DNA of 32,631 bases, taken from the NCBI GenBank assembly GCA_025360065.1, contig JANYCX010000178.1, positions 1 to 32,631 on the forward strand, read 5' to 3'. Below, in pieces: positions 1-32,631 of this stretch. The position numbers were made by a program, and so were the translations under genes. The notes under the pieces are model-generated. The model was not told where the DNA came from, did not search any database, and saw nothing but the letters and a program-made list of their open reading frames with translations. Source of the stretch: Acetobacteraceae bacterium. GTDB lineage: Bacteria; Pseudomonadota; Alphaproteobacteria; Acetobacterales; Acetobacteraceae. How positions within the stretch are numbered: the first letter of the stretch is position 1; each line of letters starts with the position of its first letter.

Positions 1-845
1 ACCTTGGCAGGATCGCCTTGATAGTCCTGGTCGGTGGTGCCGATCAGGGTAAAATCCTGCTCATACGGAATGGCGAAGAAGATGCGGCTGTCGGCGTTTT
101 GGAAGAAGTAGCAACGATCATGCTCGAATAGTCGTTTTACAACGATGTGGCTGCCCTGCACCAGCCGGATTTTGGCGTGGTTGTTGGCGCGCACCATTTG
201 GCCGGCGATCTCGGCGACCCACGGGCCGGCTGCGTTGACCAGCGCCCGCGCGGTGACAATCCGCCCCCCCGCGAGCGTGACCTGCCATAGCCCGTCGCGG
301 CGCTCGGCGCGCAGGCAGGCGGTTTGGGTCAGGATTTCCGCGCCGAGATCGGCGGCGGCGCGTGCGTTCAGCACCACCAGCCGTGAATCCTCGACCCAGC
401 AATCGGAAAATTCAAAGGCTTTGGTGAACTCGGGCCGCAGCACAGCGCCGGCTGGGTCGCGATCGAGCCGCAAGGTGCGCGTCGCCGGCAGACGCTTGCG
501 GCCGCCGAGATGGTCGTAGAGGAACAGCCCGAGCCGCAGCAGCCACGCCGGGCGCAGCCCCTTATGATGCGGCAGCACGAAGCGCAGCGGCCAGATGATG
601 TGCGGTGCGATGCCCCACAGCACCTCGCGCTCCATCAGCGCCTCGCGCACCAGGCGGAATTTGTAGTGTTCGAGGTAGCGCAACCCGCCATGGATCAGCT
701 TGGTTGATGCCGACGATGTCGCCCCCGCCAGATCGCCCTTTTCGGCCAGCAGCACGCGCCAGCCGCGGCCGGCGGCATCGCGCGCGATGCCCGTGCCGTT
801 GATGCCGCCGCCAATGATGACCAGGTCGAAAATATCGGTGCCCAT
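1..845 (-). CDS. glpD: Glycerol-3-phosphate dehydrogenase, 5' part only (runs off the window)
   Basis: This flavoenzyme oxidises sn-glycerol 3-phosphate to dihydroxyacetone phosphate at the inner membrane and passes electrons to quinone. About 281 of the usual 500 or so residues are present, and the gene continues past position 1. The N-terminus carries the FAD-binding dinucleotide fold (IIGGGINGTGIARDAAGRG, about residues 10-28). The family signature around TSSASTKLIHGGLRYLE follows at residues 43-59. The ATG at 845 sits directly before the FAD motif, the usual position in this family. No other glp genes are visible. The next gene, a DoxX-like protein, is divergent and starts 106 bases away. 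The assignment is secure; the C-terminal half cannot be judged. Confidence 0.93.
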   Translation of the reverse strand, partial: MGTDIFDLVIIGGGINGTGIARDAAGRGWRVLLAEKGDLAGATSSASTKLIHGGLRYLEHYKFRLVREALMEREVLWGIAPHIIWPLRFVLPHHKGLRPAWLLRLGLFLYDHLGGRKRLPATRTLRLDRDPAGAVLRPEFTKAFEFSDCWVEDSRLVVLNARAAADLGAEILTQTACLRAERRDGLWQVTLAGGRIVTARALVNAAGPWVAEIAGQMVRANNHAKIRLVQGSHIVVKRLFEHDRCYFFQNADSRIFFAIPYEQDFTLIGTTDQDYQGDPAK

Positions 846-951
846 GGCGATGTTCTAGCCTTGGGGCCGCGCGGCTGGGAAGGGCAGCGGGGACGTGTAA
901 CGATCCTGCGTTGTTGCGGTCCTCATTGCAGGATTGACCGGGAGACCTGAC

Positions 952-1392
952 ATGGACCGCATTCTGAAACTGCTCGCCTGGCCGGCTTCGTTGTTTATCG
1001 CCTATATTTTTCTCTGGTATGAACAGTACAAGCTCACCGGCGATCCGGGATCGGTTGAACTGTTCACCATCCTGACCAACGGCTTCGGTCTGAACGACTA
1101 TGAAAAGCCGGTACGGCTTGGGGTGGCGACCGCCGAGATTACCGCGTCGATCCTGGTGCTGCTGCCCTGGACCCGGGTTTATGGCGCCATTCTCGCGTTC
1201 GCGATCATTTCCGGCGCGATGTTTTTCCATCTGGTCTATCCGCTCGGCATCGATCCGATCGGCGATGGCGGGGCGCTGTTCGCCCATGCGGTTCAGGTCT
1301 GGCTGTGTGCCGCGTTTGTGCTGGTGGCGTGGCGACGGGAGGTAGCGGCCCTGGTCCATCGCGCAACTGGGGTGCGTTTGCTGCCGGCCTGA
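952..1392 (+). CDS. Small four-helix membrane protein, DoxX-like
   Basis: The 146-residue product is mostly hydrophobic, with about four membrane segments: residues 7-24, 55-73, 78-98 and 108-128. Length and layout resemble the DoxX/MauE group of small integral membrane proteins, whose members have varied or unknown roles. The ATG at 952 is preferred over an in-frame TTG 18 bases upstream because a GGGAG ribosome-binding site lies 8 bases before it. The gene is divergent from glpD and convergent with rmuC, so it is probably transcribed alone. The family call is by topology and general resemblance only, and I do not propose a function. Confidence 0.7.
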   Translation: MDRILKLLAWPASLFIAYIFLWYEQYKLTGDPGSVELFTILTNGFGLNDYEKPVRLGVATAEITASILVLLPWTRVYGAILAFAIISGAMFFHLVYPLGIDPIGDGGALFAHAVQVWLCAAFVLVAWRREVAALVHRATGVRLLPA

Positions 1393-1407
1393 TCGGCTTG
1401 CCCATCA

Positions 1408-3039
1408 CTACGTATGCCCAGGGGGGGCGATAGTCAAAACCGGTTCGATGTCCAACAGCCCCGCCGGCAGGGATTTCTGGGTCTTGGCCCCCAGCGTCTT
1501 GAGCTGATCAAACTGGCGGAACACGTTGCCGCTTCCGGTCTTCAGCTTGTTCATTGCGTTGTCGTACGACGTCTGGGCGTCACCAAGCCGCCCGCCCAGC
1601 CGTTCCATATCGGTGGTGAAGCCGACGAATTTGTCGTACAACTGCCCGGCGCGATCGGCGATGGCTTCGGCGTTTTTGTTGCGTCGCTCGACCTGCCAGA
1701 CGCTCGCCGCCGTCCGCAGCGCGATCATCAACGTCGTCGGCGTGGCGATGTTCACATTTGCCTCGATCGCCATCCCGGTGAGGTCAGGGGCTTCCTGCAG
1801 CGCAACCGCGAGCGCGCCTTCGATCGGCACGAACATGATCACATAATCGACCCCGCCATTGGTGTGGGCATGATAATCTTTGCCGCCGAGGGTTTTGATG
1901 TGGGTGCGCAGCGACAGCAGATGGCGTTGCAGTTGCAGTGCGCGGTCCTCGTCGGTTTCCCCGTTCACATGGGCTTCGAACGCAGTCAGCGACACTTTGG
2001 CATCAATGACGATGCGCTGGCCGCCGGGTAAGTTCACGATCACATCCGGGCGCAGGCGCTGGCCGTCCTCGGTGGTATGGCTCGCCTGGACGATATATTC
2101 CTCGCCCGCCCGCAAGCCGGATTTTTCCAGGATCGTCGCCAGGATCATTTCCCCCCACGCGCCCTGTGTCTGCGCCTTGCCTTTGAGCGCGCGGGTGAGG
2201 TTCGAGGTTTCCGAGGTCATCACCGCGCTGGCCGCCGAAAGCTGGCGGATCTGTTCGGCAAGCGTCGCGCGTTCCTTGGCGCTGTCGGTGTGGGCGACGC
2301 CAAGGATTTGTTGGAATTCGACCAGCTTTTCCCGCAGCGGCGTCAGCACCACGTCGATCTGGTCCTTGTTCTGCTTCTTGAAGGTCTCGCCGTGCTCTTG
2401 CATGATGGTATTGGCGGCGAGCTTGAATTCCTTGGTCATCTCGTCCCGCACATCCTGCAGTTGCGCCAGTTTTTCGGCGGATTGCCGGCGCTCCTGCTGC
2501 AAGGTTTCCCGCACACTGGCAAGAACGGCCTCAAGCTCGGCCTTTTCACGCAGCGTATTTTCGGCGGTGGCAAGGCGGTCACGCAGATCCGCCAACTCTT
2601 TCTGTGCAGCGTCAAGCTTGGCAGCCCAGGTGGCAAGCCGTTCCTCGACCTGAGCCTTTTCCTGGCGCAAAGCTTCAAGCCGCCCAGTGGCAACACCTAA
2701 CCCAGCGTCCAACTTCGCGACGCGCATCAGCGTATCGGCTAGCGTCGCCTCGACCCGGCTCAGCGCCTCCCGCGCGGTCGCCAATTCGGTTTGCAGCTTG
2801 CCATTGTCGATTTGCAGTCTTTCCGCCCGCTCGGTGCGCCCAGCCAGTTGCCCTTCGAGTTCCGGCACGCGCAGGGCATGCACACGTTCTACCGCTAAAT
2901 CGCGATCAAATGCGGCATTTTCGGCGCGCAACGCCACGAGTTCCGCCTCGCCGCCGGGCGCGGTTGCACGACGCGACCCGAACCAAATGATCGCGCCGAG
3001 GACGCACAAGATCAGCGCCCAGGTGATGTAAAGCTCCAT
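1408..3039 (-). CDS. rmuC: DNA recombination protein RmuC
   Basis: RmuC proteins limit recombination at inverted repeats and are thought to be nucleases of the PD-(D/E)XK type. This 543-residue product has the family layout: an N-terminal membrane anchor (residues 4-20), a long Ala/Glu/Leu-rich coiled coil (about 30-230), and the conserved C-terminal RmuC domain. The nuclease-like core includes RPDVIVNLPGG followed by IDAKVSL (Asp346, Lys348). The ATG at 3039 is preceded by AAAAGGACG as ribosome-binding site. The next gene starts divergently 59 bases away. The family is clear; catalytic activity is inferred from the family. Confidence 0.93.
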   Translation of the reverse strand: MELYITWALILCVLGAIIWFGSRRATAPGGEAELVALRAENAAFDRDLAVERVHALRVPELEGQLAGRTERAERLQIDNGKLQTELATAREALSRVEATLADTLMRVAKLDAGLGVATGRLEALRQEKAQVEERLATWAAKLDAAQKELADLRDRLATAENTLREKAELEAVLASVRETLQQERRQSAEKLAQLQDVRDEMTKEFKLAANTIMQEHGETFKKQNKDQIDVVLTPLREKLVEFQQILGVAHTDSAKERATLAEQIRQLSAASAVMTSETSNLTRALKGKAQTQGAWGEMILATILEKSGLRAGEEYIVQASHTTEDGQRLRPDVIVNLPGGQRIVIDAKVSLTAFEAHVNGETDEDRALQLQRHLLSLRTHIKTLGGKDYHAHTNGGVDYVIMFVPIEGALAVALQEAPDLTGMAIEANVNIATPTTLMIALRTAASVWQVERRNKNAEAIADRAGQLYDKFVGFTTDMERLGGRLGDAQTSYDNAMNKLKTGSGNVFRQFDQLKTLGAKTQKSLPAGLLDIEPVLTIAPPGHT

Positions 3040-3098
3040 TACGACGTCCTTTTCCGGCGTCCAGCGACGCGGCGGCGAACTTACGCTACCCTGGCCGG

Positions 3099-4310
3099 AT
3101 GACCATCACCCACCCCACCGCCGCAATCATCGGTGCCGGCCCCGCCGGGCTTGCCGCCGCCGAAACCCTGGCCGAGGCCGGTTTCGCCGTCACCATTTTC
3201 GACCGCATGCCGTCCCCGGCGCGGAAATTCCTCATGGCCGGCCGCGGCGGGCTGAACCTTACCCATAGCGAGCCGCTCGACGCCCTGCTCGATCGCTACG
3301 GCGCGGCAAGGCCCGCGTTGGAGCCGGCAATCCGTGCCTTTCCCCCCGCAGCGGTTATCGCCTGGGCCGAGGGGCTGGGCCAGGAAACCTTCATCGGCTC
3401 CTCGGGCCGGGTGTTCCCAAAATCGCTGAAGGCCAGCCCATTGCTGCGCGCCTGGCTCGCCGACCTTACCCAGCTTGGGGTCAGCTTGCGGCGAAGCTCG
3501 GAATGGGCGGGCTGGTCGGACGCCGGCGCGCTGCACTTTGCCGATGGGCTGGAAGTTGTCGCCGATGTGACAATTCTGGCACTCGGCGGCGCATCCTGGC
3601 CACGCCTCGGGGGGGGCGGGGCGTGGACCAAATTCCTGCCGCCCGCGGCGATCCAGCCCTTTCAGCCGGCCAATTGCGGTTTTACCGTCCCGTGGTCGGA
3701 AATTTTCCGCACCCGCTATGCCGGCACGCCATTGAAGCGCATCGCCATCAGCTTCGCAGGCCGCACCCAGCGCGGCGAGGCAATGGTAACCGACAAAGGC
3801 ATCGAAGGCGGCGCAATCTACGCGCTGTCCGGCCCCCTCCGAGACGCCATCGCCACCAACGGCTCAACGACCCTGCTTCTAGATATGCGTCCGGATATCG
3901 ATCACCCGACCTTGGCCAAAAGCCTCGGGGTTCCGCGCCGGGGCCAGTCGCTGTCAACCTTCCTGCGCAAGCACGCCAATTTGCCGGCGGTGGCGGTCGG
4001 CCTGGTGCAGGAAGCGCTCCACGCCGGCAGCAGCGCCGATCTGGTCGATCTGGTGAAATCGCTGCCGCTGACCCTGGTCGCCCCCAGCCCGATTGCGCGC
4101 GCGATATCATCGGCCGGCGGGGTGCGGTTCGACGCGGTCGATGCGCATTTCATGCTGCTTGACCGGCCGGGGGTGTTCGTGGCCGGTGAAATGCTGGATT
4201 GGGAAGCGCCAACCGGGGGGTATTTGCTCCAGGCCTGCCTTAGTAGCGGGAAATTCGCAGCATTGGGAGCGATAGCGTTTCAGGCGAAATCAAGCGCGTT
4301 CTTTTTGTGA
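3099..4310 (+). CDS. FAD-dependent oxidoreductase, HI0933/BaiN-like (TIGR03862-type flavoprotein)
   Basis: The 403-residue product starts with a dinucleotide-binding fold (AAIIGAGPAGLAAAETLAEAG, about residues 8-28). The HI0933-family signature RKFLMAGRGGLNLTHSE follows near residues 43-59. Near the C-terminus, VFVAGEMLDWEAPTGGY is the second FAD-contacting segment. Members bind FAD and probably NAD(P)H, but most have no assigned substrate. One oddity: the last codons, TTC TTT TTG TGA, lie inside the AT-rich hairpin repeat that begins at 4298, so the repeat supplies the final residues and the stop codon. The family is secure; the physiological reaction is unknown. Confidence 0.88.
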   Translation: MTITHPTAAIIGAGPAGLAAAETLAEAGFAVTIFDRMPSPARKFLMAGRGGLNLTHSEPLDALLDRYGAARPALEPAIRAFPPAAVIAWAEGLGQETFIGSSGRVFPKSLKASPLLRAWLADLTQLGVSLRRSSEWAGWSDAGALHFADGLEVVADVTILALGGASWPRLGGGGAWTKFLPPAAIQPFQPANCGFTVPWSEIFRTRYAGTPLKRIAISFAGRTQRGEAMVTDKGIEGGAIYALSGPLRDAIATNGSTTLLLDMRPDIDHPTLAKSLGVPRRGQSLSTFLRKHANLPAVAVGLVQEALHAGSSADLVDLVKSLPLTLVAPSPIARAISSAGGVRFDAVDAHFMLLDRPGVFVAGEMLDWEAPTGGYLLQACLSSGKFAALGAIAFQAKSSAFFL

Positions 4311-4332
4311 ACAAAAAGAACCAAAAAACTTC
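4298..4332 (+). repeat. AT-rich hairpin repeat, copy 1
   Basis: Positions 4298-4321 are a perfect inverted repeat: arm GTTCTTTTTGT, two-base centre GA, arm ACAAAAAGAAC. An A-tract and CTT follow. The same unit recurs at 8271, 8380 (inverted), 16389 and 26512, each time just behind a gene. In this copy the stop codon of the upstream flavoprotein gene is the TGA at the hairpin centre. It could work as a terminator or be a small non-autonomous mobile repeat. It is strikingly AT-rich for this genome. Confidence 0.85.
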
Positions 4333-4357
4333 ATCCATCCCTGCCGCTGGCGCTGCT

Positions 4358-4378
4358 CCCTCTCCCCTCGGGAGAGGG
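4358..4378. terminator. GC-rich stem-loop behind the flavoprotein gene
   Basis: A perfect nine-base-pair stem (CCCTCTCCC, loop CTC, GGGAGAGGG) is followed by GCCGGGGTGAGGGTG. The same motif occurs in a longer, nearly palindromic form at 26589-26637, again behind an AT-rich hairpin. It resembles the CCCTC/GGGAG intergenic repeats found widely in proteobacteria. There is no U-tract, so a terminator role is only possible, and it may simply be a dispersed repeat. Confidence 0.55.
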
Positions 4379-4451
4379 CCGGGGTGAGGGTGCTGCCGCA
4401 CATAAACAATTACGATATCGAAACAAATAAGGCCTAGAAATACCCCACCCC

Positions 4452-4958
4452 TCAGCCCCCTAAAATTCGAAACCCCGGCGAAACCACAATCCCAGTCCGT
4501 GCCACCTCCGGCACAACCGCTGCTACCATTTGCCGCACCCGCCGAACCACCTCCGGCACAGGATCAACTGTCAATAGTCGCAACAATGGTCGCAATATCC
4601 GCCCCGCCTGCGGCACTGCCGCCAGGAACGCCGTGCACTCGGCGTCCGTCAGCAGATGCTGCAACTGCGACCCGTACGCCGCCACCTGAAACCCCAGCTT
4701 GCGCAGCAACCATCCCGGCGCCGAGGGAAATCTGACACCATTTGCCGCCCGCGGCGCACACACCCGCCCAACCCGCAGCGCCCGCGCCTTCGGTAATTTC
4801 CCCGCCCGCCAAAGCGCCACCAGACGCTCCAACCGCGCCCCCATCCGCGCAATCCGCCCCCACAGCGCCACCAGCAGCACTGTCAGTGCCCGGTCACGCG
4901 CCGCCCGCGCCGCAATCGCGGCCTGCAGGTCAGAGAGGATGTTGGTAAAAATGAACAT
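4452..4958 (-). CDS. Lineage-specific small protein of unknown function
   Basis: The 168-residue product is rich in Ala, Arg and Leu (pI clearly basic) and has no signal peptide or obvious catalytic motif. It matches a family I remember from Acetobacteraceae genomes, often in several copies. Those proteins open with a segment like FxNIL.DL.AAIAAR, then LLVALWGRIARMGARLERL, and contain AAYGSQLQHLLTD before LRPLLRLL. No function is known to me. A good promoter lies immediately upstream (4965-4993), with the -10 box only six bases from the ATG. The gene stands alone between two repeat regions. Family membership is moderately sure; function is unknown. Confidence 0.72.
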   Translation of the reverse strand: MFIFTNILSDLQAAIAARAARDRALTVLLVALWGRIARMGARLERLVALWRAGKLPKARALRVGRVCAPRAANGVRFPSAPGWLLRKLGFQVAAYGSQLQHLLTDAECTAFLAAVPQAGRILRPLLRLLTVDPVPEVVRRVRQMVAAVVPEVARTGIVVSPGFRILGG

Positions 4959-4964
4959 AAACGT

Positions 4965-4993
4965 CTAATATAATAACATAGCTGGTTTGTCAA
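4965..4993 (-). promoter_or_regulatory. Sigma-70-type promoter for the 168-residue protein gene
   Basis: On the minus strand TTGACA (4993-4988) is followed after 17 bases by TATTAG (4970-4965). The ATG begins six bases further on, at 4958. Transcription would then start at or within a base or two of the start codon, predicting a leaderless mRNA. An alternative -10 reading, TATATT, would need a 15-base spacer. Confidence 0.5.
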
Positions 4994-5054
4994 GAAAATC
5001 TGCATCCGACCAGCGCAATCACTCGAATTCTGGCTGTCGGGCGGGACTTGAATA

Positions 5055-5157
5055 CCGTCATCGCGAGGCCCCGCTTGGGCCGTGGCGATCCAGAAGAACT
5101 GCACCCAACCCTTGAGCGCGATCTTTGGATCGCCACGGCGGCGTCGCCCGATGATGA
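5055..5157. repeat. Palindromic intergenic repeat (CGTCATCGCGAGG type)
   Basis: The inner arms are perfect 12-mers, CGTGGCGATCCA (5081-5092) and TGGATCGCCACG (5126-5137). Outer flanks GTCATCGCGAGG and GCGTCGCCCGATGATGA are imperfect complements. This layout is a familiar dispersed palindromic repeat of alphaproteobacterial intergenic DNA. It lies in the 568-base stretch without an intact gene between 4958 and 5527. Its right edge meets the start of a probable transposase remnant. Confidence 0.65.
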
Positions 5158-5420
5158 GGATTTTGGACCTGCCGCAGCACCTCAAGGCACTATTGGTTCC
5201 TTCAGGCGTTTCCACCGCTGCCCATACGGATCGGGACACTGACAATCCATGCGCACAACCCCGGCAACAGGGCAGGCCTTCGCTGACAAAGATCGAAAGT
5301 CGCGAAGGAGCCGACGCTTCACAGACGACGACGTGGCGGCTCGCTTCAGAGATTGTCCCGCACCCTCCACCTCTTCAGCCAAGACGAGCCCCGTGGATTG
5401 AACTTCCAGGCATTGCAACC
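5151..5420 (+). pseudogene. Probable remnant of an ISL3-type transposase N-terminus
   Basis: No intact reading frame exists here, but fragments in successive plus-strand frames resemble the start of ISL3-family transposases. From 5151 one frame reads MRILDLPQHLKALLVPSG. A shift of one base near 5236 gives TLTIHAHNPGNRAG. A further shift gives SRRSRRFTDDDV, then Cys-containing sequence. In intact relatives this order is the N-terminal segment, a short beta strand, and the zinc-finger/arginine-rich segment. At least two frameshifts and a stop would be needed, and no terminal inverted repeats were found. The identification comes from remembered family sequence only. Confidence 0.35.
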
Positions 5421-5492
5421 CGGCGAGATACTCAGAGTTCTAAATATACGATAAGGGAAATTGTTATATATGAAGACGAGGCGATTTGTCTC

Positions 5493-5520
5493 TTGATTCG
5501 GCTTTATGAGCCTGTAGGTT
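5493..5520 (+). promoter_or_regulatory. Candidate promoter for mrr
   Basis: TTGATT (5493-5498) and TAGGTT (5515-5520) are separated by 16 bases in a locally AT-rich stretch. The -10 box ends six bases before the mrr ATG at 5527. This is the same geometry as the promoters at 4965 and 21080 and again predicts a leaderless transcript. No Shine-Dalgarno sequence is visible before this ATG, which agrees. Confidence 0.4.
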
Positions 5521-5526
5521 TGGTGC

Positions 5527-6448
5527 ATGCCCATTCCTGATTACCAATCCATGATGCTACCCGTTCTCACAATCTCGACGAGTGGCGAGGTTCGCGTCGG
5601 TGATGCCGTGAATCGCCTCGCGGATGAATTGAAGCTCACACCTGACGAGCGCGCGCAGCTTTTGCCGTCGGGCAAGCAAACCCTGTTTGGCAACCGCGTC
5701 CATTGGGCAAAAACCTATCTGAACAAAGCGGGGCTGATAGAAGGCACAAGACGGGGCCATTTTCAGGATCACCGCACGCGGGCAACAGGTAATCGCCTCC
5801 CATCCTGTGCGCATCGATAACGAATTTTTGGTTCAGTTTGCAGAGTTCCGTCAGTTCAAAGAGCGGTCGGCGGAAAGCACCGCAGCGGGAGCAGCACCCG
5901 CCGAGCCAGTTTTCGTCAACAACCAAGCCGAAACGCCTGACGAAGTCATGCGGATCGCGCACAAGCAGATCGAACTAGCGCTCGCATCGGATCTCCTTGA
6001 CCGCGTCCGTGCCGCGCCACCAGCTTTTTTTGAGCGCCTTATCGTCAACCTGCTTTTGAGCATGGGATATGGTGGGTCAGCGGTCGATGCTGGCCGCGCG
6101 CTCGGACGTAGCGGTGATGATGGCGTCGACGGTGTGATCGATCAGGATGCGCTCGGACTTGATCGCGTGTACATCCAGGCGAAGCGCTATGCGGAAGGTA
6201 ATAACATCGGGGCCGGTGCAATCCGTGACTTCTTCGGTAGTCTTGATCGGCACAAGGCGACAAAAGGTCTATTCGTCACCACCTCAACCTTCTCCCTTCC
6301 AGCGAGAGAAACGGCGGAGTTTCTGAGCAAGCGGATTGTCTTGGTCGACGGCGAGCAACTCACCCGTCTCATGCTCCGGCACAATGTCGGGTGTCGGGTC
6401 GAAGAGGTTCTGCACATCAAAAAGGTTGACGAAGACTTCTTCGAATAA
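5527..6448 (+). pseudogene. mrr: Mrr-type restriction endonuclase, disrupted by a single-base frameshift
   Basis: Mrr is a type IV enzyme that cuts methylated DNA. The N-terminal winged-helix domain reads from 5527 (MPIPDYQSMMLPVL, LLPSGKQTLFGNRVHWAKTYL) up to RRGHF at about residue 79, then leaves frame and stops at 5820. Removing one T from the T-run at 5760-5763 (CAT TTT CAG to CAT TTC AGG) restores RRGHFRITARGQQVIASHPVRIDNEF. The reading then joins the downstream frame that ends at 6448. The restored protein would be 306 residues, close to E. coli Mrr (304). The catalytic core is intact: Asp201 in GVDG, then Gln217-Ala-Lys219 in YIQAKRY. The shift lies in a homopolymer, so a sequencing error or slippage is possible. 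The downstream part has a GTG at 5807 that could start a separate product. Confidence 0.85.
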
Positions 6449-6511
6449 GGGGTTGCCGATTTCGCCCCGATTGCGAGCACGGTCCATCCTAAGTGGGCCG
6501 CTCCTCCCCCT

Positions 6512-6955
6512 TCACCGCCCCCGAGGCATCGCCGCCACCGCAATCCCGAACCCGGCCCCCATCAAACTCACCACGCCAATCAGCAGCCGCAGCCGCAAGG
6601 TCAGCTCCGCCTGCTCAGTCTCAAACCGCGCCAGCATCGCCCCGCGCTCTGCCGCCACCCTTGCGGTGATCTCGGCAAGGCCGCCGCGTTGGCCCTTGGG
6701 CAGGATGGCGGCCGCACTGTCGGCGAGGCGGGTGCGGAGTTTTTCCAACGCACTCGCCGGATCTGCCCCGGCCGCGGCAACCAGCACCGCATCCAGGGTG
6801 GCCTGGCGCTGCAGCGCGCGTTCCAGCGGCAACGGGGCAATGGCGCTCGCCATGATCCCGACCAGCCCAACCACGGCAAAGCAGGCACCGATGAAACCCA
6901 GCGCCGCATTGGACGGACGGTTGGGGCGCAAGCCGGCCTGATCGTGTGGGGGCAT
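6512..6955 (-). CDS. Small membrane protein with two transmembrane helices, unknown function
   Basis: The 147-residue product has a hydrophobic helix near residues 19-42 and another near 121-142. Between them lies a predicted soluble helical loop rich in Ala, Arg and Glu, which could form a coiled coil. No recognised domain was seen. The ATG at 6955 is supported by a TAGGAGA ribosome-binding site seven bases upstream. The 63-base gap to the mrr stop holds nothing recognisable. The gene seems real from its start signal and consistent membrane topology, but I cannot assign a role. Confidence 0.65.
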   Translation of the reverse strand: MPPHDQAGLRPNRPSNAALGFIGACFAVVGLVGIMASAIAPLPLERALQRQATLDAVLVAAAGADPASALEKLRTRLADSAAAILPKGQRGGLAEITARVAAERGAMLARFETEQAELTLRLRLLIGVVSLMGAGFGIAVAAMPRGR

Positions 6956-7064
6956 CGATATCTCCTATGTCGGCTGCGACATCCTCCTGCTGCATCGCGC
7001 CGTCAAGCTAAGGATAGTTTAACCTGAACGGCGCATGGTCTGTTGTCCGAGCAGGCACAACCCG

Positions 7065-8006
7065 ATGCATTTACCCTCATTCCGTGCCTGGCTTAGTCAG
7101 GCATTCGGTCACCCGGCCAGCCCAGAACCGGGCGACAGTTCCGATCACGATGCCCTCGCGGTGGGGTCAGTGGCGGGGCGTGGGCTGCCATCTCCCCCGT
7201 CAGTGGTGCATTGGAACCCATCCCGGCTGCTGGTGGCACAGAATCTCTGGGGCAATGGTTACATAACGGCGGGCGGCGGGCGTGAAGCCAAGCATCTGGC
7301 CACGCCAATCGGGCTGTCATCGGCGGCGACGGTGCTGTTGCTGGGGGCCGGCGCGGGCGGGGTTGCAGCCCTTATGGTCACGGAGTTTGGTGCCTGGGTG
7401 GTGGGCTATGAGGCCGATCCCCAGTTGCAGGCGGCGGCGGTTGGACATTTGCGGATGGCTGGGCCGGCCGTTACCAAACGCGCGACGGTCGAATTGTTCG
7501 ATCCCCTGGCACCGCAATTCCGCACGAATTTCTGTCACCATGCGGTTGTGCTCGATACGATCCGCGCGGCCCCGATTGAGCCGTTCCTCGAGGCGATCAG
7601 CCTGGCATTGAAGGCGCATGGCCAGATTGTGATGGCCGAGTTTGTCGCCACAGCGCCACTCGATCCGACCGACCCGGCAATTGCCGCCTGGTGCCGCCTG
7701 GAAGGGCGATCGCCGGGCTTGCATTCCGAGCCAGCGATTACGCGCGCGCTGGCCCGGCTTGGCTTTGATGTCCGGGTGGTGGAAGATATTTCAGCGCGCC
7801 ACATGCAGCTTTGTTTGCGCGGCTGGAAGGACCTGGTGCGCGGCATGGGGGCCACCAAGCCATCGCCAGCGGAAGCCGCGGCGATTGTGCACGAAGCCGA
7901 GTTATGGACACGGCGCATCCGCCTGATCCATAGTGGTGCCATCCGGCTGGTGCGCTGGCATGTGCTCGGCGCGGTGCACGCCAAGGTGACGCCGGCGCCG
8001 CACTAA
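7065..8006 (+). CDS. Class I SAM-dependent methyltransferase-like protein
   Basis: The roughly 313-residue product contains a Rossmann-fold SAM-binding motif (TVLLLGAGAGGVAALM). The strand-end acidic residue of that fold appears in VVGYEADPQL, so the methyltransferase fold is visible. The C-terminal part has no motif that names the substrate. An in-frame ATG at 7035 would add ten residues. I prefer 7065 because AGCAGG lies about ten bases upstream, whereas nothing suitable precedes 7035; this choice is uncertain. The gene is monocistronic in appearance, followed by the rpmJ upstream region. Confidence 0.68.
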   Translation: MHLPSFRAWLSQAFGHPASPEPGDSSDHDALAVGSVAGRGLPSPPSVVHWNPSRLLVAQNLWGNGYITAGGGREAKHLATPIGLSSAATVLLLGAGAGGVAALMVTEFGAWVVGYEADPQLQAAAVGHLRMAGPAVTKRATVELFDPLAPQFRTNFCHHAVVLDTIRAAPIEPFLEAISLALKAHGQIVMAEFVATAPLDPTDPAIAAWCRLEGRSPGLHSEPAITRALARLGFDVRVVEDISARHMQLCLRGWKDLVRGMGATKPSPAEAAAIVHEAELWTRRIRLIHSGAIRLVRWHVLGAVHAKVTPAPH

Positions 8007-8064
8007 TTTTCAGTGTTGTTTCAGGGATTCGGGGCAGCCCGCCGCCAAGTGAAGTTCCGGCCCC

Positions 8065-8091
8065 AAGCTTGACTTGCACAGTGTCAAGCTT
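8065..8091 (+). promoter_or_regulatory. Inverted repeat overlapping a possible rpmJ promoter
   Basis: AAGCTTGAC (8065-8073) and GTCAAGCTT (8083-8091) form a perfect nine-base inverted repeat ending 44 bases before rpmJ. The left arm contains TTGACT, a fair -35 box, but the region 16-17 bases further has only a weak -10 (TTTAGG or TAGGCA). It could be an operator over the rpmJ promoter or a weak hairpin behind the methyltransferase gene. Confidence 0.35.
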
Positions 8092-8135
8092 TAGGCAGCG
8101 CCCTCCATTCCACAGATCACCCTAGGTCGTTTGTC

Positions 8136-8261
8136 ATGAAGATCCGTAACAGCCTGAAGGCGGCCAAAATCCGCGACAAGAATTGCCGCGTCGTGCGCCG
8201 CCGTGGTCGCGTCTATGTGATCAACAAGAAGAACCCGCGCATGAAGTGCCGCCAGGGTTAA
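8136..8261 (+). CDS. rpmJ: 50S ribosomal protein L36
   Basis: This 41-residue basic protein ([17 protein letters not shown], then [18 protein letters not shown]) is the alphaproteobacterial form of ribosomal protein L36, a component of the large subunit. It has only two cysteines (Cys17 and Cys38) and lacks the complete CxxC...C...H zinc ribbon, so it is a zinc-independent form. The start is fixed by strong family conservation from the first Met. Copy 2 of the AT-rich hairpin repeat starts ten bases after the stop. The gene stands alone, as is usual for this form. Confidence 0.93.
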
Positions 8262-8270
8262 AGGAAGCGT

Positions 8271-8403
8271 CTTCTTTTTGTGAACAAAAAGAAGCAAAAA
8301 AACTTCCTAACTCTGTTGCCGTTGGCGTGGTTTCGCCGCGAGGGCACGGCGAAGCTCTGAAATTGATAAAGTTTTTTTGTTTCTTTTTGTTCACAAAAAG
8401 AAC
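8271..8403. repeat. Inverted pair of AT-rich hairpin repeats (copies 2 and 3)
   Basis: Copy 2 (8271-8294) is CTTCTTTTTGT, GA, ACAAAAAGAAG. Compared with copies 1, 4 and 5, both outermost bases are swapped (G to C and C to G), so pairing is kept. Copy 3 lies on the opposite strand at 8380-8403 with one outer mismatch. The spacer contains TGTTGCCGTTGGCGTG (8314-8329), also found behind copy 5 at 26556. The unit fills the gap between rpmJ and glcD, so it may terminate rpmJ and perhaps insulate the glc operon. Confidence 0.8.
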
Positions 8404-8436
8404 ACGCTTCCTGCCCTAACTTGCGGGTGATGCGCG

Positions 8437-9873
8437 ATGATCGAACAACCAGAACCGCTGCACGACGTGCTCGCCCGCCGCGACAGCATTGTCGCTGGCT
8501 TGCGGCGCCTGTTGCCGGAAAGCGGCGTAATTGCCGAACCGCTGCGGTTAAAGCCGTACGAAACCGACGGCCTATCCGCCTATCGGCAGACCCCGATGGC
8601 AGTGGTGTTGCCCGAAACCACCGAACAGGTGGCCGCAATCATGGCCTTCTGTTCAAGTGAAGGCGTGCGCGTAGTGCCGCGCGGCGCGGGAACGTCTTTG
8701 TCGGGCGGCGCGCTGCCGATGGAAGATGCTGTGGTCGTTGGGCTGATGCGGATGAACCGCATCCTCGACATCGACTACGCCGATCGCTGCGCGGTGGTGC
8801 AGGCCGGCGTCACCAATATCGGCATCACCCAGGCGGTATCTGCCCGTCAGTTTTTCTACGCCCCCGATCCATCGAGCCAACTCGCCTGCATGATCGGCGG
8901 CAACGTCAACATGAATTCCGGTGGCGCGCATTGCCTGCGCTACGGGGTCACCGCCAACAATTTGCTCGGCCTCAAGATCGTGACTGTCGATGGCCAGATC
9001 GTCGATATTGGCGGCGCCCATCTCGATGCGGCCGGGCTCGACTGGCTTGGCCTGCTAACCGGCAGCGAGGGGCAATTGGCGATTGTGACCGAGGTCACGG
9101 TGCGGATTTTGCGCAGCCCCGAAGGCGCACGGGCGATGCTGGCGGCGTTCAAGTCCAACGAAATCGCCGGCGCCTGCGTCGACTCGATTATTTCATCCGG
9201 CATTATCCCGGTGGCGCTCGAATTCATGGACCGCCCGGCGATCCATGCCTGCGAGGCGTTCGCCCATGCCGGCTATCCGCTCGACGCGGAAGCGATGTTG
9301 ATCATCGAGGTCGAAGGCAGCGTTGCCGAACAGGATGATCTGCTCGGCCGGATTAGCGCAATTTGCGCCCGCCACGATCCGATAAGTCTGAAAGTCGCCG
9401 AAAGTGCGGAACAATCGGCGGCGATCTGGAAAGGCCGCAAGGGCGCGTTCGGCGCGGTCGGGCGGATTTCTCCCGATTATCTCTGCATGGACGGCACCAT
9501 CCCGACCAGCCAATTGCCCGCCGTGCTGCGCCGGATTGGCGAAATGAGCGCGAGTTACGGCCTGCAGGTCGCCAACATTTTCCATGCCGGGGACGGCAAT
9601 CTGCACCCGCTGATCATGTTCGACGCCAATGACCCAAGCAGTTTCCACAAAGCCGAGGCGTTCGGCGCCGACATCCTCAAGCTGTGCGTGGAGGTCGGCG
9701 GCTGCCTGACCGGCGAGCACGGCGTCGGCGTTGAAAAGCGCGATCTGATGGGGGTGCAGTTCACCGAGATCGAGTTGGACCAGCAGCGCCGTTTGAAATC
9801 GGCCTTCGATCCGGGCTGGCTATTAAATGCCAACAAGGTTTTCCCGCTAACGGCGGCGTTGCGCGCGGCATGA
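8437..9873 (+). CDS. glcD: Glycolate oxidase subunit GlcD (FAD-binding)
   Basis: GlcD is the flavin subunit of the glycolate oxidase complex, which converts glycolate to glyoxylate and delivers electrons to the respiratory chain. The 478-residue length is normal. The FAD-binding PP-loop is PRGAGTSLSGGALP (about residues 80-93). The C-terminal FAD-linked oxidase domain has HAGDGNLHPL and GGCLTGEHGVGVEKR. Start codon ATG 8437 fits family alignments, although its ribosome-binding site is weak. The stop overlaps the glcE start by four bases (ATGA), so the two are translationally coupled. Confidence 0.93.
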   Translation: MIEQPEPLHDVLARRDSIVAGLRRLLPESGVIAEPLRLKPYETDGLSAYRQTPMAVVLPETTEQVAAIMAFCSSEGVRVVPRGAGTSLSGGALPMEDAVVVGLMRMNRILDIDYADRCAVVQAGVTNIGITQAVSARQFFYAPDPSSQLACMIGGNVNMNSGGAHCLRYGVTANNLLGLKIVTVDGQIVDIGGAHLDAAGLDWLGLLTGSEGQLAIVTEVTVRILRSPEGARAMLAAFKSNEIAGACVDSIISSGIIPVALEFMDRPAIHACEAFAHAGYPLDAEAMLIIEVEGSVAEQDDLLGRISAICARHDPISLKVAESAEQSAAIWKGRKGAFGAVGRISPDYLCMDGTIPTSQLPAVLRRIGEMSASYGLQVANIFHAGDGNLHPLIMFDANDPSSFHKAEAFGADILKLCVEVGGCLTGEHGVGVEKRDLMGVQFTEIELDQQRRLKSAFDPGWLLNANKVFPLTAALRAA

Positions 9874-11054
9874 TCCCAACCGACGAGGCCGGCATCGTCG
9901 CCGCCATCCAACACGCTGCCGGCCCACTCGCCATTCAGGGCCATGGCAGCAAGCTTGCCATGCTGCGCCCGGTCCAGGCGGCCGCCACCTTGTCCACCGC
10001 CGGTCTCACCGGGGTCACTTTCTATTCGCCCAACGAATTGGTGATTTCCGCCCGGGCCGGCACGACGATTGCTGAATTGGCCATGGTGGTGGCCAAAAAT
10101 GGCCAGCATCTGATCGCCGAGCCGCCGGAACTCGGCGCGTTGCTGGGCAGCGATCAACCCGGCACCATCGGTGGCGCGGTCGCGGCCAATTTGTCCGGCC
10201 CGCGCCGGGTCGCCTGGGGCGCGATGCGCGACCATGTGATGGGGCTGCGCGCGGTTAATGGGCGCGGCGAAATCCTGCGCGCCGGCGGGCGGGTGCTGAA
10301 GAATGTCACCGGGCTTGATGTCTGCAAGCTGCTGTCTGGCAGCCACGGCACCCTCGCTGTCATCACCGAAGTGACGTTAAAGGTCCTGCCCGCCCCGGAA
10401 CGCCGTGCGACGTTGGTGTTGAAGGGGCAGCCCCCAGCCCACGCGGTCGCCGCTCTATCAGCCGCACTTGGCTCGCCCTACGCGGTGTCCGGTGCCGCCT
10501 GGCTGCCGGCCGATCTGGCCGCGCTTGTGCCGTCGCTTAGCTGGCTCGGCGGCAATGTCACTCTGGCGCGGCTCGAGGATTTTGCACCGTCGGTTGCTTA
10601 TCGTAGCGAAAGACTGCGCGCTGAATTGGCGGAATTCGGGGCCGTTGAAATGCTTGACGATGCGGCGAGCGCAGTGCTTTGGACCGATATCGGCAATGTG
10701 TCGCCGCTCGTTCACGCGCCGGGCGCGATCTGGAAAATCTCGGTCCGTCCATCGCAAGGCGCTGGAATTGTCGCCGCCATGCAGGCGATCGGTGCGACCT
10801 GCATGCTCGACTGGGGTGGCGGACTGGTCTGGGTTTCCGGCCCGGCGACTGCGGCTGCCCACCATGCGGTCGAAGCCGCCACACGCGCGGCGGGCGGCGT
10901 GTGGACCGTGATGCGTGCCCCCGATCCGTGGCGGAGTGCCGTCGCGGTGATCCCGCCGGGGCCGCCCGCGATGGCCGCGATTGGCGCGCGGGTCAAAGCC
11001 GCCTTCGATCCGCGCGGCATCCTCAACCCTGGCCGCATGGTCGCCGGAGCCTAG
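9870..11054 (+). CDS. glcE: Glycolate oxidase subunit GlcE (FAD-binding)
   Basis: GlcE is the second flavin-binding subunit of glycolate oxidase. The 394-residue product has a short FAD_binding_4 domain. Visible motifs are GLTGVTFYSPNELVISARAG near the N-terminus and PGTIGGAVAANLSGPRR near residue 100. VTGLDVCKLLSGSHGTLAVITEVTLKV follows at about residues 148-174. It ends with the family-typical FDPRGILNPGRM. The start overlaps the glcD stop (ATGA) and the glcF start follows the stop by two bases, so the three subunits are made together. Confidence 0.92.
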   Translation: MIPTDEAGIVAAIQHAAGPLAIQGHGSKLAMLRPVQAAATLSTAGLTGVTFYSPNELVISARAGTTIAELAMVVAKNGQHLIAEPPELGALLGSDQPGTIGGAVAANLSGPRRVAWGAMRDHVMGLRAVNGRGEILRAGGRVLKNVTGLDVCKLLSGSHGTLAVITEVTLKVLPAPERRATLVLKGQPPAHAVAALSAALGSPYAVSGAAWLPADLAALVPSLSWLGGNVTLARLEDFAPSVAYRSERLRAELAEFGAVEMLDDAASAVLWTDIGNVSPLVHAPGAIWKISVRPSQGAGIVAAMQAIGATCMLDWGGGLVWVSGPATAAAHHAVEAATRAAGGVWTVMRAPDPWRSAVAVIPPGPPAMAAIGARVKAAFDPRGILNPGRMVAGA

Positions 11055-11056
11055 CG

Positions 11057-12379
11057 ATGCAAACCAATTTCACCGCTGACCAACTGCGCGACCCCGACAC
11101 CGCGAGTTCCAACCAGATCCTGCGCACCTGCGTCCATTGCGGCTTTTGCACCGCCACCTGCCCGACCTTCCTGTTGTTGGGCGACGAACTCGATTCGCCG
11201 CGCGGGCGGATTTATTTGATCAAGGACATGCTCGAAAGTGGCCGTGATGCCACCGAGGAGGTGGTGCGCCATGTCGATCGCTGCCTGTCGTGCCTGTCCT
11301 GCATGACCACCTGCCCGTCGGGGGTGAACTACATGCATCTGGTGGATCACGCCCGCACCCATATCGAGGCGACGTATGTCCGCCCCTGGCATGATCGGGC
11401 GCTGCGCCGCGTGCTGGCAACGGTGTTGCCACGCCCGGGGCTGATGCGCATGGCGTTGTTGGCGGCCCGCCTCGCACGGCCCTTTGCCGGGCTGTTGCCC
11501 CGCGGCCCGCTGGTGTTCAAACGCCTGCATGCAATGCTGCGCATGACGCCGGCCAACCTGCCCGCCAATGCTGCCGTCGCGCCCCAGGTTTTCCGCCCAA
11601 TCGGCCCACGCCGGGGCCGGGTGGCACTGCTTGCCGGGTGTGCCCAGCAAGTCCTCGACCCCGCCATCAACGACGCCACCATCCGCCTGCTAACCCGGAT
11701 GGGGATCGAGGTTGTGGTCGCCAAGGGCGCCGGCTGCTGCGGCGCATTGGCCCACCACATGGGCAAGCACGACCCGGCAATGGACGCCGCCCGCGCCAAC
11801 ATCGCCGCCTGGTCCGGCGAACTGGACGGCGAGGGGCTGGATGCGATCATCGTCAACGCTTCGGGCTGCGGCACCACGGTCAAGGATTACGGCTTCATGT
11901 TCCGTGCCGAGCGTGGCGTCTGGCCCAAGCAAGCCGCGCGGATCGCCGAATTGGCGCTCGACATCAGCGAATACCTGCTGCGGATCGGCTACGCCGCGAG
12001 CCGCCCGGCGGCCGATCTGACCGTCGCCTATCATTCCGCCTGTTCCCTGCAGCACGGGCAAAAAATCACCGAGGCACCCAAGACCTTGCTGCGCCAGGCC
12101 GGCTTCAAGATTGTCGAACCCGCCGAGGCGCATATTTGCTGCGGTTCGGCCGGCACCTACAACATTCTGCAACCTGACATCGCCGACCAGTTGCGGGCGC
12201 GCAAACTTGGTAATCTGGCCGCCACCGGTGCCGATTTGATCGCCGCCGGCAATATCGGCTGCATGACCCAACTGGCGGGCGAGGCGTTGCCCATTGTCCA
12301 TACGGTTGAACTACTGGACTGGATGGCCGGTGGCCCGGCTCCCAAAAAGCTGAAAATGCCGGCGCTCGCGGCGGATTGA
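11057..12379 (+). CDS. glcF: Glycolate oxidase iron-sulfur subunit GlcF
   Basis: GlcF carries the two [4Fe-4S] clusters that move electrons out of the GlcDE flavins. The 440-residue product has the ferredoxin-type motifs CVHCGFCTATCP (Cys25, 28, 31, 35) and CLSCLSCMTTCP (Cys76, 79, 82, 86). Two CCG domains follow, marked by GCCGALAHHMGK and CCGSAGTYNI. The ATG at 11057 begins the family-typical MQTNF start, two bases after the glcE stop. A longer in-frame extension upstream is only overlap with glcE and is not used. Confidence 0.93.
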   Translation: MQTNFTADQLRDPDTASSNQILRTCVHCGFCTATCPTFLLLGDELDSPRGRIYLIKDMLESGRDATEEVVRHVDRCLSCLSCMTTCPSGVNYMHLVDHARTHIEATYVRPWHDRALRRVLATVLPRPGLMRMALLAARLARPFAGLLPRGPLVFKRLHAMLRMTPANLPANAAVAPQVFRPIGPRRGRVALLAGCAQQVLDPAINDATIRLLTRMGIEVVVAKGAGCCGALAHHMGKHDPAMDAARANIAAWSGELDGEGLDAIIVNASGCGTTVKDYGFMFRAERGVWPKQAARIAELALDISEYLLRIGYAASRPAADLTVAYHSACSLQHGQKITEAPKTLLRQAGFKIVEPAEAHICCGSAGTYNILQPDIADQLRARKLGNLAATGADLIAAGNIGCMTQLAGEALPIVHTVELLDWMAGGPAPKKLKMPALAAD

Positions 12380-12414
12380 CTTGCCGGCATCGCCGATGTG
12401 GACGAAATTGGCGC

Positions 12415-12966
12415 ATGCGCATCCTTCCGACGATTCTGGCAGCTTTTGTCCTGCTCCTGGCCGCCGGTCCGGCGCTCGGCCAGGGCCGCCCCGATATCGA
12501 TAATCTGCTCAACCAGCTCAAAGTCGCCCCCGATGAACAGGCGGCGCTGGTGCTGGAACGCCGCATCCGCGACGCCTGGATGAAATCCGGATCGCCATCC
12601 GCAATCGTGATGTTTCAACGCGGCATGCGCGACCTGGCGGCAAAAGACCTCGACCGCGCGCTCGATGCGTTCGATTCCGCCCTGGTGCTCGAACCTGACT
12701 GGATCGAAGGCTACCACCGCCGCGCCGTCGCGCGTTTCGAAGCCGGGAAATACGACCTGGCGCTCGAAGACATTCAGGAAGCCCTGACCCGCGAGCCGCG
12801 CCATTTCATCGTCCTGCAAAGCCTGTCGCGGATTGCCGAGGCCCGCAAGGATTGGAAAGGCGCGCTGGCGGCGTTCAAACGCTGCCTCGACGTGAACCCG
12901 AAGATGCCCGGTGGCACTGAACGGCTGGCGATGTTGCAAAAGAAAGTCTCAGGGGAAGCGCTATGA
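12415..12966 (+). CDS. Exported tetratricopeptide-repeat protein
   Basis: The 183-residue product starts with a classic Sec signal peptide (MRILPTILAAFVLLLAAGPALG), probably cut after ALG or nearby, so it should be periplasmic. From about residue 65 to 165 it contains tandem helical repeats of the TPR kind. Examples are AKDLDRALDAFDSALVLEP and AGKYDLALEDIQEALTREP, then KDWKGALAAFKRCLDVNP. TPRs bind other proteins, so a scaffold role is likely but the partner is unknown. It begins 35 bases after glcF and its stop overlaps the next start (ATGA), so it probably belongs to the glc transcript. Confidence 0.8.
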   Translation: MRILPTILAAFVLLLAAGPALGQGRPDIDNLLNQLKVAPDEQAALVLERRIRDAWMKSGSPSAIVMFQRGMRDLAAKDLDRALDAFDSALVLEPDWIEGYHRRAVARFEAGKYDLALEDIQEALTREPRHFIVLQSLSRIAEARKDWKGALAAFKRCLDVNPKMPGGTERLAMLQKKVSGEAL

Positions 12967-14003
12967 CGCCGGCCGCATTCGCACTCGCCCATGAAACCAC
13001 CTGGCCGCGCGATATTGGCGCGCATTTGCTGGCCGGCGCCTTCGAGCCGGCGCCGTGGAACGCGGTGCTGGGCCCGACTGCCGCACGGGGTGGACCGAAC
13101 GGGGTGCTGCTACATCGCGGCGCCCTGATTGCGCAATGGGGCGATACGCGCCAGATCGACATGACTTTCAGCGTGGCGAAATCCTATCTGGCGATCCTTA
13201 CCGGGGTGGCGCTGAGCGATGGCTTGATCCGCGATATTGATGAGCGGGTCGGCGTGACGGTTGATGATGGCGGCTTTGCCGGGGCGCATAATGGCGCAAT
13301 CACCTGGCGGCATTTGCTGACCCAGACTTCCGAATGGGAAGGCACCCTGTTCGACAAGCCCGACCAGATCGACCGCTATCGCAGCACCGCCAATGGCGGC
13401 GATGCGCTGGCCGGCCACAAAAAGGGCGATCCACGGCCGTTGCAGGCGCCCGGCAGCTACTGGGAATATAATGATGTCCGGGTGAACCGGCTGGCGCTGG
13501 CATTGCTGCGTCGCTTCGGACGATCGTTGCGCGATGTGTTCGCCGAACGGATCATGGCCCCGATTGGCGCCAGCGATGACTGGCGCTGGCTTGGCTATCG
13601 CAACTCGATCGTGTCGGTGGACGGCCGTCCGGTTGAAAGCGTTTCCGGCGGCGGGCATTGGGGCGGCGGGGTGTTCATCCATGCCGACGATCAAGCGCTG
13701 ATCGGCCAGTTGATGCTGGCGGACGGGGTGTGGAACGGCCGACGCCTGCTGCCGTCCGGTTGGGTCGCCGCCATGCGCACGCCTTGCCCGATCCGGCCGG
13801 ATTACGGGCTGCTGTGGTGGCTCAACACCGATCGCGGTTTCAAGCCGGCAGCAAGCCCAGAAAGCTATTTCGGCCTTGGCGCGGGCGGCAACATCACCTG
13901 GATCGATCCGGCGAATGACATTGTTGCTGTGTTGCGCTGGATTGATGTGGCGGCTTTGAATGACTGGATCGCAATGGCGCTGGCGGCGGTCAAGCAGAGC
14001 TGA
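12963..14003 (+). CDS. Serine hydrolase of the class C beta-lactamase / esterase fold
   Basis: The 346-residue protein has the SxxK motif of this fold, SVAK (Ser70, Lys73). A YND triad near residue 169 replaces the usual YxN, and a C-terminal GGHWGGG segment fits the HxG position. Relatives include esterases, D-aminopeptidases and 6-aminohexanoate hydrolases as well as beta-lactamases, so drug resistance should not be assumed. No signal peptide is present, which argues for a cytoplasmic esterase or amidase. It is coupled by ATGA to the TPR gene. Its 3' end overlaps the convergent methyltransferase gene by 14 bases. Confidence 0.82.
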   Translation: MTPAAFALAHETTWPRDIGAHLLAGAFEPAPWNAVLGPTAARGGPNGVLLHRGALIAQWGDTRQIDMTFSVAKSYLAILTGVALSDGLIRDIDERVGVTVDDGGFAGAHNGAITWRHLLTQTSEWEGTLFDKPDQIDRYRSTANGGDALAGHKKGDPRPLQAPGSYWEYNDVRVNRLALALLRRFGRSLRDVFAERIMAPIGASDDWRWLGYRNSIVSVDGRPVESVSGGGHWGGGVFIHADDQALIGQLMLADGVWNGRRLLPSGWVAAMRTPCPIRPDYGLLWWLNTDRGFKPAASPESYFGLGAGGNITWIDPANDIVAVLRWIDVAALNDWIAMALAAVKQS

Positions 14004-15540
14004 TCACGCCAAGCGCGCGCAGCAGCGGCACACGCTGAGCAATAAATTCGCCCAGGGCGCGTTCCAGCTCGGCGATATTTTCGTCGTCGGACATGATTTT
14101 CTCGCCGTTCTTGACGACCCGCTCCCCCAGCCGGGACATCAACTGCCAGACGTAGCGCGCCAACGCAGACGCGTCGCCAAGGCCCTGCTGCATCCCCAGC
14201 AGGCACATCTGCTGCACACGGAACACCGGGACCGCGCCGCCGATCACCGGGGAGGCGAGATAGGCAATCACGCTGTTGCCGACGGCGTTGTTGTCGATGA
14301 CGTGTTGATTGAAAGCGCGGCATTGGGCCACGGTTTCCGCGCTCGGGGTTTGGGCCGGACCAAGATGCCCGGCACCGGTCAGCAGTAGCAAAATCGCATG
14401 CAGTTTATCGACCGTCAGATGGGCGAGCCCCGGCACCGCGAGCAGCTGGTCGATTGATTTTGGCGCGTAGTTTTGCGCGGCCAAAGCGGCGATCAACGGG
14501 GCGAACACCGCGTCGGGGATGGTCGCGTCACTGAACGGGCCGGGGTTTTTGGCCGGTACGTCCTGCGCCGGGGTAAGCAGGATATAGGGTTGCGTCCGCA
14601 ATGCCGCCCAACGCCGCGCTGGTGACAGCCGCCTTGGGCCTTTGATGAAAATATCGCGCCGGAAGCCCTGATTGGTCAGGCAATCGCGGGTCGCCTCGCG
14701 CAGCACCGGATGGGAGATGGTGGCGAGCATTTGCAGGCCTTCCTGCGGCAGATTGATCGCATCAATATGGGTCAGCAGATAGGCCGAGGTGGCGTAGCTC
14801 AGCTTGGCCTGTTCCATGCGCGCGGCGAAATCGGCAAAGCCCATCACCCGCCAATCCGGCACGAAGTATTCGTGCGCGAGATAATCCCGCCCCTGCTCGG
14901 CCAGGCTTTGCAACTTGGCCTCAAGGCCCGGATTGGCACGAAAATAAACCGAGTTGGCGTCGATCAATGCGCGTGCAAAGCCCAGTGCGCCATCGATGCT
15001 GGCCGCCATCCCACCGGCGGCGCTGCCGGCAAGGTCGGCATGCAGTTTCATCAGATTGCGTAACGGCAGTAACGGCGCCATGCCGGGCAGGCAGTTGTAA
15101 CTGGCATAAACCATGCCGCCGACCCGCAGTTTGCGGCGGATCAGATCGATAACGATCTGGCCATCGACCTCGGAAATCCAGCTCCACACGCCATGCAGCG
15201 CGATAATATCGAAGTCCGGCAGATCGTCGCGCGTGGCGAAATCGGCGAAACTGTTATCGCACAGCATCGCCGGCGCCCCGGATGCGGCAATCAGCCCTTG
15301 GGCATGGGCGGTGTGGCTGGGGTTGTAGTCGGTGCCCCAGAATGTGCCTTCATTGGAGGCTGCGTGGATCGCGATCGCCACACCCTGGCCAAAGCCGAGT
15401 TCGAGGTAGCGCGTCGGCCCGTCTGGTGCTGGCGCAAAACCGGCATCAAGACAGGCCAGACGCAGGATCGGCGGGCAAAGCTCGCGATAATAGCCGAAGC
15501 TATAGGCGATTTCCGCGGGGTTGCTCGACATCCAGGTCAT
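13990..15540 (-). CDS. SAM-dependent methyltransferase with methyltransferase regulatory domain
   Basis: The N-terminal third of this 516-residue product is a class I methyltransferase: RYLELGFGQGVAIAIHA is motif I, GTDYNPSH follows, and FDIIALHGVWSWI is the later strand. The long remainder resembles the predicted methyltransferase regulatory domain (PF10119 type) found fused to such enzymes. Substrates are unknown. The ATG at 15540 is chosen because homologous sequence begins near SNPAEIAYSFGYYRELCP; longer frames upstream run into the crotonase gene. It starts 25 bases after the crotonase stop and probably shares its transcript. Confidence 0.78.
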   Translation of the reverse strand: MTWMSSNPAEIAYSFGYYRELCPPILRLACLDAGFAPAPDGPTRYLELGFGQGVAIAIHAASNEGTFWGTDYNPSHTAHAQGLIAASGAPAMLCDNSFADFATRDDLPDFDIIALHGVWSWISEVDGQIVIDLIRRKLRVGGMVYASYNCLPGMAPLLPLRNLMKLHADLAGSAAGGMAASIDGALGFARALIDANSVYFRANPGLEAKLQSLAEQGRDYLAHEYFVPDWRVMGFADFAARMEQAKLSYATSAYLLTHIDAINLPQEGLQMLATISHPVLREATRDCLTNQGFRRDIFIKGPRRLSPARRWAALRTQPYILLTPAQDVPAKNPGPFSDATIPDAVFAPLIAALAAQNYAPKSIDQLLAVPGLAHLTVDKLHAILLLLTGAGHLGPAQTPSAETVAQCRAFNQHVIDNNAVGNSVIAYLASPVIGGAVPVFRVQQMCLLGMQQGLGDASALARYVWQLMSRLGERVVKNGEKIMSDDENIAELERALGEFIAQRVPLLRALGVISSA

Positions 15541-15565
15541 GCAGTCACCTAATCCGGTTATCGCG

Positions 15566-16363
15566 CTATTCCCCGGTAAACACCGGGCGGCGCTTTTCAA
15601 CGAACGCGTTGGCAGCTTCGCGATGATCGTCGGTCGCATGGGCCAGCGCCTGCATTGCCGATGACAGTTCCAGCACCGTATCAAGCCGCGAATGCCGGCC
15701 TTCGACCAGCAACCGCTTGGTTAGCCGCACCGCTTGCGGCGGATTGACAGCAATGCGTTTGGCGAGTGCCACCGCCGTTGCCATCAATTCGTCATCGGGC
15801 ACCACCCGTGACACCAACCCACAGGCCAAAGCTTCCTCGGCGGTGAGCGGATCGCCGGTCAACGCCATCTCGGCGGCTTTCGAATACCCCACCACGCGCT
15901 GCAACAGCCACGCCCCGCCATCGCCGGGCACCAGCCCGACCTTGACAAAGCTTTCGGCGAAGCGCGCCGATTGGCCGGCGATGCGGATATCGCACATGCA
16001 GGTCAGGTCGCAGCCCGCGCCGATGGCCGGACCGTTTACCGCGGCAATGATCGGCACTTCGAGTTTCTCGAACGCCAACGGAATCCGCTGAATGCCGCGC
16101 TTGTAGTAGCTGGTGGTGTTGACCGGCCGGCGGCGGCGTTCCTCGGCACCCTCGGCCATGCGCTTGACGTTGCCGCCGGCGGAAAACGCGCTGCCATTGG
16201 CAGTCAGGATCGCGACGCGCACCGATCGGTCACCGTTCATCCGGTCACAGGCGGCAACCAGGCCTTCGATGATGTCATCGGAAATCGGGTTGCGTTGTTC
16301 GGGCAGGTTCAACGTCAGCGTGACGATGGCGCCGTCTTGCTGGTAGAGCAGGTCTTCGGACAT
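15566..16363 (-). CDS. Enoyl-CoA hydratase/isomerase (crotonase family)
   Basis: Crotonases hydrate, isomerise or cleave CoA thioesters. The 265-residue length is typical. The two oxyanion-hole segments are visible: FSAGGNVKRM (about residues 60-69) and the VNGPAIGAGCDLTCMCDIR stretch near residue 110. The AESFVKVGLVPGDGG segment near 140-154 supplies the acidic residues seen in hydratases (Glu at the start, Asp in PGDGG). AAGGAG-like ribosome-binding sequence precedes the ATG at 16363. With the two acyl-CoA dehydrogenases upstream it forms the second step of a beta-oxidation-like route. Confidence 0.88.
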   Translation of the reverse strand: MSEDLLYQQDGAIVTLTLNLPEQRNPISDDIIEGLVAACDRMNGDRSVRVAILTANGSAFSAGGNVKRMAEGAEERRRRPVNTTSYYKRGIQRIPLAFEKLEVPIIAAVNGPAIGAGCDLTCMCDIRIAGQSARFAESFVKVGLVPGDGGAWLLQRVVGYSKAAEMALTGDPLTAEEALACGLVSRVVPDDELMATAVALAKRIAVNPPQAVRLTKRLLVEGRHSRLDTVLELSSAMQALAHATDDHREAANAFVEKRRPVFTGE

Positions 16364-16388
16364 TCAGGAAGGCTCCTTGAAGGGAGGA

Positions 16389-16506
16389 GTTCTTTTTGTG
16401 AACAAAAAGAACCAAAAAAACTTTTTGATACTGGTGCACTGCTGCCGGTGCGGACTCCGAGACAAAGTCGGCGGTTCTTTCGTTTTGGTGTTGCCAAAAA
16501 AAGAAG
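16389..16506. repeat. AT-rich hairpin repeat, copy 4, with a diverged inverted partner
   Basis: Positions 16389-16431 are identical over 43 bases to copy 5 at 26512-26554: the GTTCTTTTTGT/ACAAAAAGAAC hairpin, an A-tract and CTTTTTGATAC. On the minus strand a related but diverged hairpin (CTTCTTTTTTTGG...CCAAAACGAAAGAA, 16506-16474) lies nine bases behind the stop of the acyl-CoA dehydrogenase. The arrangement repeats the inverted pair at 8271-8403. It separates the dehydrogenases from the crotonase and may split the operon. Confidence 0.75.
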
Positions 16507-16514
16507 TTTTGCCT

Positions 16515-17669
16515 TTACCTCAACCCAAGCCCCCTCGCGATCATCCCTCGTAAAATCTCCCTGGTGCCGCCCCGCAACGAAAAACTCGGCGCATGCAGCA
16601 TGCTATGCGCCAGCACGGCGAGGAAGTCCTCGGTGGTTTCGGCCGTCGGCTCACTCGCGATCAGCGTTCGCGCAATTTCCGGAATTTCCTGTTCCAACGT
16701 GGTGCCGAGGTCTTTCACCATCGCCGCATGATTGGCTGGTTCCAGACCTTGTTGCAGCATCCCGGAAATCGAGCGTGACATCCGCCGCAAGGTGATGAAA
16801 TGCGCCTGCAAGCGGCCAAGCGCGATCGCGGCGCGTTCCGAAGGGTCACGGCCCAGCACCCGCATCAGTTCCACCACCAGCCCGAAAGTCGACAGGAACC
16901 GCTCTGGCCCGCTGCGCTCGAACGCCAATTCGCCGGTGACCTGTTTCCAGCCCGCGCCCTCGGTCCCCAACAACGCATCTTCCGGCAGGAAAGCGTCGGT
17001 GAACACCACCTCGTTGAAATGATGCGCGCCCGACAGGGCGTGGACCGGGCGGATCTGCATGCCCGTGGTGGTCTTCATATCGACGAGGAATTGTGTCGTG
17101 CCGGCATGGCGATCGGTGGAATCAACCGAACCGGTCCGACAAAACAGGATCATGTAGTCCGCCAGATGCGCCGAACTGGTCCATAATTTGGTGCCATTTA
17201 CCAACCAGCCACCCTGCACCCTGGTTGCCTTGGTGCGGGTGGAGGCGAGGTCAGATCCGCTATCCGGCTCGCTCATACCGATACAGAAACAACATTCGCC
17301 GGCGGCGATTTTGGGCAGGATTTTCTGCTTCTGGGTCTCGGTGCCGATCTTGAGGATCTGCACCCCGCTTTGCCGATCGGCCACCCAATGCAGGCTAACC
17401 GGCGCACCGGCTGCCAGAGTTTCTTCCATTACGACATAGCGTTCCAGCGCGCTGCGCTCATGCCCGCCATATTGCTTGGGCCAGGTCATCCCGATCCAGC
17501 CCTTGGCGCCAAGCTTGCGGCTGAATTCGGCATCGTGGCCGGACCAGCTTTCGGCCTTGCTTCTGGCGTCCCGGCCGGCGAGTTCTACACGCAGGAACTC
17601 CCGTACTTCCAAACGCAAACTCTCTGCTTCGGGGCTTGGGGGCGGTTTGGGGAAGGTGATGGCGTTCAT
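16515..17669 (-). CDS. Acyl-CoA dehydrogenase, larger subunit-like
   Basis: This 384-residue flavoprotein has the full acyl-CoA dehydrogenase layout. The N-terminal helical domain includes WIGMTWPKQYGGHERS. The middle beta domain contains the FAD-contact signature CFCIGMSEPDSGSDLAST. The C-terminal helical domain ends with SLRGGTREILRGMIARGLG. Electrons would go to electron-transfer flavoprotein, whose genes are not in the window. It starts 49 bases after the stop of a second, smaller dehydrogenase. Such adjacent pairs often form heterotetramers in steroid and branched-chain acid catabolism. The substrate is unknown. Confidence 0.88.
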   Translation of the reverse strand: MNAITFPKPPPSPEAESLRLEVREFLRVELAGRDARSKAESWSGHDAEFSRKLGAKGWIGMTWPKQYGGHERSALERYVVMEETLAAGAPVSLHWVADRQSGVQILKIGTETQKQKILPKIAAGECCFCIGMSEPDSGSDLASTRTKATRVQGGWLVNGTKLWTSSAHLADYMILFCRTGSVDSTDRHAGTTQFLVDMKTTTGMQIRPVHALSGAHHFNEVVFTDAFLPEDALLGTEGAGWKQVTGELAFERSGPERFLSTFGLVVELMRVLGRDPSERAAIALGRLQAHFITLRRMSRSISGMLQQGLEPANHAAMVKDLGTTLEQEIPEIARTLIASEPTAETTEDFLAVLAHSMLHAPSFSLRGGTREILRGMIARGLGLR

Positions 17670-17718
17670 TGCAGGTCTTTCAGTCAGTGAAGAATGTTCA
17701 CCACGGCGGGTATTGCAT

Positions 17719-18774
17719 CTAGAGCGTTGTCATATCCGCCCAAAACCGCTCGGGACCGCGCTCGGCGGCGGCGCGGCCAAGCACTAATGCCCATTCGGTT
17801 TCGCCGCCAAACTCGTCGCGCCAACTCCACAAACGCTTGGTGAAGTAATGCAGGCTGTGCTCGTAGGTGAAGCCAATCGCCCCATGGATGGCGTGGCCCA
17901 GGCTGGCAACTGTGCCGGCGGCTTCCCCACAGCGTACCTTTGCGGCGGCAATCGGCGTTAGTCCCATGCCGTGCCCAACCGCCTCGGCGGCAAGGTCAGC
18001 GGCCGCACTCGCCGCCGCGGTCTGGCTTGCCATGATCGCGAGGTTTTGCTGCACCGCCTGGAACTTGCCGATCGGTTTGCCAAATTGCTTGCGGTCCAGG
18101 GCATATTGCAAGGTGAGCGCCAGAATATGATCCATCGCCCCCGACATTTGCTGGCAACGCGCAGCAGCCCCCAGGCGCCGCAATTGCCCCGCATCAACCC
18201 CCGTCACGCCAACCGCCGCGCGCGGCACGACGGCATCGAAGGTCAGCCGATCACGCGGTTCGCGTGCCAGATTGGTGCTGATTGTGACCGTCCAGCCGCC
18301 CGACGGCACCATGGCAACCACCATCCCGTCCGGTCCTTCGGCCAGCACCGCGATCGCGCCGACCGAGCGGCCCCACGGAATGCGGCTCGCGGTGCCGCTA
18401 ATCCGCCATCCATCACCGTCGCGTGTCGCGAACAGGCTGTCCCCCGGCAGCACCGGGGCGACCGATAAAGTGCCGTCCGGGATGGCCAGTCCCGCCTGAG
18501 CCAGCAGCCAGCTTGCCATCATGGTTTCCGCCAGGGGCAGCGGCACCGCAGCCCCGCCAGCAGCCCGCAGGATCGAAAGGGCCTCAGCCGGATCGACCCC
18601 ATACCCGCCGGCTTCTTCTGGCACCAGCGCGCGGGTCAGCCCGGCATCTTCCACCGCAGCCCAGCCGGCTTGCGGCCAATGACCTGCTTCGACGGCGCCA
18701 AGATCGCGCGGCGCGAAGTGGTCGGCAAAGACCCGTGTCGCGGTCTCGCGCAGCATGTCGGTTTCTTCTGGCAA
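17719..18774 (-). CDS. Acyl-CoA dehydrogenase, smaller partner
   Basis: The 351-residue product is a shorter, more diverged acyl-CoA dehydrogenase. LTRALVPEEAGGYGVDPAEAL lies in the N-terminal domain. The C-terminal domain has ALDRKQFGKPIGKFQAVQQNLA and the conserved AIHGAIGFTYEHSLHYFTKRLW. A TTG start at 18774 is preferred: GGAGG lies eight bases upstream and the extra residues MPEETD match the usual N-terminus of this subfamily. An internal ATG at 18756 has no such site. It is the first gene of the minus-strand operon, divergent from mttB with 122 bases between the starts. Confidence 0.85.
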   Translation of the reverse strand: MPEETDMLRETATRVFADHFAPRDLGAVEAGHWPQAGWAAVEDAGLTRALVPEEAGGYGVDPAEALSILRAAGGAAVPLPLAETMMASWLLAQAGLAIPDGTLSVAPVLPGDSLFATRDGDGWRISGTASRIPWGRSVGAIAVLAEGPDGMVVAMVPSGGWTVTISTNLAREPRDRLTFDAVVPRAAVGVTGVDAGQLRRLGAAARCQQMSGAMDHILALTLQYALDRKQFGKPIGKFQAVQQNLAIMASQTAAASAAADLAAEAVGHGMGLTPIAAAKVRCGEAAGTVASLGHAIHGAIGFTYEHSLHYFTKRLWSWRDEFGGETEWALVLGRAAAERGPERFWADMTTL

Positions 18775-18896
18775 CCCTCATTCCTCCCGGCGGCAAATCC
18801 TGGCCGATGCTAACAGCTTCTTCGTGGTGGGGAAGCGCCTCGACATATGCCGGCCCGACGGGCAGGTTCCCGCCGAACGCAGGAAAGGAGAACCCG

Positions 18897-20447
18897 ATGA
18901 GTGACAGCGCCCCCAGACGCGGCGGACGCGCCGGCAGGGCTGGTCGCAGTGCCGGCAAAGGTCCGATCGAGCAGAAGCCGTTCCGCCAGCCGAGCCGCCG
19001 CTTTGCGCCGACCGATATCGTCTCCGCCGACGCGCTGGAGCGCATTCATCAGGCGTCGCTGACGATTTTGGAGGAAATCGGCATGGATTTCCTCGATGCT
19101 GAGGCGCGCGATATCTGTGTGAAAGCCGGCGCCACCGTCGCCCCCGGCACAATCCGGGTGCGCTTCGACCGCGCGATGATTGAAGCCGCAATCAAGACCT
19201 GCCCGCCTGAATTTACCCTGCACGCCCGCAATCCCGCGCATAACGTGCGGATGGGCGGGGACTGGCTGGCGTTTGCGCAAATGGCGAGCGCGCCGAATTG
19301 TTCCGACCTCGATAACGGCCGCCGGCCCGGCGCGCATGTCGATTACCAGAACCTGCTGCGCCTCGGCCAAAGCTTCAACATTTTGCATCTGACCGCCGGC
19401 TACCCGGTCGAGCCGGTCGATCTGCATGCCTCGACCCGGCACCTCGACTGCCTCGCTGATTTTGTCATGCTAACCGACAAGGCGTTCCATTTGTATTCGC
19501 TCGGCACCGCGCGGGTGCGCGACGGGCTGGAGATCACCCGGATCGGGCGCGGTATTACCGCGGCGCGGATGGATGCCGAGCCATCGGTGATGTCAGTTAT
19601 CAACTCGTCATCGCCGTTGCGCCTGGATGAGCCGATGTTGCAAGGCATGATTGAAATGTCGCGGCGCAATCAGGTGATCGTGATGACGCCGTTTACCCTG
19701 GCGGGCGCCATGGCCCCGGTTACCATTGTCGGCGCGCTCGCGCAGCAGAACGCCGAGGCTTTGGCGGGGATTGCCTTCACCCAGTTGGTCCGGCCGGGCG
19801 CGCCGGTGATGTATGGTGGTTTCACCAGCAATGTGGACATGAAATCCGGTGCGCCCGCCTTCGGCACCCCCGAATACATGAAGGCGCAAATGGTCGGCGG
19901 GCAGTTGGCACGGCGTTACCAAATCCCCTACCGCACATCAAATGTCTGTGCTGCCAACAGCGTCGATGCCCAGGCGGCGTACGAGTCAGTGTTTTCCCTG
20001 TGGGGGGCGGCGATGGGCGGCGGCAACTTGATCAAGCACGCGGCGGGCTGGCTCGAAGGCGGGCTGACCTGTTCGTTCGAGAAAACCATCCTCGACATCG
20101 ACCTGCTGCAAATGGTGGCCGAGTTTCTTGATCCGCTGGTGATCGACGATGATACGCTGGCGCTCGAAGCGGTCCGCGACGTCGGGCCGGGTGGGCATTA
20201 TTTTGGCACCCCGCACACCCAGGCGCGTTATACGAATGCGTTCTATGCGCCGATCCTGTCAGATTGGCGCAATTATGAAAACTGGGTGGATGCCGGCAGC
20301 CCGACGGCCGAGGTTAAGGCCAACAAAATCTGGAAGGACGTGCTGGCAGCTTATGAAGCGCCGGCGATTGATCCTGGGATTGCCGAGGAACTCGCGGCGT
20401 TTGTAGCGCGGCGGAAGGGCGAAGGCGGGATGAAGGTCGATTTTTGA
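18897..20447 (+). CDS. MttB-family methylamine-type methyltransferase without pyrrolysine
   Basis: MttB-type enzymes transfer a methyl group from a quaternary or tertiary amine to a corrinoid protein. The 516-residue product covers the family. RIHQASLTILEEIGMDFLDAE is near the start, PLRLDEPMLQGMIEMSRRNQ in the middle, and VGPGGHYFGTPHTQARYTNAFY near the end. No in-frame amber codon is present, so this is a non-pyrrolysine member; characterised ones act on glycine betaine, proline betaine or carnitine. The first 40 residues are Gly/Arg-rich and look disordered. AGGAAAGGAG directly before ATG 18897 fixes the start; a 158-residue in-frame extension upstream is rejected. No corrinoid protein gene is in the window. 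Confidence 0.87.
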   Translation: MSDSAPRRGGRAGRAGRSAGKGPIEQKPFRQPSRRFAPTDIVSADALERIHQASLTILEEIGMDFLDAEARDICVKAGATVAPGTIRVRFDRAMIEAAIKTCPPEFTLHARNPAHNVRMGGDWLAFAQMASAPNCSDLDNGRRPGAHVDYQNLLRLGQSFNILHLTAGYPVEPVDLHASTRHLDCLADFVMLTDKAFHLYSLGTARVRDGLEITRIGRGITAARMDAEPSVMSVINSSSPLRLDEPMLQGMIEMSRRNQVIVMTPFTLAGAMAPVTIVGALAQQNAEALAGIAFTQLVRPGAPVMYGGFTSNVDMKSGAPAFGTPEYMKAQMVGGQLARRYQIPYRTSNVCAANSVDAQAAYESVFSLWGAAMGGGNLIKHAAGWLEGGLTCSFEKTILDIDLLQMVAEFLDPLVIDDDTLALEAVRDVGPGGHYFGTPHTQARYTNAFYAPILSDWRNYENWVDAGSPTAEVKANKIWKDVLAAYEAPAIDPGIAEELAAFVARRKGEGGMKVDF

Positions 20448-20451
20448 GCAG

Positions 20452-20838
20452 TTACCACAGCCGCGCCACGCCATATCGGTCGAACATGGTTTCGTTCGAT
20501 ACCAGCACCAGATCGTCCAGCATCGCTTGCGCAATCAGCATCCGGTCGAACGGGTCTTGGTGCGGACCGGGCAGGCTGCCAGCAGCCTGCCCGTGGCGGA
20601 CGGTGACGGCGAGCGCGGAAAAGCCCTGACCGCTGATGGCACCTGCAAGGTCGGCCGCAATAGCCGCGACCGATGGCAGCTTTCCAAGCCGGAATTTGGT
20701 GGTAATCTCCCATGCCGATGCGGCGCTGACAAAGACCTCGTTGGGTTCGGCGACAATTGCAGCGCGCACGGCTTCCGGCAATCGCATATCGCCGGCCAAC
20801 CACCAGATGACCGCATGCGTGTCGAGGAGCAACCGCAC
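20452..20838 (-). CDS. vapC: PIN-domain toxin, VapC-like
   Basis: PIN-domain toxins are Mg2+-dependent ribonucleases that cut tRNA or rRNA when released from their antitoxin. The 128-residue product has the expected acidic set: Asp6 in LLLDTHAVIWW, Glu44 in SAWEITTKFRLGKL, and Asp95 and Asp98 in HQDPFDRMLIAQA. The start is GTG at 20838. It follows the antitoxin gene with a four-base gap, the standard order. The 3' end nearly touches the mttB stop. The assignment is secure as a family; the RNA target is unknown. Confidence 0.9.
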   Translation of the reverse strand: MRLLLDTHAVIWWLAGDMRLPEAVRAAIVAEPNEVFVSAASAWEITTKFRLGKLPSVAAIAADLAGAISGQGFSALAVTVRHGQAAGSLPGPHQDPFDRMLIAQAMLDDLVLVSNETMFDRYGVARLW

Positions 20839-20842
20839 CGAA

Positions 20843-21073
20843 TTATTCCCAGCGCGCGAGTTCTTCGTCCGGCAGCGGATCGAAAAAACTCTCGTCGAGT
20901 CTGATCAACCCGCGCATGGAGCCATACTGGCGCTTGGATTTCGGCGGCTCGAATGGCACCAGCTTGGCAATCGGCCGCTTGCCGCGTGCCAAGATAATTT
21001 CCTCGCCGGCTTCGACTCGGGCGAGCAATTGGGATAAATTGGTTTTGGCGGCGTGAACCGTGACATATGACAT
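20843..21073 (-). CDS. Phd/YefM-type antitoxin
   Basis: This 76-residue protein begins with the Phd/YefM DNA-binding fold (VTVHAAKTNLSQLLARVEAGEEIILARGKRPIAKLVP). It ends with an acidic tail (SFFDPLPDEELARWE) of the kind that wraps the toxin. It would neutralise the downstream PIN toxin and repress the shared promoter. The pairing of a Phd-type antitoxin with a PIN toxin is common. A candidate operator and promoter lie directly upstream at 21080-21108. Confidence 0.88.
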   Translation of the reverse strand: MSYVTVHAAKTNLSQLLARVEAGEEIILARGKRPIAKLVPFEPPKSKRQYGSMRGLIRLDESFFDPLPDEELARWE

Positions 21074-21079
21074 CCCCAG

Positions 21080-21108
21080 AACTTAGCTAACCCAAGATAG
21101 CTAGTCAA
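21080..21108 (-). promoter_or_regulatory. Toxin-antitoxin promoter with overlapping operator
   Basis: On the minus strand TTGACT (21108-21103) and TAAGTT (21085-21080) are 17 bases apart, and the antitoxin ATG starts six bases after the -10. An inverted repeat with TAGCTA half-sites (ACTTAGCTA at 21081-21089, TAGCTAGT at 21098-21105, one base gap in symmetry) spans from the -35 to the -10. That is the usual place for autorepression by a Phd-type antitoxin. Confidence 0.6.
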
Positions 21109-21127
21109 GAAAATCAACCAACCCACG

Positions 21128-21156
21128 TTGACAGCCCGCCGCCGCGCAATGACAAT
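21128..21156 (+). promoter_or_regulatory. Sigma-70 promoter of the ABC importer operon
   Basis: TTGACA (21128-21133) and GACAAT (21151-21156) are separated by exactly 17 bases. A GGAGA ribosome-binding site follows at 21179, six bases before the ATG at 21189. The promoter is back-to-back with the toxin-antitoxin promoter, with their -35 boxes 19 bases apart. Confidence 0.55.
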
Positions 21157-21188
21157 CCAACCGTGCATCGCATAATCCGGAGACTTCC

Positions 21189-22793
21189 ATGACCGCCCAA
21201 TTTCTCCCCGATCGCCGTGGCTTTCTTGCAATGGCCGGTGGTCTCGCCGCCGTCAGTTTCGCTGGCACCGCCAATGCGGCCCCGAAGCGGGGCGGCAAGC
21301 TGATTTATGGGCGCATCGCCGACAGCCTGTTTCTCGATCCGGTCCTGAACGATGCCAATGTCGATATCTGGGTGATGAACTCGATCTACGACACCTTGCT
21401 GTTCCCGACGGCTGACGGCACCGGCGTGCAGGCGGGTCTTGCCACCAAATGGGCGTTCAGCGATGCCGGCAAAACCCTGACGCTGACCTTGCGGGCCGGG
21501 GTGAAATTCTCCGACGGCTCCCCGATGACCGCAGGCGACGTAAAATGGTCGCTCGACCGCGCGCGCGACCCGAAAGCCGGGGCGTGGAACGATCTGATCG
21601 CCTCGATTGACGCGGTGACAGTCGCCGGCGCCGACACCGTCGTTTTGAAGCTGAAGCTGCCCGACCCGACCATTCTGGCCGCGCTTGCCACCTTCAACAC
21701 CGGCATCATGCCGCAGAAATTGTTCGAAGCCGCTGCTGGTGCAACGCCGGCCGACAAGGCCAAAGCCTTCGGCGAAAAGCCGGTTGGCACCGGGCCGTTC
21801 ATGCTGACCGAATGGAAGCGCAATCAGGTCATGCGGCTTGTCCGCAACCCGCATTATTGGCGTCAAGGCGAGGACGGCAAGGCGCTGCCGTATCTCGATG
21901 AACTCGAATTCCAAATCATCCCCGATGATTCGACCCGCATCCTCAAGCTCAAGGCCGGCGAACTGCATGGCAGCGAGTTCATTCCGTTGGCGCGGGTCAA
22001 GGAATTGCAGGGCGACAAAAACCTGCGCATGGAATTGTGGCCGTCAACCAAGGTTACTTATTTGTCGTTCATGGTGAAACCCAAACTCACCAACGGCACC
22101 GACAACCCGCTTGCCAACCTTAAAGTACGGCAGGCGCTGAACTACGCGGTCAACAAGGACGGGGTGATCGCCGTCACCACCTTGGGTCTCGGCAAGCCGA
22201 TGCGGTCCTATATGTCGTCCACCACGCCGTTGTTTGACGGCCCGGCGCCGCTCTATAAATATGACCTCGCCAAGGCCAAAGCGCTGCTGAAGGAAGCAGG
22301 CTTCGAGAAGGGCTTCGAGGTCACCTGCATGACAGTTGCTGGCAATCAGGATAACCTCAACAACATCACCGCCGTGCAGCAAATGTGGGCGGCAATCGGG
22401 GTCAAGCTCAAGATCGAGCCGATGGACAGCCCGTCGCTGACCAAGCGCTATCGCGCCGAGGATTTCCAGATGCGGACTGCCGCCTGGACCAATGATATCT
22501 CCGATCCCGGCCAGATCACCTCGTATTTTGCTTATGGCCCGAACATCAACGCGCTGCATTCGGGCTATAACGACGCCAAGCTGAACGAGCTTTATCTGGC
22601 CAGCCAGAAGGAAACCGATCAGGCCAAGCGGAAAGCCCAGTACAAGGAAATCCAGAAAATCTTCAACGACGCGGCGACTATCGTGTCGTTGTATGAAACG
22701 CCCTATACGGTGGCGTGGCGCAAGAATGTTGTGGGCTTCTCGCAAATCCCGCTCGGCAATAATTACTTTCAGGCGGTGAACATCGGCGCTTGA
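21189..22793 (+). CDS. ABC transporter substrate-binding protein, family 5 (peptide/opine/nickel type)
   Basis: This 534-residue periplasmic protein would capture the substrate of the importer encoded by the next four genes. The N-terminus DRRGFLAMAGGLAAVSFAGTANA is a twin-arginine signal, probably cut after residue 30. The mature protein shows the SBP_bac_5 layout: LTLTLRAGVKFSDGSPMTAGDVKWSLDRARD near residue 98, then KPVGTGPFMLTEWKRNQ near residue 198. Family 5 members bind peptides, opines, glutathione, nickel chelates or other amphiphilic compounds, so the ligand cannot be read off. Export in folded form through Tat is the likely route. Confidence 0.9.
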   Translation: MTAQFLPDRRGFLAMAGGLAAVSFAGTANAAPKRGGKLIYGRIADSLFLDPVLNDANVDIWVMNSIYDTLLFPTADGTGVQAGLATKWAFSDAGKTLTLTLRAGVKFSDGSPMTAGDVKWSLDRARDPKAGAWNDLIASIDAVTVAGADTVVLKLKLPDPTILAALATFNTGIMPQKLFEAAAGATPADKAKAFGEKPVGTGPFMLTEWKRNQVMRLVRNPHYWRQGEDGKALPYLDELEFQIIPDDSTRILKLKAGELHGSEFIPLARVKELQGDKNLRMELWPSTKVTYLSFMVKPKLTNGTDNPLANLKVRQALNYAVNKDGVIAVTTLGLGKPMRSYMSSTTPLFDGPAPLYKYDLAKAKALLKEAGFEKGFEVTCMTVAGNQDNLNNITAVQQMWAAIGVKLKIEPMDSPSLTKRYRAEDFQMRTAAWTNDISDPGQITSYFAYGPNINALHSGYNDAKLNELYLASQKETDQAKRKAQYKEIQKIFNDAATIVSLYETPYTVAWRKNVVGFSQIPLGNNYFQAVNIGA

Positions 22794-22824
22794 TGCGGCT
22801 TGGACCCGTGCGTCGCGGCGGCCG

Positions 22825-23763
22825 ATGAACCGGGGTAGTTGGCTCCTCGGTCGTCTCGCGCAAATCGTGCCGACTTTCCTGATGATCGGCATTGCTGTTT
22901 TCGTGCTCGCCCGGCTGCTGCCGGGCGATCAGGTTTCGGCAATGCTCGGCGAACGCGCGACGGACGAAACAATCGCCCGCTTGCAGGCCGAACTCGGGCT
23001 TGATCGGTCGATTTTTGAGCAGTTGCTGAACTTTCTAGTGGCGGCCGCGCAAGGTGAGTTCGGCACATCGATGTCATTGCGCCTGCCGGTCATGCAGGTG
23101 ATTGCCGAACGCCTGCCGGTGACATTGGCCTTGATGTCGATTGCCATGGTTCTCGCGTTGGCGATTGCCTTGCCGCTCGCCTTCGTTGCGGCCTTGAATG
23201 CCAATCGCTGGCCGGACATGCTGATCCGCACGGTGTTCCAGATCGGGCTGTCATCGCCGGTGTTTTACATCGGGCTGCTGCTGTTGACAGTGTTTGCCGC
23301 TGGCCTGCGCTGGTTCCCGGTCGGCGGCTACGGCGATGACTGGGGGGAGCATCTGTATCATCTGTTCCTGCCCGGCCTCACCTTGTCGTTCAGTTTTGCA
23401 GCCGTGGTGATGCGCAATTTGCGCGCGGGCATTCTGGCGGTGCTCACCGCCGAATATGTCGATTTCGCCCGCGCCAAAGGACTGGCGGCGGGCGTCGTGT
23501 TGGGCCGGCACGTGCTGCGCAATGCGCTGATTGCGACAGTAACGTTGGTCGGCCTTCATGTCGGCGCGTTGCTGGGTGGCGCGGTGATCACCGAAACCGT
23601 GTTCGCAGTGCCGGGGGTGGGGCGTTTGATGATCGATTCAATTTTGGCGCGCGATTATCCGGTGATCCAGGCGCTGACTTTGGTGCTGGCCGTTCTGGTG
23701 TCGTTGGCGTTTCTGCTGACCGATCTGGTGCAGATGTGGCTCGATCCGCGGGTTGGGCGCTGA
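22825..23763 (+). CDS. ABC transporter permease, DppB type
   Basis: The 312-residue membrane protein has six predicted helices and the DppB-type N-terminus (LAQIVPTFLMIGIAVFVLARLLPGD). The EAA loop that contacts the ATPases is ADFARAKG-like (YVDFARAKGLAAGVVLGRH, near residue 212). The C-terminal PGVGRLMIDSILARDYPVIQ is typical. It starts 31 bases after the binding-protein gene and its stop overlaps the next start (TGATG). Confidence 0.9.
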   Translation: MNRGSWLLGRLAQIVPTFLMIGIAVFVLARLLPGDQVSAMLGERATDETIARLQAELGLDRSIFEQLLNFLVAAAQGEFGTSMSLRLPVMQVIAERLPVTLALMSIAMVLALAIALPLAFVAALNANRWPDMLIRTVFQIGLSSPVFYIGLLLLTVFAAGLRWFPVGGYGDDWGEHLYHLFLPGLTLSFSFAAVVMRNLRAGILAVLTAEYVDFARAKGLAAGVVLGRHVLRNALIATVTLVGLHVGALLGGAVITETVFAVPGVGRLMIDSILARDYPVIQALTLVLAVLVSLAFLLTDLVQMWLDPRVGR

Positions 23764-24566
23764 TGCGGGTCTCCATCAGTCTGATCATCGGCAGTGTGTT
23801 GCTAGGCGCGATGCTGATCGCAGCAGCGGTGCCGGACTGGTTTGCCCCGTTCGATCCGCTGGCGTTTGATTACGATGCGCTGTCGATGCCGCCATCGGGC
23901 GAGCACTGGTTCGGCACCGATCAGTTCGGCCGCGATGTGCTGTCGCGCATCATCCATGCCGCCCGGGTGGATTTACAGATCGCGGTGTTCTGCGTGATTT
24001 TTCCGCTGGTGCTGGGCGGCGCGATCGGCCTGCTGGTTGGCTGGTACGGCGGCATCCTGGACGCGGTTTTTGGCCGGCTGGTCGATCTCGTCGTGACATT
24101 CCCGTTTCTGGTGCTGGTGATTTTCTTCGTCGCCGTGCTCGGGCCGGGGCTGGTCAATGTCTACATCGCGGTGACCTGCGTCGGCTGGGTGCCGTATGCC
24201 AAGCTGATGCGGGCCGAGGTGATGGTGCAGGCGCAAAGCGATTATGTCGCAGCCGGAAAAGTGCTGGGATATCAGATGCCGCGCATTCTGCTGCGCCACA
24301 TCCTGCCCAATGCCGCCCGCCCGGTGCTGGTCTATGCCGTCACTGACATGGCGCTGGCGATCCTACTGGGGTCGAGTCTCGGCTATCTCGGCCTCGGCGC
24401 CCAGCCGCCAACCGCCGAATGGGGGGTGCTGATCGCCGACGGCAAGAATTTTTTCACCACCGCGCCGTGGATGGCGCTGTTTCCCGGCTTGGCCATCGTG
24501 CTGGCCGGGCTTGGCTTCAGTCTGACCGGCGACGGCCTGGCCGATCTTTTGGCAGTGAAACGATGA
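23763..24566 (+). CDS. ABC transporter permease, DppC type
   Basis: This 267-residue permease pairs with the upstream one to form the channel. The DppC hallmark HWFGTDQFGRDVLSRIIHAARVDL lies at about residues 47-70, split here across its periplasmic segment. The EAA loop is SDYVAAGKVLGYQMPRI with HILPNAARP after it. The ATG at 23763 shares bases with the upstream stop codon, and the stop overlaps the ATPase start by four bases. A 27-base upstream extension in frame is only overlap with the previous gene. Confidence 0.9.
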   Translation: MRVSISLIIGSVLLGAMLIAAAVPDWFAPFDPLAFDYDALSMPPSGEHWFGTDQFGRDVLSRIIHAARVDLQIAVFCVIFPLVLGGAIGLLVGWYGGILDAVFGRLVDLVVTFPFLVLVIFFVAVLGPGLVNVYIAVTCVGWVPYAKLMRAEVMVQAQSDYVAAGKVLGYQMPRILLRHILPNAARPVLVYAVTDMALAILLGSSLGYLGLGAQPPTAEWGVLIADGKNFFTTAPWMALFPGLAIVLAGLGFSLTGDGLADLLAVKR

Positions 24567-25525
24567 CCGCGCTGTTGGAGGTATCGGATCTCGCGGTAGT
24601 TTTCCACACCAAGCGCGGGCCGGTGCATGCGGTCGATGGGCTCGGCTTCAGCGTCGAACGTGGGGAAGTGTTGGGCATTGTCGGCGAATCAGGCTCCGGC
24701 AAATCGGTCACTTTGCGCGCCATCACCCGGTTGCTGCACGGCGCCGAAGTCACTGGCCGGGTGAACTGGCAGGGCGAGGACGTTCTCGCCATGGACACCG
24801 AACGCCTGCGCCGGATGCGCGGCGGGCAGATCGGCATGGTGTTCCAGGAGCCGATGGCCGCCCTCAACCCGGTGCTGTCGATCGGCCTGCAAATCACCGA
24901 AACCTTGATCGCCCATACCCAGCTTGATGCCGCCGGGCGGCGGGCGCGGGCGCTCGAACTGCTCGATCTCGTGGGGATTGCGGCAGGACGCACCCGGCTC
25001 GCGCAGTTCCCGCATGAGTTTTCCGGCGGTATGCGCCAACGCGCAATGATCGCGATTGCGCTGGCCGCCAATCCGGCGCTGCTGCTGGCTGATGAGCCAA
25101 CGACCGCGCTGGACGTTACCATCCAGGACCAGATTTTGCGGCTGCTGCGCGGGCTGGTTGATGATCTCGGGATGGCGCTGGTGCTGGTGACCCATGATCT
25201 CGGGGTGATCGCCGAAACCTGCGACCGGGTGGCGGTGATGTATGCTGGCCGGCTGTGCGAAACCGGCGCGGTGGCGCCTGTCTTCGCCGCCCCGCGCCAC
25301 GCCTACACCAAGGCGCTATTGGGTGCGATGCCGGGGCAGGGCCAGGACGCGCTGGTTGCCATTCCCGGCATGGCGCCGCGGTTGGACGCGCCGGCGCTGG
25401 GCTGCGCCTTTGCCCCGCGCTGCGCCTTTCGGCTGCCGGTCTGCGATACCACCCGCCCGGCGTTGCGGGAATTCGGCCCGGCCCAGTCCAGCGCCTGCCA
25501 TGCCGCCGAGGCGCTCGCATCATGA
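24563..25525 (+). CDS. ABC transporter ATP-binding protein, DppD type
   Basis: The 320-residue ATPase energises the importer. Walker A is GESGSGKS (about residues 38-45), the signature is FSGGMRQRAMIAIAL, and Walker B is LLADEPTTALDVT. The C-terminal oligopeptide-transporter extension carries the cysteine-rich CAFAPRCAFRLPVC segment. The start at 24563 overlaps the DppC stop and the stop overlaps the DppF start, so translation is coupled throughout. Confidence 0.92.
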   Translation: MTALLEVSDLAVVFHTKRGPVHAVDGLGFSVERGEVLGIVGESGSGKSVTLRAITRLLHGAEVTGRVNWQGEDVLAMDTERLRRMRGGQIGMVFQEPMAALNPVLSIGLQITETLIAHTQLDAAGRRARALELLDLVGIAAGRTRLAQFPHEFSGGMRQRAMIAIALAANPALLLADEPTTALDVTIQDQILRLLRGLVDDLGMALVLVTHDLGVIAETCDRVAVMYAGRLCETGAVAPVFAAPRHAYTKALLGAMPGQGQDALVAIPGMAPRLDAPALGCAFAPRCAFRLPVCDTTRPALREFGPAQSSACHAAEALAS

Positions 25526-26502
25526 CAATCTTGCTGCAAGCCGAGGCGCTCACCAAGCATTTCCCCGGCCGACGTGGGCTGATCGACATGGCCCGCCGCA
25601 CGCCGCGCCCGGTGGTGCGGGCGCTGACCGGTATCACCCTCGACATTCGCGCGGGCGAAACCCTCGGCATTGTCGGGGAGTCCGGCTGCGGTAAATCCAC
25701 CCTGGCGCGCTGTCTGGTCGGGCTGCATCCGCCTGATAGCGGCGCAGTTCGGTTTGAAGGCGCCGACTTGGCCGGCATGTCCGGCGGCGACACGCTCGGG
25801 TTTCACCGCCAGGTGCAAATGATCTTTCAGGACCCCTACGGGTCGCTCAATCCGCTAATGTCGGTTGGCGACACATTGTCCGAGGCGCTGGCGGTCCATA
25901 ACATCGTGCCGAAAGCGGCCATCGCGGCGCGCGTCACCGAATTGCTCGCCATGGTGCATTTACCGCCTGATGCGGCGGGGCGCCGCCCGCATGAATTCTC
26001 CGGCGGCCAACGCCAGCGCATCGGCATTGCCCGCGCGTTGGCGGTTGAGCCCAAGATCATCGTCGCCGACGAACCGGTTTCAGCACTCGACGTCTCGGTG
26101 CAGGCGCAGATCGTTAACCTGCTGCTCGAACTGCGCGCCCGGCTGGGGCTCACCTTGGTATTCATCACCCATGATCTGCGGCTGGTCCGGCACATGACCC
26201 AGCGCGTGGCGGTGATGTATCTTGGCCGCATTGTTGAGCTTGGCCCGACCGCCGATCTGTTTGCCGCGCCACGCCATCCCTACACCCGCGCCCTGCTGCG
26301 CGCGGTGCCCCAGCTTACCCCCGGAATGCGTGGGCGCGACGCGGCGGTGCGCGGGGAATTGCCCAGCCCGCTGGCGCCGCCGCCGGGCTGCGCGTTCCAT
26401 CCGCGCTGCGGCATTGCCGAGGCGGGGTGTTCGGTGTCGGTTCCGGTTTTAAGCGAGCGGAACGGCGACTGGCCGGTGGCGTGTTTTTTGGCGGAAGGGT
26501 GA
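25522..26502 (+). CDS. ABC transporter ATP-binding protein, DppF type
   Basis: This second ATPase of 326 residues completes the heteromeric importer. It has Walker A GESGCGKST, signature FSGGQRQRIGIARAL and Walker B IVADEPVSALDVS. The C-terminal extension again carries a cysteine cluster (CAFHPRCGIAEAGC). The start codon at 25522 overlaps the preceding stop. Hairpin copy 5 begins ten bases after the stop and probably ends the operon. Confidence 0.92.
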   Translation: MTILLQAEALTKHFPGRRGLIDMARRTPRPVVRALTGITLDIRAGETLGIVGESGCGKSTLARCLVGLHPPDSGAVRFEGADLAGMSGGDTLGFHRQVQMIFQDPYGSLNPLMSVGDTLSEALAVHNIVPKAAIAARVTELLAMVHLPPDAAGRRPHEFSGGQRQRIGIARALAVEPKIIVADEPVSALDVSVQAQIVNLLLELRARLGLTLVFITHDLRLVRHMTQRVAVMYLGRIVELGPTADLFAAPRHPYTRALLRAVPQLTPGMRGRDAAVRGELPSPLAPPPGCAFHPRCGIAEAGCSVSVPVLSERNGDWPVACFLAEG

Positions 26503-26511
26503 GGGTAAGCA

Positions 26512-26571
26512 GTTCTTTTTGTGAACAAAAAGAACCAAAAAAACTTTTTGATACGTGTTGCCGTTGGCGTG
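26512..26571 (+). repeat. AT-rich hairpin repeat, copy 5
   Basis: The hairpin (26512-26535), A-tract and CTTTTTGATAC are identical to copy 4 over 43 bases. TGTTGCCGTTGGCGTG (26556-26571) then matches the spacer of copies 2/3. The tract CAAAAA-AAC-TTTTTG can form a second small hairpin directly behind the first. Its place ten bases behind the last importer gene suggests a terminator role. Confidence 0.85.
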
Positions 26572-26588
26572 CGAACTCGCGGCCTTAG

Positions 26589-26637
26589 CACCCTCACCCC
26601 GGCCCTCTCCCGCCGGGAGAGAGCCGGGGTGAGGGTG
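26589..26637. terminator. Long GC-rich palindrome between convergent genes
   Basis: CACCCTCACCCCGGC plus CCTCTCCC pairs with GGGAGAGAGCCGGGGTGAGGGTG across a two- to three-base loop, with a single mismatch in about 23 pairs. It sits between the importer operon and the convergent minus-strand gene at 26678. It could terminate transcription from both sides, or be a dispersed repeat like the short form at 4358. Confidence 0.6.
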
Positions 26638-26677
26638 TTTGGAGCCAAATTATCGTCGGCCCAAAGAAGACCCTCCC

Positions 26678-27127
26678 TTAAGCACTCACCCCCGCCGGCA
26701 GCGCCTGCACCACTTCGTCCGCCTCGCTCGCATCGCCATGTACTTCCTCGCGGATCACCCGCATGGTGACCTCCATCAGATATTGCACCAGTGCGGCGTT
26801 TAATTGTTGAAACTCCGGCCACAGCACCTCGTTCACGAAGCCTTGCGGCACGCGTAGCATCACCGTGGTCAGGCGCTGGCGATGATATCGGTAGGGCTTC
26901 AATCCATATCGCCGGGCGAGTGCCAGAAACAGCCGGCGCGACCATTGATCGCCGAGGCCGAAGCGCATTTCAATCGGGGGATCGCGAAGGCCGAGTTCGA
27001 ACAGCCGGTCACGCACCCGCTTGATGGCGGCCTCGGCAGCGAAGCGTTCGCCCGTGGTGCCGGCACCGGCAAACAGCGCTTCGATCTTGCGGAGTTTGTC
27101 GCGGAGCTGGGCTTCGTCGGGCGTCAT
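26678..27127 (-). CDS. Conserved protein of unknown function (DUF2786/DUF7168-like)
   Basis: The 149-residue product opens with LRDKLRKIEALFAGAGTTGERFAAEAAIKRVRDRL. This helical segment is seen in a widespread bacterial family related to DUF2786. The middle has WSRRLFLALARRYGLKPYRYHRQRLTTVMLRVP. No catalytic motif is evident and I know of no function. The ATG at 27127 follows the stop of the upstream membrane-protein gene by nine bases, with AGGATC as a weak ribosome-binding site, so the two form one transcript. Confidence 0.68.
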   Translation of the reverse strand: MTPDEAQLRDKLRKIEALFAGAGTTGERFAAEAAIKRVRDRLFELGLRDPPIEMRFGLGDQWSRRLFLALARRYGLKPYRYHRQRLTTVMLRVPQGFVNEVLWPEFQQLNAALVQYLMEVTMRVIREEVHGDASEADEVVQALPAGVSA

Positions 27128-27136
27128 CTGGTGATC

Positions 27137-27940
27137 CTATGGGCGGGGCGGCCACAGCATAATCAAACTGGTGCGCCGGACATAGGCATCATAGGCCGGA
27201 TTGCTGCCGAGCCGCTTTTCCAGCAAGGCCGCGCCCATCGGGCCAATGATCGCGTAGGTCAGGATGGCCGGGCCAAGGGCGGCGATCAGCGCCCAAAGGC
27301 CGGTATCAAGTGCCAGCAGGAACAGCCCCCACTGGACCAGAATTTCCCCGAAATAATTTGGATGGCGGGAAAAGCGCCACAGCCCGCGATCCATCACCTC
27401 ACCGCGATCGCTGCGTGTCGCGCGGAAATGCGACATCTGCTGGTCGGCGATGGTTTCGATCACCAGACCCGCGCCGGCCATGATTGCGCCGAGCCAGCCG
27501 AACAGCCCCAGCCCCGGCGCCACCCCAGTGATCGCGAACAGCGCCGGCAAGGTGACGGCCAGCATCGCCACGCCCTGATAGATGAACACCACGCGCAGGC
27601 TGTAGAGCGCGAAATTGCTACCACGCGCGGCAACCTCGGCGCGGATGGCGGCATAGCGGGGGTCTTCGACAGCGTGGTTGCGGTGGCCGATGTAAAGCCC
27701 CAACCGCACGCCCCAGGCGGTTGCCAGGATCAGACAGATCACTGCGCGCGGGCCGGGGTCTGGGGTCGATAAGTAATAGATCCAGGCCATCGCCGCGCAG
27801 CCCGGCCCCCAGAAAATATCGACGATGCTGGCATCGCGCAGGCGCAGGCTGATTGGCCACAGCACCAGCACAAAGGCCACCAGCGCGAACCCGCCCGATC
27901 GCAGCAGCAGCGGCGCTTGGACAGTCATCACTTCGATCAT
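27137..27940 (-). CDS. DUF1295-family membrane protein (steroid 5-alpha-reductase-like fold)
   Basis: The 267-residue protein is very hydrophobic with about seven membrane helices. The diagnostic segment is LWRFSRHPNYFGEILVQWG, in which RHPNYxGE is shared by DUF1295 proteins, steroid 5-alpha-reductases and isoprenylcysteine methyltransferases. These enzymes act on lipid-like substrates in the membrane with NADPH or SAM. Which activity applies here cannot be told. The ATG at 27940 has GGGGAAAC before it; 55 more in-frame residues upstream lack membrane character and are rejected. It is divergent from the amidohydrolase operon. Confidence 0.83.
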   Translation of the reverse strand: MIEVMTVQAPLLLRSGGFALVAFVLVLWPISLRLRDASIVDIFWGPGCAAMAWIYYLSTPDPGPRAVICLILATAWGVRLGLYIGHRNHAVEDPRYAAIRAEVAARGSNFALYSLRVVFIYQGVAMLAVTLPALFAITGVAPGLGLFGWLGAIMAGAGLVIETIADQQMSHFRATRSDRGEVMDRGLWRFSRHPNYFGEILVQWGLFLLALDTGLWALIAALGPAILTYAIIGPMGAALLEKRLGSNPAYDAYVRRTSLIMLWPPRP

Positions 27941-28066
27941 TGTTTCCCCGCTGGCCGATGATTGTGAGATATGGGAGCATGGCGCCTGGGCCGCCAGTAT
28001 GATTGGCTTGCAATGCCCAGCCATTCCTGGCGATGATGGACGTGTCTGCAAAGGGAAACCCCAGAA

Positions 28067-29158
28067 TTGACGCTGCAACACGGCGCGATTGACTGCGATA
28101 TTCACCCGACGGTGCCGTCGGTGCGCGACCTACTGCCCCATCTGGAGCCTTACTGGCGCGAGCATATTCTGCGCCGCGGGCTGGAACGCGATAATTTCGA
28201 CATTTCGGCCTATCCGTCCGGCTCGCCGTTGACGTCCCGGCCCGATTGGCGCGGCGCGGGCGGCTTGGCGGCAACCAATCTTGCGTCCATCCAGGCGCAA
28301 TTGCTCGACCCGTTCCGCCCATCGGCGGCAATCTGCAACGTGCTGCACGGCGCGCAGATGATGATGAGCGAGGATCTGTCGCTCGCGCTATGTCGCGGCA
28401 TCAATAACTGGCTGATCGCCGAATTTCTTGACCGCGATCCACGCCTGCGCGCTTCGATCACTGTGCCAATCCATAGTGCCGAGCTTGCTGCCGAAGAAGT
28501 CGAGCGCCTCGCCGGCGATCAGCGCTTCGTGCAGGTATTGCTGCTGGCGATGGCGGAAGTCCCGCTCGGCCGGCGCCAGATGTGGCCGCTTTATCGGGTC
28601 GCGGAAAAATACGGCCTGCCAATTGGTATTCATGCCGGATCGAGCTTCCGCCATCCGCCGAGTGCGGGGGGCTGGGGGTCGCTCTATCTCGAAGATTACG
28701 TGTCGTTCGCGCAAGGCTTCGCTGGCGCGCTGAACTCGCTGCTTGCGGAAGGGGTGTTCCAGAAATTCCCCGACCTCAAAGTGGTGCTGATCGAGTCGGG
28801 CGTGACCTGGATGCCGGCCAGCATGTGGCGCATCGACAAGACCTGGCGCGGGGTGCGCTCCGAAGTGCCATGGCTTGCGCAACTGCCGACCGAGATCATC
28901 CGCGACCGGGTGCGGATGACCTTGCAACCCTTTGACGCGCCGCCCGATGTCGCGGCGGTGACGCGGGTGCTGGAACAGCTCGGGTCCGATGACATGCTGC
29001 TATTTTCGACCGATTACCCGCATTGGCAGTTTGACGGAATGGACGCCCTGCCCGATGGCCTGCCACCGGCGCTGATCCAGAAAATCCTGTTCGACAATCC
29101 GCGTGCCACCTACCCGCGCCTCGCCGCCCTCCACCCTGTTGGGGAAACCACATCATGA
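28067..29158 (+). CDS. Amidohydrolase-family TIM-barrel hydrolase, first copy
   Basis: This 363-residue protein belongs to the amidohydrolase 2 group (PF04909 type), metal-dependent hydrolases and decarboxylases. The N-terminal metal motif is DCDIHP (Asp11, His13): the first histidine of the usual HxH is Asp, as is common in this branch. Later ligands are probably His189 in GIHAGSS and Asp316 in FSTDYPHW. The start is a TTG at 28067 with AGGGAAA about nine bases upstream; no ATG or GTG lies in frame after the upstream stop at 28034. The stop overlaps the next start (ATGA). Its substrate is unknown. Confidence 0.85.
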   Translation: MTLQHGAIDCDIHPTVPSVRDLLPHLEPYWREHILRRGLERDNFDISAYPSGSPLTSRPDWRGAGGLAATNLASIQAQLLDPFRPSAAICNVLHGAQMMMSEDLSLALCRGINNWLIAEFLDRDPRLRASITVPIHSAELAAEEVERLAGDQRFVQVLLLAMAEVPLGRRQMWPLYRVAEKYGLPIGIHAGSSFRHPPSAGGWGSLYLEDYVSFAQGFAGALNSLLAEGVFQKFPDLKVVLIESGVTWMPASMWRIDKTWRGVRSEVPWLAQLPTEIIRDRVRMTLQPFDAPPDVAAVTRVLEQLGSDDMLLFSTDYPHWQFDGMDALPDGLPPALIQKILFDNPRATYPRLAALHPVGETTS

Positions 29159-30267
29159 ACGTCATCGCGCCCGAACGCCGTGCCGATCCGCAAGCCCAGG
29201 CCCATCTCGGCTTCATCGATTGCGACGTGCATCCCTTCGTGAAATCAGGCGCGGATTTTGATCCGTTTTTGTCCGAACGCTGGCGGGCACATCGCCAGTC
29301 CATCGGTGGCCGTTCGCGCCAGGGTCTCGGGCGCGGCACCGCCTATCCACGCATGTCGCCCGGCAACGGGATGCGCATGGATGCCTGGCCCAAGGGTGGC
29401 GGCATGCCGGGGTCCGATCTCGCGCTGATGCAGGAGCAATTGCTCGATTTATTTAACGTCGAATATGGCCTGCTCGCGCCCTTGGTCGGCGGTGCCGCGG
29501 GGGAACGCAACGTCGATTTCGCCGCCGCCATGGCAATCGCAGTCAATGAATGGCAAGTCGCCAAATTCTGCGACCCCGAGCCAAGGCTCAAAGGCTCAAT
29601 CCAGATCACCCTAGAACATGAAGCCGCCGCCATCGCCGAAATCGAGCGCTGGGCCGGTGACAAACGCTTCTGCCAGGTCAATATCGCGCCGCGCGGTCTC
29701 GAACCGCTCGGCCGCCGCCGCTATCGCAAAATCCTTGCCGCCTGTGCCGCTAATGGTTTCCCGATCTCGCTCCATCTCGGCGGCACCAGCGGGCACGCCT
29801 CAACCGGCGGCGGCTGGCCATCGTTCTATCACGAGGAACACCCGTCTTACGTCCAGACCATGCAAACGCTGGTCACCAGCCTGGTCTGCGAGGGGACGTT
29901 CGAGGAAATTCCCGACCTCAAAGTTGTGCTCGTCGAAGGCGGCTTCGCCTGGGTGCCGGCCTTGTCGTGGCGGCTCGACCGCAACTGGAAGCGCCTTAAG
30001 GCCGAAGCGCCGAGCTTGACCCGCGCGCCGTCCGACTATGTCCACCAGCATTTCTGGGTCACCACCCAGCCGATCGAAGAACCCGAACGGCCCGATGACA
30101 TGCTGGCGATCCTCGATTGGATCGGGCCAGACCGGGTTATGTTTTCGACCGACTACCCGCATTGGGACCAGGACGATCCGCGCTACGCCTTCAAGGTCAA
30201 ACTGCCCGCCGACTGGAACCGGATGATCTTCCGCGACAACGCGCGCGCGCTGTATCGGCTGGACTGA
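29155..30267 (+). CDS. Amidohydrolase-family TIM-barrel hydrolase, second copy
   Basis: The 370-residue product is a paralogue of the preceding gene with the same order of motifs: DCDVHP (Asp24, His26), SLHLGGTSGH (His207) and MFSTDYPHWDQDDP (Asp333). Both copies contain a stretch like FQKFPDLKVVLIESG or FEEIPDLKVVLVEGG before a Trp-rich segment. Tandem retention with coupled translation suggests two subunits of one enzyme or two successive steps. The stop overlaps the Rieske start (TGATG). Family is clear; reaction unknown. Confidence 0.86.
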   Translation: MNVIAPERRADPQAQAHLGFIDCDVHPFVKSGADFDPFLSERWRAHRQSIGGRSRQGLGRGTAYPRMSPGNGMRMDAWPKGGGMPGSDLALMQEQLLDLFNVEYGLLAPLVGGAAGERNVDFAAAMAIAVNEWQVAKFCDPEPRLKGSIQITLEHEAAAIAEIERWAGDKRFCQVNIAPRGLEPLGRRRYRKILAACAANGFPISLHLGGTSGHASTGGGWPSFYHEEHPSYVQTMQTLVTSLVCEGTFEEIPDLKVVLVEGGFAWVPALSWRLDRNWKRLKAEAPSLTRAPSDYVHQHFWVTTQPIEEPERPDDMLAILDWIGPDRVMFSTDYPHWDQDDPRYAFKVKLPADWNRMIFRDNARALYRLD

Positions 30268-30656
30268 TGGCCAAGCACGTCGTTGCACGCGCCAGCGAAA
30301 TCCCCCCTGGCCACCGCAAAATCGTTAGCGTCCGCGGCCGCGAAATCGGCATCTTCAACCTTGGTGGCGAATTCTTCGCGCTGTTCAACCGTTGCCCCCA
30401 CCAAGGCGCGGCGCTGTGCACCGGCGAAATCGTCAGCCGGCTCGAATCCACCATTCCCGGCGACTATCGCCTAAGCCGGCCCGGCGAAATGCTGCGCTGC
30501 CCCTGGCATTGCTGGGAATTCGACATTCGCACCGGGCAATCCTGGTGCGAACCCAATTCGGTCCACGCCAGGACCTTCCCGGTCACCACCGAACCGCTGG
30601 CCGCCGAAACTGTCGATGTTACGATCGCCGAGCGCTACGTGGTGGTGATCCTTTAG
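30267..30656 (+). CDS. Small Rieske [2Fe-2S] protein with a long inter-motif insertion
   Basis: The 129-residue protein is a single Rieske domain. The cluster ligands are Cys43 and His45 in CPHQ and Cys78 and His81 in CPWH. The gap between the two motifs is 32 residues, about twice the usual 15-17, and reads as an inserted loop (SRLESTIPGDYRLSRPGEM). No oxygenase catalytic domain follows, so it should act as an electron carrier or a partner domain. It shares bases with the preceding stop codon and ends the three-gene operon. No ferredoxin reductase or oxygenase subunit is in the window. Confidence 0.88.
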   Translation: MAKHVVARASEIPPGHRKIVSVRGREIGIFNLGGEFFALFNRCPHQGAALCTGEIVSRLESTIPGDYRLSRPGEMLRCPWHCWEFDIRTGQSWCEPNSVHARTFPVTTEPLAAETVDVTIAERYVVVIL

Positions 30657-30662
30657 CGCCGC

Positions 30663-31649
30663 CTAAGCCGCCGCTGCCGAAAATGCCGCAAGCCCGTGCT
30701 CCACCGTCTCGCGGTCCAAGTCCTTGGTAATGAACACAATCCGGCTGGTGCGCGGATCGCCCTCGGGCCAAGCCGGCAGCAAATCCGGCGGGTGAAACAT
30801 ATGCTGGATGCCGTGGATCGCCACTGGCCGGTCCTGGCCGACGAGGTTCAAAATCCCCTTCACCCGCAACAGGTTTTCGCCCCGTGTGCCGATCAACATC
30901 TCCAGAAACGTGCCGATGCCCTGCCAATGCAATGGTTCGGCGAAGGTCAGGCAAAAACTGTGGATCGACGGATCGTGGCGCGGCGTGTCGTCGGCAAAGG
31001 CAGCCTCGTTGATCCAGGCCGCAACATCGCGCGGCTTGCCGGCGAGATCGAACAGCCCACAATCGAGAATTTCCACCGGATCGAGCGCGCCCTTGGTCGC
31101 CACCAGCAGCTTCACGCCAGGATTGATCGCGCCAATCCGCTGGCGCAGCGCGCTGACATCGGCGGCCAGATCGGTCTTGCTCAGCACAATCCGGTCCGCC
31201 ATTGCCACTTGGCGCAACGCTTCCTGATGCGCATCTAACTGCCCCATCGCATGCACCGCATCAACCACCGTGACAATGCCATCGAGCCGGTAATGCAACG
31301 CCACTCCAATATCGCCCAGCAGGCTTTGCACGATCGGCGCTGGATCGGCGAGGCCAGTGGTTTCCACCACCACCCGATGCACCGCGCCGGCCGCAATCCG
31401 TGGCAGCAAGTCGCGCAACGCCCGCAGCAGATCGCCACGCACCGCACAGCACAAACACCCAGATGGCAACAACGCGGTATCATCATCCAACTTGTCGACC
31501 AGGATGTGATCGATCCCGATATCGCCGAACTCGTTAACCAGCACCGCCGTTCCTGCCATCGCCGGATGGCGCAAAATCGCGTTCAGCAATGTGGTTTTGC
31601 CCGCGCCGAGAAACCCGGTCAGCACGGTTACCGGGGTCAAATCAGCCAT
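30663..31649 (-). CDS. COG0523 GTPase, CobW/ZNG1 family, probable zinc chaperone
   Basis: The 328-residue G3E GTPase has Walker [10 protein letters not shown] (residues 12-20), the metal-binding CLCC motif (Cys65, Cys67, Cys68), the switch segment [12 protein letters not shown], and the base-recognition SKTD. A CobW C-terminal domain completes it. COG0523 members insert or deliver Zn, Co or Ni. Next to a Zur-like regulator and the zinc enzyme HisI, zinc is the likeliest metal. The first eight bases overlap the hisI 3' end, so translation is coupled. It converges on the Rieske gene with six bases between. Confidence 0.88.
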
Positions 31650-32034
31650 GCTTGTGGCCGTACAACTGCGCCGGATCGATTAACGGTGCTGCAATTTCGA
31701 CCAACTCGCCATCCCGCGCCGCCCGGTAAAAACAATTCCGCCGGCCGGTGTGGCACGCCACCCCGTCCTGATCGACCAACAACAAAATCGTGTCGCCATC
31801 ACAATCGAGGCGCAAATCCACCAGACGCTGGCGCTGCCCCGAGGTTTCGCCCTTGCGCCAGAGCTGCCCGCGGCTACGGCTGAAATAACACACCTGCCCG
31901 GTGGCCAACGTCTCGGCGACCGCATCGCGGTTCATCCAAGCCAGCATCAACACCTCCCCGGTATCATGCTGCTGCGCCACCGCCGCCACCAAACCGTTTT
32001 CGCCAAACCCGATGGCATCAAGTATATCCTGCAT
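31642..32034 (-). CDS. hisI: Phosphoribosyl-AMP cyclohydrolase
   Basis: HisI opens the adenine ring of phosphoribosyl-AMP, the third step of histidine synthesis, and needs zinc and magnesium. The 130-residue product has the Mg site DCDGD (Asp77, Asp79, Asp81), the zinc cysteines Cys78, Cys94 and Cys101 ([11 protein letters not shown]), and the substrate segment [16 protein letters not shown]. The ATG at 32034 matches the family start; a longer frame to 32067 would run into the zur start. No other his gene is nearby. It may be the only copy or a zinc-starvation paralogue, which the window cannot settle. Confidence 0.88.
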
Positions 32035-32065
32035 CCGACAAGCCCTAAGTTGGAGCGGCACATCC

Positions 32066-32602
32066 ATGGAGACCGCGTTTTCCGCCCATACTACGGCGGC
32101 CCTCGATCACGCCAGCCTGCTCTGCGCGCGCACCGGCGGCAAGCTCACGCCGCTGCGCCGCCAAGTGCTCGGCCTCATCCTCGAAAGCCCGGCACCGGTC
32201 GGCGCCTACGACCTGCTCAACCAACTCCGCACCAACCGCGCCGCATCCGCCCCGCCCACAATCTACCGCGCGCTCGAATTCCTCCGCGAACACGGACTCG
32301 TCCACCGCATCGAACGCCTCGCCGCCTTCATCGGATGCGTCGACGCCGAACCCCATGACCACCCGGCACAATTCCTCATCTGCCGAACCTGCCACCGGGT
32401 CACCGAACTCGATGACCACAACCTCGCCCACGCCCTCACCGACGCAGCCCGAAGACTCGGGTTCACCATGTCGGGGGCCACGATCGAGGCTGAGGGGTTG
32501 TGCGCGGAATGTGGGGTCAAGGAAGCAAGTGCCGGGGCGCTGCCCCAGACCCCGCCAGGGCCGGGCCCTGGACCCTATCCCAAGAAAGCAAAGTCGGAAT
32601 GA
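32066..32602 (+). CDS. zur: Fur-family transcriptional regulator, probably Zur
   Basis: This 178-residue regulator has a winged-helix domain ([24 protein letters not shown], then [20 protein letters not shown]). The dimerisation domain carries structural zinc cysteine pairs Cys106/Cys109 (CRTCH) and Cys146/Cys149 (CAECG). IYRALEFL and the CRTC spacing favour Zur over Fur. GGAG ten bases before ATG 32066 supports the start. It is divergent from hisI with only 31 bases between. An odd Pro/Gly-rich tail of about 25 residues follows CAECG and is encoded by a GC-rich repeat. The Zur call leans on the neighbouring hisI and COG0523 genes. Confidence 0.82.
32534..32571. repeat. GC-rich double hairpin inside the 3' end of zur
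   Basis: Two adjacent palindromes occur here: GGGGC-GCT-GCCCC (32534-32546) and CCAGGGCC-G-GGCCCTGG (32555-32571). Their type (CGCTGCCCC...CCAGGG) is familiar from intergenic DNA of Acetobacteraceae. Here they lie in frame and encode part of the Pro/Gly tail of the regulator. They may also act as a terminator stem. The last 29 bases of the window hold nothing else recognisable. Confidence 0.55.
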
Positions 32603-32631
32603 AGAAGGGGGCCCAGGTACTGGAACGAACC

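Follow-up and report, generated by a model that had tools for sequence, protein, structure and literature searches.

Three consecutive genes of an Acetobacteraceae bacterium very probably specify an amidohydrolase-related dinuclear oxygenase (ARO) of 2 subunits together with a Rieske ferredoxin dedicated to it, a reading to which homology and ligand mapping lead us to assign a probability of about 0.9; a monooxygenase, not a hydrolase, is the most likely identity of the set. The genes lie in a 32,631-nucleotide stretch of contig JANYCX010000178.1 (hereafter, the window). AROs are a young class of enzymes that cleave strong C-H bonds, some of them with a Mn/Fe cofactor, and few of their natural substrates have been identified; to this class the window contributes a clade centered on Acetobacteraceae. 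It also illustrates an annotation trap, in which an "amidohydrolase family protein" and a "Rieske protein" in one operon are better read as a monooxygenase. The preliminary description of this DNA considered the combination undescribed, a view superseded by AibH1H2GF, the 2-aminoisobutyric acid (Aib) monooxygenase of Rhodococcus wratislaviensis (PMC7782822, PMC10401708), which combines the same components with a reductase, was characterized in 2021, and yields no product when H1, H2, G, or F is omitted (PMC7782822). Nor is the pairing itself new, AibH2-like genes with adjacent Rieske genes having been recognized in 2023–2024 as a widespread class (PMC10401708, PMC10811679).

Organization and conservation of the cassette

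The open reading frames and Pfam matches confirmed the earlier gene calls, namely 2 PF04909 TIM-barrel proteins (Amidohydro_2, E = 5.7e-48 and 6.5e-48) and a single-domain Rieske protein (E = 2.1e-14). As read from the sequence, the H1/H2 junction is an ATGA overlap (29155–29158) and the H2/Rieske junction a TGATG overlap (30265–30269); these overlaps may keep the 3 products in fixed proportion. The adjoining window genes encode, according to Pfam, a DUF1295 protein and CobW, PRA-CH, and FUR family proteins.

Table 1. Positions of the cassette genes and of the Rieske spacer in the window.
Feature	Position	Strand	Product and start	Basis
H1, AibH1-like PF04909 subunit	28067..29158	+	363 aa, TTG start	Pfam, PDB match, ligand mapping
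H2, AibH2-like PF04909 catalytic subunit (predicted)	29155..30267	+	370 aa, ATG start	Pfam, PDB match, model
Rieske [2Fe-2S] ferredoxin, AibG-like by position	30267..30656	+	129 aa from ATG	Pfam, sequence
32-residue stretch between C-x-H and C-x2-H of the Rieske protein	30402..30497	+		Sequence, 2QPZ alignment, model

The claim that the 3 genes form one unit was borne out by a neighborhood search for all 3 together, which covered 70 loci, either seeded by H2 or paralogous cassettes in the same genome, and found H1, H2, and the Rieske gene co-oriented and in this order in 65 of them. Because order and strand are common to so many loci, the trio is beyond chance. The exceptions were 3 loci with a single ARO gene (L081, L082, and L084), one lacking H1 (L080), and one with the Rieske gene on the opposite strand (L072). 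Pairwise distances of the 3 proteins correlate across 64 cassettes (r = 0.87–0.92), as common descent alone could also bring about. The cassettes occur mainly in Acetobacteraceae and other Alphaproteobacteria, amid varying neighbors, and of 200 sampled Acetobacteraceae genomes, 84 had at least one H2 match with E no higher than 1e-40, and many of these had several (H1 paralogs included). Among 30 high-scoring H2 loci, a Rieske gene adjoined the H2-family gene in 25 and was not found within approximately 1.5 kb in the other 5 (L232–L236).

The preliminary description further suggested that the substrate is delivered by the family-5 ABC importer encoded upstream (21189–26502), in which case importer and cassette would constitute one catabolic locus. 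Only 1.6 kb separates the two in the window, but 2 minus-strand ORFs occupy the interval. In L045, the cassette is immediately preceded, on its own strand, by genes for a binding protein and 2 permeases (27%–40% similar to those of the window), and ATPase-like matches occur farther upstream; a second cassette of the same genome (C110) is adjoined by a divergent family-5 binding-protein gene; by contrast, the 21 kb around the 97% identical H2 of L018 contain no importer proteins except for a 54-residue ATPase match. Co-occurrence with family-5 importers, proposed earlier as a check, held for a minority of loci: a family-5 binding protein was present somewhere in the stretch at 8 of 68 loci (within 5 kb at 7 of these) and absent at 60, many of which are represented by short stretches. 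Such binding proteins are only some 2-fold denser within 5 kb (7 loci in 551 kb) than at 5–10 kb (2 loci in 337 kb), both small numbers. Permeases reportedly co-occur with 40% of AibH2-like genes (PMC10401708). We regard a common catabolic locus as unlikely, and the importer as weakly supported as a part of the H1-H2-Rieske unit.

Predicted metal sites of the 2 amidohydrolase-like subunits

The best PDB match of H2 is AibH2 (E = 9.1e-88, versus 1.7e-41 for AibH1), and all 6 dinuclear ligands of AibH2 (D25, H27, H211, E265, D337, and H340) are identical in H2, as D24, H26, H207, E261, D333, and H336, respectively. The second-sphere residue D342 of AibH2, the replacement of which by alanine lowers activity (PMC10401708), corresponds to D338. 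In conservation alignments of 68 rows, from which 7 H2 fragments shorter than 300 aa and 1 H1 fragment were left out, H207, E261, D333, H336, and D338 are conserved in all rows, and D24 and H26 in 67, the exception being a frame-split record (L066). More broadly, the 6 ligands are invariant in 41 H2-family sequences from a range that includes Rhodococcus and haloarchaea, and at least 90% of these have Asp at the D338 position. The predicted H2 model is of low confidence at residues 213–228, which adjoin the ligand H207; its PDB structure matches are headed by AibH2 chains (approximately 40% identity), ranks 1–20 being AibH1H2, SfbO, or other solved ARO chains and PtmU3 the 21st.

H1 matches AibH1 best (E = 2.2e-78, versus 4.1e-55 for AibH2), and the 5 ligands of the AibH1 mononuclear site (D24, H26, H201, E255, and D328) recur in it as D11, H13, H189, E243, and D316. 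H1 is thus predicted to be a structural partner subunit with a mononuclear metal site. Judging by homology, the H2 barrel would hold 2 metals (Fe/Fe or Mn/Fe) on its 6 ligands and reduce O2, with one oxygen atom going into a C-H bond of a small substrate molecule; H1, with one structural metal, would be required for the α2α′2 heterotetramer; and the Rieske protein would relay electrons singly to the metal pair of H2 from an NAD(P)H-dependent reductase, the gene for which would lie elsewhere. Metal ligands by themselves do not establish oxygenase activity.

That H1 and H2 are both catalytic dinuclear oxygenases, acting on different substrates or in successive steps, appears very unlikely. In 66 of 68 rows, H1 does retain a sixth residue (H319, within DYPH), and the difference between mono- and dinuclear sites hence cannot be put down to ligands alone. 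However, at the position equivalent to D338 of H2 (D342 of AibH2), 66 of 68 H1 rows have Q, H, or N (Q in the window), and only 2, both from single-subunit AROs (L082 and L084), have D; moreover, H1 ligands are changed in 2 lineages (L070 and L079), and the solved protein nearest to H1, AibH1, has a mononuclear site (PMC7782822). The hydrolytic or redox-hydrolytic reading offered initially, under which the 2 barrel proteins would be hydrolases or decarboxylases of N-containing substrates, with the Rieske protein working in a separate oxidation, is slightly less probable still: other characterized PF04909 enzymes are cofactor-free or one-metal non-oxygenases (PMC10811679) and decarboxylases do appear among the PDB matches of H2 from rank 10 on, but the best of them (E = 3.6e-11) falls far short of the AibH1H2/SfbO-type matches (9.1e-88 to 2.2e-41), mononuclear decarboxylases such as ACMSD and 2,6-dihydroxybenzoate decarboxylase are consequently not the closest relatives of H2, the residues are those of a dinuclear oxygenase site, complete and conserved, and the cassette has no separate oxygenase gene.

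As a putative ARO, the window cassette resembles AibH1H2GF most closely: 2 PF04909 subunits are followed by a Rieske ferredoxin, and ligand residues match subunit by subunit, whereas AibG and the window Rieske protein are alike by position and family. The 2 systems differ at 2 candidate pocket positions, His/His in AibH2 and H229 and Y232 in H2. SfbO and the other single AROs (8SM6–8SM9; PMC10811679) share the fold, the dinuclear ligand set, and an adjacent small Rieske protein, and W341 of SfbO corresponds to W337 of H2; unlike the H1H2 pair of the window, they were characterized as single proteins. The sulfate-binding residues R232, R235, and N67 of SfbO align with H229, Y232, and R66, and no sulfonate pocket of the SfbO type is predicted for the window H2. 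PtmU3 of the platensimycin pathway (6OMP) has the same PF04909 dinuclear hydroxylase fold but is distant (E = 1e-14) and, according to PMC10401708, lacks a partner subunit.

A Rieske protein with a long spacer

The Rieske protein was earlier called unusual, and it is: its cluster ligands C43 and H45 (C-x-H) and C78 and H81 (C-x2-H) are separated by 32 residues, 16 more than in the ferredoxins of aromatic dioxygenases (2QPZ, BphA3, and CarAc), with which it shares the Rieske fold, and alignment with 2QPZ leaves a 16-column gap. In the predicted model, the spacer forms a long β-hairpin (strands 54–63 and 66–77) on a Rieske fold.

After removal of 10 duplicates, 2 edge cases, and a locus with a motif that is not Rieske-like (L132) from 84 loci, an ARO was present within approximately 1.5 kb on each side, as far as the sequence extended, of 25 of 30 long-spacer Rieske genes (32 residues; 36 in L162 and 37 in L125) and of none of 41 short-spacer genes (16–21 residues; 28 in L134), a contrast to be read with the bias that most long-spacer genes were gathered using the window Rieske protein as query. 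Fairer samples are the high-scoring, H2-seeded loci and the genome of the window itself, in which the ARO-linked spacer is approximately 32 residues long, versus 16–21 in the other Rieske proteins. Of 15 plasmid loci, spacers were counted in the first 8, another 5 were aligned (L098, L099, L100, L102, and L103), and 2 were left out (L101 and L104). The Rieske protein encoded beside a close AibH2 relative (682 bits) of Rhodococcus pseudokoreensis, in the order H1, H2, Rieske, and PDR/VanB reductase, has a spacer of 33 residues.

A description of the spacer of approximately 32 residues was not found in the available parts of the cited ARO literature, and a profile of ARO Rieske proteins matched 34 PDB sequences (E up to 0.001), none of them named as an ARO ferredoxin. 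We tentatively propose, at somewhat less than even odds, that ARO-class Rieske proteins are a distinct ferredoxin family, the hairpin insertion of which would dock the amidohydrolase-fold oxygenase, and that the window cassette belongs to a large set of self-contained H1-H2-Rieske modules, which would use a shared reductase to oxidize undescribed substrates. The long-spacer Rieske protein is also a simple sequence mark that could aid in finding further AROs. The 5 long-spacer genes without an ARO remained ARO-free in stretches of 8–12.5 kb, one of which (L184) starts near a contig end. An orphan 535-aa protein adjoining one of these genes (L182) was considered as a new partner and rejected, such a Rieske gene being nearby in only 2 of 20 loci of this protein, one of which (L189) is L182 itself.

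Reductase and neighboring genes

In contrast to the Aib operon, the cassette adjoins neither an amino acid permease gene nor genes of Aib catabolism, and Pfam analysis of the adjacent window genes recovered none of AibF, AibT, AibC, AibD, and AibE; an AibF-type flavin reductase was not found beside the cassette in the window. Neither the window nor the genome (91.8% complete) yielded a dedicated reductase. A single PF00175 protein was recovered from the genome; it is PaaE-like (395.4 bits against TIGR02160, cut-off 420.8), and its gene adjoins a PaaA/PaaC-family gene. The gene of the only PF14759 protein is grouped with those of a P450 and of a Fer2 ferredoxin. We treat the reductase gene as a trait of the Aib operon and not as class-defining, because the available part of PMC10401708 gives co-occurrence figures for Rieske proteins (90% of AibH2-like genes) and permeases but none for reductases.

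All 3 cassette proteins were without a match in PADLOC, and a role in defense was set aside. A Pfam scan for clues to the substrate covered 56 nearby ORFs, mostly adjacent and hand-chosen from a simple GC-frame gene call; among the best 25 of 70 families, none occurred in more than 3 of the 56. Since no recurrent neighbor is general, we propose no substrate. In 13 loci, each with an H2 that is 63%–67% identical to that of the window, the Rieske gene is followed by a carboxymuconolactone-decarboxylase-like ORF; the next recurrent neighbor clusters comprise 7, 7, and 6 loci.

Probable assignment of the cassette to the amidohydrolase-related dinuclear oxygenases

The three overlapping genes encode two paralogous proteins, H1 and H2, and a single-domain Rieske protein, and the overlaps read from the window sequence are ATGA (H1/H2) and TGATG (H2/Rieske), so that ORFs, Pfam and sequence bear out the gene arrangement of the preliminary description. 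An NCBIfam scan returned no model for H1 and H2, and ferredoxin or NirD-type matches, all below cutoff, for the Rieske protein. Among solved structures, the top match of H1 is AibH1 (E = 2.2e-78; AibH2 weaker) and that of H2 is AibH2 (E = 9.1e-88; AibH1 weaker). PDB matches of the predicted H2 model (mean pLDDT 83) comprise AibH1H2, SfbO and other chains of the amidohydrolase-related dinuclear oxygenases (AROs) at ranks 1 to 20, followed by PtmU3 at rank 21.

AibH1H2 is the hydroxylase part of the 2-aminoisobutyrate monooxygenase AibH1H2GF, its 2 subunits building a heterotetramer, with AibG as Rieske ferredoxin and AibF as FMN reductase; the incomplete combinations tried in whole cells gave no product (PMC7782822). 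AibH2 requires an Mn/Fe pair (PMC10401708), and the ARO class was named and widened by a search for Rieske genes adjoining PF04909 genes (PMC10811679). Judged from sequence, the cassette is predicted to encode a monooxygenase of the two-subunit ARO type together with its own Rieske ferredoxin: what had been proposed as an undescribed enzyme system is, by structure matches and ligand residues, a new member of an already known kind.

Features of the window and of the loci fetched for comparison
Feature	Record	Position	Strand	Family or detail
H1 ORF	window	28067-29158	+	Pfam Amidohydro_2 (PF04909)
H2 ORF	window	29155-30267	+	Pfam Amidohydro_2 (PF04909)
Rieske ORF	window	30267-30656	+	Pfam Rieske; start ATG 30267, 129 aa
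Family-5 ABC importer	window	21189-26502		
MTTB-family gene	window	18423-20447		trimethylamine methyltransferase
CobW, PRA-CH, FUR block	window	30663-32602		
CobW, PRA-CH, FUR block	L021	6441-8403		inverted
Second Rieske gene	L069	4575-4895		
Second Rieske gene	L073	11597-11917		
Second Rieske gene	L074	11587-11907		
Second Rieske gene	L075	11557-11877		
535-aa protein gene	L182	4830-6437		
535-aa protein gene	L183	6676-8277		

Ligands named in the AibH1H2 and ARO papers were mapped through alignments. H2 carries D24, H26, H207, E261, D333, and H336 at the positions of the AibH2 dinuclear ligands D25, H27, H211, E265, D337, and H340, and D338 at that of D342; H1 carries D11, H13, H189, E243, and D316, equivalent to AibH1 D24, H26, H201, E255, and D328. 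In the locus alignment (fragments under 300 aa excluded: 1 H1 and 7 H2, the latter from L041, L066, L067, and L079), H207, E261, D333, H336, and D338 are invariant across the 68 H2 rows; only the frame-split record L066 departs at D24 and H26, each conserved in the other 67. Conservation in H1 is 68/68 for D11, H13, and D316, 67/68 for H189, and 66/68 for E243 and H319; the changes sit in L070 and L079 (in both, D replaces E243 and R replaces H319; L070 additionally has Q for H189). Once the frame-split L066 is set aside, ligand substitutions are thus confined to H1, consistent with a catalytic role for H2. The D338-equivalent position of H1 is H in 48 rows, Q in 12, N in 6, and D in 2, namely the single-subunit AROs L082 and L084. 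In L066, L067, and L079, H2 is divided between 2 frames, by decay or sequencing error.

The SfbO sulfate-binding residues R232, R235, and N67 are replaced by H229, Y232, and R66 in H2, whereas W341 is retained as W337; no substrate is deduced from this comparison.

Conservation and distribution of the cassette

The co-occurrence check suggested earlier, conducted on 70 loci (68 from genome contigs seeded with H2 and 2 further cassettes of the window's own genome), recovered H1-H2-Rieske in the same order on one strand in 65. The exceptions are L072 (Rieske gene on the opposite strand), L080 (without H1), and L081, L082, and L084 (one PF04909 gene each). By record title, the loci belong mainly to Acetobacteraceae and other Alphaproteobacteria. 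In the window's own genome, 3.7 Mb at 91.8% completeness, the additional cassettes lie on contigs C61 (L005) and C110 (L086, 1-12000), and 84 of 200 genomes sampled from the family contain an H2 match at E ≤ 1e-40. Thirty high-scoring H2 family loci were fetched: at least 2 PF04909 frames occur in 29 of them, and in 25 a Rieske gene lies no more than about 1.5 kb away. Over 64 cassettes, the distances of H1, H2, and the Rieske protein vary together (r = 0.87-0.92, a level reached in none of 999 permutations), a correlation that common descent alone could produce.

The long spacer of the Rieske protein

In the window Rieske protein, 32 residues separate the cluster motifs C-x-H and C-x2-H; in the predicted model (mean pLDDT 88), this spacer folds into an extended hairpin, with strands at residues 54-63 and 66-77, on an otherwise ordinary Rieske fold. 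The 3 ARO-linked Rieske proteins of the own genome have spacers of 32 residues, and the other 5 have 16, 18, 16, 16, and 21. A 32-residue spacer is likewise found in 70 of 75 Rieske genes from 71 loci (window copy included) and in 25 of 25 beside H2 family loci; L084 has 34, and the remaining 4 genes, whose spacers count 16 residues, are additional small Rieske genes separate from the first. These canonical-spacer genes directly follow the long-spacer gene in Afipia/Xanthobacteraceae-type cassettes (L069, L073, L074, and L075), and their products are perhaps an electron relay. Eight counted plasmid ARO-linked Rieske proteins, from Mesorhizobium, Rhodococcus (3), Haladaptatus, Rhizobium, Sinorhizobium, and Paracoccus, have spacers of 32 or 33, one being the partner of a close AibH2 relative (682 bits); a non-ARO ferredoxin on the Mesorhizobium plasmid has 16. 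In L125 and L162, where an ARO is present, the spacer reaches 37 and 36. As a mark of AROs the long spacer is not exclusive, because 5 long-spacer genes (L182 to L186) have no ARO in the stretches searched. The spacer is not described in the consulted parts of PMC7782822, PMC10401708, and PMC10811679, and may be known.

A phosphotriesterase-family gene directly follows the long-spacer gene in L186. L182 and L183 encode members of a 535-aa protein family that 21 of 200 genomes of the window's family share; it matches no Pfam or NCBIfam model, and its PDB match (E = 0.48) is no better than chance.

Importer, reductase, and neighboring genes

The suggestion that the upstream family-5 importer feeds the cassette finds some parallels: L045 has a family-5 binding protein and 2 permeases immediately upstream of the cassette, the C110 cassette is preceded by a divergently oriented gene for a family-5 binding protein, and binding proteins like the window's (25%-29% identity) occur in 8 of 68 loci, in 7 of them within 5 kb, with similar permeases in 3 of 68. 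However, 2 minus-strand ORFs intervene in the window, and L018, whose H2 is 97% identical, lacks the importer proteins except for a 54-residue ATPase match. The binding-protein rate (7 loci per 551 kb within 5 kb versus 2 per 337 kb at 5-10 kb) differs about 2-fold, on too few loci to decide. A functional link is considered unlikely. The binding-protein gene of the importer is immediately preceded by the MTTB-family gene; the importer substrate might be a methylated amine. Downstream of the C110 cassette are another binding-protein gene (SBP_bac_6/1 type) and, by eye, permease- and ATPase-like ORFs.

The only PF00175 protein found in the own genome is PaaE-like (395.4 bits; cutoff 420.8) and adjoins a PaaA/PaaC-family gene, and the genes near the only PF14759 reductase encode a P450 and a ferredoxin of the Fer2 family; in this 91.8% complete genome, the Rieske protein therefore probably uses a shared reductase.

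Repeated cassette neighbors are limited to clades, the commonest occurring in 13 loci. The CobW GTPase, PRA-CH, and FUR-family block after the cassette, inverted in L021 (H2 79% identical), could reflect shared synteny or a metal-supply link. Genes for a single-subunit ARO and a small Rieske protein adjoin one for betaine-aldehyde dehydrogenase in L095 (Sinorhizobium meliloti pSymA), L096 (Paracoccus seriniphilus), and L104 (Pseudohalocynthiibacter); in L096, its place is taken by a short ORF for an aldehyde dehydrogenase. A hybrid-cluster NAD(P)-dependent oxidoreductase is encoded close by, and L095 and L104 also carry a gene of the YeiH family or one annotated as "putative sulfate exporter." This context suggests that these AROs may convert a trimethylammonio sulfonate or sulfate (taurobetaine or choline-O-sulfate, for example) into betaine aldehyde.
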